A DNA stretch of 64,000 nt from Candidatus Sumerlaeota bacterium. GTDB lineage: Bacteria > Sumerlaeota > Sumerlaeia > Sumerlaeales > Sumerlaeaceae. Numbering within the stretch: the first letter of the stretch is position 1; each line of letters begins with the position of its first letter. Both the position numbers and the translations under genes were made by a program. The stretch spans positions 7,480 through 71,479 of the forward strand of contig JADFCV010000005.1 in the NCBI GenBank assembly GCA_017161655.1, written 5' to 3'. Positions 1 to 64,000 of this stretch are shown here, one piece after another. The notes under the pieces are model-generated. The model was not told the origin of the DNA. It ran no database searches and worked only from the letters and a program-made list of their open reading frames with translations.

Positions 1-208
1 TTTGAAGGACAAAAAGCGACTCCTCCCTTGCTCCGCCTATCTCCAGGGAGAATATGGCCTCAGTGACGTCTATGTTGGCGTGCCAGTCGTTTTGGGTGAG
101 AACGGTATCGAAAAAATCGTCGAAGTAGCTCTAACGGACGAAGAGAAGACGGCCTTGCACCAGAGTGCTGAGCACGTCCGGGCAAACATTGCTAAGCTCG
201 ATCTCTAA
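1..208 (+). CDS. mdh: Malate dehydrogenase, C-terminal fragment (5' end outside window)
   Basis: This is the last ~68 residues of a malate/lactate dehydrogenase family protein. The reading frame runs in from the window edge. Visible family features are the segment [12 protein letters not shown], then [19 protein letters not shown], and a closing amphipathic helix rich in E/K, which is the usual MDH C-terminus. The enzyme interconverts malate and oxaloacetate with NAD in the cytoplasm (TCA cycle). The catalytic His/Asp and the NAD-binding Rossmann part would lie upstream and cannot be checked, so substrate specificity (malate rather than lactate) rests only on C-terminal similarity. A strong terminator follows 20 bp after the stop. 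Confidence 0.85.
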
Positions 209-228
209 ACCCGCAGCTCTGATATTCT

Positions 229-267
229 GTGCGCCGCCTGCCATGCGGGCGGCGCACTTCGTTTTCG
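229..267 (+). terminator. Rho-independent terminator after mdh
   Basis: A perfect 10-bp GC-rich stem (GTGCGCCGCC at 229-238 pairing with GGCGGCGCAC at 248-257) has a 9-nt loop and is followed by TTCGTTTTCG. It ends the mdh transcript and separates it from the gene at 342. Confidence 0.85.
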
Positions 268-341
268 GGTTCACCATCTAGCAAAATCCAGACGATAGAT
301 TTGAGTCAATTCTAGGTTGGCAGAGCTGAGCCACATCAGTA

Positions 342-2249
342 GTGAATGACGACATGGCGCGTAAGCAGCAACGATCGTTGAGACCAAGGTCGAATTCAGC
401 GGCGGAAACCAGGAAGAAATGGTCGCCTGATTTTGCTGTTTACGCCATAGTCGGCGCAGCAGCTTTCGTCGGGTTCCTGCCAGCTTTGCTGAACGGATTC
501 ACGAATTGGGATGACAACGTTAACCTCACTGACAATCCATTTCTTTGTCCACCGAGCTGGTGGGGTTTCAAACAGCTCTGGCTCGCTCCCTATGAAAATC
601 TTTATGTGCCCCTCTTCTACACGTCATATTATCTCGATCTGTTCTTCTCTGGCGGGCGCCCCAATGCATTCGTAACGCACCTCATAAATCTCGTTCTTCA
701 TGCCGCAGTCAGCGTTCTCGCTGCAGATGTCATTCGGCACCTTTGGAAATGCAGCGATCGAGTTTCTCTCGCCGACGACAAAGATCGACGCACCTTTTTC
801 CTCTGCTGGACAGCAGGGGCTTTGGTTTTCGCTGTGCATCCAATTCAGACGGAAGTAGTCGCATGGGCTACTGGCAGAAAGGATCTTGTCGCAGCTCTGC
901 TTGTCTTAGTTGCATGGACCCTTGAGCTACGTGGGGAAGAAATGGAGCCACACCGCCGCCTTTGGTTTCAGCGGGTTGCCCTTCTCCTCTACGTTTGCTC
1001 GCTTCTTGCGAAACCATCGAGCGTGGCGCTGCCGATGGCTATGGCTGCGGCCTATTGGATCACGAACGCACCACCGTGGCGTGACCTTGTGCGTCGTTAC
1101 GCCTTGTGGTTTGGTGCAGCGGCACTATGGACAATTGCCACCGCGGGCGCGCAGGAGGTATCCCCGCAAGCGAAAGCCCAGCTTACCGCCTTCTGGACGC
1201 GCCCATTTGTTGCTACTGATGCCCTTCTCTTCTACCTTTACAAAATTTTGTGGCCGATACACCTCGCTCCGGCTTATGGTCTCACTCCACTAGCGGCGAG
1301 CCGAGGCATCACCTTCTGGCTCTCTCTCCCAGTGGTCGCAGGATCGCTTTTCTTGCTTTTGCGACGCCGCACAGTGTGGAGCTTATCGGCAGTCATCTTT
1401 TTATCCTTTGTTGCGCCGGTGCTCGGACTCGTTCCCTTCGCCTTTCAGCGTTTTTCCACTGTGGCGGACCGATACGTTTATCTTTCGATGATCGGAGTGG
1501 GGTGCGCTGTAAGCGCTGCTTTTTGGCGAGCTGTGCAAAGATGGGCTGGTAAGCGGTCGCTTGCCGGAGCAATAGCTGCAGCGATGGCTCTGATCCTTGT
1601 GGCTCTTTCCTGGCGTCAAGCGGGCGTATGGAAGGATTCCATCACGCTTTGGGAACACAGTATTCGTGTCGCGCCACGCAGTGCTGTGGCTTTTGCCAAC
1701 CTCGGGGCGGCTTATGCGATTCAGAACCGCATCGACGACGCTGTGGTGGCAAACAAACGAGCCCTCGAACTCGATCCTGATCAGGAGCGTGCTCACGCGA
1801 ACTTAGCTCTCATTCTCGTGTGGAGGAACGAGACCACAGCTGCGCTCCAGCATCTGCGTCGCGCGATCGAACTACGTCCCAATTTTGCTGCGCCGTATGC
1901 CCATCTCGGCGACTGCTACCTCAAGCAAAACAAACTCCATGAAGCTGCCGAAGCTTACCGAGCGGCTTACGAGCGCGATCCGCGTAACATCAAGGCTGTC
2001 CTCGGGCTTTCCTTTTGCTACTTCCGCCGAGGGCGGTTGGCAGAAGCTGAACAGCTTCTCCAAGAAGGATTAGCTGCACGCCCGGACAACGTCATGCTCT
2101 TGGTGGGATATGGGCATTTTCTTTCCGATGTGGGACGAAAGCAAGAGGCCATCCAAATGTACCGGCAGGCTTTGCAGTTAGACCCGAAGAATGCCGAGGC
2201 ACAGCAGCGGCTGCGGTTGCTGAGTGATGAGACACGTCAGCAGCAATAA
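342..2249 (+). CDS. Multi-spanning membrane protein with C-terminal TPR repeats (TMTC/GT-C-like)
   Basis: The protein has 635 residues; the start is GTG at 342 or ATG at 354, and neither has a strong Shine-Dalgarno sequence. The N-terminal ~430 residues hold many hydrophobic segments. The first (about 33-52) is followed by a FTNWDDNVNLTDN loop; an acidic DD pair in the first extracytoplasmic loop is typical of GT-C glycosyltransferases, including the TMTC O-mannosyltransferases. Residues ~450-620 form about five TPR units (repeated A..NLG..Y.., ALELDP). It most probably transfers sugar from a lipid-linked donor to an exported protein, with the TPRs presenting the substrate. That role is inference from architecture. 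It could instead be a TPR membrane protein without catalytic activity. It stands alone between two terminated units. Confidence 0.6.
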   Translation: MNDDMARKQQRSLRPRSNSAAETRKKWSPDFAVYAIVGAAAFVGFLPALLNGFTNWDDNVNLTDNPFLCPPSWWGFKQLWLAPYENLYVPLFYTSYYLDLFFSGGRPNAFVTHLINLVLHAAVSVLAADVIRHLWKCSDRVSLADDKDRRTFFLCWTAGALVFAVHPIQTEVVAWATGRKDLVAALLVLVAWTLELRGEEMEPHRRLWFQRVALLLYVCSLLAKPSSVALPMAMAAAYWITNAPPWRDLVRRYALWFGAAALWTIATAGAQEVSPQAKAQLTAFWTRPFVATDALLFYLYKILWPIHLAPAYGLTPLAASRGITFWLSLPVVAGSLFLLLRRRTVWSLSAVIFLSFVAPVLGLVPFAFQRFSTVADRYVYLSMIGVGCAVSAAFWRAVQRWAGKRSLAGAIAAAMALILVALSWRQAGVWKDSITLWEHSIRVAPRSAVAFANLGAAYAIQNRIDDAVVANKRALELDPDQERAHANLALILVWRNETTAALQHLRRAIELRPNFAAPYAHLGDCYLKQNKLHEAAEAYRAAYERDPRNIKAVLGLSFCYFRRGRLAEAEQLLQEGLAARPDNVMLLVGYGHFLSDVGRKQEAIQMYRQALQLDPKNAEAQQRLRLLSDETRQQQ

Positions 2250-2388
2250 TCTCCGTCGCGATTCTCAGCGCTCAACCATCACAATGAATAGATCGACATG
2301 CTCGGAATAATCCGAAATCGCTGCTTATCGGGGGCAGTCGAATTCCCCATGAATTTTGGCGCCCTGGACCCAAATGAGGTGAGCAATC

Positions 2389-2583
2389 ATGGCCAAATGT
2401 GCAGTATGTGGAAAATCGCCAGGCATTGGGAATCATGTGAGTCACGCCAACAATCGGCGTAAGCGTCGGTGGTTACCAAACCTCCAGCGCGTGCGTGCCG
2501 TTGTCGGACAAAGCGTGCGCCGTCTCAACGTTTGCACGGAATGTCTGCGCGCTGGTCGCGTTCAAAAGGCGATTGCCCGCTAG
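2389..2583 (+). CDS. rpmB: 50S ribosomal protein L28
   Basis: This short basic protein (64 aa) has the L28 signature: [12 protein letters not shown] near the start, [15 protein letters not shown] in the middle and [10 protein letters not shown] near the end. The two CxxC pairs (about residues 4/7 and 58/61) make it the zinc-ribbon (C+) form of L28. Many bacteria keep a cysteine-free paralogue for zinc starvation; none is seen here. It is monocistronic, followed by a hairpin at 2624-2661. L28 is a 50S subunit protein added late in assembly. Confidence 0.95.
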
Positions 2584-2623
2584 CGATCTCTTAGACCCTA
2601 CGAGTCGCAGGTGACGAGTTCAA

Positions 2624-2673
2624 TGCCGCATCGCGCTCCTTCAAGGAGCAGCGGTGCGGCAGTTGCGTTTCCC
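2624..2673 (+). terminator. Probable terminator after rpmB
   Basis: TGCCGCA (2624-2630) pairs with TGCGGCA (2655-2661), and an inner CTCCTT/AAGGAG stem (2636-2649) sits inside. The tail GTTGCGTTTCC is only moderately T-rich, so termination may be incomplete. Confidence 0.55.
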
Positions 2674-2723
2674 CGCCCCACACTTTGTTGCTTAAGCAAA
2701 TCGTTGCATTCGTTTTAACCCAA

Positions 2724-2739
2724 TGGCACTGAAGTGCCA
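2724..2739. promoter_or_regulatory. Perfect 16-bp palindrome at the start codon of the PLP enzyme gene
   Basis: TGGCACTGAAGTGCCA has 7-bp arms (TGGCACT/AGTGCCA) around a GA centre. Its last base is the A of the ATG at 2739. No Shine-Dalgarno sequence lies between it and that ATG or the next in-frame ATG at 2745. It could be an operator for a dimeric repressor or a start-occluding hairpin. The function is inferred only from symmetry and position. Confidence 0.4.
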
Positions 2740-3767
2740 TGCTGATGAATTTTCCAAAACGATTGCGATTAGCGCAGCTTCCCACCCCGCTTGAATATGC
2801 AGAACGACTGAGCAATGCATTAGGGGTTAGGCTTTACTTCAAACGCGACGATCTCACGGGGTCTGTCCTCTCAGGAAACAAGGTTCGTAAGCTCGAATTT
2901 GCGCTGGCCGAGGCTCTGCGTGAAAAGGCTCAGGTTATCATTACGGCAGGCGGAGTTCAATCCAACCATTGCCGCGCAACCGCACTGGCATGTGCTCGAA
3001 TGGGCCTCGAATGCCACCTCATTTTGCGGGGTGCACCACCTCGACTTCCGAATGGCAATCTCCTCCTGGATTTGTTAGCCGGCGCGCGTTTCTCCTTTTT
3101 CCCGCGGGAAATCTACTCAACGCGAAGGCCTGAGATTGTCACCGATCTGGTCGAACGTTACGCACGAGATGGCAAACATGCATATTTTATCCCAGTGGGC
3201 GCCTCGAACGCCATTGGCTCAGTCGGTTACGTCCAGGCTTTTCAGGAAATCATCGGCCAGGCTGAGCGCGCTGGCATAAAGATTGATCACATTGTGACCG
3301 CTGTTGGATCGGGCGGAACACTCGCAGGTCTTCTTGCCGGCAAGTTGCTGGCGAAGCGCCGTCGCCCCGAAATTTGGGGCGTCAACGTTTGCGACGATGC
3401 CCCCACATTTGTACAAGAGGTGCGACGCATTCTCGAAGAGATGAACGATCGCTTCCGTACCCGATTTCGCACCGAGCAAGTGGCAGTGAACATTCTAGAT
3501 GGCTACGTGGGGCCAGGCTATGCCCTGGCTTATCCCGAGGAGATTGACAGCATCATCAACCTCGCCCGGCTGGAAGGACTTGTGCTCGATCCTGTCTACA
3601 CGGGAAAAGCTTTCCATGGTCTTCTACGCGAAATCGCTGCTGGACGATTTCGAAAAGGAGAAACGATTTGCTTCGTCCATACGGGAGGAGTGTTTGGGTT
3701 GATGGCACAAGTTGAAGAGTTCCGCGACTACTGGCGAGAAAACCTGGGCCGAAAAGCAAAGAGATAG
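2739..3767 (+). CDS. PLP-dependent enzyme of the D-cysteine desulfhydrase / ACC deaminase family
   Basis: The protein has 342 residues, the usual size for fold-type II PLP enzymes of this branch. The PLP lysine lies in LSGNKVRKLE (about residues 44-53), the substrate loop is GGVQSNHCRATA, and the phosphate-binding glycine loop is AVGSGGTLAGLLAG. The C-terminal HTGGVFGLMA is also typical. Family members release ammonia, sulfide and pyruvate from D-cysteine, or deaminate 1-aminocyclopropane-1-carboxylate; sequence alone does not settle the substrate, but desulfhydrase is commoner in such bacteria. The start is ATG 2739 or ATG 2745. The palindrome at 2724-2739 abuts the start, so regulation at that point is possible. 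The gene is alone, and the next gene is convergent. Confidence 0.8.
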   Translation: MLMNFPKRLRLAQLPTPLEYAERLSNALGVRLYFKRDDLTGSVLSGNKVRKLEFALAEALREKAQVIITAGGVQSNHCRATALACARMGLECHLILRGAPPRLPNGNLLLDLLAGARFSFFPREIYSTRRPEIVTDLVERYARDGKHAYFIPVGASNAIGSVGYVQAFQEIIGQAERAGIKIDHIVTAVGSGGTLAGLLAGKLLAKRRRPEIWGVNVCDDAPTFVQEVRRILEEMNDRFRTRFRTEQVAVNILDGYVGPGYALAYPEEIDSIINLARLEGLVLDPVYTGKAFHGLLREIAAGRFRKGETICFVHTGGVFGLMAQVEEFRDYWRENLGRKAKR

Positions 3768-3818
3768 AATCCTATTGCGAAGAAAACCTCGCGCCGAAGG
3801 CGTGACCGCGCGTTTGTG

Positions 3819-4376
3819 TTAGCGGTCGATCCATACCTCAACTTGGCGTCGACCCCATTGGTTGGCCTTGCGATGGGTGGAAAAAAGAATGTCGAGACGA
3901 TCTGGACCTTTGATGGCACTGCCGCGATCCGTTACGACACCCCATCCCCACCCTGGGATATACATTCGGGTGCCAAAAGGGTAATAATCGGTGTCGGCAG
4001 CAATGGTTCCATAACGCTTAAGCCCTAGAATTGGGAACGCAACGATTCGCACTGGAATTTTCCACGGGTGCTCCAGGCTGTCCCGAGAAAAGAGGCCGGG
4101 ACGTGGGGTGCGCAATTTGTCACCACTGGCTGTGCGCCCCGTATATCGAGCGCCCCGATCGGGACCCTCACTCACATAGCGATTCCAGAAATCCAGCTTA
4201 AGAAACTTCCAGCTTCCCCGTGTGTATCCATTGCATTTGCCACACGGGCAATAGGCAGTGACTTCCATCACGCGATATTCTGCTGATGCAAGAGAACAAA
4301 TTGACAAAATAATAAAAAAAGACAGTGCTTTCACTGTGACTGATGAACGAAGAATGACACGGGTTGCTGTGCTCAT
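3819..4376 (-). CDS. Secreted 3D-domain protein (double-psi beta-barrel, RlpA/MltA-like fold)
   Basis: The 185-residue protein begins with a signal peptide (hydrophobic stretch about residues 14-32, cleavage near SLASA/EYR). The mature part starts with VTAYCPCGKCNGYT. The closing half is a 3D domain, named for three conserved aspartates, seen here in AADTDYYPFG, VTDRGSAIKG and DRLDILF. Such domains are found in RlpA, MltA and Firmicute resuscitation-promoting proteins and act on, or bind, peptidoglycan. A lytic-glycosylase or glycan-binding role in the periplasm is inferred; the exact activity is unknown. The cysteine-rich entry motif CPCGKC is shared by the stand-alone bacterial form. It is divergent from tgt, with 77 bp between. 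Confidence 0.75.
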   Translation of the reverse strand: MSTATRVILRSSVTVKALSFFIILSICSLASAEYRVMEVTAYCPCGKCNGYTRGSWKFLKLDFWNRYVSEGPDRGARYTGRTASGDKLRTPRPGLFSRDSLEHPWKIPVRIVAFPILGLKRYGTIAADTDYYPFGTRMYIPGWGWGVVTDRGSAIKGPDRLDILFSTHRKANQWGRRQVEVWIDR

Positions 4377-4444
4377 GGCTGGAATGCCCCAATTACACTT
4401 CGTTTTGATAAGCTATGCCAAAACATATCTTTCTCTCTTGGTAA

Positions 4445-5599
<1,155 letters not shown>

Positions 5600-5738
5600 A
5601 TCGCCCCACATTTTCCGCCGTTCCTAGTCATTTCCTGCCACTCTGACGCAAAAATCATCCACATAAATAATTGATATTTAATGACTTATGCCCGTCTCGA
5701 AAAAGTTTTTGTTCAATGTCTTTTTTCCTTGCGACGAT

Positions 5739-5798
5739 TTGGGTGATATTGGTAAATCACGGCAGATTTTGTGGAAATTTGGTGAACTGTGGCAGACG
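5739..5798 (+). promoter_or_regulatory. Six-unit, 10-bp-periodic MraZ-box array over the mraZ start
   Basis: Six consecutive decamers begin at 5739, 5749, 5759, 5769, 5779 and 5789: TTGGGTGATA, TTGGTAAATC, ACGGCAGATT, TTGTGGAAAT, TTGGTGAACT, GTGGCAGACG. Each has a GG-containing core in the same phase. E. coli MraZ represses its own operon by binding TGGGN direct repeats spaced by 5 nt, which is the same 10-bp period. Here the last two units cover the ribosome-binding region and the GTG start of mraZ. Autoregulation of the whole dcw operon is therefore likely. The period is seen directly; protein binding is inferred. Confidence 0.7.
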
Positions 5799-6295
5799 AA
5801 ATTAAAAATATCGCACAGCCCTCCGCACGGCAGATTGGCTTCTATGGCAATCATGAGGTGCGGCTGGATGCAGCAAATCGTCTGCCCATTCCTGCCAAAT
5901 TCCGCGAAGTGTTGGAGTCGCGTTTCGGTCACGAAGCCTATCCTCTCATGTTGATGCCTGGCGAGGAGTGTATCCGCGTTATGCCCTATGCGGTATGGAG
6001 CGAGATGTGCCGCCAGCTTGAGCAGGCTTCCCGTTTTTCACCCGAAACGGCAAGGCTGAAAATGTCGCTTTATGGCAACACGGCTGACTGCGAGCTCGAT
6101 ACACAGAACCGTATCCGGATTCCGGCTGGGCTCTGCAAGCTCATCGAGCTCGAACGCGATGCCGTGGTTGTCGGTTGTGGCGACGAGATGGCAATCTGGC
6201 GTCGTCACGCGTGGGAGAAATTTAACGCAGAGGTCAGCAAGAATCTAAGCCAGTTGATGAGCGAGTTTAGTCGGAGTCAGATACACAGGGAGTGA
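5789..6295 (+). CDS. mraZ: Transcriptional regulator MraZ
   Basis: The protein has 168 residues with a GTG start. It has two SpoVT/AbrB-like MraZ repeats: the first begins at NHEVRLDAANRLPIPAKFRE (about residues 21-40), and the second at DCELDTQNRIRIPAGLCKLI (about 109-128). MraZ proteins form rings that bind tandem boxes in front of their own operon and repress the division/cell-wall genes. About 16 residues precede the usual N-terminus; no alternative in-frame ATG, GTG or TTG lies closer, so the GTG is kept. The gene overlaps rsmH by GTGA. It is the first gene of the dcw operon and sits directly under the box array. Confidence 0.95.
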   Translation: MADEIKNIAQPSARQIGFYGNHEVRLDAANRLPIPAKFREVLESRFGHEAYPLMLMPGEECIRVMPYAVWSEMCRQLEQASRFSPETARLKMSLYGNTADCELDTQNRIRIPAGLCKLIELERDAVVVGCGDEMAIWRRHAWEKFNAEVSKNLSQLMSEFSRSQIHRE

Positions 6296-7257
6296 ACGGC
6301 GAGGGCGTTATTCATAGGCCCGTACTTTTAGAGGAGGTTGTGAGGCTGTTGGAACCAAAGCCTGGCATGGTGGTGGTGGACGCGACAGTGGGTGGCGGCG
6401 GTCATGCAGCCGCCCTCCTGCGACAAGTTTGCCCTGGTGGGTTTCTGCTGGGCATCGATCGTGACCCGCAGGCTGCGGAGCTTGCGGAGCGGGCGTTGGT
6501 AAGAGCTGGTTTCACCCGCGGACGTCACTTCGACATCGAGGTGCGGCGGTTCTCTTCCGTCGACGAGGCGCTGGCCCGCCGCCGCATCTCGGGTGTCGAT
6601 CGGGTTCTCGCCGATTTGGGCGTGTCGAGCATGCATCTCGACGTTGCTGAGCGAGGCTTCAGTCTCAAACGCGAGGGCCCGCTCGACATGCGGATGGATC
6701 CCACGGATCCCAGCCTTCCCACCGCAGCTGACATTGTGAACGAGGCGTCTGAGGAAGAACTCACGCGGATTTTTCGCGACTTCGGGGAAGAACGTTGGGC
6801 GCGCAGAATTGCGCGGGCTATCGTGAGGCGGCGACAAGAACGCCCCATCACTAGCACGACAGAGCTGCGCGAAGTGGTTGCGGCGGCGATTCCCCGCAAA
6901 CACTGGCCTCCAACGATAGACCCCGCGACGCGAGTGTTCCAGGCGCTACGGATCGCGGTCAACGCTGAGCTGGAGGAGCTAGATCTCTTTCTGGCGAAGC
7001 TGCCCACAATCCTGAAACCGTCAGGACGGGCGGCCGTCATTAGCTTTCACTCGTTGGAGGACCGACGCGTGAAGCAGGTCTTTCGCGAATTGAGCCGCGA
7101 GTGCACCTGTCCGCCCGAGTGGCCTATTTGCCGATGTGAGCGCAAAGCAAAGTGGCGTCTCATCACGGGCAAACCGGTCACCGCGAGTGAGGAAGAGATC
7201 CAGATGAACCCGCGCAGCAGAAGCGCGAAGTTGCGAGTCGTTGAGCGGCTGGCATAG
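6292..7257 (+). CDS. rsmH: 16S rRNA (cytosine-1402-N4)-methyltransferase
   Basis: The 321-residue protein (family usual ~310) starts at a GTG within the mraZ stop (GTGA). Family motifs: HRPVLLEEVV at the N-terminus, the SAM loop DATVGGGGHAAALL, DLGVSSMHLD, GPLDMRMDP, and the C-terminal ISFHSLEDRRVKQVFRE. It methylates N4 of C1402 in 16S rRNA at the ribosomal P site. It is the standard second gene of dcw clusters and translationally coupled to mraZ here. Confidence 0.97.
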   Translation: MNGEGVIHRPVLLEEVVRLLEPKPGMVVVDATVGGGGHAAALLRQVCPGGFLLGIDRDPQAAELAERALVRAGFTRGRHFDIEVRRFSSVDEALARRRISGVDRVLADLGVSSMHLDVAERGFSLKREGPLDMRMDPTDPSLPTAADIVNEASEEELTRIFRDFGEERWARRIARAIVRRRQERPITSTTELREVVAAAIPRKHWPPTIDPATRVFQALRIAVNAELEELDLFLAKLPTILKPSGRAAVISFHSLEDRRVKQVFRELSRECTCPPEWPICRCERKAKWRLITGKPVTASEEEIQMNPRSRSAKLRVVERLA

Positions 7258-7326
7258 GGCAAGAAAAGTTTAGGGTGCGAGGTGGCGACACCGTCGACCC
7301 AGTGAAGTTTTGTTGGCGAAAGGCTG

Positions 7327-7860
7327 ATGACGAACGTGACGAAGCCAAAACGTCTTATAACTCACAGCGGCGGAAACGACGGGGAGAATCCGGGCAAAAA
7401 CGATCGGCGCATTCGGGCCGGGTATTTCTTCCGCGTGCTTTTGCTGTTTCTGTTGGGCGTTGGGCTAGCAACCTTGCACGTGGCTCTCTCCTTTTTCGCC
7501 CGCGAGTACGAGCTAGAGCGGTTAGCTCTCCAGCGCCGAACCGAAAGCTTGTTCCGCGAGAAGCAGTGGCTTGAGGTGGAGAGGCGCCTCGTCACCGAGC
7601 AGTTGGCTGTTCGCGAGCGGGCATGCCGTGAGCTGGAGCTGGTGGAAGTCAAGCGAATTCAGTGTGAGACAGGCATGGTGCCCGAAGCGCTTGTCGAAAA
7701 GTATCGCGGGGCCGGGACCGGAACCCAGCTTGCCTCCGTGTCTGCTCAAAGTCCCACGAGTTTGGCGTTCTGGCAGGACATGATTGAGCAAATTGCGGCA
7801 GTCACAAAGGTGCAGGCCGCGAGTGCACCAGAAGGCTCTGAGTCAAACCCCATGCCTTAA
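7327..7860 (+). CDS. ftsL: FtsL-like cell-division protein
   Basis: This protein of 177 residues has a bitopic layout: a basic cytoplasmic N-terminus, one membrane segment (FFRVLLLFLLGVGLATLHVAL, about 37-57), then a charged heptad-like coiled coil (about 63-110, rich in E/R/L), and a loose Pro/Ser-rich tail. That layout, the size and the place between rsmH and ftsI are the hallmarks of FtsL, which links FtsB/FtsQ to the FtsWI synthase at the septum. FtsL is poorly conserved in sequence, so the call rests on topology and synteny. The C-terminal tail is longer than in E. coli FtsL (121 aa). Confidence 0.7.
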   Translation: MTNVTKPKRLITHSGGNDGENPGKNDRRIRAGYFFRVLLLFLLGVGLATLHVALSFFAREYELERLALQRRTESLFREKQWLEVERRLVTEQLAVRERACRELELVEVKRIQCETGMVPEALVEKYRGAGTGTQLASVSAQSPTSLAFWQDMIEQIAAVTKVQAASAPEGSESNPMP

Positions 7861-8056
7861 CGAAACACTAAAGGAGGTTAAGACGAGGAGAGCGTAGAGA
7901 AAAGTTTAGCCAGATCGGCGGCAGTGCGACAGTTCCCGTTGATGCGCTAGCTGACAAAAGTTGACCGCTGGAAATTTGTTCCTGTGGATGCTCTTGCTGA
8001 AGTTCCGGATGCCGCTGATGCAGATCAAGCAGATAGGTGACAGTTGCAAATAAAAG

Positions 8057-8082
8057 AAGGGCGAAACTGGCCTTTCGCCCTT
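8057..8082 (-). terminator. Hairpin with T-rich tail on the minus strand
   Basis: Perfect 10-bp stem AAGGGCGAAA/TTTCGCCCTT with a 6-nt loop. On the minus strand it is followed by CTTTTATTTG, as in an intrinsic terminator; on the plus strand there is no U-tract. No minus-strand gene is evident, so an antisense or small RNA end, or a plus-strand RNA structure, are the options. Confidence 0.45.
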
Positions 8083-8220
8083 CAAGCTCCTGCTCCCGCG
8101 ACGATGAATTCGCGCACGGGTGACATCCCCAGTGCCGGCGAATGCGTCCGCCGATCTGGCTTATCATTCTTGTGGCCGCAATAGATTGTGCCACCAATGA
8201 ATAGTCAATAATAAAAGACG

Positions 8221-8253
8221 AAGCCTCCGTGGCCGCTCGCGGCACGGAGGCTT
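8221..8253 (-). terminator. Second hairpin with T-rich tail on the minus strand
   Basis: An 11-bp stem (AAGCCTCCGTG/CACGGAGGCTT) is extended by an inner CCGC/GCGG stem. On the minus strand it is followed by CGTCTTTTATTATT. It shares the flank ATAAAAGA with the hairpin at 8057. It lies 49 bp before the ftsI start. Confidence 0.45.
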
Positions 8254-8301
8254 GCACTGTCAACAAGACCGATTCAAAAGTATTGCCAGGGTGCGCAAGC
8301 C

Positions 8302-10833
8302 GTGAATGAAGACAGGTCACAGTGGATTATCACTGCTCTCCAGCTGCTGATGGTGCTGGCAGCAGCAATGGTTGTCCACCGCCTCTATGAGCTACAGTTT
8401 GTCAAGGCGGAGCACTACTGGAAACATGCCAAGGCAAGGCATGAGTACACCATCAAAAAAATCCCTTCGCGCGGTAAGATTTATGACCGCTCGTCGCGCG
8501 AGCTCGCTGTCACCGAGATGGTTCCCACCATCTACGTTTCGCCCTTTCTCATTGCCGATGAAGTCAAACGCGATCTCGCCGCCGACATTTCGCGAGAACT
8601 TGGTTTGGATTTCGACACAGTTTATGGTCGGCTGACGCGCTCGCGTGGCGACCAGGTCCTCGTCCGCCGAGCATCGCGCGAACAAATTGATCGCCTCATG
8701 CTTCTTGCCCAGATGTATCGGGAAAAATATAAGGGCGATAAGAAAAAGGGCCCCGCCGTCCCCAGAAATGCTTTTTACATTCAGGAAGAGAACAGGCGCA
8801 CTTATCCTTTTGGCGAGCTTGCGGCTCATGTCGTTGGCTACACCATGCTCGACGACACCGGCGACAACACGGGAGTGGCAGGGGTTGAGGGGTCGTACAA
8901 TGAGTACCTTCGCGGCAAATTTGGTGTGGATCGCGCGCTTCGCACTGCTACCGGAATGCCACTCGAACCTATTGATCCCGCAGTCTTAGCATCAACTTAC
9001 GGCAACAGCATTGTTCTCACCATTGATCGCGACATTCAGGATGTGACTGAAAAAGCTTTGCGAAAGCAGGTTCTTGCTTCTGCCGCTGATGCCGGCGTCG
9101 CTATTGTCTATGCAGTCAAGACGGGGGAAGTTCTTGGCATGGCCTCCGTTCCTAGCTTCAATCTGAGCGACGTGCAACATGCCTCGCCACTGGCTATGCG
9201 CAACCGAGCCATTAGCGACGCCATTGAGCCAGGCTCTGTCATGAAAATATTCACCTATGCCTCGCTCATCGAAGAGAACAAAGTCCACTCGTTTCAGGAA
9301 ATTGTCGACTGTTCGGGGGGACGTTGGACAGTAGCCGGCCGGACTGTTGTGGATTCCCATGCAATGGGAGCAGTACCCCTCGTCACAGCCTTCGCTCAGT
9401 CGAGTAATGTTGCTGCAGCAAAACTCGCCATGACACGTCTTCAGCCTGCTCGTTTCTACAAGCACCTCGTGGATTTTGGTTTTGGCGAAAAAACAGGAAT
9501 TGATCTACCTGGTGAAGCGCCTGGCCTTTTGCGCCACGTGAAAGACTGGACAGCGCAGAGTGTCGCCTCGCTAGCCTACGGTTATGAGTTGCAGGTGACA
9601 GCTATCCAGGTTGCAGCTGCCGCAGCCGCAATCGCGAACAATGGCATCTACATGAAGCCTCACGTCGTGAAAGAAATACGCAATTTTCGTGGGGAGATAG
9701 TTCAGCAGATTCAGCCCGAGAAAGTGCGGAGAGTGTGTAGCCCGTCAACGACCAAGCGGATGCTGGAGCTTATGGAAGCGGTCGTGCGCGAAGGCACCGG
9801 TAAAGCGGCGGCTGTTCCAAATTACCGTGTCGGAGGTAAGACCGGTACCACCATAAAACTGGATCCTGAGACCAAGCGTTACTCGCGTGGCAATTACATC
9901 GGTTCGTTCTGCGGCATTGCCCCCCTGGAAGACCCCGAAATTTGCATCTACATCTGGATTGATAATCCGCGAGGCGGCGCTTACTACGGCGGCCAGGTTG
10001 CTGCGCCTGTTTTCAAAGAGATTGCTCAGGAAACGCTCAAGATCCTCCGCATTCCGCCCAGTCAGAATGCGGATGAAGAACCTCCGCCGAAGAGCATTGA
10101 AGTGGCACTTGACGAGATTCGAAACCTTCATGGTGTGCCTGCTGTCGTGGAGCGCCCTCCTGAGGACGAAGAAATCGCGCCGGGCTGTATGCCCAACCTT
10201 CGAGGGCTGACCATGCGCGAGGCGCATGAACGCCTAGCCAAGCTGGGGCTTGCTTTCGAATCGCAAGGCAGTGGTGTGGTCGTGGACCAGATTCCCCGCC
10301 CTTATGAAACTTTGGATTCCTCACAGCCAGTGCAACTTGTCTTCGGTTCGCCTGAGCAGTATCGAGAAAGTTTGTTGGCGAACGAAAACATGTTAGCTCA
10401 AGCGACGCCAAGACCTGAGCCGCACGAGCTTCTGCCATCGGTTTCGACTCCGAAACTCAAGTTGGTTTCGCATCGGAAAGAAATTGAGATCCCTCTCGGC
10501 AGCGACTCGGCGCAAGATTCCTCAACCGTGGCCTTGAGAGGATTGCCATCTCCCCAACCGTTGGCTTCACCAGCAGCGACGCCGCTAACGTCCGCAACCG
10601 AGGAGGATCCTGACCAGCGTGTTTATCGTGGCCCTGCCCCAGACGCAGGACGCTCCGTTTGGAAGAAGGTTCTCGAGAAGAACGAGGATATGCCTGCTGG
10701 GGCTCCTGCCGGCAACACCCCAGGGGCAACACCAGCGTCTTCCCCCGCAACTAGCAAGAGTCTCAGGAGTGCATACGATATCCGGCTGAGCTCGAATGAG
10801 CCAACGCAGACAAGTGACGACAGCGAAAGGTAA
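8302..10833 (+). CDS. ftsI: Septal peptidoglycan transpeptidase FtsI (class B PBP) with PASTA domain
   Basis: The protein is long at 843 residues. It has an N-terminal membrane anchor (about 9-26), the PBP dimerisation domain, and a transpeptidase domain with all three catalytic motifs: SVMK (S312), SSN (367-369) and KTGT (513-516). A PASTA domain follows (about 630-682). The last 160 residues are a Pro/Ala/Ser-rich, probably disordered tail not found in E. coli FtsI (588 aa). It cross-links septal peptidoglycan with FtsW. The start is GTG 8302; its upstream region is the non-coding insert, so it may have its own promoter. Confidence 0.93.
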   Translation: MNEDRSQWIITALQLLMVLAAAMVVHRLYELQFVKAEHYWKHAKARHEYTIKKIPSRGKIYDRSSRELAVTEMVPTIYVSPFLIADEVKRDLAADISRELGLDFDTVYGRLTRSRGDQVLVRRASREQIDRLMLLAQMYREKYKGDKKKGPAVPRNAFYIQEENRRTYPFGELAAHVVGYTMLDDTGDNTGVAGVEGSYNEYLRGKFGVDRALRTATGMPLEPIDPAVLASTYGNSIVLTIDRDIQDVTEKALRKQVLASAADAGVAIVYAVKTGEVLGMASVPSFNLSDVQHASPLAMRNRAISDAIEPGSVMKIFTYASLIEENKVHSFQEIVDCSGGRWTVAGRTVVDSHAMGAVPLVTAFAQSSNVAAAKLAMTRLQPARFYKHLVDFGFGEKTGIDLPGEAPGLLRHVKDWTAQSVASLAYGYELQVTAIQVAAAAAAIANNGIYMKPHVVKEIRNFRGEIVQQIQPEKVRRVCSPSTTKRMLELMEAVVREGTGKAAAVPNYRVGGKTGTTIKLDPETKRYSRGNYIGSFCGIAPLEDPEICIYIWIDNPRGGAYYGGQVAAPVFKEIAQETLKILRIPPSQNADEEPPPKSIEVALDEIRNLHGVPAVVERPPEDEEIAPGCMPNLRGLTMREAHERLAKLGLAFESQGSGVVVDQIPRPYETLDSSQPVQLVFGSPEQYRESLLANENMLAQATPRPEPHELLPSVSTPKLKLVSHRKEIEIPLGSDSAQDSSTVALRGLPSPQPLASPAATPLTSATEEDPDQRVYRGPAPDAGRSVWKKVLEKNEDMPAGAPAGNTPGATPASSPATSKSLRSAYDIRLSSNEPTQTSDDSER

Positions 10834-10840
10834 CCCGACC

Positions 10841-12412
10841 GTGGAAACGATCCAGTGGAAGCTTGGTGAACTTTTTGCCCACGCAAGACTTGAGCTTGCC
10901 GGGCTACCCGCCGACGTCGTTGTGACGAGTCTCACAGACAATTCTAATCGGGTCGACCCAGGCGCCTTATTCGTTGCTATCAGGGGGAGTGCGCGAGATG
11001 GCCACGCCTTCATTTCTGATGCTGTGGAAAAAGGGGCACGTGTTGTCCTGACAGAGCAACCGATTCCTCCGTACGAAGGTGTGCATATCCTGCAAGTGGC
11101 CGACACGAAGGAAGTGTTGGGGCGCCTTGCTCATGCGTGGTATGGGAATCCTACCGCGCACATGCTCGTTTTCGGAGTGTCGGGCACAAACGGCAAAACG
11201 ACGACGACCTATTTGCTCGAAAGTATATGCCACGCTGCGGGTGTGAATGCTGGAGTGGTGGGGACAATTGAGTACCGTTTTGCCGGCCACAGCGAACCAG
11301 CAGCAAACACCACACCCAGTGCCCTTGTGCTTGCTAACTTATTTGCACGTATGCGCCGCAGTGGTGTGGGGGCAGTTGCCATGGAAGTCTCCTCCCACGC
11401 AGCTCATCAGAAGCGGATTGCAGGGATTGAATTCGATGTGGGGATTCTTACGAATATCACCCAGGACCATCTCGACTATCACGGCACAATGGAGGCTTAC
11501 GCCAGCGCAAAGAAATCCTTCTATTTCGATTTCTTGCTGCGTCCACGCACGAAGGGCACAAAGCCTTGGGCAGTTTTTAATTACGACGATTCTTGGGGAC
11601 GTAGCTTCTCCAGGGAATTTCCTGGAGAATTTCTCACCTACGGTCTTGAGCAAGAAGCCCAGCTCTGCCCGAAAAATCTCCAGCTGTCACCACGTGGCAT
11701 CGCGTTCGAGGTCGTTCTCCCCGATGGACGCGAAATCGCGATTTCTTCACCCCTTTTAGGTTACTTCAACGTCCAGAATATCCTCGGGGCTATCGGCGCA
11801 GCCTACGCCGCTGGCATTGATCCCCAGGCAATCGTACGTGGCATCGCGGAGCTGAAGGGGGTTCCGGGGCGTTTCGAACGAGTGGACGTTGGACAACCTT
11901 TTGCCGTGATCGTTGACTATGCCCACACGCCAGACGCCTTGCAGCGAGTGCTTGCCAATGCTCGGCAAATGACGCCTCAAGGGCGAATCATCACCGTGTT
12001 TGGGTGTGGGGGCGAGCGTGATCCCAGCAAGCGTCCTCTGATGGGCCAGGCTGTCGCCTCTGTCAGCGATTACGTCGTTGTGACGAACGACAATCCACGA
12101 CGAGAGGATCCCGAGGCGATCGCGGCGATGATCGTGCAAGGCATTCGCCAGACCTCCTTACCGGATGAGCAGTGGCGAGTGATTCTCGATCGCCGAGCCG
12201 CCATAGCTCACGCCTTCGATGTAGCGCGTAAGGGCGACTGTGTTCTCATTGCAGGGAAAGGAGCTGAACCCTACATTGATATCGGCGGCGTAAAGATTCC
12301 CTATGATGACCGCGAGACAGCGCGGCAGCTCCTTCGTGAACGTTTCGATGTGCTCGGCAGACGCAAACGTGGCAAGTCTAAGGAGCGTCTGAATGAGCCG
12401 CAAAAGGGATGA
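10841..12412 (+). CDS. murE: UDP-MurNAc-L-Ala-D-Glu:meso-diaminopimelate ligase
   Basis: This cytoplasmic Mur ligase adds the third stem residue to the peptidoglycan precursor. Domain order is standard: N-terminal UDP-binding part with SLTDNSNRVDPGALFVAIRG, ATP loop GVSGTNGKTTTTYLLE (about 110-125), central domain, and C-terminal domain containing DNPRREDP (about 416-423). DNPR is the meso-diaminopimelate specificity signature, while lysine enzymes differ there, so the wall is predicted to be of the DAP type. The GTG at 10841 is chosen because AAAGG lies 10 nt upstream and it avoids overlap; an ATG at 10796 would overlap ftsI by 38 bp. It ends inside the murF leader. Confidence 0.95.
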   Translation: METIQWKLGELFAHARLELAGLPADVVVTSLTDNSNRVDPGALFVAIRGSARDGHAFISDAVEKGARVVLTEQPIPPYEGVHILQVADTKEVLGRLAHAWYGNPTAHMLVFGVSGTNGKTTTTYLLESICHAAGVNAGVVGTIEYRFAGHSEPAANTTPSALVLANLFARMRRSGVGAVAMEVSSHAAHQKRIAGIEFDVGILTNITQDHLDYHGTMEAYASAKKSFYFDFLLRPRTKGTKPWAVFNYDDSWGRSFSREFPGEFLTYGLEQEAQLCPKNLQLSPRGIAFEVVLPDGREIAISSPLLGYFNVQNILGAIGAAYAAGIDPQAIVRGIAELKGVPGRFERVDVGQPFAVIVDYAHTPDALQRVLANARQMTPQGRIITVFGCGGERDPSKRPLMGQAVASVSDYVVVTNDNPRREDPEAIAAMIVQGIRQTSLPDEQWRVILDRRAAIAHAFDVARKGDCVLIAGKGAEPYIDIGGVKIPYDDRETARQLLRERFDVLGRRKRGKSKERLNEPQKG

Positions 12413-12419
12413 GTCCGTG

Positions 12420-13814
12420 ATGGAAATCTCGCTCCAGGAAATAGCAGCCTTTTTGGGTGCCCAGGTCGTCGGGGATGTGGCCAACATTGTCGTGCGCAAT
12501 GTATCTACTGACTCCCGCACATTGCGTCCGGGAGATCTGTTTGTCGCTTTGCGTGGAACGGCCTTTGATGCTCACCAATTTGTTCCCGAGGTTGCACTCG
12601 CCGGTGCCTGTGCAGCAGTCGTTCATCACGAAGTCCAGGTGCCTCGGCCCCTTCCGCAATTGGTGGTTCCCGACACACTTTTTGCGCTGGGCGAGATCGC
12701 CAAGCTTTGGCGGCAGAAGCTAAGTCATGTTGAGGTTGCTGCGCTTGTCGGGTCCAGCGGGAAGACAACCGTAAAAGAAATGGCCGCAAAAATGCTCGCC
12801 CGGACGAGACCGACGCTTGCCACCACCGGAAATCTCAACAACCTCATTGGCGTCCCCCTGACGCTATTTCGCCTGGACTCTTCTCACCAGGCCGCTGTCG
12901 TGGAACTTGGCATGAATGCCCCGGGTGAGCTACGACGCCTCACGGAGATCGTTCAGCCAAACTGCGTGGCCCTGACAAACATTCGCAATGCCCACGTTGG
13001 CATGTTCAAAACTCCGGAAGATCTTTACCTTGCCAAAGTGGAAAGTCTCCAATACGCAGCACCCGGGGCAACCTTTGTCATGAACGCCGACGATCCAAGC
13101 TCACAGCGTGCTTATCGCGAATTTGGCGCAGGCCGTCACGTGATACGTTTTGGCCTGGCCCCTGAGGCTGACATCCGCGCAGAAAGGATCGAACCCCTAG
13201 TTCCCTTTGGTTATGCGTTTCAGCTTATCATGCCCGATGTGGCTCCGCTGCCCATTGAATTGCGGATGTTTGGTCAGCACAACGTCATGAATGCCCTGGC
13301 TGCCGCTGCGATTGCGTGGCAGTTCCGGGTGTCTCCTGCGGATATCGTAACAGCGCTCCGTGAATTTAGGCCTGCGCACAACCGCAGCGAAGTGGAGGAA
13401 ATAGCCGGCGTTTTCATCGTCAAAGACTATTACAATGCTAGTCCTGCAGCGGTGGAGACAGCCTTGCTCAGTCTTCAAGATTTCTGTGTGCCGGGGCGTC
13501 GCTTCGCTGTTCTTGCTGACATGCTCGAGCTCGGCACATGGGAGCACATGTATCACGAGCGCATTGGAATTGTCGCAGCACACGTGGGGCTTACAAAGCT
13601 GTTTTGTTACGGACCCCGTTCTCGCATTACTGCTCAAGCAGCGGCTAAGGCTGGTCTGAATGCCGAACACTTTGACGACATCGAGAAGCTGGCGCAGACC
13701 TTGTCCAGCATGGTGAAGGCGGGCGACCTTGTTCTGATTAAGGGGTCACGTCTCATGAAGCTCGAGCGAGTTTACGACTATCTGAAAGGAGCTTTGACGA
13801 GCTCGGCACAATGA
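12420..13814 (+). CDS. murF: UDP-MurNAc-tripeptide:D-Ala-D-Ala ligase
   Basis: MurF completes the UDP-MurNAc pentapeptide. The protein shows the MurF N-terminal substrate motif (STDSRTLRPGDLFVALRG), ATP loop ALVGSSGKTTVKEM (about 108-121), GNLNNLIGVPLTL and ELGMNAPGEL. The preferred start is ATG 12420, 8 bp after the murE stop, with AAAAGGGAT upstream; an earlier ATG at 12393 would overlap murE by 20 bp. The end overlaps the mraY start by ATGA, so the two are translationally coupled. Confidence 0.95.
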   Translation: MEISLQEIAAFLGAQVVGDVANIVVRNVSTDSRTLRPGDLFVALRGTAFDAHQFVPEVALAGACAAVVHHEVQVPRPLPQLVVPDTLFALGEIAKLWRQKLSHVEVAALVGSSGKTTVKEMAAKMLARTRPTLATTGNLNNLIGVPLTLFRLDSSHQAAVVELGMNAPGELRRLTEIVQPNCVALTNIRNAHVGMFKTPEDLYLAKVESLQYAAPGATFVMNADDPSSQRAYREFGAGRHVIRFGLAPEADIRAERIEPLVPFGYAFQLIMPDVAPLPIELRMFGQHNVMNALAAAAIAWQFRVSPADIVTALREFRPAHNRSEVEEIAGVFIVKDYYNASPAAVETALLSLQDFCVPGRRFAVLADMLELGTWEHMYHERIGIVAAHVGLTKLFCYGPRSRITAQAAAKAGLNAEHFDDIEKLAQTLSSMVKAGDLVLIKGSRLMKLERVYDYLKGALTSSAQ

Positions 13815-14980
13815 TTTACCACCTACTCGATTTTCTCCACCGCAATCAGCTTGCGGGAATCTATGTGAATCCCTTCCAGTTCACGACATTTCGCGCTGCT
13901 ATCGCCCTTATCTTTGCGCTTCTACTGTCGCTCGTCATGGGGCCCAAAATCATTGCAATACTGCGAGCACTCAAAGCTGGCCAACCTATCCGCACCGTGA
14001 CAATTCAAGGTGCCCCCGATCTGTCGCAAATGCACGGAAAGAAAGCTGGGACCCCGACGATGGGAGGTGTTCTGATCCTGCTTTCCATGACCATTCCCGT
14101 GCTGGCACTTTGTGATCTCACGAACCCACTGGTTTGGTTAATGCTGCTTGTGGCCTACGGGTTTGGCGGGATCGGCTTTCTGGACGACTATCTTAAGGTT
14201 ACCAAACGCAAATGGGATGGTTTGAGCGCCCGAAACAAAATACTGGGCCAGGTTCTGCTTGGATTATTCGTCGGTTTCTATCTCTATTACTTTGGCCACA
14301 CAGACTTGCTCCCTGTGAAGTACTCCTATCGCGAAGCGGGGAGCGTTGTGGGACCGTGGCGAGGCTACGAATACCTTCTTGTGCCGTTTTTCAAACGCGT
14401 TTATCCCTATCTGGGCGCCTTCTTTCTGCTCTACGCCGTTGTTGTCCTCACGGCATCGTCCAACGCGGTCAATCTCACCGACGGTCTTGATGGGTTGTGC
14501 ATTGGCATCATGACGATTGTCGCTATGACGTATGGTATATTCACTTATGTCGCATGCAGCGAAGCGCTCGCCATGCGCCTTATGTTTCCCCACATTCCGC
14601 GCGCAGATGAAATCGTTGTGTTCCTCGGAGCTCTCGTAGGGGCATGCCTTGGCTTTCTCTGGTACAATTGTTATCCAGCGCAGGTGTTCATGGGCGATAC
14701 TGGTTCGCTATCACTGGGCGGAATGATTGGCACCGTGGCGCTCATTACAAAGCAGGACATTATCCTTCTTGTGGTGGGCGGGATTTTTGTCATCGAAGCT
14801 CTCTCTGTCATTATTCAGGTCAGTGTTTTCAAACTCACCGGACGTCGCGTCTTTCTCATGTCCCCCATTCATCACCACTACGAGCGCAAAGGAATTCCTG
14901 AATCGAAGATTATCATTCGCTTTTGGATTGTGGCGGGGCTTTTGGCGCTTCTTGGCCTTAGCACTCTCAAGCTTCGTTGA
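13811..14980 (+). CDS. mraY: Phospho-MurNAc-pentapeptide transferase (lipid I synthase)
   Basis: This 389-residue integral membrane enzyme (about ten membrane segments) transfers phospho-MurNAc-pentapeptide to undecaprenyl phosphate. Diagnostic motifs: HGKKAGTPTMGG, GFLDDYLKVTKRKWDGLSAR with the catalytic aspartates, NLTDGLDGL, and the C-terminal SPIHHHYERKGIPESKI carrying the MraY-specific histidine cluster. The start overlaps murF (ATGA). In most bacteria murD, ftsW and murG come next; here the cluster stops and a different gene group begins after 194 bp. Confidence 0.97.
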   Translation: MIYHLLDFLHRNQLAGIYVNPFQFTTFRAAIALIFALLLSLVMGPKIIAILRALKAGQPIRTVTIQGAPDLSQMHGKKAGTPTMGGVLILLSMTIPVLALCDLTNPLVWLMLLVAYGFGGIGFLDDYLKVTKRKWDGLSARNKILGQVLLGLFVGFYLYYFGHTDLLPVKYSYREAGSVVGPWRGYEYLLVPFFKRVYPYLGAFFLLYAVVVLTASSNAVNLTDGLDGLCIGIMTIVAMTYGIFTYVACSEALAMRLMFPHIPRADEIVVFLGALVGACLGFLWYNCYPAQVFMGDTGSLSLGGMIGTVALITKQDIILLVVGGIFVIEALSVIIQVSVFKLTGRRVFLMSPIHHHYERKGIPESKIIIRFWIVAGLLALLGLSTLKLR

Positions 14981-15174
14981 TATTCCGCCGCCTCTCTGGA
15001 GAACGGCGAAGCCAGGTGCTACGTCTGCACGAACAAGCGGGGTCAGGAAGCAAAACGAAGGCCCCACATTTTCGCCAAAAAGAGACATCAGTCGAAGCCG
15101 TTTTTCATCTTGTTTTGTCTCATAGAACATCGTCTTGATTTGGACAACTTTGGTTATCAGGGAGCTATAGCGTC

Positions 15175-15702
15175 GTGGGACTGGTTGAAGCAGTTCAGGC
15201 GTCCGAATTCATAGGAAGAGAATTTGCGACGTGGCTTTATTGGCTTAGCTTCAAGGGCAATGGAACAGTCGCACTTGATGGCTTCGAACCTTTTGAAATC
15301 TGGTTCGAATCCCCGGTCGAGCTAGTGAATGACTATGGCGAAGCGACATCTGTGGTTTTGAAAGGTTCGATGCCACTCGAATCGCCCGAAGCCCTACGTG
15401 CGTTTCGCGAGAACAAGAAAATCCAGCGCGCTCACATTCGTCTCATCGTAAAGAACGTCACATACACCTTCTCTTTTCACGCTGGCCGTTTTTTGGTCAG
15501 TGGCTTGCATCTTCCCTCGCCATCAAGTATTTCGGGGGGCGATTATCTTATCGTCCGATTCCAGCTGCTCGAAGATTTTGACAGGTTCTGGGAAAACCTT
15601 CTCGAAAAGTTCCTCGCGATACGCCTCGACGAAAAGGCCTGGCGAACTCAGAGAAAACAGATTGCTTCCCTCATTGAGAAGGCAAGCGAGAATGAAGTCT
15701 GA
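15175..15702 (+). CDS. Uncharacterised 175-aa protein, possibly RdgC-like
   Basis: GTG start. The sequence opens with SEFIGREFATWLYWLSFKGN, has a middle part rich in beta-strand-like alternation (GTVALDG, TSVVLKGSMPLES), then FRENKKIQRAHIRLI and a short acidic/basic C-terminal helix. The EF.GREF.TWL opening followed by a valine-rich sheet resembles the C-terminal part of proteins annotated as RdgC (recombination-associated) in delta-proteobacteria, but this is from memory and the N-terminal RdgC half is absent. No signal peptide or membrane segment. Its last 11 bp overlap the methyltransferase start, so they are probably co-translated, which is the best clue to function. Confidence 0.4.
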   Translation: MGLVEAVQASEFIGREFATWLYWLSFKGNGTVALDGFEPFEIWFESPVELVNDYGEATSVVLKGSMPLESPEALRAFRENKKIQRAHIRLIVKNVTYTFSFHAGRFLVSGLHLPSPSSISGGDYLIVRFQLLEDFDRFWENLLEKFLAIRLDEKAWRTQRKQIASLIEKASENEV

Positions 15703-16495
15703 AGAGGGAACCGACCAGCGAACTTACTGGGATCAGAATCTGGATCCCACAAATCTAGGAACCTCGTTGGCCGATGCGCGAACAGTTCTTATCGCAGAAA
15801 AAGATTTTTATCCTGTTCCCGATCGCCGTGCTTTTCTTCAGAGTTTAAGGACGCACAAATGCACCATTGTGCTCGAACTGGGTGCAGGTTTGAGTTATGA
15901 AGTTATCAAGTTATTGGAGCTAGGATATCGGGTGATTGCCTGCGATCTTTCTTTCGCACGCTTGCGCCTACTGCGTCAGCTTGCGGTAGAATTCCTGGGG
16001 CCTGCCATTCTTTCTAGAATCTCTTTCGTGGCTTGCCGCGCTGAATCCTTGCCTTTTGCGCCAGAGTGCTTTTCTGCCGTTGCCACTCGCGCCGTCCTTA
16101 TTCACACCGATCTCGAACCCGCAATCACAGAGTGCGCACGTGTCTTGAATCGCGCCGGAATATGTGTTTTTTCTGAGCCTCTGGCTCATCATCCACTCGT
16201 GAACATTTACCGAAAAACTCTTGCCCCCCGCGAATGGCAGACGATCGCGACATATTTCGACAAGCAGCACGTCCAGTTATTGCGTGCCGTGTTTCCCGTG
16301 GTGCGTGAGCGTCACGACTATCTTTTCAGTTTTCTGGCGTTTGTCTGGCAGTACGCTTTTCGTCAGCCATTACTGTTCTGGACTTTTCTCTGGCCTCTTC
16401 ACCTGCTTGATCAGATTCTCATTCGTCTGTTTCCACCGTTGCGGCGATATGCGTGGTTTGTCACACTGATATGCCGGAAGAGCCCTGAAAAATGA
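15692..16495 (+). CDS. Class I SAM-dependent methyltransferase
   Basis: ATG 15692 is chosen (267 aa); it overlaps the preceding gene by 11 bp and places the SAM motif at the expected distance. Motif I is VLELGAGLSYEVIKLLELG (about 60-78), followed by VIACDLSFARL (acidic residue of motif II) and the post-motif CRAESLPFAPECFSAV. The region from ~200 has aromatic-rich hydrophobic stretches (FWTFLWPLHLLDQILI) suggesting membrane association, so the substrate may be lipid-linked. Its stop overlaps the next glycosyltransferase by ATGA. This suggests modification of a glycan or glycolipid, but the target is unknown. A longer reading frame from 15500 is an artefact of overlap. Confidence 0.7.
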   Translation: MKSEEGTDQRTYWDQNLDPTNLGTSLADARTVLIAEKDFYPVPDRRAFLQSLRTHKCTIVLELGAGLSYEVIKLLELGYRVIACDLSFARLRLLRQLAVEFLGPAILSRISFVACRAESLPFAPECFSAVATRAVLIHTDLEPAITECARVLNRAGICVFSEPLAHHPLVNIYRKTLAPREWQTIATYFDKQHVQLLRAVFPVVRERHDYLFSFLAFVWQYAFRQPLLFWTFLWPLHLLDQILIRLFPPLRRYAWFVTLICRKSPEK

Positions 16496-17739
16496 AGGCA
16501 TTGTTTTTGACTCACAATCTGCCAGAACGTGGCAGCTACTTCCGAGCGCTTGAAATCGCTCGACGTCTTGCCGTGCGGGGGCACGAGGTGGATCTGGGAT
16601 TTATCAGTGAATGGAAAAAGTATAGGCCAGCCGTGCGCGAGGAGCCAGTGGGTGCGGGCTTACTACGCTTCATTGAGTTCCCATATCGCAGCTATCTAAA
16701 CGAGCGGCAAGAAGGCTGGGGCATTTTCGACAATTTCTGGCGCACACTGAGAGTTCTCAGGGGGCACTACGCTTTCCTCTATGCGTTTTCGCACAAGCCG
16801 GATTGCATATTGCCGGCTTTGCTGGGCCGCTTTGCTTGTCCTCGCCTTGTTTTGGACTGGAGCGACTGGTGGAGCGGTCCGGAAGGACTCTACCAAGCAT
16901 GTGTTCTTCCCTCGGAGGCTTTCCGCTCACTTGCCCGCCCCATTCGCGCTTTCCGTCGTCTCATATTTGCAGCCGAGCAGCTTTGGGAGCCACGCGTCTG
17001 GCGCCTGGCAGATGCGGTCACACTTATTTCTTCAGAGTTTTTTCGCCATCCAGCTGTTGAGCGTGCGGAACTTCAGGAAAAATCCTTTGTTATGCACAGC
17101 GGCGCACCGCTTGATTCTATTCGCCCAATGGATAAGTTCGAAGCGCGGAGCCGTTGCGCTCTCAATTTGCCGCCTGATGCTGTCGTATTCGTCTACGTCG
17201 CAAATTTTCACACGGATGAACGCCTTCTCCTCGAAGCCTTTGCTCGCCATTTAGCGCAGCATCCGCAATCCTTCCTCATTGTTGTTGGATCAGATTTTGA
17301 GAATCTGACGCCGGAACTCCACGCTGTAATCCGTGGCCGGATGCTGCATGTGGGGCGCCAACCATTTCAACGGGTTGCTGAGTATCTCGGCGCAGCGGAT
17401 GTTTTGCTTCTACCGCTCACCGATATCGCCCTCAATCGTGCCCGTTATCCACACAAACTGAGCGACTATGTCGCGGCCGGGCGTCCGATCGTTGCGTGCG
17501 ATGTTGGCGAAACTGGGCGCCTCCTCCGCAAGTATCGGATAGGACTTCTTACTGAGCCAAACTCGTATAGTTTTGCCAAGGGGATGAGCTCGATACTGCA
17601 GGTGCGTAGCGAGTGGGAACGCCTTGGCGCGGAGGTGCGCCAGGCTGCCGAACGCCACTTTAATTGGGATCAGCTGTGCGCGGACCTGTTCGATTTTCTC
17701 GGCCAACGTCTGGGGCTTGAGTTTTTTCCTGACGTCTAA
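16492..17739 (+). CDS. Glycosyltransferase, GT4-like (GT-B fold)
   Basis: 415 residues. The N-terminus MKALFLTHNLPERGSYFRA is the Rossmann start of GT-B enzymes. The C-terminal half contains VFVYVANFHTDERLLLEA, a nucleotide-sugar-binding region LGAADVLLLPLTDIALNRARYPHKLSDYVAAGRPIVACDV shown here only in part (about residues 302-340), and GLLTEPNS. The usual EX7E appears replaced by a P.KLSDYVAAGRP variant, as in several capsule/LPS transferases. It shares ATGA with the methyltransferase upstream. The role is probably the assembly of a surface polysaccharide or glycolipid; donor and acceptor cannot be read from sequence. Confidence 0.75.
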   Translation: MKALFLTHNLPERGSYFRALEIARRLAVRGHEVDLGFISEWKKYRPAVREEPVGAGLLRFIEFPYRSYLNERQEGWGIFDNFWRTLRVLRGHYAFLYAFSHKPDCILPALLGRFACPRLVLDWSDWWSGPEGLYQACVLPSEAFRSLARPIRAFRRLIFAAEQLWEPRVWRLADAVTLISSEFFRHPAVERAELQEKSFVMHSGAPLDSIRPMDKFEARSRCALNLPPDAVVFVYVANFHTDERLLLEAFARHLAQHPQSFLIVVGSDFENLTPELHAVIRGRMLHVGRQPFQRVAEYLGAADVLLLPLTDIALNRARYPHKLSDYVAAGRPIVACDVGETGRLLRKYRIGLLTEPNSYSFAKGMSSILQVRSEWERLGAEVRQAAERHFNWDQLCADLFDFLGQRLGLEFFPDV

Positions 17740-17912
17740 GGGGAAACAGTTGAGTATTTGGCATTGATTTTTGGTTCCTGAGCTTCACAGTTAAGTTTAC
17801 AAGAGTGCTGAAACTAGGCGCATGAACGTACTCATTCCGGGCGTGCTGCACGGAAGTAAGGGTGCGGTCAAAAGGATTAGCATAGATATCTGTTCGAGGA
17901 TAGGCAGAGACG

Positions 17913-18761
17913 ATGAAGAAAACAATCGTGATCGTGGGTGCGACAGTGCTGGCAAGCGCTGTGTTTGCTCAATCGCCGCGGATGACACCGCGCGGCAGCG
18001 AGGTGCGGATGTATCCTGCTCCGGCGGTCACACCGATTCCCGCGGGTCGAGCTCTTGGGCCTTATAGCGCAGGTCTTGCTGCAGCGGCACCGGTTGGAAC
18101 ACCGTATTTGCGCTCCCCAGCGTTCGCGGGGCCACCGATCATTTACATGCCACAAACGGTGACGCGCGTCCTGGTGCCAGCTGTCACGCCGTATCCAGGC
18201 AACGTCATGCAGGCCACGAACTATGTTTACGCTTCTGCACCATTCCTCAGAACAGACATTTACACGAGCTTACCCTACGGAACGTATTACTGGCCGCAGG
18301 GTTTTGCTGGTGCTCAACCAGTAGCTCCGACGTTGCCGGTGTACGTCGAAGCCCCGGCAACTGCCATCCTCAGCGCAGAAGCCAGCTATGCTGCGCAGCG
18401 CTATGTGCCAGGAGCAACCGGTGCGGAAGTGGTGAGCCCAATTACCTGCGTCGTCACCCCAACGCCAGAACCTCAGAAAGCACTCCCCCCGACAGAAATG
18501 GTTGTAGCACCGAAAGGCGAAGAGGCAACGCCTGCTCCTGCGGAGCCTGCTAAGCCCGCCGCCACGCCGGCGGAGAAAAGTCCTTTCTCGCCGGACGTGC
18601 AAGTGCCTTTGCTTACACCGGCGCCAGCGCAACCGACGCCGCCTCCGGTTACAACCCCAGCACCAACACCGCAACCAACTGCGACTCCGGCGGCGCCGGC
18701 TCCACCGAGCTTGCCGCCTCTTGCTCCCCTGGCGCCACCTGTAACAATTCCCAACCAGTAA
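17913..18761 (+). CDS. Secreted Ala/Pro-rich protein of unknown function
   Basis: 282 residues with a clear signal peptide (MKKTIVIVGATVLASAVFAQ, cleavage after VFA). The mature N-terminal half is rich in Tyr/Pro/Ala/Thr with recurring TPYPG, PYGTYYW and APAVTPIPAG-type pieces, resembling low-complexity surface proteins. The C-terminal ~110 residues are almost entirely P, A, T and E (PAPTPQPTATPAAP), typical of a cell-wall or envelope-spanning linker. No catalytic motif is visible. The start has AGGCAG 9 nt upstream. The next gene, also secreted, begins 14 bp after its stop, so they form a pair. It has no recognised family. Confidence 0.55.
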   Translation: MKKTIVIVGATVLASAVFAQSPRMTPRGSEVRMYPAPAVTPIPAGRALGPYSAGLAAAAPVGTPYLRSPAFAGPPIIYMPQTVTRVLVPAVTPYPGNVMQATNYVYASAPFLRTDIYTSLPYGTYYWPQGFAGAQPVAPTLPVYVEAPATAILSAEASYAAQRYVPGATGAEVVSPITCVVTPTPEPQKALPPTEMVVAPKGEEATPAPAEPAKPAATPAEKSPFSPDVQVPLLTPAPAQPTPPPVTTPAPTPQPTATPAAPAPPSLPPLAPLAPPVTIPNQ

Positions 18762-18775
18762 AAAGGATGTGTGCG

Positions 18776-19336
18776 ATGAAAAGAAAACTGCGGGAGCACT
18801 TGATACTGGGCGTGGGGATTTGGTTAGCGTGCTATTCGGTTGGCGCCCAGGACGCTGGGAGTCCAACCACCATGCCTCCCGTTCCTGAGTCGCGGGTGAT
18901 GCACGAAAGTTTTTGGTATTCTGCCTATGCCTCGCGCTCATGGGTGGTAGGCTATGCTCCGAAGTCCACGAGCCTTTTCTTAAATCCCCGTGAGTTCCCA
19001 CAATCGCCGGAAGCGCCAGTCGTTTGGCGTGTTCTCTACAAAGGAACGTTGGAAGGGTTTTGCAAAACCCCTTACAATGCGCGCCCCACAGGTTTGCCTT
19101 CTGGCTCGCAAGCGCTTGGTTACCATTATGGTCTACTGGGGGTCACAGCCCACCTCTCTAACGGCTATCCTGATGGCAAGCACGTGGTGGAGCCGATCAT
19201 TGTTCCGCATGCTTCCTCATCACGACCAGGTGGGATACTCATTGTAGGGGCACCAACCCAGCTGACCTTTGCTCCCGATTGCAAATCGCCTGGAAAGGTA
19301 TCTACGCCGAGGCACGAGCCGCCGCTGGAAAAGTGA
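18776..19336 (+). CDS. Secreted small protein of unknown function
   Basis: ATG 18776 is preferred over ATG 18767 because AAAAGG (18761-18766) lies 9 nt before it. The protein has 186 residues with a signal peptide (basic start MKRKLREH, hydrophobic LILGVGIWLACYSVGAQ). The mature part has many Pro/Ser/Gly and aromatic residues (SFWYSAYASRSWVVGY, ALGYHYGLLG) and two cysteines (in GFCKTPY and APDCKS), which might form a disulfide. I recognise no family. It is the second gene of a two-gene secreted unit closed by a strong terminator at 19380. Confidence 0.5.
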   Translation: MKRKLREHLILGVGIWLACYSVGAQDAGSPTTMPPVPESRVMHESFWYSAYASRSWVVGYAPKSTSLFLNPREFPQSPEAPVVWRVLYKGTLEGFCKTPYNARPTGLPSGSQALGYHYGLLGVTAHLSNGYPDGKHVVEPIIVPHASSSRPGGILIVGAPTQLTFAPDCKSPGKVSTPRHEPPLEK

Positions 19337-19379
19337 AAATCCTTTCTCAAGTAGTCCCCAGCTTGAGATTTACGGAAAA

Positions 19380-19412
19380 AACCGCCGCCAGAGGGCGGCG
19401 GTTTCGCTTTCT
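19380..19412. terminator. Bidirectional terminator between secreted-protein pair and gmd
   Basis: Perfect 10-bp stem AACCGCCGCC/GGCGGCGGTT with loop AGAG. The plus-strand tail is TCGCTTTCTCC; the left flank GGAAAAA gives a T-run on the minus strand. It can serve both converging units. Confidence 0.8.
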
Positions 19413-19530
19413 CCTTCGGCTAATCATGAAGCTTTTGAGTTCACTCATGGCATCATGAATTTCGCTTAAACACCTGCCCACACGGATAGTAATCCGCTCG
19501 GAGGTGCTGTCTCAGCCCAGCTCCTGTTTT

Positions 19531-20529
19531 CTAACGCGGCCTGGGCGTTTCGCCACTGTTACGCAGCAAGCGTTTCTGATTCTCAAGGTCGGCTTCCACC
19601 ATGCGTTCCACAAGCTGCCGGAAAGTCGTTTCAGGTTTCCATCCCAGCTTCTGGCGCGCCTTTGTGGCGTCTCCAATCAGCAGATTCACTTCGGCCGGCC
19701 GGTAGAATTGGGGATCCTCCACAACAAAATCACGGTAATCGAGCCCCACATGGGCGAACGCAATCTCACAAAATTCACGCACGGAATGGGTTTCCCCCGT
19801 GGCAATCACGTAATCATCAGGTTCGTTTTGCTGCAGCATCAGCCACATCGCACGCACGTACTCTGGCGCGTAGCCCCAATCCCGCTTAGCTTCGAGATTT
19901 CCTAAGAGCAACTTGTCCTGCAGCCCAAGTTTGATTCGAGCCACTCCGATAGAGATCTTTCGAGTGACGAATTCCTCGCCGCGACGTTCGCTTTCGTGGT
20001 TGAAGAGAATTCCATTACATGTAAACAAATTATAGCCTTCGCGATAATTCACCGTTGCCCAATAGGCAGCTACTTTTGCAACACCATAGGGACTGCGTGG
20101 GTGAAAGGGGGTTTTTTCCGTCTGGGGCACTTCCTGAACCTGCCCAAACATCTCGCTGCTGGACGCTTGGTAAAAGCGCGAATGGGGGCTGGTCTGGCGC
20201 ATGGCTTCAAGCAGTCGGAGGCACCCCGCACCCGTGATGTCGAAGGTGCTTTCGGGCGTTTTAAAACTCCATGCCACATGGCTCTGCGCGGCTAAGTTGT
20301 AAATCTCATCGGGTTGTACGCGGCCGAGAATGTCCCTCAAAGAGAGACTGTCTGTGAGGTCCCCATGTTCGACATGGACGTACTCTGACAGTTTTCCTAG
20401 TCGTTGTTCGATGTTCTGACTTGAGCGGCGAACTAGCCCATAGATTTCATAGCCCTTCTCATGAAGGAACTCTGCGAGGTAATAGCCGTCTTGTCCGGTG
20501 ATGCCTGTAATCAGAGCTTTCTTAGCCAT
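19531..20529 (-). CDS. gmd: GDP-mannose 4,6-dehydratase
   Basis: 332-residue extended short-chain dehydrogenase. The NADP loop is [19 protein letters not shown] (residues ~8-26). Gmd-specific features include [31 protein letters not shown], the catalytic SSSEMFG and YGVAK (Tyr-x3-Lys), and [16 protein letters not shown]. It converts GDP-mannose to GDP-4-keto-6-deoxymannose, the precursor of GDP-fucose, rhamnose or perosamine for surface glycans. No wcaG/rmd partner is adjacent, so the final sugar is unknown. It is divergent from the WecA-like gene (222 bp between, no clear promoter seen). Confidence 0.95.
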
Positions 20530-20751
20530 GAGCGACGTTTTATCCTTGGTTTATTCGATCAGATTCTTTGTCTCAGCGATGCAAAAGAGTGCAGCAAGCA
20601 AATTTTTCCCGCCTCGCTATCGCGGCTCTCTTTACCGGTCATGAATGTCGCAACGCAACCTCGTTGATTACTGAAATAGCTCACGAGTGTAAGAGAACCA
20701 GCGAAATTTCTCTTTTCACGGCGTGTTGGAGCACGAAGAGTATATCGCACC

Positions 20752-21885
20752 ATGATCATTGTCCATTCATACGTGCCCTATCTCATTGCGGCAGCGATAT
20801 TTGGTTGGGGAATGTCGCTGTTGCTCACGCGCGCCAGTGTTGTGGTCGCGCGTCGGTTTCGCATTCTGGCTTATCCCAACAAACGCGCGTCCCATTCTGT
20901 GCCTACGCCACGTCTCGGTGGTCTTGGCATTGTTGGCGCGTTCTATGCCCACATGATGTTGCTTGATGCCCAGGACTATTTTTCTCCTGCTCCCTGGAAG
21001 ACAGGTCTTCTGGTTGGTGGGGCGTGGGCATTTGTAGGCGGGTTGTTAGACGACCTCCTTCAACTGGAACCTCGATGGAAATTCCTTTTCCAGTTCGCAG
21101 CTGCCGCCACTGTGGTCTCAGTGGGTTTCTATGTACTGCCTGAGCCGCTAGCCTCGCTCATCGCCTCCGCAGGAAAGTTTTGGGTCGAGCTAGCGGCCAT
21201 GTTTTTCACAATCATATTCATCGTGTTTTTCATGAACGCATTCAATTTCATGGATGGCATGGATGGCCAGGCAGCGATTTTTGGTGCACTTGCGGCCGTG
21301 GCTTTTGTCCTTCCGGCTGCCACTTTTGCTCTTCCAAACACCCTGGGCGAAATTACCGCAGCGGGCACTCTGGCCGGAGCACTGTTTGCATTTTTCCAAT
21401 TTTTCAATCGGCCTGGAGCTCTTCCGAAACGGAAAACTTTTATGGGAGACTGCGGCAGCCAATTTATTGGGTTTGCACTAGCTGTGCTTGCACTGCGTCG
21501 CGAACAGACGACCTATGACGTCTTCGATTTCTGGTCTGCTGCCATTGCGTTGAGTCCTTTTATTTGGGACGTTTGTTACACGCTCGTTCGACGTCTTCTG
21601 CGCGGGGAGAACATTTTTGAGGCCCACCGGACGCACCTTTATCAGCGCTTGCTCGTTGCAGGATGGACGCATGGAGAAGTTCTGGCACTGAATTTCGCTG
21701 TGTGGGGAGCTTGCTTCGTTTTGGCGCAACTTCACGGCCGGCTTCTTCGTGATGGCGCGTCCCACTGGCTTGCCCTCATTATCTTGGCCAACGTTTTTGT
21801 GCTGCTTGCATACACGCTGTTTGTTCTCTTTGTGGAACGGCATGCAAGAAAGCGAAAGCAGGCTTCCGCCGCGCCTTCTGTTTAG
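20752..21885 (+). CDS. Undecaprenyl-phosphate glycosyl-1-phosphate transferase (WecA/TagO/MraY family)
   Basis: 377 residues with about ten membrane segments. Family motifs: PNKRASHSVPTPRLGGLGI, GGLLDDLLQLEPRWKFLFQF (catalytic Asp pair), NAFNFMDGMDGQA, and MGDCGSQFIGF. The late HRTHLYQRL histidine motif is of the WecA/WbpL type rather than MraY's HHHYE. It primes a lipid-linked polysaccharide by moving a sugar phosphate (often GlcNAc or an N-acetylfucosamine) to undecaprenyl phosphate at the inner membrane. With gmd next to it and glycosyltransferases nearby, it probably starts O-antigen-like glycan assembly. Confidence 0.88.
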   Translation: MIIVHSYVPYLIAAAIFGWGMSLLLTRASVVVARRFRILAYPNKRASHSVPTPRLGGLGIVGAFYAHMMLLDAQDYFSPAPWKTGLLVGGAWAFVGGLLDDLLQLEPRWKFLFQFAAAATVVSVGFYVLPEPLASLIASAGKFWVELAAMFFTIIFIVFFMNAFNFMDGMDGQAAIFGALAAVAFVLPAATFALPNTLGEITAAGTLAGALFAFFQFFNRPGALPKRKTFMGDCGSQFIGFALAVLALRREQTTYDVFDFWSAAIALSPFIWDVCYTLVRRLLRGENIFEAHRTHLYQRLLVAGWTHGEVLALNFAVWGACFVLAQLHGRLLRDGASHWLALIILANVFVLLAYTLFVLFVERHARKRKQASAAPSV

Positions 21886-21890
21886 CATGT

Positions 21891-22961
21891 TCAAAGAATC
21901 AGCATAGCATCCCCATAGCTAAAGAACCGGTAACGTTGCTCCACTGCTTCCCGGTAAGCTGACAGAATGAATTCGCGTCCGGCAAAGGCGCACACAAGCA
22001 TAAGAAGGGTTGAGCGGGGGAGATGAAAATTCGTAATGAGGGCATCGATGATTTTAAATTGATAACCAGGGGCAATCATGAGTTCTGTCGTTCCGCTTCC
22101 CGAGCGAACCTCGCCAACCGCAATGGCAGCAGACTCTAGAGCGCGCACCACTGTCGTGCCCACGGCCACCACACGTTTGCCCTGCCGCTTTGTTGCGGAA
22201 ATCGCCTCGGAAGTCTCCTGCGGGATAGAGTAGTACTCCTTGTGCATTCTGTGTTGCTCTATATCTTCCACCTCCACAGGCCGAAAAGTTCCTGGTCCAA
22301 CGTGGAGTGTTATGCGAGCGAGCCGTACACCTTTACTCTTAAGCGCTGTAAGAAGCTCTGGTGTGAAATGCAGGCCGGCTGTGGGGGCTGCTATTGACCC
22401 GGGCTCTCGTGCGTAAATCGTCTGGTAACGTTCGGCATCCTCGGGCAACACGAGCGGCTTGTTGTGAAACAACTCGCGACGTCGTTGAAGAATATATGGT
22501 GGCAAGGGGACCTCGCCGAGTTCATCAAGACGCGCCAGAACGTCGGGGCAATGAAACTCAACTTCCCGTTCCCCAACGTCCACATATCGAACGACGGTCG
22601 CCTGTAAGCGTTTGTTAGCGAAATAAACAGTTTCTCCTGGCCGCAGCTTCTTGGCCGGGCGGCAGATCACTGTCCATCGGTCTCGGTTCTCAGATTTTTC
22701 CGTTCGTTCAACGAGAAGAAACTCCACGTTGCCGCCAGTGGCTGTTCTTTTTCCATGTAGCCGAGCTTTGATAACCTTGCTGTCATTGACGACGAGCAGA
22801 TCACCTTCGGTAAGATAGTCTCCGATTCTGGCGAACACACTGTGTTCCACTGTCCCAGCATCCCGCCTAAGCACCATGAGGCGTGCCTCGTCGCGGCGTT
22901 GGGCGGGGACTGCCGCAATAAGTTCTTTTGGAAGTTCGTAGTCGAAAAGATCTATTTTCAT
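21891..22961 (-). CDS. queA: S-adenosylmethionine:tRNA ribosyltransferase-isomerase
   Basis: 356 residues, usual length. Motifs: FDYELPKELIA, ARLMVLRRD, NDSKVIKARLHG, AAPTAGLHFT, LHVGPGTFRPV, GTTVVRALES and NFHLPRSTLLMLV. QueA transfers the ribosyl part of SAM to preQ1 in tRNA to make epoxyqueuosine, the step after Tgt. The start is the ATG within ATGA shared with the end of the histidine-kinase gene, so it is the last gene of the operon rsmE-kinase-queA. Confidence 0.96.
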   Translation of the reverse strand: MKIDLFDYELPKELIAAVPAQRRDEARLMVLRRDAGTVEHSVFARIGDYLTEGDLLVVNDSKVIKARLHGKRTATGGNVEFLLVERTEKSENRDRWTVICRPAKKLRPGETVYFANKRLQATVVRYVDVGEREVEFHCPDVLARLDELGEVPLPPYILQRRRELFHNKPLVLPEDAERYQTIYAREPGSIAAPTAGLHFTPELLTALKSKGVRLARITLHVGPGTFRPVEVEDIEQHRMHKEYYSIPQETSEAISATKRQGKRVVAVGTTVVRALESAAIAVGEVRSGSGTTELMIAPGYQFKIIDALITNFHLPRSTLLMLVCAFAGREFILSAYREAVEQRYRFFSYGDAMLIL

Positions 22962-24244
22962 CGCTCTGGCGTTTCTTCGGTCACCACCAGATCAATTGAG
23001 AAGGTGGTCCCGTTTGTATCAGATCGTACCGCGATATCGCCCCCAAGATGTCGCACAATATCGCGGCTTATGTACAACCCCAACCCCGTCCCCTTTTCCG
23101 ACGATTTCGTGGAATAGAAAGGAGAGAAGATTTTGGGGAGCTCCTCACTCGGGATGCCTGGTCCCGTATCCTGGATCTCCACGCGAATACGGCTGTTTAG
23201 CCGTTGGGAGCGGATCCTTAGTGTCCCAAGGCCTTCCATCGCCTGATAGGCATTGAGAATAATGTTGGAAAATACTTGGACCAGCAACACCGGTTGCACA
23301 AAAATGGGAGGCAAGTCTGGCGCAAGCTGAATGTCGAGTTCCACTTGCCCCCGTTCGTAGCGCACGAGAGCCAAGCTCGTTTTGATGAGTTCGTTCACGT
23401 CAGCGAATTCTTGATTCGCTTCACCTCGCACAAAGCGTTCGAGGTTGGTTTCTCGAAGCATTCCGAAAAACAGCTGTGCCTGCGATAAGAGAACAGAAAG
23501 TGTGTCGCGTAGCCCCGGTGGCAAGTCATCACCTTCAGCCAGCAGATCGCCAAGTTCATTTTTGATATTAAGCACGGGCTTTTTGAGGTCATGCAGCAAG
23601 CTCGCACTCAATTGCCCTGCCAGTGCTAACCTTTCCAGGCGCACCAGTTCCCGCCGCTTTTCTTCGAGCTCAATCGTTGTGCGAGAGATCTCTGCCTCCT
23701 GGCGACGGAATTGAGCTACGTACAAAGCAACGAAACCGACCAGGAGAATTGTGAAAAGGCCGATGGCGAGTTGCACACCCTGAATGGCACTTCGGTCAAT
23801 GCGTACGTAAAGATTCCCCAGCGTTCGTCCTCTCGCTTGGAGAGGAATCTTCAACACATCCCACTTTCGCTCCTCAGGCATCGGATGACGCGTGGGAAAC
23901 AGCTTTCTCTCAGCATCCGATAACGGTTGCAGGGCCGGATAATAGAAAGGGTACACGACAACTTCACGGTCCCTGAAAAACTTCGTAATGGTCATTTCGC
24001 GCAGGTACGGATGCTCAGCATATTTGCTCGCGAGTTCCTCAAGAGGAGCAAAGCGCAGGTACGGATCCGAAGGATCACGCAGAAGAGCTTCGGTGGCAAG
24101 GACACGCTGAAGCCCCCGCACGTTTGCCTGAATATCACTTTCGAAGCGCTGCAGCAGAAGAGCCAAAAGCGCAACAGCGACCACGAGCATAACAATCGTA
24201 GCAGAATAAAGCATCCGCTGCGAGCGCGCTGCAGGAGGCTTCAT
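22958..24244 (-). CDS. Membrane-bound sensor histidine kinase (orphan)
   Basis: 428 residues. Two membrane segments (about 12-32 and 155-178) enclose a ~120-residue periplasmic sensor domain. The dimerisation/phosphoacceptor helix carries LLHDLKKPVLNI (H218). The ATPase domain has N-box NIILNAYQAMEG, G1 DTGPGIP, F-box FSPFYSTK and G2 GTGLGLYI. The HDLK type of H-box belongs to kinases related to NtrB/AtoS-like groups. No response regulator is adjacent; instead the gene overlaps rsmE and queA by ATGA at both ends. The partner must be elsewhere, and the stimulus is unknown. The call as a kinase is secure; the pathway is not. Confidence 0.9.
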   Translation of the reverse strand: MKPPAARSQRMLYSATIVMLVVAVALLALLLQRFESDIQANVRGLQRVLATEALLRDPSDPYLRFAPLEELASKYAEHPYLREMTITKFFRDREVVVYPFYYPALQPLSDAERKLFPTRHPMPEERKWDVLKIPLQARGRTLGNLYVRIDRSAIQGVQLAIGLFTILLVGFVALYVAQFRRQEAEISRTTIELEEKRRELVRLERLALAGQLSASLLHDLKKPVLNIKNELGDLLAEGDDLPPGLRDTLSVLLSQAQLFFGMLRETNLERFVRGEANQEFADVNELIKTSLALVRYERGQVELDIQLAPDLPPIFVQPVLLVQVFSNIILNAYQAMEGLGTLRIRSQRLNSRIRVEIQDTGPGIPSEELPKIFSPFYSTKSSEKGTGLGLYISRDIVRHLGGDIAVRSDTNGTTFSIDLVVTEETPER

Positions 24245-24987
24245 AGCTCACCAACCTGCGCTAAGATCACTGCTGTCGCAACCAGTGGTGCAAAGTCTGC
24301 CCGGAAAATGCGAGGGCCAAGGCTTGCAAGAGTCCCTTGCTTTTCCAGCTCGGCTAGCTCCTCTGGAGCAAATCCGCCTTCTGGTCCCGAAACAATTCCA
24401 ATCCCCGACACAGCAGAAGGATGATCGATGGTCTCCAACCAGGACCGCATAAGGCTCGATAGGCGTGGTGCGCTGGCTCGCTCAGCGAGCGCGATGCAAG
24501 AAAGACGCTCTTTGTCGAACGACGACAGGACCGATGCTAGATCCCCATGGATTTGAACTTCCGGAACATCGGCCCGCTCGCACTGTTTGCTGCTCTCGAT
24601 GACAACACGCTCGAGGCGCTCCAGCTTCCCCACATCCCCACGAGCGACGCATCGAGCTGCCAAATAGACAGTGATTTTCTCAACCCCTAGCTCAGTGAGC
24701 TTCTGGAGTAAAAACTCAGTGCGGCCACCTCTTAGCCACGGGACGGCCACGTGCAAACGAATCTGAAGAGGAGAGATTGGAGCAAGTTCTTGCTCAATTC
24801 GCACCCGCACCGTGGGCCGTAATCTCTCCACTCGTCCTTCAAACTCCCGTCCTCCGCCAAATAGACGTACCACCTCACCCTCTTTGATACGCATGACGCG
24901 AACCAGATGATGCGACTCCTCTGAATCGAGCGTCACAAGCTCGCCAATGCCAGGTGAGTGACGGCCGATGTAATAGCGGTCTGTCAT
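24241..24987 (-). CDS. rsmE: 16S rRNA (uracil-1498-N3)-methyltransferase
   Basis: 248 residues, a SPOUT-class methyltransferase with a small N-terminal PUA-like domain (DSEESHHLVRVMRIKEGEVVRLFGG). The catalytic domain shows QKLTELGVEKITVY, ESSKQCERADVPEV (usually EQ..RS/R.. here KQCERA), GPEGGFAPEEL and LGPRIFRADFAPLVAT. The family usually has LG.RILR.ETA at the end; RADFAPLVAT is a departure, so knot residues should be checked. It methylates U1498 of 16S rRNA. First gene of the minus-strand rsmE-kinase-queA operon. Confidence 0.9.
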   Translation of the reverse strand: MTDRYYIGRHSPGIGELVTLDSEESHHLVRVMRIKEGEVVRLFGGGREFEGRVERLRPTVRVRIEQELAPISPLQIRLHVAVPWLRGGRTEFLLQKLTELGVEKITVYLAARCVARGDVGKLERLERVVIESSKQCERADVPEVQIHGDLASVLSSFDKERLSCIALAERASAPRLSSLMRSWLETIDHPSAVSGIGIVSGPEGGFAPEELAELEKQGTLASLGPRIFRADFAPLVATAVILAQVGEL

Positions 24988-25054
24988 TTCATTCCAACGC
25001 AGCTCCTAAAGAGAATTGAAAACATCTTCCCCCGCAAGAATTTAGCAGCGAGCC

Positions 25055-26299
25055 ATGCAAAAGCCAACAAACGCAAAAAAGATTTTCCCAGTAGGGGAGT
25101 GGGTGCTTTTTTACCTTTTGATCGGCATAGCGGTTGGGCAGTTTGGCTTTTATTTTCTTTATGTCCCTTTTCACATGCACGGGGTAGACTTCACCGTGCT
25201 CTGGCGTGCTGCCCGTCAACTGCTCCGTGGCGAACCCGTCTATATGCCACCACCGGTCCTTGTTGGACAAGATCACTGGGAAGTTTTCAAGTACCCTCAA
25301 TTTCTTGCAGGGCTTACCGCATGGCTCGGCGCGCTACCTCTCGAGCGTGCCGAATTTATCTGGAAGACTCTCATGGTGGGGTGCATTATCGCAACCGGTT
25401 GGATTTCTGCGGCTGTGGTATGGCGAACTTGCAGACAAGCTCCAGGCGCGCGAACTTACGTGTCTCCTCGCGTCGCACTTGCAGGAATCATCGCGAGTCT
25501 TTCGCTGTTTTCACCCCTAGCCTGGAGCCTCGAGCTGGGCCAGGTTGGCCCGTTTCTCATGCTCATGCTGACTCTCGCGTTTCGCTCGCAGCTCCGGTGT
25601 GAGTATCTGAGAGCCGGAGTATGGATCGGCCTGGCATCGCTACTCAAGGTTCAGCCAGTGCTCCTGTACGTGCCCCATGTTCTGTGGCGAAAATGGCGTG
25701 CCCTTGTTGCTGCAGTAATCCTGGCAGCAGCTTACGTCCTCACTCTTGCCGCGGTTGGCCGCTTGCGCGATGAAATTCAGTATTTTTCGGCAATCTTGCC
25801 TGACGTGCCTCGCCTTGCCCACGTCGTTTCGTTCTCGGTGTTTGGTGCCCTGAGCGAGCTACTCCACCTTGACCCGACCGCATCACGGGAAAGGTATCAA
25901 ATGTTGCTCGCCACCCATGAGGCAATTGCGCTCGGCGGATACCTCGGAGTGCTGTGGATTCTAAAACGCAGTGGTAGTGGCTTCACTCAGTGCTGGATTG
26001 TAGCTCTTGTGGCACTTCCGCTCGTTTCACCGGTCCTGGAAGGTCACCATTTTGTCATTCTCTGGCCTGCGTGGCTTTGGCACGTTTTGCTAGGCCTGCG
26101 TGGCAGACTTCCGCGCCATTTGTTGATAATTCTTATCCTGTGTTGGTTGCCCATTTTGCAAGCCGGCAGCTTTCACCGTCTAACCACAACTCATGCGTTA
26201 CGATACATTCCTGTTTTGGGAAATGCCGCGCTCTTCACAGCAAGTGTAATTCTCGCGCTTCGCTCCACTCGCGATACGGAAACGGAATTCTCCCAGTAA
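25055..26299 (+). CDS. Polytopic glycosyltransferase, GT87 (DUF2029)-like
   Basis: 414 residues with about ten hydrophobic segments. After the first membrane helix comes HGVDFTVLWRAARQLLRGEPVY, matching the GT87 pattern of an acidic residue in the first periplasmic loop followed by W.A...L..G..Y. The middle has FKYPQFLAGL and LGQVGPFLMLMLTLAF, also typical (P.....LGQ.......). GT87 enzymes are GT-C polyprenyl-phosphate-mannose dependent mannosyltransferases in actinobacteria; members elsewhere are less known. It may add mannose or another sugar to a periplasmic glycan. Divergent from rsmE (67 bp between). Confidence 0.75.
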   Translation: MQKPTNAKKIFPVGEWVLFYLLIGIAVGQFGFYFLYVPFHMHGVDFTVLWRAARQLLRGEPVYMPPPVLVGQDHWEVFKYPQFLAGLTAWLGALPLERAEFIWKTLMVGCIIATGWISAAVVWRTCRQAPGARTYVSPRVALAGIIASLSLFSPLAWSLELGQVGPFLMLMLTLAFRSQLRCEYLRAGVWIGLASLLKVQPVLLYVPHVLWRKWRALVAAVILAAAYVLTLAAVGRLRDEIQYFSAILPDVPRLAHVVSFSVFGALSELLHLDPTASRERYQMLLATHEAIALGGYLGVLWILKRSGSGFTQCWIVALVALPLVSPVLEGHHFVILWPAWLWHVLLGLRGRLPRHLLIILILCWLPILQAGSFHRLTTTHALRYIPVLGNAALFTASVILALRSTRDTETEFSQ

Positions 26300-26319
26300 G
26301 GCGGTGATAACGAAAGCGC

Positions 26320-27327
26320 TCACTGCTGCTCGTAAACTTTCACCTTGATGTCGTTAACCAGTCCTTCGTTGTCGCTGTGGATAAGTGTTAGCACGTTGAC
26401 ATTGCGGACGAAGCGATACTTCCCCTCGTCCTTTCTGTTTTTGCTTATGTAGTCATTCCATTTCTGTTCAGCCGCAATGGCATCCGACGTCTCGGGCAGT
26501 AGAAACGTATGAATCTCAGCTTGGTCCAATCCCCTGGTGACTTTCTCTTTTCGATATTCCGTGGCTTTCTTGAGAATCTCGGCGACGCCAGAGGCACGCA
26601 AAGGGCCAAGGTTCAGGACCTTGTCCTTAGGTTCGTTCTGCACCTCTGGTTTTCCTGCCCAGCGTGTGGAGCTTGGCGCTGCGCGATCCCCGTCAGCCAC
26701 AGCGATATTCGGCCATGGGCTATTGGCATCGCCGACCGCGCGGTAGATCTTCTTCCCTATCCGATATGGAGAGTGAAACACCGGATAGTTTGCTAACGAG
26801 TTCCAATCGAAAATGCCGAACACCTGAACGCCAACCGTTCCAAACAGCACTACCACAACGATCACGGCAATCTTGAAATAGATGCTCGTGAGGATGGCAG
26901 TGACTCTCTGGGTGGCCATTCCCGCGGCCTTTTGTGCTCGCAGCTGGGCTTCGCTCATCGTGGCGAGTTGCTGGCGCTTTTCCTCAAGCAGCGCAATTGT
27001 CTCATTCAGCAGCAAGTAGCTCTCGTGCCACTCAATCTCCATCTTCTTGATGTCGGCAATGTTCTGGCGGTTAAGGTGCTTCAGCGAGATCGAGCGGGTC
27101 ACAATATCCAAAATGTTCTGACCTATGTTCTGGTCGTGAGTCAGCGCATCCATGAAGCTGTCATGGAGCATGGCGATTTTACTCTTCAGCTCGAGAAACG
27201 CTTCCTCCTTCTCAGGAGTCAGATTCTCGCCCTTTTTCGCCATCTCAAAGTACTCGTAGAACTCCTGCCACAGGGCAAGAAGCTCCTTAGTATCAGCATA
27301 CTGGCGCTCAACTTCGGGATCTATCAT
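26320..27327 (-). CDS. Uncharacterised single-pass membrane protein linked to pilC
   Basis: 335 residues. The first ~140 are charged helices with coiled-coil character (EFYEYFEMAKKGENLTPEKE; SYLLLNETIALLEEKRQQL). One membrane helix follows (KIAVIVVVVLFGTVGVQVFG, about 155-174). The C-terminal ~160 residues are outside and polar, with ILKKATEYRKEKVTRGL and a final valine-rich strand KVKVYEQQ. I recognise no family. The gene lies 21 bp downstream of the type IV pilus gene pilC on the same strand, so a pilus/secretion-accessory role is the likeliest guess. Cytoplasmic coil, single TM and periplasmic domain recall PilN/GspL-type assembly proteins, but I see no motif to prove it. Confidence 0.5.
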   Translation of the reverse strand: MIDPEVERQYADTKELLALWQEFYEYFEMAKKGENLTPEKEEAFLELKSKIAMLHDSFMDALTHDQNIGQNILDIVTRSISLKHLNRQNIADIKKMEIEWHESYLLLNETIALLEEKRQQLATMSEAQLRAQKAAGMATQRVTAILTSIYFKIAVIVVVVLFGTVGVQVFGIFDWNSLANYPVFHSPYRIGKKIYRAVGDANSPWPNIAVADGDRAAPSSTRWAGKPEVQNEPKDKVLNLGPLRASGVAEILKKATEYRKEKVTRGLDQAEIHTFLLPETSDAIAAEQKWNDYISKNRKDEGKYRFVRNVNVLTLIHSDNEGLVNDIKVKVYEQQ

Positions 27328-27348
27328 TTCGCATCCCCAAATTTGATA

Positions 27349-28590
27349 TTATTTTGGCCGACCCGATTGCTGTACGAGCTCAAGCATCTTGATCAACGGT
27401 AGGAACATCGAGATCACAATCAAGCCGATGATTGAACCCAGGACGATTATGAGCAATGGCTCAATGAGACTCGTCAACCCTGAGACTGCTGCGTCCACCT
27501 GGTCTTCATAATACTCTGCGATTTTATGAAGCATGTTTTCCAGCGCACCTGTGCGTTCACCAACCTCGATCATTCGCGTGACCATAGGGGGGAACACGCC
27601 GGATTCAGCCAGAGGCTTCGTAATCCCTTCGCCGCTTTGTATTGCTAGCCGTGTTCGGCCCACGGCCTCTTCAATGACAACGTTTCCTGCAGTCTTAGCT
27701 GTAATCTCGAGGGCACTGAGAATATTGACGCCTGCGCGCATAAGTGTGCCAAGCGAGCGACTGAAGCGCGCAATGGCAACCTTAAGGAGAAGGGGACCGA
27801 AGATAGGCATTTTCAGTTTAAATGTATCAATTTGATAACGCCCCGGCTTCGTCTTGCCCCACTGAACAAATACGATCACAAGTCCAATGATGACGGCAAA
27901 GACGATGTACCAGCGGTCTCGCACGAAGTTGCTACAGGCAATAACGATTTTCGTCAGAAGAGGGAGATCGCCTCCAAGCCCCTCGAAGATCTCTTGGAAC
28001 ACGGGCACGACCTTCCACATGATGAGCGTCATAATAAGGACCGCGAACACACTAACGGCAGCAGGATACATCGTTGCCGATTTGACCTTACGCCTGATCG
28101 AAGCAGCCTTCTCCATGTAGAGCGCGACCTGGTCGAGGATGGCATCCAGCATACCACTCGCCTCGCCCGCCTTCACCATGCTGAGAAAGAATTGGTTAAA
28201 CACCCGCGGATGCCGAGCCATAGCTTCGTAGAGTGAGCTACCGCCTTGAACGTCACGCTCGATTTGCCGCAGAACAAGCTTTAGCGTCAGCTTGTCCACT
28301 TGATCTGCAAGAATGTTTAGCACCTCAATGAGTGGCAATCCGGCGCGGATCATTGTCGCAAGCTGACGCGAGATGAGCACAAGGTCTTCGATCGTCACCC
28401 GCCCCCTTTTAAGCTTCTGCTTGCGACCTGCACTTCGAGTGTCGGCGACAGCCGCGGCCAACTGAATGGACGTAGGGGTAAGTCCCTGATCCTTCAGAAT
28501 TTTCACCACCATCCCTTGAGTGGCCGCGTCAGTTTTTCCGGTGATGACTTTGCCCTGTGGGTTTCGCGCCACGTATGTAAACGTTGGCAT
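27349..28590 (-). CDS. pilC: Type IV pilus / type II secretion inner-membrane platform protein
   Basis: 413 residues. Two tandem GspF domains: first about 60-190 (LATMIRAGLPLIEVLNIL, FFLSMVKAGEASGMLDAIL), second about 270-400 (FSRSLGTLMRAGVNILSAL, MVTRMIEVGERTGALENML), each followed by membrane helices. The opening MPTFTYVARNPQGKVITG is the family N-terminus. PilC/GspF sits in the inner membrane and couples the assembly and retraction ATPases to pilin movement. pilT is divergent just upstream; pilB and the pilins are outside the window. Confidence 0.93.
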   Translation of the reverse strand: MPTFTYVARNPQGKVITGKTDAATQGMVVKILKDQGLTPTSIQLAAAVADTRSAGRKQKLKRGRVTIEDLVLISRQLATMIRAGLPLIEVLNILADQVDKLTLKLVLRQIERDVQGGSSLYEAMARHPRVFNQFFLSMVKAGEASGMLDAILDQVALYMEKAASIRRKVKSATMYPAAVSVFAVLIMTLIMWKVVPVFQEIFEGLGGDLPLLTKIVIACSNFVRDRWYIVFAVIIGLVIVFVQWGKTKPGRYQIDTFKLKMPIFGPLLLKVAIARFSRSLGTLMRAGVNILSALEITAKTAGNVVIEEAVGRTRLAIQSGEGITKPLAESGVFPPMVTRMIEVGERTGALENMLHKIAEYYEDQVDAAVSGLTSLIEPLLIIVLGSIIGLIVISMFLPLIKMLELVQQSGRPK

Positions 28591-28839
28591 AGGCCTATTC
28601 TACCTCGCTAGCTACATGCAAACCTGTGTTAAGGCTTACATCTTAAGTTATCTTCTGCATCCAATTCCTTTTCACGATGCAACGAATCGTCCCGTCCTGT
28701 CGAGCGCTTTTCGCAGCCCTGCACTTCTTATTGAGCCTCTTGGCAAAATTTTTCTTGAACCGCAGTTGGTAATTTCTTCGAACTGCCGGTTCGCATACAC
28801 GAGCGAATAGAGAACTACAGTCTCTTTCAGGTAAAAAAC

Positions 28840-29928
28840 ATGAACTTCGAAGCTCTTTTGCTTGGCGCTAAGAAAGTCAAAGCATCAGACATTCACCTCA
28901 TGGAGGACAGCGCGCCTTTTTTCCGTATCAACGGCGATCTAAAAAAGGTCGAAGTCCCGCCCATTCCTCGCAAAGAAATGCAGGAAATCCTCCACAAGAT
29001 GATGCCCCATCATCTCATGCGCGAGCTCGAAAGTCAGCGGGGATGCGACTTTAGCTATCAGCTGGGCACCGAGGTGCGCTTTCGCTGCGTTGCGTTCTAT
29101 TCTACGGGAAAGCTTGGTATCGTGATGCGTCTGATCCCGCTGCGAGTCCCAACGATTGACGAACTCCAGCTTCCCGAAGTACTGAAGACCATCGCACGCA
29201 ACCCTCGCGGAATGGTCCTCCTCACAGGCATGACGGGATCGGGGAAATCCACGACTCTCGCTGCCATGCTGGATTACGTGAATGATATTGAATCCGCTCG
29301 CATCATCACGATCGAAGACCCGATCGAATATGTTTACACGAACAAGAAATCCGTGATCAGCCAGCGTGAGATTGGAAAGGACATTCCTGACTTTAACGTT
29401 GGTCTGCGCCAGGCCATGCGCATGGACCCCGATATCATTCTCGTGGGCGAAATGCGCGACTCTGAGACAATCCGTGTTGCCATTAAGGCCGCAGAAACGG
29501 GACACCTCGTGTTCTCAACGCTTCACACCACGAGTGCCGTCCACACGGTGCAGCGTATTATCGGTTACTTTCCTGAAAACGAGCATGATCTTCTTCGCGA
29601 ACAATTATCGCTGAACCTCAAAGCCTCCATCACGCAGCGCCTCGTTAAGCGTGCCGATGGTACAGGTCGCATCGCTGCCCTCGAAATCATGGTTGTGAAC
29701 AGCACGATCTCGAAACTTATACGCGAGAACCGCATTCCGGACATCTTTTCGGTCATCAAAGGGCGTGACGATGGCATGCAAACTTTCGATCAGGCCCTCG
29801 CGGATCTCGTGCGTGCCAATATCATCACATTTGATGAAGGTGCAGCCTACTGCGAAGACTTCTTTGCCTTCAAACGTTTTGTCGCGGGCATTGTCTCAAC
29901 CGGCGACAAAGGGGCGATCATTGCCTAA
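28840..29928 (+). CDS. pilT: Type IV pilus retraction ATPase
   Basis: 362 residues, hexameric secretion ATPase. Walker A GMTGSGKST (130-138), Asp box TIEDPIEYV, Walker B ILVGEMRD, His box LVFSTLHTTSA. Absence of the PilB N-terminal domain and the family opening (short N-terminal PAS-like part with ASDIHLMEDSAPFFRINGDL) mark it as PilT or PilU rather than PilB. It drives pilus depolymerisation (twitching, DNA uptake). Start ATG 28840 with AGG 9 nt upstream. The C-terminus is slightly different from the AIRLTRD-type end of classical PilT, ending in FKRFVAGI. Confidence 0.92.
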   Translation: MNFEALLLGAKKVKASDIHLMEDSAPFFRINGDLKKVEVPPIPRKEMQEILHKMMPHHLMRELESQRGCDFSYQLGTEVRFRCVAFYSTGKLGIVMRLIPLRVPTIDELQLPEVLKTIARNPRGMVLLTGMTGSGKSTTLAAMLDYVNDIESARIITIEDPIEYVYTNKKSVISQREIGKDIPDFNVGLRQAMRMDPDIILVGEMRDSETIRVAIKAAETGHLVFSTLHTTSAVHTVQRIIGYFPENEHDLLREQLSLNLKASITQRLVKRADGTGRIAALEIMVVNSTISKLIRENRIPDIFSVIKGRDDGMQTFDQALADLVRANIITFDEGAAYCEDFFAFKRFVAGIVSTGDKGAIIA

Positions 29929-29998
29929 GGGCATGGCCAATCGAGTCATCAATCTGCTGGCAGGCACCAGTGGAGAGAACGGCCATCGTGCCTTTTTA

Positions 29999-30028
29999 TT
30001 GACTTGCACGCTATTGCTCTCGAACTAT
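29999..30028 (+). promoter_or_regulatory. Candidate sigma-70 promoter for the envelope operon
   Basis: TTGACT (29999-30004) and AACTAT (30023-30028) are separated by 18 bp. They lie 137 bp before the foldase start, in the 236-bp gap after pilT. Assignment is by pattern only. Confidence 0.4.
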
Positions 30029-30164
30029 CGTGCGTCCGATATGTGGACCTAACCCGCGATCCCGCGTGTGGGAATCCGAAAGTATGGACACCCAGGCACA
30101 GCGGATTGCAGGAGATAGGGTTTGGCTTCACCTATTATCTGAACAAATGGGAGTTCTGTGAAGA

Positions 30165-32186
30165 ATGCTACGTAAGCTTCGCCACGAGAAATTCATGCGC
30201 GGCATGATGATCGCCGTGCTCGCAATCGTCATTCCCTCCTTTGTGGTCTTTTACGGTTTTCAGAGAACAAGCCGTGGCGGCATGCCCGAAGGTGTCGCAG
30301 CAACGATTAAGTTCGGAACATTTGGCGACAAGGTTGAAGTCCGAAAATTTGACATGGCGGTAGCACGTCAGGTTCTCCTCAACAGGCTTCAGGGCTATGC
30401 CCATCTTACGGGGCAGAATCTCGACCAACGTGCTGTCGACGAGATTGCCAACCAAGCCATGGTCGTGCGCGAGGCTGTCAACCTTAAGCTTCTCGAGCAC
30501 TTTGCTCAGCAAAACGGCATAGTTGTGACCGAGGACGAAGTTCTTCAGGACCTCCAGCGGCAGATTCCGCCGGAGCAGCGGGCCATGGCTATTCGTTACA
30601 TCGAGCAGCGTACCGGCATGAGCTTCGACGACTACGTGGCCCGCCAGCGCTATGCTTTGCTCATTAACCGCGTCCGCGAGCTACTCGCCTCACGCACGCG
30701 TGTCTCGGTTTACGATGCATGGTTGGCCTATAAGGCGAAGAACGAGAAGCTTGTTCTCGACTACGTCAAACTTGTAGCAGAGAATTACACATCGAAAGTC
30801 AAAGTCACCGAGGCGGATCTTCGCGATTACTACGAAAAGAACACAAAGAAGTTCGAAGTGCCCGATCAGGTGGAGTACGCATACATCCTCGTGCGCAAGA
30901 ATGACATCAAGACCAGTATCACCGTCACCGACGACGAAATCACCAGCTACTACAATGCCCATCTAGAGGACTTCCGCACGCCTCCGAAAGCAAAGGTACG
31001 GCAGATTTTTCTCGCGCGTCCAGTGCCCGATCCGGAGAATCCCATGTCACCGGAGGAGCTAACCTCGCGTACCGCAGAGGTTCGTGTGCGTGCCACAGAG
31101 CTGTTCCAACGCATTGTGAAAGGCGAAGATTTCGGGACACTTGCGGATCGCTACAGCGAACCCACGGTGCTGCCGCCACGCGCGTTTGACGAAGAAACGA
31201 CCGCCACGGACGACAACACGACAGCCGGCGGGAATCTTGGGTTTATTGATCGCAACACCGCAAAAGCTTTCTACGGCGATGCTTGGACCAGTGCGGTGTT
31301 CAATCTCGCCCCGGGCGCCGTCCACCCGCCGCTTGAAACGTCACGCGGCTTCCATATCGTGAAGGTCGAAGAGCGCAAAGATGGAAAGCTACAACCCCTG
31401 GAAAAAGTTCGTGGCATCGTCCGCGAGCGCGTACTCGAAGAAAAAGCCACTCCTGTTTTCGAACAAATAGGAGAAGAACTACGGAAAAACAGCCAAAAAT
31501 ACACCAGCCTCGAGAAACTTGCAGAAGTCACCAGCCGCACCGTGCAGGTAACAAACAAGGTGGATAAGGGATCGCTTTTCTTGCCGGGAATCGGGTTCCT
31601 TGGCGATTTCCAGGAAGCCGTGATGGATCTTCAACGGGGTGGACGTTCCGACGTGCTCAGCGACGTCAATCGTCACCTTGTGATTGAAGTTCGCCAGGAA
31701 TACCCTGCCCACACTCCGCCGTTCGAGGAGATTCGCGAAAAAGTTGAGCGTGAGTACCGACTCGAAAAGGCGCGGGAGTTGGCACGCGAGGAGGCTGAGG
31801 CGATCAAAAGTAAGGCTGTAAATCTCGAATCCTTGCGGGCTGCTGCGGCCGAACGCCAGACTACAGTTGTTCACACTCAGCCGCTGAAACGTGCGGAATT
31901 GCTTCGCGAACTCGGCCCGATCCAGAACCTGGATGAGCAACTCGAACAAGCGAAGACCGGCACCGTTGAGCTTTCGGTCCTGGGGCCGGAGAAGGAGCCT
32001 ATCGGCTACGTTGTCTGGCATTTGACCGAGCGAATTCTACCTGATCAGGAAGATTTCCGAAAAGAACTGCCCCAGGTCATGCGCGAAGTTCTCGACCGAA
32101 AAGTGGAAACCTTGATCAATGAGTATCTGCGCGACCAATGGCGCACATTAGGCAACAGAATTAAGATCAGCCCCGTGTTCTTATAA
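30165..32186 (+). CDS. Membrane-anchored periplasmic peptidyl-prolyl isomerase (PpiD/SurA type)
   Basis: 673 residues. A short cytoplasmic N-terminus and one membrane anchor (MMIAVLAIVIPSFVVFYGF, about 14-32) resemble PpiD. A SurA_N-like helical region follows (about 45-215), then the parvulin domain (about 265-415) with PPKAKVRQIFL, FGTLADRYSEP, GGNLGFI and PLETSRGFHIVKV. The C-terminal part is helical and charged. It helps outer-membrane proteins fold in the periplasm. It is the first gene of a run with bamA, skp, lpxC and fabZ. PpiD naming is by topology; SurA-like function cannot be excluded. Confidence 0.85.
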   Translation: MLRKLRHEKFMRGMMIAVLAIVIPSFVVFYGFQRTSRGGMPEGVAATIKFGTFGDKVEVRKFDMAVARQVLLNRLQGYAHLTGQNLDQRAVDEIANQAMVVREAVNLKLLEHFAQQNGIVVTEDEVLQDLQRQIPPEQRAMAIRYIEQRTGMSFDDYVARQRYALLINRVRELLASRTRVSVYDAWLAYKAKNEKLVLDYVKLVAENYTSKVKVTEADLRDYYEKNTKKFEVPDQVEYAYILVRKNDIKTSITVTDDEITSYYNAHLEDFRTPPKAKVRQIFLARPVPDPENPMSPEELTSRTAEVRVRATELFQRIVKGEDFGTLADRYSEPTVLPPRAFDEETTATDDNTTAGGNLGFIDRNTAKAFYGDAWTSAVFNLAPGAVHPPLETSRGFHIVKVEERKDGKLQPLEKVRGIVRERVLEEKATPVFEQIGEELRKNSQKYTSLEKLAEVTSRTVQVTNKVDKGSLFLPGIGFLGDFQEAVMDLQRGGRSDVLSDVNRHLVIEVRQEYPAHTPPFEEIREKVEREYRLEKARELAREEAEAIKSKAVNLESLRAAAAERQTTVVHTQPLKRAELLRELGPIQNLDEQLEQAKTGTVELSVLGPEKEPIGYVVWHLTERILPDQEDFRKELPQVMREVLDRKVETLINEYLRDQWRTLGNRIKISPVFL

Positions 32187-32331
32187 CGCAGGGCCATTTT
32201 CTGCCTTGTGGTTGGTGGATTTCGCTGTTGAAAGTTCTGGGCGGGCGCCTTACATCATGTGAGACAATGCTTAGAACCGTGGACTGATAGAAGCTGTTGC
32301 TGGATAAATGCGGACGACTGAGGTTAGGAGT

Positions 32332-34794
32332 ATGAGAGATCGATGGGGCGTGTGGGTCGCCTGTTTCGTTGCGGCTTTTCTTGTTACTAGCTTTGTAGCG
32401 GCACAACCGGCTATCTTTCCTGGGGCACCTGCGCCCACGGTCTCTTTCGATTCGGACGCTGCTACCAAGGAATCCGCGCCGGAAGACATGCAGGTTCCGG
32501 GGAAACCTGACGTCCGTCCGCGGACAGAGGCCGACACCCAAAGCGCAGCCAAGCTTTCGCCACCGCGAGCTACCTCTTCCAGCAACCGTCCACCTGTCAT
32601 TGCCAAAATCGAAATCGCTGGAGCTAGTTCCGAAGAGCAAAAGAAAGCCTTGCGCGTTATTCAGAGCAAGCCAGGAGAACCCCTGGATCCAGACAAACAG
32701 CGGGAAGATGTGCGTCGTCTTGTCGAACTCGGAATCTTTCAGCCCGATATCCTGGTGGAGCTCGACAACGCCGAGCATGGCGTCGTGCTGCGTTATGTCG
32801 TCAAACCGAATCCCGTTGTTCGCGAAATCTCAATCAATGGTAACGTCAAAATCCCAACGGAAAAACTCCTCGCTCAGTTGCCTGTAAAGAAGGGCGAACC
32901 TTACAGCGTCCAAGCGCAAAATAAGATCCGAGAGAGTATCCAGCGGTATTACGAAGAAAAAGGTTATACTGACGCTGTGGTGCGAGTGGAAGAGCGCCCT
33001 GCCGCTGACAATGGAGTGCACCTAGAAATCACCGTCGATGAAGGCACACAAACGAAGATTAAGGACTTCATCATCAGAGGTAATAAGAGCATTAGCAACC
33101 TGGCCATCCAGTTACGCACCACGAATAAGGGCTCGTGGGGGCCGTTCAAACATTACTACAATGAGACCCGCTTCCAGGAGGACCTTGAGACAATCAAAGC
33201 CATCTACGTAGGGCGCGGCTTTCTGGATGTTGAAGTTCAGCGGGGCGAATTCATTTACGCTCCCGATCAGTCATGGGTCAGCCCCGTCGTGGAAGTCAAA
33301 GAAGGACAGCGTTACCGTGTGGGCCGAATCGATGCCCGCGGCTACACGCTTTTCACTCGTGATGAAGTCCTGGCTCCCTTCCTCTCAATGCAGGGGCAGT
33401 ATTACAGCGGGGCGAAGTTCAGTGCCGCTGCCAACAAAGTCAAAAACATGTATGGCGACGAAGGATTCCTCTCCGCAAAAGTCGAGCCCGAATTCCACAA
33501 GGACCCCGAGCAAGGCGTCGTCCATGTGGATGTCATCGTGAACGAGGGGCCACGCATCTACGTGGGCGATGTGAAGGTCATTGCGCAAAGCTATCCAGAA
33601 GACGAATCCATGGGCTGGCTGCGCCGCTGGTACTCACGATTTACTCCTCCCGTAAAAGATGAGGTCATCCAGCGCGAAGTGCGCCTAAAACCTGGACAAG
33701 TTTATCGACGTTTCGAAGAGGTGCGCACGCGAGAGCGCCTGCGTTCACTCAACGTCTTTGAGGACGTGAAGGTTCACAGTCAGATGACGGCTGACCCCAC
33801 CGTCCGCGACATGATTGTGGAAGTGACGCAGGGCAACACAGGAAGCCTTATCTTCGGAGTCGGATTCGGCGACGTCGAGGGCGGCTTTATTTACGCGAAT
33901 TATATCGAGCGAAATCTTTTTGGAATGGCGCGAGATTTGCGCGTCTCCGGCGCGATCGGTTCCAAGGTCACCAGCTTCGATATCACCTATCTTGATCGCT
34001 ACTGGCGGGGTACAGATACTGCTGCGCAGTTCTCGCTCTACCACCACCGCTATTTACGAACAGGCGGTTTCCATCAGACTGCAACGGGGACCACGGCAGA
34101 GTTTACCAAACCGCTCACAGAAACACTGAAGGAAGCGTGGCGTTTGCGCCTCGAATCAGAGAAGTTTAGCTTCGATGACGAGGACCAACCGAAAGAAAAG
34201 TTCAATGACTATGTGGCTGCCACCATCCGCTACCGAGTCATCCGCGATGATCGCGACGATTCGTTTTTCCCCACAAGCGGTCGCTACTGGTATGCTGGCG
34301 TTGAGACAGGTGCTGCCGATGGATTCCTCTTAAAGCTTGAGGGCCAATATGCGACCTACAAACCAGCGTTTGGCGATTGGGTGTGGGCGATGCGTACCCA
34401 GGGCGGTCTGATGCCGTACGACGCCACGAATATCGGCTATGCCGACCGCTTCTTCCTGGGTGGCTCGCAAGACATGCGTGGCTTCAAACTGTGGGGAGCG
34501 GGACCGCACGACAGCCGCAACGAGGACATCCCGCTCGGCGGTTCCACAAAACTGCTCGTTCAGAATGAACTCCGCTATCCGTTCACTGAGAATCTGTCCG
34601 GAGTGCTCTTTGCCGATGTTGGCGTGCTTGGGCGGAAGTCTTTCGAATTCACAAAGCCCAAGGCTTCGGTTGGCACCGGGATGCGTTTGCGCTTGCCCAT
34701 TGCTCAAGTGGCACTCGATCTCGCTGTTCCCGTTTTACGTGACAAACGCGATCAGACGCAGCTCTTCCATTTCACGTTTACATCAGCATTCTAG
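32332..34794 (+). CDS. bamA: Outer-membrane protein assembly factor BamA
   Basis: About 820 residues. A signal peptide (VWVACFVAAFLVTSFVAAQ) is followed by a ~60-residue Pro/Ala/Thr linker, POTRA domains (from about residue 95 to 440; repeats such as VVREISINGNVKIPTEKLL and YRVGRIDARGYTLFTRDE), and an Omp85 16-strand barrel with the lid-loop motif FFLGGSQDMRGF (VRGF-type) and terminal strand ending FHFTFTSAF, the C-terminal aromatic signature of barrels. It inserts beta-barrel proteins in the outer membrane. ATG 32332 has GAGG 8 nt upstream; ATG 32308 is an alternative. Confidence 0.95.
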   Translation: MRDRWGVWVACFVAAFLVTSFVAAQPAIFPGAPAPTVSFDSDAATKESAPEDMQVPGKPDVRPRTEADTQSAAKLSPPRATSSSNRPPVIAKIEIAGASSEEQKKALRVIQSKPGEPLDPDKQREDVRRLVELGIFQPDILVELDNAEHGVVLRYVVKPNPVVREISINGNVKIPTEKLLAQLPVKKGEPYSVQAQNKIRESIQRYYEEKGYTDAVVRVEERPAADNGVHLEITVDEGTQTKIKDFIIRGNKSISNLAIQLRTTNKGSWGPFKHYYNETRFQEDLETIKAIYVGRGFLDVEVQRGEFIYAPDQSWVSPVVEVKEGQRYRVGRIDARGYTLFTRDEVLAPFLSMQGQYYSGAKFSAAANKVKNMYGDEGFLSAKVEPEFHKDPEQGVVHVDVIVNEGPRIYVGDVKVIAQSYPEDESMGWLRRWYSRFTPPVKDEVIQREVRLKPGQVYRRFEEVRTRERLRSLNVFEDVKVHSQMTADPTVRDMIVEVTQGNTGSLIFGVGFGDVEGGFIYANYIERNLFGMARDLRVSGAIGSKVTSFDITYLDRYWRGTDTAAQFSLYHHRYLRTGGFHQTATGTTAEFTKPLTETLKEAWRLRLESEKFSFDDEDQPKEKFNDYVAATIRYRVIRDDRDDSFFPTSGRYWYAGVETGAADGFLLKLEGQYATYKPAFGDWVWAMRTQGGLMPYDATNIGYADRFFLGGSQDMRGFKLWGAGPHDSRNEDIPLGGSTKLLVQNELRYPFTENLSGVLFADVGVLGRKSFEFTKPKASVGTGMRLRLPIAQVALDLAVPVLRDKRDQTQLFHFTFTSAF

Positions 34795-34894
34795 CCAGAC
34801 TCGTGCGTGAGTTCGAAGCAGTGCTATTGCCGAGAACAGGTGCCAGGATAAGCGGTAATCCCACGAAGTGTCTCTTAAAAAAGGAGTGAGACCC

Positions 34895-35635
34895 ATGAGA
34901 GCCAAACAGGTGCTGGGCATGGTCCTCTTTTGTTTCGCCCTGACAGCATTTGCGTATGCACAAACAAAGGTCGGCTACGTAGACGTGGACCGCGTGACAC
35001 GTAAGGCGAAGGCCGTCAACCAGGCCATGGATAGCGTCCAATCCGACATTGAAACGCTGCAAAAACAAATCGATGAAAAACGGCAGCAGATTCGAGACTT
35101 GGAAGCTGATGTCCAGCGCAGTGAGGGTGTCATCGCTGCTTCCGAAATCGAAAAAAAACGGAAGGAGATCGCTCGTCTCCGCAATGAACTCGACGATCTC
35201 GCATACCGTGCTGAGCGTAAAGCCCGAGAGCTCGACGCTACCGTGTTCGAGCCGCTTATGAAACGAATTCTCTTCGCCATACAAGATGTGGCAAAGGAAA
35301 ACAAATACGATATCATCTTGCGCGGTGAAGCTGTCCTGTATGGCAGCACTGGCGCTGACATTACGGACGAGGTCATTCGTAAACTCAATGAGCAGGCTGC
35401 AGCGGAGACGTCAGCCCCAAGAGCTTCTAGCATTTCCGCAGAGCAAGCCACCGAGAAAAACACTGTGCGTTCTGGGGAACAGACGAAAGAAACGTTAGAC
35501 AAATCTCCTCCGAGCCAGACGCCCCCTTCGTCAGAAGAAACAGCAACCCCTAGAGCCAAAGAGTCTTCTTCGAAAAAAGCATCGGACAGCTCACGCTCCA
35601 GGCCTAAGCGGCCAGTTGATCGCCAGCCCGAGTGA
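34895..35635 (+). CDS. skp: Periplasmic chaperone, Skp/OmpH family
   Basis: ATG 34895 is chosen because AAAGGAG lies 8 nt upstream. 246 residues: signal peptide (LGMVLFCFALTAFAYA), then KVGYVDVDRVTRKAKAVNQ typical of OmpH, long coiled-coil tentacle helices (about 45-115), and the closing strand NKYDIILRGEAVLYGSTGADITDEVIRKLN. The last ~75 residues are a Ser/Glu/Lys/Pro-rich tail not present in E. coli Skp (161 aa). Skp holds unfolded outer-membrane proteins for BamA. Located directly behind bamA as in many diderms. Confidence 0.9.
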   Translation: MRAKQVLGMVLFCFALTAFAYAQTKVGYVDVDRVTRKAKAVNQAMDSVQSDIETLQKQIDEKRQQIRDLEADVQRSEGVIAASEIEKKRKEIARLRNELDDLAYRAERKARELDATVFEPLMKRILFAIQDVAKENKYDIILRGEAVLYGSTGADITDEVIRKLNEQAAAETSAPRASSISAEQATEKNTVRSGEQTKETLDKSPPSQTPPSSEETATPRAKESSSKKASDSSRSRPKRPVDRQPE

Positions 35636-36528
35636 TTGTTTCAGTCATGTCTCATCCAGTGCCTGGTCCACTCAACACGACCACAACATATCTTCCGCAG
35701 CGAACGATTGAACATGCCGTGAATGTGGAAGGTAAGGGAGTTCATTTTGGTGAGCGGGTCCGCATGAGTATCGCCCCTGCACCGGCTAATCACGGGATTG
35801 TCTTCGTGCGTCGAGATCTCCCTGGAGCTCCCGAAATCCCCGCATCGCTCGAAACAGTTGCGGAGGGCGACCTGCTTCGCCGCACAACGTTGCGGCGCAA
35901 CGGTGCCGAAATTCATACTGTGGAGCATCTTCTCAGTGCGGCATTTGCCCTGGGCATAACGAACTTACGTGTTGAGCTAGATTCTTCGGAGCTCCCGTTC
36001 CTCGATGGAAGTAGCGCGCCGTACGCTCGAATGCTTTTGGAGTCCGGAATTGCCGATCAAGACGCCCAATTGCCCGTGCTTACTCCGACAGAGGGACTGG
36101 CCTTTCAGCATGGGCATGCAGAAATTGTTGTGCTTCCTGCGACGGACTTCCGCGTAACGTTTTTTTTCTCTTCGCCGAATCCGCTTTTGCGCGTTCAATC
36201 AGCAAGTTTTGTCATCACATCTGAGACCTATGTTCGCGAGATCGCGCCCGCCCGCACTTTTGCCTTTTTCCACGAAATCGAGGCCCTGCGCCGACAAGGT
36301 CTTATCCGGGGCGGCAGCCTTGCTTCGGCTGTGGTTATTGGCCGAAAGTCGATACTCAACGAGACCCTCCGCTTCCCAGATGAGCCAGTTCGCCACAAAA
36401 TTCTTGATTTCATAGGCGATCTCGCCCTGGTTGGTAGCCCCGTCCGTGGCCACTTTTTGGTTTGGCGTTCAGGCCATAGCGCCAACGCTGCATTTGCACA
36501 ATTTTTTAGAAAGGAAACTCAGAAGTGA
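35632..36528 (+). CDS. lpxC: UDP-3-O-acyl-N-acetylglucosamine deacetylase
   Basis: 298 residues. LpxC motifs: QRTIEHAVNVEGKGVHFGE, zinc ligand region HTVEHLLSA, SSELPFLDGSSAPY, APARTFAFFHEIE, and the late zinc/catalytic segment PVRHKILDFIGDLALVG with H..GH.... (RSGHSANAAF). It commits UDP-acyl-GlcNAc to lipid A, showing that this organism makes lipopolysaccharide. GTG 35632 overlaps the skp stop (GTGA); ATG 35647 is an alternative. LpxC and FabZ are separate genes here, unlike the Bacteroidetes fusion. Confidence 0.95.
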   Translation: MIVSVMSHPVPGPLNTTTTYLPQRTIEHAVNVEGKGVHFGERVRMSIAPAPANHGIVFVRRDLPGAPEIPASLETVAEGDLLRRTTLRRNGAEIHTVEHLLSAAFALGITNLRVELDSSELPFLDGSSAPYARMLLESGIADQDAQLPVLTPTEGLAFQHGHAEIVVLPATDFRVTFFFSSPNPLLRVQSASFVITSETYVREIAPARTFAFFHEIEALRRQGLIRGGSLASAVVIGRKSILNETLRFPDEPVRHKILDFIGDLALVGSPVRGHFLVWRSGHSANAAFAQFFRKETQK

Positions 36529-36989
36529 GCGAAGATAAGCTTCCTGTGCAGGCACCTCTCGACATCCTGCAGATTCGTGGGATCCTGCCTCATCGCTATC
36601 CTTTCCTTCTCGTGGATCGCATCGAGGAGATCTCAGAAAAGCGAATTGTGGGCGTCAAGTGCGTCACGATGAATGAGTGGTTTTTCCAGGGCCATTTCCC
36701 CGAACGCCCAATCATGCCAGGTGTTCTTCAAATTGAAGCCATGGCCCAAACCGGAGCCGTGTTGGCTGGCATTCAAATGGGGAAAGGCTGGATCGCACTG
36801 CTTGCCGGTGTGGAGGAGGCTAAATTCCGCCGCATCATTGGCCCCGGGGACGTCCTTCGCATCGAGGTCGAGGAAGTCTATCGACGACGAAATTTCGGAC
36901 GCACTTCGGGAAAGATCTTCGCCAATGGCGAGCTCGCGAGCGAAGCCATGATCAGTTTTGCCATGGCTCCGGTATCAGAGTTGAAATAA
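36525..36989 (+). CDS. fabZ: 3-hydroxyacyl-ACP dehydratase
   Basis: 154 residues, hot-dog fold. Motifs: LPHRYPFLLVDRIEE, GHFPERPIMPG with the catalytic histidine, QIEAMAQTGAVL with the catalytic glutamate, and GDVLRIEVE. It removes water from 3-hydroxyacyl-ACP in fatty-acid elongation, competing with lipid A for the same substrate, which explains the lpxC neighbourhood. GTG start within the lpxC stop (GTGA). lpxA, lpxD and lpxB do not follow here; a terminator at 37037 closes the operon. Confidence 0.97.
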   Translation: MSEDKLPVQAPLDILQIRGILPHRYPFLLVDRIEEISEKRIVGVKCVTMNEWFFQGHFPERPIMPGVLQIEAMAQTGAVLAGIQMGKGWIALLAGVEEAKFRRIIGPGDVLRIEVEEVYRRRNFGRTSGKIFANGELASEAMISFAMAPVSELK

Positions 36990-37036
36990 ACCTCCCGTTA
37001 CCTCATACGGGTTTTCACACCTTGTCGCCAATGTTA

Positions 37037-37081
37037 AGCCGCCATGCTGCAAATCCCCGCGTGTGGCGGCTCTTCCATTTT
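37037..37081 (+). terminator. Terminator closing the envelope operon
   Basis: AGCCGCCA (37037-37044) pairs with TGGCGGCT (37064-37071), followed by CTTCCATTTTG. A smaller CCCGT/ACGGG stem with TTTT lies at 36994-37014. It separates fabZ from convergent ubiE. Confidence 0.65.
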
Positions 37082-37085
37082 GTCA

Positions 37086-37844
37086 CTATGACCGGTTGCC
37101 AAGGTAAAGCGTGGCAATGCCCCCTGTTAGCGGCGTGACTGCGACATTTATCCACCCGCATCTTTCCAAGATGGTCGCAAATTCTTTGCCGTCTGGGAAT
37201 TTAGAGACTGACTTGGGTAGATAAAGGTAGGCTTTCGTTCCGGAAATGAGCCAGCCAATGGCCGGCAGGATGTGGTGAAAATAGATGTGATAGAGACGCC
37301 GCACCACTGGCATTCGAGGGTTTGAGAATTCCAACACCGCAAGTTGGCCCCCCGGGTGTGTCACCCGCGCGAGTTCCTGCAAGGCGCGCTCAAGGTTCTC
37401 GACGTTTCTTAGCCCAAAAGCCACCGTGACGAGGTCGAAACTCTTCTCCGGAAATGGCAAGTGCAGCGTGTCTGCGCGAATGAACGTTGGAGAGCAGGAT
37501 AGCGCCCCTTGCCTTCGACTTTTCTCGTGTGCCTGGCGGAGCATCGCGAGGGAAAAATCCGCCCCCACGTACTGCGGTGACAGCTCTTGTTTTTTCGCCT
37601 GTTTTGCGATTGCGAAAATGACATCTCCAGTGCCGGTGCACACATCGAGGATTCTCTGTGGCTGACTGGCAAGAACCCGTTTCGCTAATGTTCGACGCCA
37701 CAGCCGATCCATCTCTGCGCTCAACAAATGGTTCAGAAAATCATAGGTTGGTGAGATAGCGTCGAACATGGAGCGAATGTTCTTCGCTGATTTGCGTTCC
37801 ACTAACTCATCTGGATCAGGAAGAGGCGGAAAAGATTTGCTCAT
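37086..37844 (-). CDS. ubiE: Demethylmenaquinone/ubiquinone C-methyltransferase (UbiE/MenG family)
   Basis: 252 residues. Family signatures: IRSMFDAISPTYDFLNHLLS, SAM motif RILDVCTGTGDVIF, DFSLAMLRQAHEKS, FDLVTVAFGLRNVENLERAL, and LAVLEFSNPRMPVVRRLYHIYFHHILP (only part quoted in families as EFS.P). It methylates the quinone ring in the last step of menaquinone (or the matching step of ubiquinone) synthesis. Which quinone cannot be told. Starts within the xseA stop (ATGA), giving an odd DNA-repair/quinone pairing. Confidence 0.92.
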   Translation of the reverse strand: MSKSFPPLPDPDELVERKSAKNIRSMFDAISPTYDFLNHLLSAEMDRLWRRTLAKRVLASQPQRILDVCTGTGDVIFAIAKQAKKQELSPQYVGADFSLAMLRQAHEKSRRQGALSCSPTFIRADTLHLPFPEKSFDLVTVAFGLRNVENLERALQELARVTHPGGQLAVLEFSNPRMPVVRRLYHIYFHHILPAIGWLISGTKAYLYLPKSVSKFPDGKEFATILERCGWINVAVTPLTGGIATLYLGNRS

Positions 37845-39385
37845 TGGGGAATCTCTGTTCCTCCAAAATCCAGCGGCAGCTCATCTTCTCGATGCCTAGC
37901 CTCGCGATTTCCCGCTTTGTCCGGAACTTTGCGCACGAGAGCACGTGCGCCGATTTCGCCCTCATAGAGGACGATTCGCAGCATTTGGCCTTCGCTCACG
38001 GTGCTGGCTGATTTTATTACCTCGTGCGTTTCTGAATCGAAGGTGATTGAGTAGCCGCGGCTCAAAATCGCTCTGGGATCGAGCACTTCAAGTTTTCCAC
38101 GAAGTAACTCAAGGCGCTGCCGACGCCCCCTTACGGCTTCCTGAGTCGCCTGCTTCATGCGCAGCACGAGGTCATCGATCTGTTGCTGAAGTTCATTGAC
38201 GCGAATCAGTGGCCTATGTCGCGCTAAAAGTAGCTGAAAATGGGCCAGCGTTCGTCTCCGTCGTTCGACGAGAGCACGCATTTTGCCCACGAGGCGCTCG
38301 CGCAGGAATTCCGCCCGTCGAAATCTCTCCAGTCGCTTGCGGAGTGCCTGCTCGGCGCGCTGAGGGAAAAAACGAGCTTCTTCAAGCCGTCGAATTCGTG
38401 CTCGGACAACATGGAGAAGCCTTGCGTAAAGGTCGCGGACTCTGCGCAACGGCTGGAGCCGGCGCTCCAGTGCGTGCATGAGACGCTGCTGACTGTTTCT
38501 CAGGAGCCGAATCAACTCCTGCGAACTTGCCGCAACCATTTCCGCTGCAGCGGACGGTGTCGGAGCACGAAGATCGGCTACAAAATCCGCGATGGTGAAA
38601 TCGGTTTCGTGCCCCACAGCCGAGATCACCGGAATTTTTGACGAGGCAATTGCTCGGGCAACGACTTCTTCATTGAAAGCCCAGAGGTCTTCCAGCGAAC
38701 CACCTCCACGACCGACGATCAACACATCTGCCCACGCAAGTTCGTTCATGCGCTGAATCGCATAGGCTATCTCGCTGGGCGCCTCATCACCTTGGACGCG
38801 TGTCGGATAGAGAAGGATTCTCACGTGAGGAGCTCGTCGCCGCAGCACTTTGATAATATCGCGGATAGCAGCTCCTTTGGGTGAGGTGATCACTCCAACG
38901 GTCCTTGGATGTAACGGAAGCTCGCGTTTACGCGCGTTGTCGAATAGTCCCTCGCGTTCTAGGCGTTCTTTGAGTTCAAGGAATTTTAGATACAGGCGGC
39001 CAATCCCTGCCGGCCTTAGCGCGTGAACCACAATTTGATAACGGCTGCCACGTGGGTAGGTGGTCAGTGTTCCTTCGATCTCAACATGGTCTCCATCGGT
39101 CGGGAGTTTTCCAACAACTGGCACCTGCCTCCGCCAGATCACGCAGTGAATCACTGCCTCCTCATCTTTGAGTGAAAAGTAGACGTGGCCCGACTGCGCC
39201 ATTTTGAAGTCGGTGACTTCTCCCTCGACGTAGACCGACGAAAATTCGTGTTCAAGCAGGGCCCGGATTTGACCAGCGAGTTGGCTAACGGTCAGAGGTT
39301 TTCTTTGTGGCGGAACGGCGACCGAGTTGAGCTCTTCCTGCCGGTCGTTTTCAGAATAATCCCAAGAGCGCCAACCAGTCATCAC
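37841..39385 (-). CDS. xseA: Exodeoxyribonuclease VII large subunit
   Basis: 514 residues. N-terminal OB-fold (LTVSQLAGQIRALLEHEFSS; VYVEGEVTDFKMAQSGHVYF), catalytic core with GVITSPKGAAIRDI, LYPTRVQGDEAPSEI, IVGRGGGSLEDLWAFNEE and VISAVGHETDFTIADFVAD, then a long helical region and the final strand DPRAILSRGYSI. It degrades single-stranded DNA with the small subunit XseB, which is usually next to it but is not seen here. The first ~27 residues before LTVSQL are extra and may mean a later start. Confidence 0.95.
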   Translation of the reverse strand: MMTGWRSWDYSENDRQEELNSVAVPPQRKPLTVSQLAGQIRALLEHEFSSVYVEGEVTDFKMAQSGHVYFSLKDEEAVIHCVIWRRQVPVVGKLPTDGDHVEIEGTLTTYPRGSRYQIVVHALRPAGIGRLYLKFLELKERLEREGLFDNARKRELPLHPRTVGVITSPKGAAIRDIIKVLRRRAPHVRILLYPTRVQGDEAPSEIAYAIQRMNELAWADVLIVGRGGGSLEDLWAFNEEVVARAIASSKIPVISAVGHETDFTIADFVADLRAPTPSAAAEMVAASSQELIRLLRNSQQRLMHALERRLQPLRRVRDLYARLLHVVRARIRRLEEARFFPQRAEQALRKRLERFRRAEFLRERLVGKMRALVERRRRTLAHFQLLLARHRPLIRVNELQQQIDDLVLRMKQATQEAVRGRRQRLELLRGKLEVLDPRAILSRGYSITFDSETHEVIKSASTVSEGQMLRIVLYEGEIGARALVRKVPDKAGNREARHREDELPLDFGGTEIPQ

Positions 39386-39426
39386 ATTCTCTCTATCAAC
39401 GCCCCATGCTTATGTTTCAATGAGGA

Positions 39427-39467
39427 AAGCCCCTCTTTCCAACGCGAGCACGGTTGGTGAGGGGCTT
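39427..39467 (-). terminator. Terminator after ctpA
   Basis: AAGCCCCTC/GAGGGGCTT stem (39427-39435 with 39459-39467) and an inner CCAAC/GTTGG stem lie directly downstream of the minus-strand ctpA stop. On the minus strand the tail is TCCTCATTG, so the T-run is weak. Confidence 0.55.
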
Positions 39468-39485
39468 CCAGGCCGATTTATCTAA

Positions 39486-41180
39486 TTACTTTGCATCGGT
39501 TTCGGTACGCGAGGTCTGTTCATCTGCCTTGGCAACCGTCACATTTGTTTTCGGCGGCATTCCCGACTCAGGATCAAAGAAATCCTTGCCTTCATCAAGA
39601 TAGGCTCGCATGAGCCGTCTTGCCGCTTCCAGCTGATAATCCACGAACTCGCCATTGCGCTTCGGTTTCTTTTCGTCCTTCTTCTTTGCTTCGCCCTCGA
39701 TTTCTGCGTTAGGGAAGAGACTGCGATCCAACGGGATAATCTTCCGTGGTTCGCCTCCGGTGGTCTCCTCGTTTTTGCTCTTGACGGCGGAGCCTTCGAG
39801 GGCTGGTTCGTCTTGCTCCTCGTCCGGTTGATCTGGTTTGGCTTGCTCACCTTTCGAAGTCTCTGAAGCCGTGCTCTTCTCATCCTGAAGCTTGGAATTC
39901 TTCCAAGAGAACTTCGAAGGTGTCGTCGTAACTTCTTCCTCATCCATTGCGGGATCGCCGTACATGCCGTGACGCAAAAGGTCGGCTTCGTGGCCCTTGG
40001 GCAGCTCCACCGCGATATCCGGCGTAACGCCGATCTTGTCGATGCTAACCCCACTGGGCGTATAGTATTTCGCGGTTGTGAGGCGTATGGCCGCCGGCCG
40101 GTAGTTGCCATTCTCATCCTTCTCAAAGGAGTGAGCAATTTCTTCAATTGTCTGAACTGAGCCTTTGCCGTACGTGCGCGAACCTTTCACGCCTACGACG
40201 ATGGCTCGCTTATGATCTTTTAGAGCTCCGGCCACAATTTCCGAAGCGCTCGCACTCGCTTTGTTCACCAGAACAATCATGGGCAAATCCGTCAGCGGAT
40301 CATTCTCCGAGCGGAATTCCTGATTCTGGTTCTTCATTCGTCCTTTGGTCGAGACGACGACTTTGCCCTTGGGGAGGAAGAGATCCGAGACGTCGATCGC
40401 TTCCTTTAGCAGCCCGCCAGCATTGAAGCGAAGATCGAGAACGATCCCTTTCGCGCCCTTTTCTTTAAAGAACTCGATAGCTTTGCGCAAATCGCGGGAC
40501 GTCGCATCACTGAACTTGGCGATACGCGCGTAACCGACTTTGTCATCCAGCATCTTATAGTAGACGCTGTCGACCTTGATGTTCTTACGCACTAATGTGA
40601 AGGTCAGGAAATCCGGCTCACCCTCGCGATAAACTTTAATCGTCACGGTTGTGCCAGCAGGACCGGTCAGCTTTTTCACCGCGTCCATGATCGTGATGCC
40701 TTCGGTCTTTTTACCGTCGATCTCAATGATGCGATCCCAAGGACGAACGCCCGCCTTCGCTGCCGGGGAGCCTGGAATTGGCGCGATAACCGTCAGCACG
40801 CCATCGCGAATAGTGATATGCAGCCCCACGCCACTAAAGGCGCCCTCAGTATCCTTCTCGAGTTGGCTATAGCTGTCAGGATCCATGTACTGCGAATGTG
40901 GGTCGAGCGTAAGAAACATGCCCTGCAGCGCACCCTCGAAAAGTTTCTTCGAATCCACCTCTTCCACGTACTTGTTCTGAATCTCATTGTAGATCTCGCT
41001 GAACATAGCCGTGAATTCCCAGAATTGATCATCATCGGCCTTTTTCACGGCACGCGCAAAGGACCCCATAAAGGTCAGCGAGATGACGATCAAAGTGACC
41101 GTGAGATAGAACAACGCTTTTCCCGAAGAAGAACCGAGAGGTTTCTGGGACATCGAATGCCTCACACCATTAGTTTTCAT
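39486..41180 (-). CDS. ctpA: C-terminal processing protease, S41 family
   Basis: 564 residues. One N-terminal membrane anchor/signal (ALFYLTVTLIVISLTFMGSF, about 22-41), a PDZ domain (about 100-180, GVGLHITIRDGVLTVIAPIPG with IIEIDGKKTEG), and the peptidase core with the nucleophile in NKASASASEIVAGAL (~310) and the lysine in TYGKGSVQT (~338). The C-terminal ~150 residues are charged and low-complexity (KSKNEE, EEQDEPALEGS). Such proteases trim periplasmic proteins, including peptidoglycan enzymes. Not in a visible operon with its rhomboid neighbour (96 bp gap). Confidence 0.93.
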   Translation of the reverse strand: MKTNGVRHSMSQKPLGSSSGKALFYLTVTLIVISLTFMGSFARAVKKADDDQFWEFTAMFSEIYNEIQNKYVEEVDSKKLFEGALQGMFLTLDPHSQYMDPDSYSQLEKDTEGAFSGVGLHITIRDGVLTVIAPIPGSPAAKAGVRPWDRIIEIDGKKTEGITIMDAVKKLTGPAGTTVTIKVYREGEPDFLTFTLVRKNIKVDSVYYKMLDDKVGYARIAKFSDATSRDLRKAIEFFKEKGAKGIVLDLRFNAGGLLKEAIDVSDLFLPKGKVVVSTKGRMKNQNQEFRSENDPLTDLPMIVLVNKASASASEIVAGALKDHKRAIVVGVKGSRTYGKGSVQTIEEIAHSFEKDENGNYRPAAIRLTTAKYYTPSGVSIDKIGVTPDIAVELPKGHEADLLRHGMYGDPAMDEEEVTTTPSKFSWKNSKLQDEKSTASETSKGEQAKPDQPDEEQDEPALEGSAVKSKNEETTGGEPRKIIPLDRSLFPNAEIEGEAKKKDEKKPKRNGEFVDYQLEAARRLMRAYLDEGKDFFDPESGMPPKTNVTVAKADEQTSRTETDAK

Positions 41181-41276
41181 GACATCATGCTGCTAACAAG
41201 AGACGCACCAATGTATCGCCGGAAAGTACATGACCCTACCGCAAAAAATTTGAGCCAGAGCCCGTGCCCTGTAGAC

Positions 41277-41936
41277 CTACCATCGCCACCGGCGTTCTTC
41301 GATGTCTGGCACCGGAATCCACTGAAAGAGGCGAGGGTTCTTTACGAAAATGTAGCCGAAAAGAAGCCCGCCTAAATGAGTGAGATGCGCAATCCCGCCT
41401 CCGCTTGTTTGAACGGACGACAGAAACGCCAAAAGTCCCAAAATGGCGACAAAATACTTCACCTGCAGCGGAAACAAAAACTGCACGTAAACGATCTCGT
41501 TAGGATAGTAATAGGCATAAGCCAGCAGAAGCCCATAAACGAGACCGGAAATACCGATGATATAAGTGTTCGTCTGACCAATGATGGGTGTCAGGATGAG
41601 ATGGGTGAGCACCGAGCCAATCACAACGACCACGACAAAGCGGAGAAAAGTTCGGCAACCCCATCGCCTTTCCAATCTCGCCCCGAACATCCAGAGACTA
41701 AAGAGGTTGAAAAACAGGTGCGCAAAACTCGCGTGCACAAAAGCATAGGTGACGAGCTGCCAAAGCTGGCCCTTACGAATGGTTGAACTGAAACTTGCTC
41801 CAAAAAGCACCACAACTGGCTCGGGCACAATCGCAAGAGCAAGAAACCCGAAGAGACACAGGTAGATGAGCCATCGGATTACGGGTGTTGTCCACTGGCT
41901 CACCCACGCATGGATTTCCCGAAAGAAATCTTTCAT
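41277..41936 (-). CDS. Rhomboid-family intramembrane serine protease
   Basis: 219 residues with six membrane helices. Catalytic serine in GISGLVYG (S130), catalytic histidine in AHLTHLGGLLFG (H187), and the oxyanion HLFFN motif (H73, N77). This is the compact bacterial rhomboid form without an extra cytoplasmic domain. It cuts membrane-protein helices; the substrate is unknown. The start lies inside the aroA stop (ATGA), so the two are translationally coupled. Confidence 0.92.
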   Translation of the reverse strand: MKDFFREIHAWVSQWTTPVIRWLIYLCLFGFLALAIVPEPVVVLFGASFSSTIRKGQLWQLVTYAFVHASFAHLFFNLFSLWMFGARLERRWGCRTFLRFVVVVVIGSVLTHLILTPIIGQTNTYIIGISGLVYGLLLAYAYYYPNEIVYVQFLFPLQVKYFVAILGLLAFLSSVQTSGGGIAHLTHLGGLLFGYIFVKNPRLFQWIPVPDIEERRWRW

Positions 41937-43348
41937 TCGTTTTCCGTCCTCAGCAATATGTCTGCGCCAAGTTGGCGCAAATGCTCAAAGAAAAGCGGGT
42001 AACTTTTGGCCACATGCTGAGCTCCACGGATTCTCAATCCGCGGCGGCAGCCGAGTCCGACGATGCTCAACAGCATGATCACCCGGTGATCGCCCCGTCC
42101 GTCCACCTCCACTCCTCCCTCGTAACCATCCGGGTTCCCCTCAATAATGATAGCATCCGGATCACGATCTCCCAGCTCTTTCCCTTCCCAACAGCGCACT
42201 CCAATTTTGCGTAGTTCTGCAAGAGGTTCGCTGATCCGGTCACACTCTTTGATACGCAGATTTGCCACATTGTAAAAACGGCTTCGGCCACGCGCAAAGC
42301 AGGCCGCGCCGACTAACGCTAAAACGGCATCCGTTGCAAGATCCCCATCAAACTCCACTCCCACCAGCTCACTACCTCTTATGGCGACGTTGTCGTGATC
42401 ACACTCGATCTGAGCTCCCATCTGGCGCAGCACTTGCGCTGCGAGTTTTTCCCCCTGATTGTCGTCGCGCAGACCACGCACCTGAACTCGGGACCTTGTT
42501 GTAGCAGCCGCTCCGAGAATAGCGGCGCTGCCTGGCCAATCGCCATTGACCCTGTATTCGCCTGCGGCATAGTGCTGCGGCTCGATCTTGAAGCGCATAA
42601 GGTCAGGTGCCGCATCCACGCGGACGCCGCAGCGCTCGAGGACCTCGAGCGTTTGGCGCACTGGAGCCTTCGACACCAACCGATCTTTCACCACAATGTC
42701 CACGGGCTCACCAATAAGAGGGGCAAGAAAGAGCAGTCCACTCAGGAACTGTGAGCTTCGCGCGCCACTGATCTCCACGCGCCCTCCGCGCAGATTCCCG
42801 CCGTAGAGCGTAATTGGCAGGCAACCATTTGCAGACTCCGCACGACAGCCGAGTTGCTCGAGGGCATCTAGGAGATCACCATTGGGGCGCTTGCCCAACG
42901 AATCGGGACGATCGGTGACAAATGTCACGCGAGGAAGTCGTGCACACACAGCCAGGAGAAAACGGAGCACCGCTCCAGCGTTTCCCACATTAAGGGGCAC
43001 ATCGTCTCTGAGACGGAAGTCGCCACCAGTTCCCTTGACGAAAGCGTCAATTTGTGGGACTCCATCAGTGGCATCCTCAGGATAAAACCGACCTCGTAGC
43101 TCGATGTGTGCGCCGAGTGCGTTCAGGCACCGTTGAAGTGACGTTGCGTCCTCGCTTGTTGCCACATTGCGCACAATGCTCTCTCCATTCGCGAGAGCAG
43201 CCGCGAGCAAAAAACGCGTGGTGTAATTCTTAGAAGGTTGGGCCCATATAGACCCGCTTAATTGCTGTGGCCCTGGGGCAATAAACGCTGTCGTAGATGA
43301 CGTCGAGAGGATATTCATAGGTTGCGTTGACGTTTCACACGTTTCCAA
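41933..43348 (-). CDS. aroA: 3-phosphoshikimate 1-carboxyvinyltransferase (EPSP synthase)
   Basis: About 471 residues from TTG 43348, or 461 from ATG 43318; the latter fits the family better. Motifs: PSKNYTTRFLLAAALANGES (usually P.SKS..NR; here KNYTTR), GNAGAVLRFLLAV (usual NAGTA.R), RPNGDLLDAL, SSQFLSGLLFLAPL, and RIKECDRISEPLAELRKIG. It makes EPSP in aromatic amino-acid synthesis. GNAGAVLRF in place of GNAGTALRF is a real change near the glyphosate-sensitivity region. No other aro genes nearby. Confidence 0.93.
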   Translation of the reverse strand: METCETSTQPMNILSTSSTTAFIAPGPQQLSGSIWAQPSKNYTTRFLLAAALANGESIVRNVATSEDATSLQRCLNALGAHIELRGRFYPEDATDGVPQIDAFVKGTGGDFRLRDDVPLNVGNAGAVLRFLLAVCARLPRVTFVTDRPDSLGKRPNGDLLDALEQLGCRAESANGCLPITLYGGNLRGGRVEISGARSSQFLSGLLFLAPLIGEPVDIVVKDRLVSKAPVRQTLEVLERCGVRVDAAPDLMRFKIEPQHYAAGEYRVNGDWPGSAAILGAAATTRSRVQVRGLRDDNQGEKLAAQVLRQMGAQIECDHDNVAIRGSELVGVEFDGDLATDAVLALVGAACFARGRSRFYNVANLRIKECDRISEPLAELRKIGVRCWEGKELGDRDPDAIIIEGNPDGYEGGVEVDGRGDHRVIMLLSIVGLGCRRGLRIRGAQHVAKSYPLFFEHLRQLGADILLRTENE

Positions 43349-43378
43349 AACTCAGAAATTGAGGCGCTAATGGACGCA

Positions 43379-43717
43379 TTAAGAGCGTGCGCTTTGTTGC
43401 TCTTCCTTTTGCACTATGAGGCGGTCGTATGCGTAATCGAACAAACTCACCAACAAGAATCCCACAATGAGCATGCCAAAGAAGAAATAAAGGCCACGAG
43501 TCTCACGGATAAACAAACGCGCCAACACAAGCTGCACAATGCAGAAAACATCAAACAGAACGTTCAGAAGAATATAATCGCGGAATCTCAATGCCCCCTC
43601 ACGCGGTCGTGGGGAGGGTGCCGTGGTTTGTTGCTCGACTGATGGCGAAGAGGCGGGGGCCCCTTTTGGCTCCGAAGCCACCGCAGCCGTTTGCTTCGCT
43701 TGTTTCTTCTTGGCCAT
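43379..43717 (-). CDS. Small membrane protein of unknown function
   Basis: 112 residues. A Lys/Ala/Pro/Ser-rich cytoplasmic N-terminus (~45 residues) is followed by two membrane helices (YILLNVLFDVFCIVQLVLARL and GLYFFFGMLIVGFLLVSLFD) and a charged end. No family recognised. It lies 11 bp after the TPR-protein stop and 30 bp before aroA, in the same operon. A real gene is likely because spacing is tight and the membrane pattern is clean. Confidence 0.55.
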   Translation of the reverse strand: MAKKKQAKQTAAVASEPKGAPASSPSVEQQTTAPSPRPREGALRFRDYILLNVLFDVFCIVQLVLARLFIRETRGLYFFFGMLIVGFLLVSLFDYAYDRLIVQKEEQQSARS

Positions 43718-43728
43718 TCAGGCTTACC

Positions 43729-46371
43729 TTATGGATTTTTCTTTTTTTCGTAATCCGCAATTTTGGCACGTACGTCGCGCTGCGAGTTGTCGAGTAGCAG
43801 CGATTTTTTCCAAAACTCGACAGCTTTCTCGCGCTCGCCCATTTTGAAATAGATGTCCCCCAAATGTTTCAAGATTTCCGGATCATCTCCCATCAACTTC
43901 CACGCTTTTTCCACATACTCACGTGCCTGGTCAAGGTTCCCTTGCCGGAAATAGACCCATCCCATGCTATCGAGGATGTGTGGCGCGTTGGGGTTTATTT
44001 CCAAAGCCTTGGCGATGAGTTCCCGAGCGTCTTTCAGCTTTTTGCCCAAATCGGCGTACATATAGCCGAGCGCATTTAGCGCACTGTCGTTCAGTGGGTT
44101 GATCTCGATGGCTTTTTTTAACGCCGATTCGGCCGGTTCATAGCGCTTTTGCTCAATGTAAATCGAGCCGAGCAAATAGTAAACAATGTCGCGATTCTTA
44201 CCACGCTGCCTTAACAACTCCTTGAGGACGTTTTCCGCAGCATCGTAGCGCTTCTGATTATAAAGGGCGATGGCGCGCATCAGGCGTGTCTCTTCATTTT
44301 TCCCTATCGCACTTTCAGCACGATCCACCACCTCAAGTGCTTCGGCATAGCGTCCGGCTTTGTTGAGCGCATCCACAAGCAAACGATATCCATCGAGCTT
44401 TTTCGGTTCTTTCTCGAGGAGTTTTTGGTAAATGGGGATGGCTTTATCGTATTGTTTGGCGTCCACAAATGTGTCAGCCAGCATGCGTTCCACGTCGGCA
44501 TTGTCAGGGAAGCGCTTCTGGGCGCGCTCGACAATAGCAAAAGCTCGTTCGTGGTCATCTTTCACGTTGTAAATTTGCACCAAGCGACCATAGTAGGGAA
44601 GTCGATCAGGAGCTTCCGCTACTGCCTTCTCGAACCACTGGGCAGCGCGATCCAATTCGCCCTCGAAAAGGAAGGTTTCTCCCACCAAACCATAGAGATC
44701 CGCCTTGTCCGAGAATTTTTCCACAAGTTGCTGGGCACGCGCATCCAGGTCGTCCCATCGTTTTTTCTCCGCGAGCAGCTTAAAGAATCGCGCAACGAGC
44801 AAACGGTTGGTAGGCGCCAGTTCGCATGCCTTCTGATAGTTCGCAATCGCTTCATCAAAATTCTTTTCGTGTTCGGCAATCTCGCCCAACGCCACATAAA
44901 ACTCAGGGCGCTCCCCAACTGCGCGGATTCCCTCTTCAAGAATCGCTCGTGCCTCGCTGATCTTCTTCTCCTGCTCAAGCAGTGAAGCGACGTTCACGTA
45001 AAGCAGCGGAACCTTGGGGTTGAACCGCAGCGCTTTTTTGAGTACCTCAATGGCGCGCCCACGATCTTTCACATTGGCAAAGGTCGTAGCCATGGCCTCA
45101 TAGATCTCTGAGCGGTCTGGGGCCACTTCCATCGCCCGGGAATAATACTCGCCGGCCTCATCGTAGTTGCCACTCTGGGCGAGAAGATTTCCGGCTGCAA
45201 TCAGGGCGTCCACGTTCTCTGGATCGAGCTCGAGCACGCGTTTATATTGTGAAATCGCTGCGGTTGTGAGTTTCTCTCTGCTCAGTTGCTCCGCATAAAG
45301 CAACTGAATGTCGGTCGAGTAGGGATACTCCTTCGCAAATCTTTCGTATTCTTCCAGAAGCCTCTGAGATCCTCTCCCTTGTGTCGCTCTCACGAGAAGT
45401 GCTTCGAACAGGCGTTGAAGCTGGACATTTCTGGGATCGATCAAGAGGGCTCGTTTGTACGTCTCGATTGCCTGGCTGGTTTGTCCGAGCTCCTCCTGGA
45501 GCAGGCCAAGATACACGTAAGCATTCACAAAGCTGCGCCGCTGCTCAACGACCTTCTCGTAAAGACGCACCGCCTCTTCACGTTGGCCGCGTTTGGCAAG
45601 TAAATTTGCTAATACAAAATGCGAATACGTGTCCTTCGGGTTGGCGTTGATAATCTCGCGGTAAGTAGCAATCAGGCGGTCTATGTCACGCTTGGCCGTG
45701 TAAACGGCGACAAGCTCCTTCAAGATGTCGAGGTTGCGCGGCTGGATGCTCTTCGCCTTCTCCAACGTCTGGACAGCTTTGTCTAACCACTTATCCTGAT
45801 CTTTGCGCGAGCCAGCTGCCTCCGCGCGGCTAATGTAAAGCTGGGCGCGAAGAATGAGCACACGGATATTGTCGGGATGCTTCGCGAAGGCACTGTCGAG
45901 AATCTTCTCAGCTTCTTCGAATTGCTGAGCGCCAATGAGGGCATCTGCTAGCCCCAGCTGCGCGGGCAAATTCCCTGGATCAATCTCCAGCGCAGCACGG
46001 AATTGTCCCTGGGCGTGAGCATATTCATCCCGTTCGAGATACAACTGCCCCATCCAGTAATGGCGCTGGATGAGGAGATTTTTCCGCTCCTCAGCTGAAT
46101 AGGTGGGGCGCTCGAAGAAAAGGAAGAAATCGTCAGGTAGCCAGCCGATGGCGTCCAGCAGCTGAATTCCCAGGCGGCCAAGAGGGACGGACCCGGAAGA
46201 AAGCTCGACTTGTGGGCTGGGCAGACTTCCAATCCCGCTGGTCGCGACTGGTCTTGTGGTCACCTCTTCACGCGTGAGTGAACCCGAACTCTGTTCACTT
46301 TGGGGGGCTGCCGCTGCGGATCCGCTACCCAAAAGCCATGCACCGCATGCTAGAACCGAAATAATTTTCAT
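43729..46371 (-). CDS. Exported TPR-repeat protein
   Basis: About 880 residues from ATG 46371, which overlaps the nadK stop by ATGA and gives a clean signal peptide (MKIISVLACGAWLLGSGSAAA). After a short linker come TPR units almost to the end (about 110-875, probably more than 20; repeated pattern A..Y..AL..DP and A..LL...G). The last ones are KALEINPNAPHILDSMGWVY and KAWKLMGDDPEILKHLGDIY. Such proteins assemble periplasmic or outer-membrane complexes, for example secretion, glycan or pilus machines. The specific partner is unknown. The DSMGWVY ending is shared with PEP-CTERM/exosortase-type TPR proteins, but no exosortase gene is seen. Confidence 0.75.
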   Translation of the reverse strand: MKIISVLACGAWLLGSGSAAAAPQSEQSSGSLTREEVTTRPVATSGIGSLPSPQVELSSGSVPLGRLGIQLLDAIGWLPDDFFLFFERPTYSAEERKNLLIQRHYWMGQLYLERDEYAHAQGQFRAALEIDPGNLPAQLGLADALIGAQQFEEAEKILDSAFAKHPDNIRVLILRAQLYISRAEAAGSRKDQDKWLDKAVQTLEKAKSIQPRNLDILKELVAVYTAKRDIDRLIATYREIINANPKDTYSHFVLANLLAKRGQREEAVRLYEKVVEQRRSFVNAYVYLGLLQEELGQTSQAIETYKRALLIDPRNVQLQRLFEALLVRATQGRGSQRLLEEYERFAKEYPYSTDIQLLYAEQLSREKLTTAAISQYKRVLELDPENVDALIAAGNLLAQSGNYDEAGEYYSRAMEVAPDRSEIYEAMATTFANVKDRGRAIEVLKKALRFNPKVPLLYVNVASLLEQEKKISEARAILEEGIRAVGERPEFYVALGEIAEHEKNFDEAIANYQKACELAPTNRLLVARFFKLLAEKKRWDDLDARAQQLVEKFSDKADLYGLVGETFLFEGELDRAAQWFEKAVAEAPDRLPYYGRLVQIYNVKDDHERAFAIVERAQKRFPDNADVERMLADTFVDAKQYDKAIPIYQKLLEKEPKKLDGYRLLVDALNKAGRYAEALEVVDRAESAIGKNEETRLMRAIALYNQKRYDAAENVLKELLRQRGKNRDIVYYLLGSIYIEQKRYEPAESALKKAIEINPLNDSALNALGYMYADLGKKLKDARELIAKALEINPNAPHILDSMGWVYFRQGNLDQAREYVEKAWKLMGDDPEILKHLGDIYFKMGEREKAVEFWKKSLLLDNSQRDVRAKIADYEKKKNP

Positions 46372-47294
46372 GAGCCTGCTTTCCAGAATAGGCCTCCCCA
46401 CGCAAGTTTCTCGCGCAGTTTCTCAAAGAATCGATCTTCGTTTACGATCAACCGAAGGTACACTGGCGCTTTGTAAATCTTTAGGACATCAAGGTGACTC
46501 ACTGTGCCCCACGGGCGGCCGTCGACTAGGAGCTGGGCCTCTTCACTGGGCTTACGAGGATGAAATTCGACTCTAATCTGATGGTTCCCAGACAGAACGA
46601 TTGGCGTAAAGTTAATCCGGTGCGGGCAAATGGCGTTCAGTACGATGGCTTCCATTTGCGGTTCCAATACGGGACCGCGTGCCGCATAATTGTACGCCGA
46701 TGAGCCAGTGGGGGTCGACACGAGAAGCCCATCTGCGTAGAGGTCGCTCGCTGGACGCTCATCGACGTGAATCCGCAAGTGCACCATACGTCCCCACGCA
46801 CTTTTCGAAACGACCACGTCGTTCAGAGCCAGCATTTCGCCTCGCTGTCGTTCTTGCGCGAGGCTACCTCCATGAGGTGTAACCTCGACCTGCAGAAGCA
46901 TGCGCGCTTCGATGCGGTAATCCCCTTTGCGAAATCTTTCCAAATTTGTGAGAAGTCGGGACGGCTCGATCTGCGTGTGGAAACCCAGGCTGCCAAGATG
47001 CACCGCCAGGACTGGGATGCCAAGAGGCGCAACGAGATGGGCCGCGTAGAGTAATGTCCCATCGCCACCGAGCGTTACGACACACTCTGCTCCTTGGAAC
47101 CGCCGCTTGACTTCATCGTCGTCAAGCAGCGCTTCCTCCGCCAGGCTTATCTCATGCCCGGGCTCCTTCCCCTGGGCCAAATTTGTGACGATTTCGCATT
47201 CGTTCTTCTCAGCCCAATCCTCCAGCTGTCCAAGAACCGTAGCGGCTTCAGGTTTCAGCGCATGGGCGATCACCGCAATCTTTCCGGAACTCAT
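46368..47294 (-). CDS. nadK: NAD kinase
   Basis: ATG 47294 is chosen because GGGGAG lies 6 nt upstream; a longer frame extends to 47324. 308 residues with the family motifs VTLGGDGTLLYAAHL (GGDG), GSLGFHTQI, TPTGSSAYNYAARGP, PHRINFTPIVLSGNHQI. It phosphorylates NAD to NADP. The start lies 27 bp past the tlyA stop region; its end overlaps the TPR protein. Placement behind tlyA is the usual bacterial pairing. Confidence 0.95.
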   Translation of the reverse strand: MSSGKIAVIAHALKPEAATVLGQLEDWAEKNECEIVTNLAQGKEPGHEISLAEEALLDDDEVKRRFQGAECVVTLGGDGTLLYAAHLVAPLGIPVLAVHLGSLGFHTQIEPSRLLTNLERFRKGDYRIEARMLLQVEVTPHGGSLAQERQRGEMLALNDVVVSKSAWGRMVHLRIHVDERPASDLYADGLLVSTPTGSSAYNYAARGPVLEPQMEAIVLNAICPHRINFTPIVLSGNHQIRVEFHPRKPSEEAQLLVDGRPWGTVSHLDVLKIYKAPVYLRLIVNEDRFFEKLREKLAWGGLFWKAGS

Positions 47295-47320
47295 GAGGCT
47301 CTCCCCGGACGATATGTTGC

Positions 47321-48160
47321 TCACCGAATGACAAACGCTTCGTGCACCACCCGGTCAACATCAATTCCTGTAGGGGCGCCCGAGCCTAACTCAAGTAACG
47401 CAAGGTATTCTCGGTTACCTTCTCCGCCGAGGATAGGGGAGGGGATAAGACCTCGCGGCTGCCAACCCAGCGCAGGCATTCGGTCAAGGAGCTCCGTCAC
47501 AATCCTCACGTGGATTGCGGGTTCACGTATGACACCTCGCCCGCGCGACACTTCTTCGTGCGTGGCTTCGAACTGTGGCTTAATGAGAACGATGGCTTTT
47601 CCATCGGGGACGATACAGCTAGCCAGAGCGGGAAGAACCTTCGTGAGCGAAATGAAGGATAAGTCCACAGCTAGAAACGAAGGGAGCTCATCAAACACGC
47701 GTGGCTCCAGATAGCGAGCGTTCGTGTGCGAGATCACCCGGACGCGTTCATCTGCCCGAAGCCGTGGGTGAAGCGTTGATTCCCCGACATCGACTGCGTA
47801 AACCAGCCTTGCTCCCTGTTGCAATAAGCAGTCTGTAAAACCACCGGTCGAAGCCCCGATATCGGCACAGACTTTCCCCTGAACCTCAATGCAGAACCTT
47901 TCGAGAGCAGCTTCCAGCTTGTAGCCCCCTCGGCTGACGTATTTTTCTCCCGACACGACCTGCAGCGGAAAGTCCCGGCTGACTTTCATCCCCGGTTTGA
48001 GGGGCTTGCCGAGGGGGTGAACAACCCGTCCAGCCAGAATGAATCGCTGAGCCTGTTCACGGCTTTCGGTGATCCCCCGCTCCACCAGCAAGGCATCGAG
48101 ACGCAGCTTCGTTGCCTCGCCGCTGGACTTCGTCATGTTTTTTTTCTCGCCAGCATTCAC
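47321..48160 (-). CDS. tlyA: TlyA-family rRNA 2'-O-methyltransferase
   Basis: 279 residues. An S4 RNA-binding domain (RLDALLVERGITESREQAQRFILAG, shown in part) precedes an FtsJ-like domain with KYVSRGGYKLEAALERF, SAM motif DIGASTGGFTDCLLQQGA, VYAVDVGES, DLSFISLTKVLP and LIKPQFEA. In actinobacteria TlyA 2'-O-methylates 16S C1409 and 23S C1920 and sensitises to capreomycin; elsewhere the target is usually 23S C1920. The S4 domain makes it the standard form. First gene of the long minus-strand operon; GTG 48160 or ATG 48136 start. Confidence 0.93.
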   Translation of the reverse strand: MNAGEKKNMTKSSGEATKLRLDALLVERGITESREQAQRFILAGRVVHPLGKPLKPGMKVSRDFPLQVVSGEKYVSRGGYKLEAALERFCIEVQGKVCADIGASTGGFTDCLLQQGARLVYAVDVGESTLHPRLRADERVRVISHTNARYLEPRVFDELPSFLAVDLSFISLTKVLPALASCIVPDGKAIVLIKPQFEATHEEVSRGRGVIREPAIHVRIVTELLDRMPALGWQPRGLIPSPILGGEGNREYLALLELGSGAPTGIDVDRVVHEAFVIR

Positions 48161-48267
48161 TTTTCCGTTGACCGATTTAGCGCATTAACAGTACTCCGCA
48201 AAAGTACGAACCACAGAAGTAGCTGAGCATTCGGCTACTCAGTTCAGTCTTGAGGAAAGGAGTCGTT

Positions 48268-48546
48268 ATGAAGAAGCAGGAACTCATCGACGCCGTAGCC
48301 AAAAAGTGCGCGAAGTATGAGTTGAGCAAGGCAGCTGTGAAAGATCTCATCGAGGCGACCTTCGAAGAGATCATGAAGGCGATCAAGAAAGAGAAAAAAT
48401 TCCAGATGCCCGGCTTTGGGACCTTCAGCGTAAAGACGCGCAAGGCTCGCACTGGCCGCAACCCGCAGACTGGTGAAGAGATCAAGATTAAAGCCAGCAA
48501 GACCGTCTCCTTCAAGCCAGCGTCGAACTTCAAAGAGATGCTGTAA
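48268..48546 (+). CDS. hup: HU-family DNA-binding protein
   Basis: 92 residues from ATG 48268, with AAAGGAG 5 nt upstream; a TTG at 48250 would put the Shine-Dalgarno sequence inside the gene. HU features: MKKQELIDAVAKK, two N-terminal helices, the arm entry KKFQMPGFGTFSVKTRKART, GRNPQTGEEIKIKAS with the DNA-inserting proline, and VSFKPAS. It bends and compacts DNA as a dimer. Divergent from tlyA and closed by a strong terminator. Confidence 0.96.
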   Translation: MKKQELIDAVAKKCAKYELSKAAVKDLIEATFEEIMKAIKKEKKFQMPGFGTFSVKTRKARTGRNPQTGEEIKIKASKTVSFKPASNFKEML

Positions 48547-48572
48547 GCTCAACCCCGTTTTCGTTTCATTTG

Positions 48573-48613
48573 CGCGGTGAAAGAGAACCCCTCTTTCACC
48601 GCGTTCTTTTTAT
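48573..48613 (+). terminator. Strong terminator after hup; the rest of the gap to dnaG has no clear feature
   Basis: Perfect 13-bp stem CGCGGTGAAAGAG/CTCTTTCACCGCG with loop AACCC, followed by TTCTTTTTATCC. The remaining 48614-48846 is AT-balanced spacer with no convincing gene or promoter, though dnaG must be transcribed from within it. Confidence 0.9.
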
Positions 48614-48846
48614 CCTGGAGCCTCTTCTGCCGAGTGTGTTCTCCTAGGTGCTGTGCCGAAACGGTGCCTGTTTTGTCACGTCGGCTCAAACTCGCTTGGC
48701 AAAACGGAACTTTTTGGCCATGGATCATTCCAGCTCCGATGTGTGCGAATAAAATTTGTAAGGGGACGCAATCACTTAGCAGCCTGAACTTTTCCTCGTG
48801 ACGCCGGCAACGGCGACTGCCACGGATGAAAACCGAGGATCGCCTT

Positions 48847-50694
48847 ATGGGTACACTCGTCGATTTTGCCAATGAGCTTAAAGGTCGCCTCGACATCGTT
48901 GATGTCATTGGCGGCTACGTACAGCTCAAGCGCGCGGGGACGAATTGGAAAGGCTTGTGCCCTTTCCATCGAGAGAAAACGCCCTCATTTATGGTCAGCC
49001 AAACAAAGCAGATCTTTCATTGCTTTGGCTGCCATGCAGGCGGCGATGTCTTTCACTTCGTCGAGCTGATCGAGCACATCGAATGGAAGGATGCCGTCAG
49101 GCTTTTGGCGGAACGCCATGGCGTTCGAATGCCAGAATTTCGATCAGGACGAGCAGACCACAGCAAAGATATACGCAAAAATCTTTATGAAATCAATGAG
49201 ATAGCTTGCAATTATTTTAATAAAATTCTCACCAAAGCTCTTCAGGACTCCAATCATCCTATCACCCGTTATCTTACCCAGCGTTACCTTGATCATGATT
49301 GCATTGCCAAATTCCGACTTGGGCTAGCATCCGACGAATGGACAGCACTCCTCGATCACTTGCGCCATGCTGGCTATGACCCGGAGTCGGCTGCCGCTGC
49401 CGGTGTTGTTCTCCGCCACCCGGAAAAAGGCAGCTTTTATGACCGCTTCAGAAGCCGCCTCATATTTCCAATTTGCGATAATCTTGGTCGTCCTGTTGCT
49501 TTTGGTGCGCGTGTTTATCTGCCCGACACAGGTGCTGACCAACCCAAATACATCAATTCGCCAGAGACCGAACTCTATAAGAAAGGGCAGTACCTCTACG
49601 GCTTTCATTTGGCTAAAGAAAGCATTGCACGCCAGGGCGCGGCCATCCTTGTTGAAGGGTACTTCGATGTCATTCGTGCGCATCAGCATGGGTTTACGAA
49701 TGCTGTGGCGTCCTGTGGGACGGCACTGACACCTGATCAGGCAGCCACGCTCCGTCGCCTGTGTGACAAGGTCATTTTTGTTTACGATGGCGACGAAGCT
49801 GGGCAGAAAGCCATGCTTCGGGGCTGTGAGGTTCTTCTAGAACACGACTTCGTCATCAGTGTCGTCGTGTTGCCCGACAATCACGACCCCGATTCTTATC
49901 TTCTCGAGTTCGGCGCAGAGCATTTTCAGAAGCAGCTCGACAGCAGCCGCGATTTTTATGATTTCTTTCTCGACACCGCTCTTGCCAAGTTCGGCGTGCA
50001 ATCGGTGCAGGCGAAGGTCCAGGTCTTCAATTTCCTTCGCCCCATTCTCTGCAAGGTGTCCAATGCCATTGCCCTTCACGCCTATCTTGCACGCACAGCT
50101 CAGGTCCTTGGAACGACTGAAGCGGCATTGCAGCGCGAGCTCATCAAAGGCAGTCGCCCAGCAGCAACGTCACCAGTCGCTTTTGTGGCAGCGCAGACAC
50201 CGCCAGCGCCAAAACAGGAACGTTATCTGTTGAGGCTCTGCATTGAGAACGAGGATATGCAATTTCCCATTCTGGAGCGCATCCAGCCTGATTGGCTCAC
50301 CCATCCCATTGTGAAAAAGTGGTACACCATTTGCCGCGATCGTCTCCTCGACGGATTGTCGCTCTCGTGGGACGATATTTGGGAGCTGTGCACAGACCAA
50401 ACGTCAGAAGATGCTCAGTTTCTGCGTGCGCTCGCGGTTGAGGAGATGGAACCTGTCGACTTTATCACACCGGAAGCCTTAGAGAATGTTGCCGCGCGCC
50501 TGCAACGTGCCGCGATTCTTCGTGAACTCGAACAGCTAAAAGAGATGTGCCGTTCTCTCTATCCCAACGAACCGGACGGGGGAGAGTGGGAGAAATACAT
50601 CGGCGAGATAGGAGCTAAGCTCAATCAGTTGAAAAGGGCAACCAGTGCCTGTCGGCCTAGTCCCCTCATCTGGCGCAATAACGCCCTTAAATAG
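48847..50694 (+). CDS. dnaG: DNA primase
   Basis: 615 residues from ATG 48847, preferred over ATG 48826 because GAGGAT lies 6-7 nt upstream and the family begins with this segment. Zinc domain CPFH...HCFGC (C38, H41, C59, C62), catalytic core, Toprim motifs ILVEGYFDVIRAHQHG and VIFVYDGDEAGQKA, and a helical C-terminal domain for helicase binding. It makes RNA primers at the fork. In many bacteria rpsU-dnaG-rpoD form the macromolecular synthesis operon; here rpoD is 9 kb away with unrelated genes between. Confidence 0.95.
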   Translation: MGTLVDFANELKGRLDIVDVIGGYVQLKRAGTNWKGLCPFHREKTPSFMVSQTKQIFHCFGCHAGGDVFHFVELIEHIEWKDAVRLLAERHGVRMPEFRSGRADHSKDIRKNLYEINEIACNYFNKILTKALQDSNHPITRYLTQRYLDHDCIAKFRLGLASDEWTALLDHLRHAGYDPESAAAAGVVLRHPEKGSFYDRFRSRLIFPICDNLGRPVAFGARVYLPDTGADQPKYINSPETELYKKGQYLYGFHLAKESIARQGAAILVEGYFDVIRAHQHGFTNAVASCGTALTPDQAATLRRLCDKVIFVYDGDEAGQKAMLRGCEVLLEHDFVISVVVLPDNHDPDSYLLEFGAEHFQKQLDSSRDFYDFFLDTALAKFGVQSVQAKVQVFNFLRPILCKVSNAIALHAYLARTAQVLGTTEAALQRELIKGSRPAATSPVAFVAAQTPPAPKQERYLLRLCIENEDMQFPILERIQPDWLTHPIVKKWYTICRDRLLDGLSLSWDDIWELCTDQTSEDAQFLRALAVEEMEPVDFITPEALENVAARLQRAAILRELEQLKEMCRSLYPNEPDGGEWEKYIGEIGAKLNQLKRATSACRPSPLIWRNNALK

Positions 50695-50704
50695 TTTCCT
50701 AATT

Positions 50705-51427
50705 TCAATCCTCGCGGGTCTTGGGTCGCAGTCGCCTGTAAAGATCGCGGCGCAAAAAGCGGCCAATGCGCAGCAAGATAGGTGGCTGGTCGAGCGTGGC
50801 GCGCTCCTTCTCTGTCAAGTTTCGTGGGAAGGATTTTGCTTTGATACGCAAAAGATTCCATTCATCAACGAGACAGAAAAACTCAAAACATCTGCGTCCC
50901 CACCAGGAGGTCCCACGCAGGACAGCTGTTTGAAAATCAATCAGTGCTGGGGATCCATCGGGACGAACCAAAATGTTCTTTCGTCGGATATCCCCGTGGG
51001 CGACGCCGCAACGATGAATTTCGCGCAACAGAGCCATTGCCCGCTCGAAGAAATCCGGTCCTAGGACCCCACGAATGTTGCGACGCGGAAGAACTCCGCC
51101 TTCACAAAACGACATCACGAGCCCTGGCGAAGACCTCACTCGGGCCAACAAGTGCGGCACCCCGTCAATTGAGGAGAGTGCCTGAAGAGCCCGCGCTTCC
51201 CGCTGGATCACATAGCGCCCCCACATTCGCCCCAGTATGCCCCTCCCAGAGTAGTCCTTCCAAACAGCTCGCGTGTCCCCCAGGCGCACTAACCACACGT
51301 CAGGCGAAAATGCTGAGTGTCCGCGTTTGAGTTCTTTTTCCACGGAGGATAGGAGCCGGTTTCGCTCGAGCAACGCAGCGGCGCTTTTGCTATCACTGTC
51401 CTGCTCGCAACAATTCACTCTGGCCAT
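50705..51427 (-). CDS. Small protein-kinase-like enzyme (LPS/Kdo kinase, RIO-like)
   Basis: 240 residues from ATG 51427, which overlaps the protease stop by 13 bp. Kinase-like features: VWKDYSGRGILGRMWGRYVIQREARAL, active loop VAHGDIRRKNILVRPDG (about 137-153) and DFQTA in place of DFG. These match the lipopolysaccharide kinase (WaaP/InaA) and related eukaryotic-like folds. No membrane segment. It may phosphorylate an LPS core sugar or a protein. It is the only gene behind the C25 protease on this strand and is probably co-translated. Confidence 0.65.
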   Translation of the reverse strand: MARVNCCEQDSDSKSAAALLERNRLLSSVEKELKRGHSAFSPDVWLVRLGDTRAVWKDYSGRGILGRMWGRYVIQREARALQALSSIDGVPHLLARVRSSPGLVMSFCEGGVLPRRNIRGVLGPDFFERAMALLREIHRCGVAHGDIRRKNILVRPDGSPALIDFQTAVLRGTSWWGRRCFEFFCLVDEWNLLRIKAKSFPRNLTEKERATLDQPPILLRIGRFLRRDLYRRLRPKTRED

Positions 51428-54400
51428 GGCACGCGCTGGAGCGATCCTTTCAAAAATACTTCGCACCAAGGCTCGATGCGGCGGCCCGTATCGCGCTCAG
51501 TGAGCCGATAAGTGAGCACTCTCTCCACCGTTTTCTTTCCCGGCAATTCTTCGATGAACTCCTCAGCGAGGAGATCATTGCGATTGCGTGTGCGGCGGTC
51601 TCCGTAAATCAGCACCCGAACACCATGAGCGGCTCCCTCTCCTTCATTCGCAATCTTCACAGCCAATCGAATCTGCCGCTTCTCACGATCCTCTTGAGAC
51701 AGCGGCAGAATTGATACTCCCAACGGACGAAGTCGATATTTCGTCAAAACCTTCATGCGAATCGTTCGCGTATTATTGTCATAGCGCCGCTCCGCATCTG
51801 TGCTTCCGCACCAGCTCCGAAACATCAGCTCGTGCACGCCCGCATTATCGATGGGATCCCAGCGCACCGTGAGAACAGCGCGTTCCCCGGGCCGAAGATC
51901 GACCGGGATAAACGGACGCAGTACACGTGACTGCAGCGGGGGGGCGCCAGTCGTCGTGCCGTCGTAGGCCTCTACTCGCACATTTCGAGCAACAGCATTT
52001 CCTACGTTTTCGACCACCACGCGGAAGAAAACAGTTTCCCCCTCGACAACAGGGGCCTTGTGGGGCATGATTCCTCCCCCCGGAATAACAAGGTCCGCCA
52101 TGGCCTCTCTGCCTAATACCAAAGGATGACTCAGCGAAATGCGCCGCCCGTCTTCCTCGCTTATTCCTTCTATAAAGAGGCCAGCCGCTTCGTAGTCGGG
52201 GAATTCGAGAAAGGTTCGCCGCAGCTCGATGTCTTGTGTTTGTCCCGGCGCGAGAGCGCTTAGAGTGGTGACGGATTCTTGCGCGATCGTCCCGCTCGTC
52301 TCTATCCACGCCCGCAGATCTCTGATGTGCGTTTTGCCAATGTTTGCGACAGTGCAGGAGAGTTCAGCCGAGGGAGGCTGCATTGTATGCCTGATGCGAA
52401 GCGTGCCAGGAAGAATGCAGAGGGGGGTAGATGTCTCAATGCCGCCCACAACAATGGCAAATGGATTCGGAGGGTCAAGCGAGAGGGGCTGATCAGAACC
52501 GTAACAACGTGCGCTGATGCTTGCCGTCGTTATACCTCCGCGAGCCTCAGCGCTTATGGCTATGCGACGTTTTTCGCGCGGTAGAAAACAGACCAGGTCG
52601 CTTTCTGCAGCGAAATCTTGTCCTTCAAGACGGATGACTGCGTCGCGGATTGGTAGCTCAGAGGTATTTGTGAGATCAAGCCACGCAGTGACAGTCGTCT
52701 TGTTGTTATCGGCAGCTCCGATTTCAACTTCACAATGTTCTAGCCGCAAAGCCTGAGCACCCGCCAGTCCTTTGGCAAACATGCCGCCCTTGGGCTCGAT
52801 GGCCGTTTTCATATTAGGGTCGCCGAGTAAAATGAACATCCGCACCAGGTCAGGCGGGTTGCCCTCAGCAAGGTATCGATACGTTGCCAATGTCAGGGCA
52901 GGACCAAGCGGCTCGATTCGCTCTGCAAAAATCGAGCGAACCAACTCTTGCGAGAAAACTTCGTGGATACTCGCCATACCAGGCCCGGCAGGCACGTAGC
53001 ATGCTATTGCCCCCCCATTTGGTACCCGGAGAAAATCCTCGCTGATGCAGACATTCCAGCGTGGCATCGGATAATCAATTGCCCCACTGTTGCAGGTCAT
53101 GTTCAGCAACACCGGTAAGCGGTCACGATTACGCAACATAAGATTATCAGAATTTTCGCTGTCGCCACCAAACCAGATACGTTGGGTCGACCATACGTTC
53201 GGCGAGCCATGCCCAAAGTACCAGACCACAGAAGCCCCGGTGTTAAAAAGATCTCGAATCTTTCGCGTCATTTCGGGGCTGACCTTAGCCTTTTTTGTCT
53301 CCGCGATTTCTTTCGGGAAGTAGAAGTTGTCCTCCCAGGGTTCCTCTGAGAGCGAGAGGCGCGTGACAGAATAGGAGGGCGGGATGAGTTCGGATATCCG
53401 CTTCGTCGGTGCATCGAACTCCGTGTGGTCTGCCACAAATCCCACGTGGCTTCGCCACTCTGCCTCGCGTCTCTGCTGCTGTTCGTAGTCCTCAAGCTTT
53501 GCCAGGATGTTCTGCAGATCTTTGCTGTTGTTGACCGAGAGCCGGCCTATGAAGACGTCGGCAAGATCATCCTCGCCAAAAATTCGAGTGTACCAATGAT
53601 CCGATGCCCATTGTTCGCCGGTGGGAGTGTTTGGTCGAATGGTGTATGACGGAACGAAATTGATGACGTTATTACGGAACTCATTCTTATAGGCACTCGT
53701 TGCGTCCCCAACGAGCAGGACGTAGCTTGCCGGCGGTTGCCCCGAAGGTGCGTCATAATACCGCGCCGCAAAGTCAATGAAACGCTTGATCGCTTCGGGA
53801 GTCTCTTGTCCGTGAGCAAACTGGTCGTAAATCGTCTGCGTATCGACCAGCAGCACCTTGTGTCCCTCTTTTTCTTTGCGCTGGGCAAATGGCTTCATCC
53901 GTTCGATAAAGTCCGGATGGGCGATAATAATGTAGTCCGCCTGTGTCGCGGTTGAGCGAAGGTCGATTGCGGTTGTCCCAACAGGTTCAAAACTCACCGG
54001 AAGTGCTTGCTCCGGTGTAGTGATCAAATAACGGCGAGGCGAGTCCTCACGTGCGCGGAAATTCAGGACCCATTGCCCATTGTTCGCTTCCTTAATCGTC
54101 GCGGGCACAACCAGGGGTGTTGCACCACCTATATCGAACACAAAAACCCGTCCCGCTCGTTTAGCGAGGGCAACGTTGTATTCCATCGAACGAATTGTGC
54201 GCGTGTCTTCTCGATAGGGTGAGCTTATCTCTGCGGGCAACTCGCTCACTGAGTAAGGGCGAGAATGCCAGATCTCGAAACTGTCGAGGTAAACTTCCGG
54301 CACTTGCCCCCGTAGCTGGTTTCCCATGTGCCTGGCTTGCTGCCCTTCCACCTCGAGCCAGACTGTGAAGCGATTCCCCTGCGCGTGCACCTCATTTTCT

Positions 54401-55869
54401 GGGATGGAGAAAGCTTTGCGTTCATCGTGTTCTGATGCCACAGGGAACCGAAGCACGGATCCGCCATTGATTTGCAAGCAAACGGTCACGCTCGTTGCTG
54501 GCCCCAAATCCTGCACAAAAAGATTCATCACTGCTGGCGAAGCGCGGCCTGTTGGCTGGAAACCTGGTAGGTCGAAAGTGCTCGTAAAGGTGCCGGAAGT
54601 CGGTATCTCGTGCCACACCCACCGATAGCCGAGAATGCTCAGGAACTGATCACTCCGCGTCTGGACTTTTGTATCCTGCTCGATGATCGTTTTCGTCAGA
54701 AACGTAGATGCACTCTCACATGCTTCAGTGGGAGAAACGGGCGGCGTGGAGCGCATGGTCGTGGCACGGCTATTTTCGTCGTAGATAAGCCAGTAAACGT
54801 TTTCGGCCGAGTAGGGCGATGGGTTCTCCGTCCCGTAGAAGAGCAAAACGTCATCGGGCTGGAGTGTGGACGCCTCGCTGTTTGAACCACGTTCCAGCAA
54901 TATCGGAACTTCACGCCCGTTGTTGAAAAGGCGCAGATGTTCTGGTTTCAGCCAGGTTGCCACCACCCCCGAGGATTCTAAGTCGCTCGCGCTTATCCTA
55001 TGAATACCCGGTTGGCGCACGCGGATCCGCATCCGAAAAGGGGACCTATCAAATTCACCAGGAGGGGAACTCACAGGTGCGATCGCACGCGGAATGGCTT
55101 GTTCGGGGACCACGATGTAGCGGTCAACATCCTGAGGATTTGCGACGAGTTTCTGGACGAGCTCTCTGAAAATACCGACGCGGTTACGGGCCCAGAACTT
55201 AATCGCGCTCATATCGCGAATCGGGGCTTGCGGCACAAACGTGAGAGACCCTATCCCACCGGTCACAACCCGATTGCCAAGGCTTCGCGGCTCAAATGTG
55301 AGGGTGTAGGCAGCTATGCGGAAAGTACGCACATAGCCAAGCTCTTCGCTCTTCACTTTGATCAGCCCCAAAGTTGCGGGATCGGTTGTGCCTACCTGAT
55401 CGAGGTCAAGTCGTTCGAGCGTGGCTTTCGAGATTTCACCGCGAGGGACTGCCAGGGGAATCACGATCTTCCCTAGCGCGGCAGCCTCTGGAGCTACCGT
55501 GAATTCGAACTGCAATTCCTGCGGAGTGGCTTTGAGTGTTTTCACTTTGACCTTTGGCGAGGCGAGCTGCGCACGAATGACACCGTCTGCTTCTGCCAGC
55601 CATTCATCGAGACTGGTATCTTTTGGAATGCTATCGAGGGGGTGAATTTCGGCAGGAGTTTGTCGCGCGGGGACGCTGCTTGCCAACCCCTCCTGTTTGA
55701 ACATCAAACATGTGAGCCCAACAATGGCCAGCAGAAACAAGGTGAGAAATCGGCAGGGGCTTTCTTTGTATGGGAAGCTGCTTTGCTGAGCAGAGGCCCG
55801 TGCCACACGCAGCTCTCCGCTCTGTTTCGAAGTGCACGACGCAAGGAAATGACTCTGTCTCGTTTGCAT
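51415..55869 (-). CDS. Large secreted cysteine protease, gingipain family (C25)
   Basis: 1484 residues. A signal-anchor segment (FLTLFLLAIVGLTCLMF, about 41-57) follows a 40-residue basic leader. The peptidase C25 domain lies roughly at 660-1000: YIIIAHPDFIERMKPFAQRK opening, YVLLVGDATSAY, ADVFIGRLSV, catalytic histidine in VWYFGHGSPNVWS (~885) and catalytic cysteine in LLNMTCNSGAIDYP (~925). The C-terminal ~400 residues are several Ig/CARDB-like beta domains. I see no type IX secretion C-terminal domain, so export route is open. Gingipain-like domains in non-Bacteroidetes often occur in surface-protein processing and PorU-like sortases. Followed closely by the small kinase. Confidence 0.8.
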   Translation of the reverse strand: MQTRQSHFLASCTSKQSGELRVARASAQQSSFPYKESPCRFLTLFLLAIVGLTCLMFKQEGLASSVPARQTPAEIHPLDSIPKDTSLDEWLAEADGVIRAQLASPKVKVKTLKATPQELQFEFTVAPEAAALGKIVIPLAVPRGEISKATLERLDLDQVGTTDPATLGLIKVKSEELGYVRTFRIAAYTLTFEPRSLGNRVVTGGIGSLTFVPQAPIRDMSAIKFWARNRVGIFRELVQKLVANPQDVDRYIVVPEQAIPRAIAPVSSPPGEFDRSPFRMRIRVRQPGIHRISASDLESSGVVATWLKPEHLRLFNNGREVPILLERGSNSEASTLQPDDVLLFYGTENPSPYSAENVYWLIYDENSRATTMRSTPPVSPTEACESASTFLTKTIIEQDTKVQTRSDQFLSILGYRWVWHEIPTSGTFTSTFDLPGFQPTGRASPAVMNLFVQDLGPATSVTVCLQINGGSVLRFPVASEHDERKAFSIPENEVHAQGNRFTVWLEVEGQQARHMGNQLRGQVPEVYLDSFEIWHSRPYSVSELPAEISSPYREDTRTIRSMEYNVALAKRAGRVFVFDIGGATPLVVPATIKEANNGQWVLNFRAREDSPRRYLITTPEQALPVSFEPVGTTAIDLRSTATQADYIIIAHPDFIERMKPFAQRKEKEGHKVLLVDTQTIYDQFAHGQETPEAIKRFIDFAARYYDAPSGQPPASYVLLVGDATSAYKNEFRNNVINFVPSYTIRPNTPTGEQWASDHWYTRIFGEDDLADVFIGRLSVNNSKDLQNILAKLEDYEQQQRREAEWRSHVGFVADHTEFDAPTKRISELIPPSYSVTRLSLSEEPWEDNFYFPKEIAETKKAKVSPEMTRKIRDLFNTGASVVWYFGHGSPNVWSTQRIWFGGDSENSDNLMLRNRDRLPVLLNMTCNSGAIDYPMPRWNVCISEDFLRVPNGGAIACYVPAGPGMASIHEVFSQELVRSIFAERIEPLGPALTLATYRYLAEGNPPDLVRMFILLGDPNMKTAIEPKGGMFAKGLAGAQALRLEHCEVEIGAADNNKTTVTAWLDLTNTSELPIRDAVIRLEGQDFAAESDLVCFLPREKRRIAISAEARGGITTASISARCYGSDQPLSLDPPNPFAIVVGGIETSTPLCILPGTLRIRHTMQPPSAELSCTVANIGKTHIRDLRAWIETSGTIAQESVTTLSALAPGQTQDIELRRTFLEFPDYEAAGLFIEGISEEDGRRISLSHPLVLGREAMADLVIPGGGIMPHKAPVVEGETVFFRVVVENVGNAVARNVRVEAYDGTTTGAPPLQSRVLRPFIPVDLRPGERAVLTVRWDPIDNAGVHELMFRSWCGSTDAERRYDNNTRTIRMKVLTKYRLRPLGVSILPLSQEDREKRQIRLAVKIANEGEGAAHGVRVLIYGDRRTRNRNDLLAEEFIEELPGKKTVERVLTYRLTERDTGRRIEPWCEVFLKGSLQRVPWPE

Positions 55870-55913
55870 GCTTGAACTCTCTACCTCACGACAGTGTTAG
55901 TCGCACTAGAGTC

Positions 55914-57080
55914 ATGCAATCACAACCTTTTCAACAGCCGCTTCGAATTTTGCATTTGATGTCCACCTACCGGTGGACCGGCGTCGCCGAGCCAGCGGTA
56001 AGCTTAGCGCTTTGGCACCAAAAAATGGGGCATGAAACGTGGGTTGCAGGCATTTGGGGACGATCCTTTGAGGAAACAGCTGCGGCTCGGGGGGCTCGCC
56101 TAGCTTTGGAAATCCCCTTGTCACTCGATTACAATCCATGGGTGCAATGGAAGCTCATTGAGCGAGTACGTGAGTTTTGCCTCAGCCGCAACATTCATGT
56201 GGTCCATGCGCATCTTCCTCACGATCATTGGGTTGCAGCGTTGGCGCTACGCCCACTAGGTCAGCGGCGTCCTCTTCTTATTCGCACATATCATCGCTAT
56301 GAGCCTCCAAGGCAGGATCCCCTCCATCGATGGCTCTTCTGCACAGCGACGGATGCAGTGATGACCGTGTCCTCTGCACAGCGCGACATGTTACAGCGGG
56401 TTTACCCCGGCGTACCTACATACCTGGTTTTTGGGGGTGTTGATCCAGATCGCTTCATCTTCAATCATGAAGGTCGCCTCAAGGTTCGCGCCGATATGGG
56501 AGAAAAGCCTGACTCGATGGTCGCCGGCCTCGTTGCACATCTTGGCTACAATCGTGGAATCCAGTGGCTTTTGGCGGCTGCCCCGGCGGTCCTCGCTACC
56601 GTGTCAAACGCGGTGATTTGGATTGTCGGGCAAGGGGAGCTACGCGACTTCCTGCGCCGGGAACTGCGCAAGTCATGTTATCGACGGCGAGTGTTGCTTG
56701 CGGGGTATCGCACCGACGATCTTCCCGACACATATTCCGCGATGGACGTCGGCTTGCTTTTAGGTCTCGGGAGTGAGGGAAGCGCTCGGGCAGCTTTGGA
56801 AGCAATGGCCACGTCGCGGCCCGTCGTTGCTATTAAGAAAGGGGCTCTCATTGACACGATTACCCACGGTGTCGATGGCCTTCTTGTTCAAGAAAACGAC
56901 GTCTCAAGCCTTAGCCAGGCCCTTATCGAGCTTCTCGGCAATCCTCAACGAGCTCGCGAAATGGGGATAGCTGCACGCGAAAAAATCGTTTCGCAGTTTA
57001 CAGAGCGTCAGCGGGCAGAGCGAACGCTCGATGTGTATCAAGAGACGCTCGCCAGGGTGAGAATGAGGGGAGATAGCTAA
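55914..57080 (+). CDS. Glycosyltransferase, GT4 family
   Basis: 388 residues from ATG 55914 (the longer frame runs into the divergent protease start). GT-B fold: RILHLMSTYRWTGVAEPAVS at the N-terminus, VVHAHLPHDHWVAAL, YLVFGGVDPDRF, and the C-terminal GSEGSARAALEAMATSRPVVA with the EX7E motif (E...E in EGSARAALE). Family 1/4 transferases add hexoses, heptoses or similar to lipid A cores and surface glycans. Divergent from the protease; its own partner genes are not in the window, so the glycan is unknown. Confidence 0.85.
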   Translation: MQSQPFQQPLRILHLMSTYRWTGVAEPAVSLALWHQKMGHETWVAGIWGRSFEETAAARGARLALEIPLSLDYNPWVQWKLIERVREFCLSRNIHVVHAHLPHDHWVAALALRPLGQRRPLLIRTYHRYEPPRQDPLHRWLFCTATDAVMTVSSAQRDMLQRVYPGVPTYLVFGGVDPDRFIFNHEGRLKVRADMGEKPDSMVAGLVAHLGYNRGIQWLLAAAPAVLATVSNAVIWIVGQGELRDFLRRELRKSCYRRRVLLAGYRTDDLPDTYSAMDVGLLLGLGSEGSARAALEAMATSRPVVAIKKGALIDTITHGVDGLLVQENDVSSLSQALIELLGNPQRAREMGIAAREKIVSQFTERQRAERTLDVYQETLARVRMRGDS

Positions 57081-58987
57081 TCTAATATAGGGACGTTCGC
57101 AACTTCCTCAAGTTGTTGCCTGCTGATGGGGCCATGGCGCAAAATGCGGTAGGGTTTCTCCACAACCGAAAGCACTGTCGAGGCTGGTTGATCGCCACTC
57201 CGCCCTGCATCGACAATAACGTGCACATTAGTCCCCAGCTGAGCCACGATTTCTTCGGCGACACGTGCTGCTGGCTGACCGCTGAGATTTGCACTCGTCG
57301 TTGCAATGGGACGTCCCACCATGCTCAGGATTGCCAGCGCCACATAATGATCAGGCATTCGAATTCCGATGGAATCGTCGGGCGCAAGCGAGGCGAAAAC
57401 GTTTGGGTGTCGTCGAAAAACAATCGTCAAAGGTCCCGGCCAGAATTTTTCCATCAAAGCGGGGACCCCTTCCGGTATCTCTTTCACCACGTAACGCAAC
57501 TGCGCAATTGAGTGAATGAGCAGGGCAATTGCACGCGTTCGCTCTCGCCCTTTAACTTCATAAAGACGTTCCAGAGCTGCAACGTTTGTTGCGTCCACTC
57601 CTAACCCATAAACCGTTTCTGTGGGGAAAGCGACGAGTTTACCTTCAAGCAACGAATCGGCGGCTTCCTCGATGACATCCAGCGGAGGGTTTTGTGGATC
57701 GCATTTCAGAACCAAAGGTGTTTTTGCGTCGTTTTCGTTCCAATCCATCTTGTCGGAGCTTACACATTCCGCGCGGAGCGGAGTCCCTTCTTTAGCCGGA
57801 GGCTCCGAGGGCGGTTTACTCTTCAGAATGACTGGCTCTGGATTTGTCTCATGTTTCTCCGTTGCCGCAGCAAGTCCTCGTTGCTTAGAAGCCAATTTCT
57901 CCTGAAGAGCTTTTACTTGCTCGACATCGATCTCAACTGGTGGTGGGGATGCGGCCGCTTTGTCTGGCTCAGGCTCGTTTGGCAGCATCTCCTCGCGAAG
58001 CGACAGTTCCGCAAGCCGTACCGCAATCTTATCCGCAGTCACACCAAACTCTGCAAGAATCGTAGCCGCCAACGAGTCACTCTGCTGGGCCATTCCCTCA
58101 AGAAAATCTACAGTCGTCAAAGACCGACGACTACGGGATCGCGCAATGCGCTTCGAATGAGCCACAAGTTCCGTCGCTTCCTCGCTAGGAGCAAATGTCG
58201 CGACCGGCTGAACATCGCCCGGAGGAAGTGAAGCAAGAACACGGTCCACGAGCGCCTCCAGGGCAATGTCCATGGCGCGCAGCAATTCATTGCCCGCGCA
58301 CTCGCGAAACTCGGCAATTGCCGCAAGATAATGCAGAGGCGTCACGCTTGCGTGTTGACGCTCATGAGCAAGATTTCGAGCCCGTGAGATGATCTGCCTG
58401 AGCTCGTGCGAAAAATCTAGTGATGGCTGTTTGACAATTCCTGCAGGTTTACGGACCTCCTCACGAAGTCGCGGCCGAAAATCGTTTGCTAGCCGCTCCA
58501 GCCACTCTGCGTCTTCCTCACTAAATTTGCTGCGTGCACGTCCACGCCGAGCCTCCGTGGGTTCTGTTTTCCAGGCATCAGCTTCGGCCGCCACGCTCGC
58601 CTCGGTTGGCAAAACGATCTTCGAAAGCCAGCGGACCACCGATTCTGGAGTAGAAGGCGCAAGAATGGCGAGAGGAGCCTCGGCGTTTTCCTCCCTTGGG
58701 CCGAACCGATTCACTTCGTTTCCGTGGATGACAGCCAGCACAGCTCCATGTACATGCCCCGCCACGATTCGCGCTAGAATCGCTTCGGCATCATCCAGGC
58801 ATAAGAACAGTGCCGGCCCGTCCTTCTCAGCACGACGAAGAAACTCGAGAAGAGCATGGCAGCGCTGAATAGGATCAGCGACAAGAGGCTTCGGGCGAAA
58901 ACCGGCCTCTCTCAGCTCGCGCAGAAGTCGCTCACGCACATGCTTAGGTACGCTCTGATTTGCCAGGAACACCAATGATGGGTGCAC
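57077..58987 (-). CDS. Three-part fusion: RpiB-like (inactive) + Clp N-domain + TsaC/Sua5 threonylcarbamoyl-AMP synthase
   Basis: About 636 residues from GTG 58987, chosen because AAGGAG lies exactly 8 nt upstream and because the N-terminus then aligns with RpiB. Residues ~1-130 resemble ribose-5-phosphate isomerase B (VFLANQSVPKHVRERLLREL; NRFGPREENAEAPLAIL parallels the R.HNDANVL helix), but the DH and CGTG catalytic motifs are missing. Residues ~190-330 hold two Clp_N repeats (LAHERQHASVTPLHYLAAI and RSRRSLTTVDFLEGMAQQ). A Pro/Glu-rich linker follows. Residues ~435-636 form TsaC/Sua5: LVAFPTETVYGLGVDATN, KGRERTRAIALLIHS, TTSANLSGQPA. TsaC makes threonylcarbamoyl-AMP for tRNA t6A37. Convergent with the GT4 gene (overlap 4 bp). 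Confidence 0.8.
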   Translation of the reverse strand: MHPSLVFLANQSVPKHVRERLLRELREAGFRPKPLVADPIQRCHALLEFLRRAEKDGPALFLCLDDAEAILARIVAGHVHGAVLAVIHGNEVNRFGPREENAEAPLAILAPSTPESVVRWLSKIVLPTEASVAAEADAWKTEPTEARRGRARSKFSEEDAEWLERLANDFRPRLREEVRKPAGIVKQPSLDFSHELRQIISRARNLAHERQHASVTPLHYLAAIAEFRECAGNELLRAMDIALEALVDRVLASLPPGDVQPVATFAPSEEATELVAHSKRIARSRSRRSLTTVDFLEGMAQQSDSLAATILAEFGVTADKIAVRLAELSLREEMLPNEPEPDKAAASPPPVEIDVEQVKALQEKLASKQRGLAAATEKHETNPEPVILKSKPPSEPPAKEGTPLRAECVSSDKMDWNENDAKTPLVLKCDPQNPPLDVIEEAADSLLEGKLVAFPTETVYGLGVDATNVAALERLYEVKGRERTRAIALLIHSIAQLRYVVKEIPEGVPALMEKFWPGPLTIVFRRHPNVFASLAPDDSIGIRMPDHYVALAILSMVGRPIATTSANLSGQPAARVAEEIVAQLGTNVHVIVDAGRSGDQPASTVLSVVEKPYRILRHGPISRQQLEEVANVPILD

Positions 58988-59464
58988 GCGCCACACTCCT
59001 TGTTCTCGTAAATACAAACTCGGGTTAGCCGATAGAATTCATAGGTGGGCAACGCACAAGATAACCGGCCCTCGATGAATAAGCACTCCGCCAAATTCGT
59101 ATTTCAACAGGCGTGAAGGCTGGAAATCAAGAGAAGATTTCCGTGCGCGCCATGGTTTGGCGGAGGGGTTGGGTTACGACACCACCGCCCGGCGTAAAGC
59201 TCGAAAAACTCGATAACAAAACTCTGGGAAGAAGAGTGAGGCATTTGCCTTCCAGATTAGCCACACGACGCAAAGTTCGGTATTCCCCCCAGCTCGTATC
59301 AGAGTGCAAATCGGTGTGGTGGGCTGCATTAATCACCGATTTGCCTCCTGGTTAGTGGGCCAGATAAAAGTCCGTCAGGAACAACCTTTCTGAGCAAGTA
59401 AGATCATGGATAAACAAGCGGCGCACAACGCAAAACTTCGTGAGCAAAGGGGCTAAGCTACGCT
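58988..59464. other. Intergenic region before rpoD, with one strong hairpin
   Basis: 477 bp with no convincing gene. An 80-codon frame at 59113-59355 has no Shine-Dalgarno sequence and a non-protein-like composition. A perfect 11-bp stem, GCAAATCGGTG (59306-59316) with CACCGATTTGC (59334-59344), has a 17-nt loop and no T-tail, so it is unlikely to be a terminator. It may be a leader structure or binding site for rpoD. No clean promoter was recognised. Confidence 0.45.
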
Positions 59465-61246
59465 ATGAAATCTGGTCGTTCTTCGCGTTCGAGTGAAATC
59501 GCGAGTCTGATCGATCTGGGCAGGGAGCGAGGACACCTGACCTACGATGAAATTTACGACAGTCTCCCCGAAGACGCGACGGTTCAGGACATGGAGTCGC
59601 TGCTCGAGGAGCTTGAGCAGCTCGATATCGAAGTCTACGATGACAAGGATATCGCGGCCGGTGTGGCGCGGGCCGAAGAAGACCTGGAAGAGGAGCTCGA
59701 TCCGCAAAAGGCTCTCGAGCTCGAAGGAATCCACGAGGAAGACGCTGACGGGTCTAAGATCGACGATCCAGTACGGCTCTACCTCATGGAGATGGGGAAG
59801 GTTCCGCTCCTTACTCGCGAAGAGGAAGTCACGCTGGCGAAGGAAATCGAAAAAGGCCGACACGAAATCACGGCAGCAATCGCGCGTGCCAGCGCAACGG
59901 CAAACGAGCTACGAAAGCTTCGCACCCGCGTGGAATCTGGTGCCGTCAATCTGGACGACATTCTTCGCCCCCACATCGACGAGTCGGATCCGGAAGTCCG
60001 GCAGCGCTACATGCACCACGTTCTGGACAACATTGATAAAATCCTCCAACACTATGCAGAGATATTCGCGCATTTGGATCAACTTGAAGATCCTGAGCTA
60101 ACAGACCGCAAACGCGCGAATCTGCATAAACAGATCGAAAAATGTCGTCGCGAGATCCTCGACCACCTGCTGGCAATCGACTTGAATTTTACGGTCATCG
60201 AGGAGATCGCCTCTCACATCAAAGAAGTCTATCAGCAGATCGAAGAGGCGAATAATCAGATTCGCGAGGTCGTGATGAGCACGATGCTCGGCGAAGACGA
60301 CCTGCGCCGTATTGTGAAAAAAACCCGCCGGAACTCACCTGAAGCCAAAGCCCTCGAGAAAAAATACGGCCTCACACTCGACGAGCTTATTAAACTCGAC
60401 AAGCGGGTGCGTGAAGCCCAGCGCACAGTAAAAAAATTAGAAAAGGAAGCCGGCAACACCTTCGAAGAACTGGCCATCATCGTCAAGGAGATCGAAGCCG
60501 GCGAACAGATCGCGCGTGCGGCGAAAACCAAAGTCGTCGAGGCCAATCTTCGACTCGTGGTTTCGATCGCAAAGCGTTATACCAACCGTGGACTTCAGTT
60601 CCTGGATCTCATCCAGGAAGGCAACATCGGCCTTATGCGCGCGGTGGACAAATTCGAGTATCAGCGTGGTTACAAGTTCTCTACCTATGCCACATGGTGG
60701 ATTCGGCAGGCCGTAACACGCGCCATTGCTGATCAGGCGCGCACCATTCGCATTCCTGTCCACATGATTGAAACGATCAATAAACTTACTCGCACTAGCC
60801 GTCAGCTTGTGCAGGAACTCGGTCGCGAACCTACCCCCGAAGAGTTGGCCCAGCGCATCGGTCTACCTGCTGAGAAAATTCGACGTGTACTAAAAATTGC
60901 TCAACAGCCGATCTCCCTTGAGACTCCGATCGGTGAGGATGGAGATTCGACGTTCGGCGACTTCATTAGTGATCCGGACGCGGTCGATCCTGCTGATCAG
61001 GCTGCCCAAATGCTCAAAGCCCAACGCATCGACGAAATCCTGAAGACGCTCAGCGACCGCGAGGAGAAAGTGCTCCGCCTACGTTTCGGTATCGGCAATA
61101 ATGACTTCCCTCGAACGCTAGAGGAAGTTGGTGCCATTTTTAACGTCACTCGTGAGCGCGTGCGTCAGATCGAAACAAAAGCACTCAACAAGCTGCGCCA
61201 TCCGAGCCGGCGTGCTTTGCTAGTCGAACTTTACGAACAGCTTTAA
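59465..61246 (+). CDS. rpoD: Primary RNA polymerase sigma factor (sigma-70)
   Basis: 593 residues. Region 1.1 ([20 protein letters not shown]), region 1.2 ([21 protein letters not shown]), non-conserved region, region 2 ([60 protein letters not shown]), region 3 and region 4 ([40 protein letters not shown]) are all complete, marking a housekeeping rather than alternative sigma. It directs most promoters. AAAGGGG lies 13-14 nt before the ATG. Terminator directly follows. Confidence 0.98.
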
Positions 61247-61295
61247 TCAAACCGTGCGCAGCAATGCGCCGCTGATTATTCGCGTCTGAATTGAG

Positions 61296-61328
61296 GCGGC
61301 AGCCTCAGGGTTGCCGCTTTGGTTTTTT
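61296..61328 (+). terminator. Terminator after rpoD
   Basis: GCGGCA (61296-61301) pairs with TGCCGC (61312-61317), followed by TTTGGTTTTTT. The hisA start lies 18 bp beyond, so any hisA promoter must overlap it or transcription reads through. Confidence 0.8.
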
Positions 61329-61345
61329 CAGAAAGAGAAACGTGT

Positions 61346-62104
61346 ATGAAAGATTCCGGAACGAATTCGCCTTTTCTGGTCATTCCTGCCATTGACCTTA
61401 TGGACGGCGCCTGTGTTCGCCTGGAGCAGGGCCAGCGTAGCCGTCAGACGCGCTATTCAGTGGACGCAGCTGAAGTTGCGCGACAGTATGAGCTTCATGG
61501 GGCACAGCGAATCCACGTCGTGGATCTCGACGGAGCCTTCGAAGGCAAGCCGCGGAATCTGGAGACAATCCGACGTATTCGAGAAGCTGCCAGCATAGAA
61601 ATTGAGGTCGGCGGTGGAGTTCGCGACGAACAAGCCATGCAAACCCTTTTTGGGCTTGGGATTGATTACGTTGTCCTTGGCACGAAAGCACTGGAAGAAC
61701 CAGGCTTTCTCCGCCGCATGATCGAAGCGTATGGCCCCCGCGTCATCCTCGGTGCCGACGCCCGTGACGGCTTTCTTTCAACCCGAGGTTGGACGCATAC
61801 CTTGCAAATTCGAGTGGTCGACTTCCTTCGCGATCTCCTCCGCGAACTACCGCATCTGACGGTCATTTATACCGATATCACTCGTGATGGAATGTTCACA
61901 TCGCCGAACTATGACGCCCTGAAGGAACTTCTGGAACTGCAATCCGCCGACGTTATTGCTTCCGGCGGGGTGGGATCACTAGAGGATATTGCCAAACTCC
62001 GCGCCTTGAATAAGCAGAATTTGCGTGGCGTAATTGTGGGCAAAGCACTGTACGACGGTAGAATTTCTCTCGCCGATGCAGTCGCTTTAGCACAATCCCA
62101 CTGA
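61346..62104 (+). CDS. hisA: ProFAR isomerase (histidine biosynthesis)
   Basis: 252 residues from ATG 61346; an upstream TTG lies in the terminator. Beta-alpha barrel with PAIDLMDGACVRLEQG (catalytic Asp), VVDLDGAFEGKPRN, GGGVRDEQ, VVLGTKAL, YTDITRDGM (second catalytic Asp) and ASGGVGSLEDI. It isomerises the aminoaldose ProFAR to the ketose PRFAR, the substrate of HisF. hisF is downstream with trxA between. Confidence 0.95.
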   Translation: MKDSGTNSPFLVIPAIDLMDGACVRLEQGQRSRQTRYSVDAAEVARQYELHGAQRIHVVDLDGAFEGKPRNLETIRRIREAASIEIEVGGGVRDEQAMQTLFGLGIDYVVLGTKALEEPGFLRRMIEAYGPRVILGADARDGFLSTRGWTHTLQIRVVDFLRDLLRELPHLTVIYTDITRDGMFTSPNYDALKELLELQSADVIASGGVGSLEDIAKLRALNKQNLRGVIVGKALYDGRISLADAVALAQSH

Positions 62105-62117
62105 AGAGGTTAACCCC

Positions 62118-62450
62118 ATGGCTTCACCCTACGTCAGCGAACTGAGCGATGCTACGTTCGACTCCGAAGTTTTGAAAAGCTCCGTGCCTTATCTCGTCGA
62201 CTTCTGGGCACCGTGGTGCGGTCCCTGCCGTATGGTCGCACCAATTATAGAAGAGCTTGCCCAGGAGTACGCGGGTAAACTTAAAGTGGGGAAACTGAAT
62301 GTCGACGACCATCAGCAAATGGCTGCTCGCTATGGTGTCGCTTCCATCCCCACCATTATGCTTTTCAAGGACGGCCAGCTGGTCGAACGCATCGTCGGCG
62401 CTTTGCCAAAGCCTATGCTCAAAGAGGTCATTGACCGCCACATCGCATAA
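62118..62450 (+). CDS. trxA: Thioredoxin
   Basis: 110 residues with redox motif FWAPWCGPCR (WCGPC) and cis-proline in VASIPTIMLF. GAGG lies 8 nt before the ATG. It reduces cytoplasmic disulfides. It starts 13 bp after hisA and is followed by its own terminator, so it is probably read from the hisA transcript. Placement between two his genes is unusual. Confidence 0.96.
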   Translation: MASPYVSELSDATFDSEVLKSSVPYLVDFWAPWCGPCRMVAPIIEELAQEYAGKLKVGKLNVDDHQQMAARYGVASIPTIMLFKDGQLVERIVGALPKPMLKEVIDRHIA

Positions 62451-62484
62451 AGGCGGTTATCTCCATACTCTCTGTAGCGCTGTG

Positions 62485-62524
62485 CACCCGCTTCCCTTAC
62501 ATGGCAAGCGGGTGTGCGCTTTTT
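62485..62524 (+). terminator. Terminator after trxA
   Basis: CACCCGCTT (62485-62493) pairs with AAGCGGGTG (62506-62514), followed by TGCGCTTTTTGG. Confidence 0.85.
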
Positions 62525-62566
62525 GGGATTGAGTAGGACTTGGGGCAAATAGGAGCGTGAGTAACA

Positions 62567-63331
62567 ATGCTAACAAAACGAGTTATACCTTGCCTCGACG
62601 TGAAAGACGGCCGTGTCGTGAAGGGTGTCAATTTCGTGAATTTAGTTGATGCCGGCGACCCTGTGGCGTGTGCCATTGCCTATGATCGAGCTGGCGCGGA
62701 CGAATTGGTCTTTCTCGATATCACGGCTAGTTACGAAAAACGTCAGATTATGATTGATGTCGTGGAGCGCGTCGCAGCCGAGGTTTTCATGCCAGTGACC
62801 GTCGGAGGAGGTATCCGCACTCTGGAAGACATCAAAGCGCTTCTCCGTGCCGGAGCCGACAAGGTCTCCCTCAACACCAGCGCTGTTGAAAATCCCGAGT
62901 TCGTGCGCGACGCCGCCCGGCGTTTCGGCACTCAGTGCATCGTGGTGGCCATTGATGCCAAGCGTAGCAATGACCCACGCTTTCGTTTCGAGGTTTTCAC
63001 CCACGGCGGACGTACCCCGCGGGGATTGGATGCCGTGGAATGGGCGCGAACGGTCGAGCGCCTGGGTGCTGGCGAGATTCTCCTCACCAGCATGGATCGC
63101 GATGGAACAAAAGATGGCTATGACCTCGAGCTTACCCGTGCAGTTAGCGAGGCGGTTGAAATTCCCGTCATCGCCTCGGGAGGCGCGGGAACGCTTGAAC
63201 ATCTTGCTGAAGGCATCATTGAGGGCAAAGCGGATGCCGTGTTAGCGGCTTCCATCTTTCATTTTGGCACCTATACGGTGCAACAAGCCAAACAATACCT
63301 GGCGTCGCGCGGTATTCCTGTTCGCTTGTGA
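62567..63331 (+). CDS. hisF: Imidazole glycerol phosphate synthase, cyclase subunit
   Basis: 254 residues. HisF motifs: [90 protein letters not shown] and [11 protein letters not shown]. The barrel makes IGP and AICAR from PRFAR with ammonia from HisH, which is not in the window. AGGAG lies 10 nt before the ATG. It follows the trxA terminator, so a separate promoter is likely in the 80 bp between. Confidence 0.97.
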
Positions 63332-63483
63332 CCCAGGTCTGGTGTTTTCGGCTTTGTTTCTGCAGCCTGTAGGCATTTTTGTCTAATCGGGGCATGGAAA
63401 TTATCATTGTTGATGCTTGATTCCGCTCGGTTGTTAGCTTTCGTAACGTGACTCAAAAGCTATCTGCAGAAAAGGAACCAAGG

Positions 63484-64000
63484 ATGCACAAACCACGACT
63501 GCTTAGCGGCATGCAACCCACCGGTCCCATTCATCTTGGCCGTCTAGAGGGTGCTCTCCGCCAGTGGGTAGACATTCAGAACGAAGGCACCTACGAAATG
63601 TTCTGTTTCGTTGCCGATTGGCATTCGTACACGACCCGTTTCAAGAATCCGGAGGAAATCGCCAAGAATGCGCGAATGTTGGTCGTGGATTACATGAGCG
63701 TCGGGCTCGATCCAGAAAAGACAACGATCTTCCTTCAGTCCGACGTCAAACAGCATGCTGAATTGCATCTCCTTTTCTCGATGATCACACCTGTCGGATG
63801 GCTTGAACGCCAACCTACGTATAAAGATAAAATCGCAACTCTTGAACAAAAATACAGCGAAGAAAACGTCGCCGAGTACATCTCGTATGGACTTCTTGGC
63901 TACCCCGTTCTGCAAGCGGCGGATATTCTCGTTTATAAAGCTGAGCTTGTGCCGGTGGGAAAGGACCAGGCGCCGCACCTCGAGATTGCGAGGGAGATTG
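63484..64000 (+). CDS. trpS: Tryptophanyl-tRNA synthetase, N-terminal part (cut by window end)
   Basis: An open frame of 172 codons runs off the 3' edge. Start ATG 63484 with AAAGGA 8 nt upstream. The class I signature is PTGPIHLGRLEGAL (HLGR for HIGH), preceded by LLSGMQ; then FCFVADWHSYTT, EIAKNARMLVVDYMSVGLDP and YPVLQAADILVYKAELVPVGKDQAPHLE (shown in part), which are TrpRS features around the tryptophan pocket and activation loop. It charges tRNA-Trp. The KMSKS part lies outside. The 152 bp before it hold no recognised gene. Confidence 0.93.
   Translation, partial: MHKPRLLSGMQPTGPIHLGRLEGALRQWVDIQNEGTYEMFCFVADWHSYTTRFKNPEEIAKNARMLVVDYMSVGLDPEKTTIFLQSDVKQHAELHLLFSMITPVGWLERQPTYKDKIATLEQKYSEENVAEYISYGLLGYPVLQAADILVYKAELVPVGKDQAPHLEIAREI

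Follow-up and report, generated by a model that had tools for sequence, protein, structure and literature searches.

Few bacterial gene clusters are as well conserved as the division and wall (dcw) cluster. In plasmid attenuators of the pT181 type, the folding of a leader RNA decides on read-through, and an antisense RNA overlaps that leader. FtsO is an RNA derived from ftsI. In sponge RNAs of the Csr/Rsm kind, one short single-stranded motif recurs many times within a single RNA, and leaders in Bacillus carry stabilising Shine–Dalgarno (SD) sequences. Papers on antisense-controlled transcription attenuators include PMC3753616 and PMC4878617; PMC6156199 deals with noncoding RNAs excised from E. 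coli mRNAs.

We compared these systems with the spacer between ftsL and ftsI in the window, by which we mean the whole stretch of 64,000 nucleotides that was analysed. As in pT181-type attenuators, a leader fold is overlapped by an antisense RNA, here a predicted one, with its own terminator. Unlike them, the spacer is chromosomal and lies between two genes of an operon, its helix spans about 250 nt, its loop carries repeats, the helix also occurs in families without the antisense terminator, and the regulation is putative. With the excised mRNA-derived RNAs it shares the character of a division-cluster RNA adjoining ftsI, but it is an untranslated spacer and not a coding region. The presence of a short motif in many copies within one RNA recalls the Csr/Rsm sponges; the motif, however, is pyrimidine-rich on the plus strand, and no match to CsrA was found in the genome (rated 93% complete), for which reason a CsrA sponge RNA was rejected. 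The sequence AAAGGAGG, which lacks a start codon, is similar to the stabilising SD sequences of Bacillus but is followed by a long-range helix and stands between two genes, and its stabilising role is putative.

A search of the whole window against 4227 Rfam families at gathering thresholds yielded no matches. When E values up to 5 were admitted for positions 7700–8500, the only match was a chance one to a human lncRNA (8312–8366), far below threshold, and 13 relatives yielded none at E values up to 1. In the literature on the phylum and on dcw, ftsI, ftsL and noncoding RNA, the partial texts of the matches listed do not name the element, and the available portion of PMC8092238 does not mention ftsI, dcw, noncoding or small RNA. 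The element is rated as a probable cis-acting operon RNA whose long-range architecture is unusual and in which an antisense terminator is embedded.

A noncoding, structured spacer between ftsL and ftsI

The dcw cluster of the window consists of mraZ (5789–6295), rsmH (6292–7257), ftsL (7327–7860), ftsI (8302–10833), murE (10796–12412), murF (12393–13814) and mraY (13811–14980). Pfam confirmed mraZ, rsmH, ftsI (Transpeptidase, PBP_dimer and PASTA domains) and, at murE, a Mur ligase; ftsL had no Pfam match and was named by position, and murF and mraY were named by place and look. In addition to its PASTA domain, FtsI has a long proline-rich tail. The intergenic gaps from mraZ to mraY are −4, 69, 441, −38, −20 and −4 nt, the gap of 441 nt being that between ftsL and ftsI. 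The earlier note had described 441 bp without a good gene inside a packed cluster, and this proved true, with the remaining gaps ranging from −38 to 69. On either strand the spacer folded better than each one of 100 dinucleotide shuffles, with z values of −2.9 and −3.1.

The spacer is noncoding and structured. It was taken as noncoding because its longest frame (150 aa, minus strand, 7868–8320) has no Pfam match and because substitutions relative to two relatives show no preference for any of the three phases (50/43/46 and 48/39/40); a protein-coding spacer was rejected on the same grounds. The genome of the window (G000, 3.1 Mb) has relatives in the same genus (G001) and the same family (G005). 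Weak tblastn matches of the minus frame in G001, G003, G005 and G002 (best 2.8e-6) were ascribed to DNA conservation, because the repeats leave the minus strand few stops.

MraZ boxes are direct repeats of TGGGN spaced by about one helical turn. They were considered for the spacer and rejected, as its motif differs and is spaced by 6 and 12–14. Upstream of mraZ, the sequence TGGAGAAAAATGGGAAATAA (5580–5598) resembles direct repeats of the MraZ-box kind.

The long-range helix P1 and its spread

The strongest feature of the spacer is P1, a perfect 14-base inverted repeat on the plus strand. Its 5′ arm (AGCCAGATCGGCGG, 7908–7921) and 3′ arm (CCGCCGATCTGGCT, 8148–8161) enclose a loop of 226 bases (7922–8147), and a T-rich stretch (6 T in 10) follows the 3′ arm. 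Across the eight genomes of family f1, all 112 of 112 cells are paired over the 14 pairs, with double (compensatory) changes in 8 of the 14 and with 7 G·U against 0 A·C. When the partner was slid, pairing in these eight genomes fell to 18–43%; when the 3′ strands were swapped among them, the observed value was reached in 0 of 2000 trials. The earlier note had allowed for a fold of the plus-strand RNA that would set the FtsI level, and had proposed covariation as a test. The effect on FtsI is putative. The compensatory changes speak in favour of such a fold, and strongly, but through P1, a helix that the note did not describe.

The wobble bias and the covariation together identify P1 in f1, at the level of sequence, as a helix of plus-strand RNA. 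Duplex stability favoured the plus strand in 19 of 27 genomes and the minus strand in seven, with one tie; at a margin of at least 2 kcal/mol, the count among the eight f1 genomes was five for plus and none for minus. The strand of P1 appears less clear in f7 and f13. Over the 27 loci, in which helices were seeded with Watson–Crick pairs only, the mismatches comprised 12 G·T, five A·C and five others. All five A·C mismatches came from f13 and f7, and three of the five, in G021, G029 and G036, apparently share one position. P1 reaches as many as 23 unbroken pairs in other genomes, as against 14 pairs in the window.

When the whole spacer was used as a DNA query against 99 genomes, the only true matches besides the window were in G001 and G005, at the same place. 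Short matches in G017, G037, G063, G067 and G090 (E 0.005–0.009) were discounted as chance, as was a reverse self-match of hairpin 2 in the window genome. The layout of the spacer was found upstream of ftsI in all eight f1 genomes. The class was represented by 39 genomes, in 34 of which FtsI was found at E ≤ 1e-50, and 33 upstream regions were read (G022, whose region is cut by a contig end, was left out). A P1-like helix was seen by eye upstream of ftsI in 28 of the 33, that is, in 27 loci from 10 families and in G014. By eye, no clear P1-like helix was seen before ftsI in G008, G017, G023, G024 and G034; the gap before ftsI in G024 is about 80 bases. In G039, from another class of the phylum, ftsI stands close behind a small gene and the element is absent.

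In 16 of 33 genomes, none of 60 dinucleotide shuffles reached the best long-range stem in the 520 bases before ftsI; inside ftsI this held for 0 of 27 control stretches. Stems matched by at most three shuffles numbered 19 of 33 upstream and one of 27 inside ftsI. The long-range stem alone was not significant in 14 of 33 genomes, comprising the five without a clear helix and nine with arms picked by eye (G009, G013, G014, G018, G021, G029, G030, G033 and G036). The chosen helix of G013 lies outside the 520 bases, and another stem scored best in G009 and G021. Comparison shows that most of the class has the predicted layout of the element upstream of ftsI.

Each of the two f12 genomes read has a second copy, which stands about 2 kb upstream of ftsI and apparently, by position and look, at the mraZ/rsmH joint. 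The copy in G030 (L078:1155–1471) has AAAGGAGG, a P1 of 17 pairs and 13 GYTCC, and that in G019 (L087:2220–2578, minus strand) has AAAGGAGG, a P1 of 19 pairs and 11 GYTCC. The module looks portable within the dcw cluster. The family alignment covers 565 columns. Further copies may exist elsewhere in the class genomes. Partial arrangements without P1 were also observed, beside genes named from their translations by eye: AAAGGAGG with GYTCC repeats after mraY in G013 (L092, minus strand), and AAGGAGG with GYTCC repeats before ftsZ in G026 (L088, around 440–580).

Hairpins and the TTGACT box in family f1

Two strong hairpins with a shared flank and T-rich tails on the minus strand had been claimed for the spacer, and all of this was confirmed. 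The hairpins lie at 8056–8083 (hairpin 1) and 8221–8253 (hairpin 2), with ATAAAAGA before each (8050–8057 and 8211–8218). Hairpin 1, read on the minus strand, has 11 pairs, a loop of 6 and a T-rich tail at 8055–8048. Hairpin 2 has a stability of −24.5 kcal/mol on either strand and is also present in G001. A 16-base direct repeat, 88% identical, connects the ftsL coding region (7732–7747) with the 5′ arm of hairpin 2 (8223–8238).

The spacer has one perfect 11-pair hairpin; over 300 mononucleotide shuffles, such hairpins numbered 15 in total. Hairpin 1 with its minus-strand T-tract lies inside the loop in all eight f1 genomes, and the plus strand qualifies in one of the eight. Outside f1, a hairpin with a T-tract was found in 2 of 19 loops on either strand. 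In G002, G004, G006 and G007, one pair of hairpin 1 is A·C on the plus strand, which equals G·U on the minus strand. Stability favours the minus strand in six of the eight f1 genomes and the plus strand in G001 (by 0.1) and G003 (by 1.3). Hairpin 1 in f1 is thus a predicted intrinsic terminator of the minus strand. Since its wobbles are those of the minus strand and the wobbles of P1 are those of the plus strand, the two appear to be read from opposite strands.

A TTGACT box, possibly a −35 element, is located at 8203–8208 on the minus strand (AGTCAA on plus), so that hairpin 2 lies between the box and ftsI. AGTCAA occurs 41–49 bases after P1 in seven of the eight f1 genomes, where shuffles give 0.17, and in one of the 19 others; the f1 genome without the box is G007. 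A possible −10 element, TCTATT (8180–8185, minus strand), would stand 17 bases from the box. The same sequence is found at 17 bases in G005, and TCTAAT at 18 bases in G001. No good −10 was found in the remaining four of the seven genomes with the box, and a plain promoter scan listed no site at the position of the putative antisense promoter. The box may instead belong to a plus-strand −10 (TAKAGT) of ftsI.

The box and the terminator have the same narrow distribution, which suggests that together they make up a single short gene for an antisense RNA. Its putative RNA would be about 125 nt long, would run from the TTGACT box to hairpin 1 (8048–8173, minus strand) and would be complementary to the 3′ arm of P1. 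The earlier note had proposed a minus-strand RNA of about 160 nt ending here, between the two hairpins. Of this, the putative end at hairpin 1 is supported by the T-tract (8/8) and the minus-strand G·U pairs (4/8). The proposed extent finds no support: the likelier RNA would measure about 125 nt, with hairpin 2 upstream of its box.

Loop repeats and possible roles of the element

The loop closed by P1 in the window carries YTCCYG on the plus strand at 7933, 7979, 8087 and 8093, and a variant at 8003; the four copies compare with 0.3 expected. The 27 loops, which range in length from 167 to 369 nt, contain 129 copies on the plus strand, as against 23.0 in shuffles, and none on the minus strand. 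The density of YTCCYG was 10.1 per kb in the 33 upstream regions and 0.94 on their minus strand. Inside ftsI it was 0.88 (plus) and 1.85 (minus), and the region preceding ftsI gave 1.47 in 42 other bacteria, which were hand-chosen among 80 FtsI matches listed, the other 38 being unused. The motif is scarce in some loops, with no copy in G007 and one each in G006, G009, G018 and G019. A genome-wide repeat, GYTCCYGYTCCYG, was rejected, as 432 matches were counted in 39 genomes against 966 for the reversed control; in some genomes, G034 and G035 among them, it outnumbers this control. Hits of a three-motif pattern in 12 genomes were scattered, and most of the loci opened had no enclosing helix.

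The reading we favour, at a probability of roughly 40%, is that the spacer encodes, in the orientation of the dcw genes, a cis-acting intercistronic RNA of the plus strand in which P1 attenuates ftsI and the antisense RNA relieves this attenuation. Comparison places, behind ftsL, first the orphan SD and then P1, which closes the loop dotted with YUCCYG. With RNA polymerase at the U-rich stretch, P1 would form behind it and reduce transcription into ftsI, and the FtsI level would thereby be set apart from the tightly packed upstream genes. By pairing with the 3′ arm of P1, the antisense RNA would hinder the helix and allow ftsI to be read. The loop is probably held open by a protein bound to the repeats. 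P1 may thus affect the amount of FtsI. In favour of this reading stand the covariation and plus-strand wobbles of P1, the long-range stems that exceed every shuffle, the strand-specific repeats, the orphan SD, and the minus-strand terminator and TTGACT box with their common distribution.

At least 6 T among the 10 bases 3′ of P1 were found in six of the eight f1 genomes and in 11 of 27 overall. The predicted termination at P1 cannot be general across the class, because the U-rich stretch is absent in 16 of the 27 genomes, including all 11 of f3, f7 and f13, and it is for this reason that we hold attenuation at the probability given. Also against attenuation, a 226-nt loop is unusual for a terminator, and the stem alone falls short of significance in 14 of the 33 genomes. 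Two points weigh against the antisense part: G007 lacks the box, and the −10 is poor in four of the seven genomes that have it.

An unlikely reading is that the segment enclosed by P1 is an independent noncoding RNA acting in trans as a sponge for a YUCCYG-binding protein. Such an RNA could be cut from the dcw transcript (e.g., by RNase III at P1) or have its own promoter. Its ends pair with each other, its loop is filled with one short motif, an RNase III gene is present in the genome, and both f12 genomes read have the second copy at another cluster joint. A free RNA is harder to reconcile with a place before ftsI that is fixed in most of the class and with loops that differ widely in length and sequence; moreover, the window loop has four YTCCYG motifs only, and the binding protein is itself hypothetical.

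We consider it improbable that the loop is a Rho loading site, with Rho-dependent termination before ftsI and P1 merely modulating it. The loop is untranslated, and its folding is weak and near chance (plus-strand z −2.7 to 1.8 over 27 loops, with values below −2 in G007, G009, G015, G019 and G026). Its pyrimidine motifs are most commonly spaced by 6 (19 times) and by 12–14 (21 times), C exceeds G in 21 of the 27 loops, and a Rho gene is present in the genome. However, C is below G in the window, G001, G005, G007 and G011 and equals it in G032, and Rho does not need a covarying P1.

The orphan SD-like sequence AAAGGAGG (7870–7877, plus strand) has no start codon at a fitting distance. Among 30 copies of the element (the 27 loci, the two f12 second copies and G014), an SD-like sequence stands at most 90 nt before P1 in 22, as against 6.3 ± 2.2 in mononucleotide shuffles, and a fitting start codon follows it in two loci only (G029 and G031). 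This steady placement would suit a role for ribosomes: P1 might loop out the segment so that ribosomes at the orphan SD or at the end of ftsL come to lie close to the start of ftsI, or so that they shield the RNA from nucleases. Even taken jointly, we give these two possibilities a slim chance, as the distance from P1 to ftsI is still tens to more than 100 nt, the repeats are left unexplained and the SD was not found in eight of the 30 copies. That the minus-strand antisense RNA is the whole purpose of the spacer and P1 incidental is very improbable, for although the minus-strand terminator is kept in all eight f1 genomes, P1 wobbles as plus-strand RNA there, 7 to 0, and is present in families without the terminator.

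It is possible, if doubtful, that the element represents a class of portable intercistronic RNA modules, with a covarying helix, a YUCCYG protein signal, control over the dcw cluster and, in f1, an antisense switch. If so, the module would so far be found in one class of a little-studied phylum, its long-range helix would loop out hundreds of bases with a signal for an RNA-binding protein, and one family would have gained, as a switch, an antisense RNA with its terminator inside the loop. A conserved RNA element just before ftsI would be a concrete case for RNA control of septal wall synthesis, and the YUCCYG repeats point to an RNA-binding partner. The strand-specific wobble test can separate overlapping RNAs of opposite strands by sequence alone.

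Two further observations concern the surroundings of P1. Near the 3′ end of the loop, GCTTGCCGGC is kept in all six f13 genomes (as GCTCGCCGGC in G031; alignment A3); it resembles the 3′ arm of P1 in f1, and its partner was not found in f13. In L033, L042, L037 and L031, a hairpin was seen by eye directly before P1, with arms that differ between loci and are each self-complementary (GGGAGCC/GGCTCCC, GGGAATC/GATTCCC and GGGATC/GATCCC).

Follow-up and report, generated by a model that had tools for sequence, protein, structure and literature searches.

On the minus strand of a 64,000-nucleotide stretch of Candidatus Sumerlaeota DNA (contig JADFCV010000005.1; hereafter, the window), a single gene joins the tRNA-modification enzyme TsaC to two further domains, which raises the questions of what these domains are, how they came to be attached to TsaC and what keeps them there. 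The gene is one uninterrupted and complete frame of 636 aa at 57077-58987, as a sequence-only reading of the window had held. It opens with a GTG at 58987, which we kept as the start because AAGGAG lies upstream at the normal distance, and closes with a TAG at 57077-57079. From the N terminus, it encodes a degenerate PurE (AIRC) domain (58598-58987, residues 1-130), a Clp_N domain of two repeats (57962-58411, residues about 193-342), a charged and proline-rich linker (57698-57961, residues about 343-430) and a TsaC (L-threonylcarbamoyladenylate synthase) domain (57098-57697, residues about 431-630). The order of PurE-like, Clp_N and TsaC domains, which the earlier reading had thought worth seeking in relatives, is shared by six further genomes of the host's family, Sumerlaeaceae, one of which has it divided between two contigs, and as these are independent genomes, a misassembly or frameshift is ruled out.

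On the plus strand, the gene is flanked by a divergent rpoD-type sigma factor gene (59465-61246), present beside the fusion also in G001, G002 and G005, and by a convergent glycosyltransferase-like gene (55770-57080) overlapping its end by 4 bases, both named from sequence without a family-library scan. A 1484-aa secreted protein encoded on the minus strand at 51415-55869 resembles C25 (gingipain-type) peptidases, and a similar long protein is found near the fusion in G002 and in Ca. Sumerlaea chitinivorans BY40 (G005, Sumerlaeota), the nearest complete relative.

Identity of the N-terminal and TsaC domains

The N-terminal domain had been read as an RpiB devoid of its catalytic residues. The loss of catalytic residues stands and the name does not: profile comparison identifies a degenerate PurE (AIR carboxylase/N5-CAIR mutase), in which the motifs GSxSD, SAHRTP and AGGAAHLPG have become NQSVP, DPIQRC and LDDAEAILAR. 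The first 130 residues, 25% identical to the domain of BY40, give no family match in Pfam or NCBIfam when searched alone, AIRC included. When a profile of the N-terminal domains of the seven family members was compared with PDB, the top 19 matches were all PurE (best E 5.8e-8) and no RpiB was listed. With hhalign, the family profile matched PurE at 99.3% probability and a profile of the host, G001 and G005 domains only at 94.7% (E 5.8e-8), in comparison with 0.4-0.6% for the host's own two RpiB proteins. Pfam AIRC matches five other family members directly (E 0.011 to 8e-7), and homologues across the class carry an unmistakable PurE at the same position (e.g. GSRTD...SAHRTPE...AGGSAHLPG), scoring up to about 200 bits against PF00731.

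That a dead RpiB was fused to Clp_N and TsaC has in its favor a Rossmann-like topology common to both enzymes and the fourth rank of RpiB in a fold search, headed by PurE, with a low-confidence single-sequence model of the domain (pLDDT 61, alternating strands and helices), in which no match fell below E 0.001. The hhalign probabilities and the intact PurE in the N-terminal place of the class homologues leave this reading a negligible probability, and RpiB is rejected as the identity of the domain. No Pfam match to RpiB (PF02502) was found in the fusion protein, and the Asp-His and CGTG-type motifs of RpiB are absent from its sequence; the first impression is probably explained by PurE and RpiB both having alpha/beta Rossmann-like folds. 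In the second of the two separate host RpiB proteins (L034, G000:C17:52114-52527), the CGTG-type motif is altered to DGAGYPSG, possibly reflecting a different function.

The claim of a complete TsaC/Sua5 domain was confirmed over the last 200 residues (Pfam E 5e-53; full-length TIGR00057 match of 191.7 bits vs. a cut-off of 123.2), with no SUA5 domain. The KxR/SxN tetrad (K479, R481, S565 and N567) and the threonine-site T/S/R (T456, S603 and R617) are present, so that all seven family residues of PMC10321239 are found, spaced as at the Pa-Sua5 positions. The host genome (3.1 Mb, 93% complete) contains one separate PurE with intact motifs and, besides it, a longer AIRC protein of the LarB type, and no PurK over the cut-off. 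Of the stand-alone genes that the earlier reading would look for, rpiB thus occurs, in two copies, and tsaC does not: beside the fused TsaC we found only a HypF-sized protein. As t6A is a near-universal modification and the genome has no other TsaC besides HypF, the fused TsaC is very likely catalytically active. Its C-terminal domain would use threonine, bicarbonate and ATP to produce threonylcarbamoyl-AMP for t6A37 of tRNA.

Origin and three states in Sumerlaeota

We compared 40 relatives (38 belong to the class, another to the phylum only and one to neither), which nearly exhausts the Sumerlaeota in the genome collection used. Of the 14 families of the class, 11-12 have a PurE-TsaC fusion, f8 (G014) being counted as probable, and unfused genes are found in G009, G018 (f3), G011 (f5) and G004; the incomplete genomes G014 and G027 have fused-type pieces at contig ends. 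In a quick TsaC tree, with G007 on a long branch, the fused copies all group in one clade with the unfused ones of f3 and f5 (SH-aLRT 96), and a second clade holds the separate Sua5 copies (98).

The fusions fall into three states. In state A (six genomes: G010, G012, G024, G019, G028 and G030), both domains keep their catalytic residues and are the sole PurE and the sole TsaC, and there is no PurK. In state B (eight genomes: the host, G001, G005, G008, G015, G016, G017 and G022), the PurE motifs are lost, TsaC is intact and PurK is again missing; a separate PurE is present in seven of the eight, the exception being G017 (82% complete), and in G008 a further, divergent TsaC-like frame lacks the KxR motif. 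In state C (14 genomes), the PurE motifs and the TsaC tetrad are both lost, and the dead fusion stands beside separate PurE and Sua5: an intact second Sua5 was found in 12 of the 14 (exceptions G036, 80% complete, and G007, 66% complete) and PurK likewise in 12 (exceptions G013 and G007). State C comprises five genomes of f13 (G021, G029, G031, G033 and G036), five of f7 (G013, G026, G032, G034 and G038) and four of the host's family (G002, G003, G006 and G007), and loss of TsaC catalysis thus happened at least twice on separate branches, in f13 with f7 and in part of the host's family. In the fused sole PurE of f12 (L011, L014 and L020; no PurK), Ala replaces the His that class I PurE has in AGGAAHLPG, a replacement seen in three state A genomes (G019, G028 and G030). 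Class II PurE also has Ala at this position, and the fused PurE of f12 may be a PurK-independent carboxylase.

The earlier idea that neighboring genes had fused was right in kind and wrong in the partners, the ancestral pair being purE-tsaC and not a set of rpiB, ywlE and ywlC. In G039, also of Sumerlaeota, purK, purE and sua5 are separate neighboring genes; in five families of other phyla, tsaC lies next to purE on the same strand, the spacing ranging from a gap of some 44 bases to an overlap of some 22; and in G010 and G027 the gene immediately upstream of the fusion is purH. Taken together, these arrangements point to a purine gene cluster as the probable source of the fusion. The pairs outside the phylum (L221 in G044, L222 in G070, L223 in G104, L224 in G123 and L225 in G133) often overlap. 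Among the matches listed from 106 or so genomes, no fused PurE-TsaC was seen outside the phylum, and the adjacent pairs there likely represent the pre-fusion state; early in the Sumerlaeota class, such a pair would have fused in frame. We found no description of the purE-tsaC gene pair in open full text, so a pair that recurs in other phyla is apparently undescribed.

A possible link through CO2 or bicarbonate, which both ancestral activities use, is attractive; intact fusions are found only where PurK is missing. PurK over the cut-off is present in none of the six genomes with an intact, sole PurE, in none of the eight with a dead PurE and intact TsaC, and in 12 of the 14 with both dead; PurE without PurK depends on high CO2 (PMC3261824), and TsaC takes CO2 or bicarbonate (PMC5951830). 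On these grounds, the fusion could have brought together two enzymes that both use CO2/bicarbonate, as a metabolic pairing in cells lacking PurK, and the host gene would retain the TsaC half. The pattern reflects few independent events, however, with about two clades of double loss, and such a pairing leaves the retention of the dead domains unexplained; as the full explanation, we regard it as quite improbable.

Selection on the dead domains and the Clp_N insert

We computed dN/dS for state B and C proteins, each pair taken from within one genus. Dead PurE domains gave values of 0.03-0.25 and fused TsaC 0.055-0.16; in several pairs dS approaches or exceeds 1, so the values are rough, while their direction is clear. 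In the three state C pairs, dN of the dead TsaC was each time lower than that of the TsaC domain of the separate active Sua5 (0.050 vs. 0.173, 0.159 vs. 0.249 and 0.090 vs. 0.191), and in f13 and f7 the rate of the dead fused domains is similar to that of their active, separate counterparts, or lower. The dead domains are thus under purifying selection about as strong as that on separate active copies, or stronger, and what is being conserved is something besides the lost catalysis. In all 10 fused TsaC copies of f13 and f7, the SxN motif of the ATP site reads NxS/A/T (SAN having become NAS, NAA or NAT), and the T/S/R of the threonine site are retained in every one; the loci are L021, L022, L023, L025, L026, L028, L029, L030, L032 and L165. 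That two dead enzymes are still strongly conserved in the relatives suggests some non-enzymatic job. We tentatively put forward, as a serious possibility, that the Sumerlaeota PurE-TsaC fusion has a conserved function of this kind, e.g. sensing threonine, a purine intermediate or the CO2 status, or serving as a scaffold for t6A synthesis.

These rates also bear on whether the PurE remnant and Clp_N are functionless passive leftovers and TsaC alone matters. The catalytic residues of PurE are gone, and between the host and G001 the PurE-like domain is the fastest diverging part of the protein, with dN of 0.59 against 0.18 for TsaC, in an own-genus pair whose dS is saturated. Against this stand the frame and length of the domain, kept throughout the host's family with a bootstrap dN/dS of 0.10-0.39, and the f13 and f7 domains, equally dead and as slow as, or slower than, active separate copies. 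On balance, we consider passive persistence unlikely.

Clp_N (PF02861) was found with its two repeats, as the earlier reading had it, in two stretches scoring 31.1 bits against a Pfam cut-off of 20.7; a fold search with a weak single-sequence model placed N-domains of ClpC at the top, none below E 0.001. All seven Sumerlaeaceae fusions sampled carry the insert, weakly so in G007, and no fusion of another family of the class does, so that it lies outside the core function. Leaving aside G007, which is too divergent, the inserts are more alike among themselves than to the N-domains of the host Clp ATPases, so a single insertion is likely.

Clp_N might couple TsaC to ClpC/ClpP, e.g. by phospho-arginine-dependent delivery or regulated degradation. 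The domain itself is confirmed, and the host has two Clp ATPases with N-domains as well as a gene for a McsB-like ATP-guanido phosphotransferase (L197, G000:C11:370929-371525), here in a non-Firmicute. ClpC contacts phospho-arginine through the glutamates E32 and E106 (PMC12583610). At the equivalent positions the fusion protein has Leu and Val, both are replaced in most family members too, and the first glutamate is kept in G006 only, one of seven; Clp_N is, moreover, missing from the fusions outside Sumerlaeaceae. The phospho-arginine link drawn in the earlier reading is weakened by these replacements, despite the McsB-like kinase, and a phospho-arginine role of the domain is not supported by its residues; coupling to the Clp machinery as a whole appears very doubtful. 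A docking role is plausible.

We therefore favor, as a probable account of the whole, that the gene encodes the cell's TsaC with a PurE remnant derived from a purE-tsaC pair and a once-inserted Clp_N docking module. The separate PurE would have made a loss of PurE catalysis in the fusion protein possible, and the PurE fold would have been kept, most likely as an oligomerization or ligand-binding scaffold. PurE itself forms octamers (PMC11451730), and the PurE-like domain here is so divergent that oligomerization may be lost. In the host's family, the linker would then have received Clp_N in a single event, as a module for protein docking. From the conserved residues and the lack of another TsaC besides HypF, we infer TC-AMP synthesis with more confidence than the scaffold and docking roles; a function beyond it would be that of a scaffold or ligand-sensing pseudoenzyme, and the models of the domains are single-sequence models of low confidence.

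Comparison with known systems

In open full text, we found no description of a PurE-TsaC/YrdC/Sua5 fusion or operon, nor of a protein with the order PurE-like, Clp_N and TsaC, in agreement with the earlier claim that none was known; the TsaC-family papers examined mention fusions to SUA5 and Kae1-like domains only. One polypeptide here unites purine synthesis and a universal tRNA modification, and one phylum shows a natural series from a bifunctional enzyme through a half-dead to a fully dead but conserved protein, by which the role of such pseudoenzymes becomes directly testable.

Like single-domain TsaC/YrdC (TIGR00057, PF01300), the fusion has all the KxR/SxN and T/S/R residues and is the sole such protein besides HypF, but it adds a 430-residue N-terminal extension of PurE-like and Clp_N domains. 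Its N-terminal domain is homologous to class I PurE, the N5-CAIR mutase (PF00731), and fusions of the class have an intact class I-like PurE in this place, whereas the host protein lacks all three catalytic motifs and the genome has a separate, active-looking PurE. Sua5 likewise combines TsaC with an additional domain; in the fusion the added domains lie N-terminal to TsaC and bear no relation to SUA5, and Sua5 falls in a different clade. HypF and TobZ also join a TsaC-like domain to a partner, which there is Kae1-like, the fusion differing in partner and chemistry. Methanobacterial PurE-PurE' (PMC3261824) likewise joins PurE to another domain in organisms that lack PurK, but that domain is a second PurE there and TsaC here. 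Finally, the Clp_N-type fold is shared with the ClpC2 C-terminal domain and plastid ClpT, which lack the AAA+ motor and, unlike the fusion, are not attached to a metabolic enzyme. The fusion is thus a TsaC of undescribed architecture with an unusual evolutionary series.
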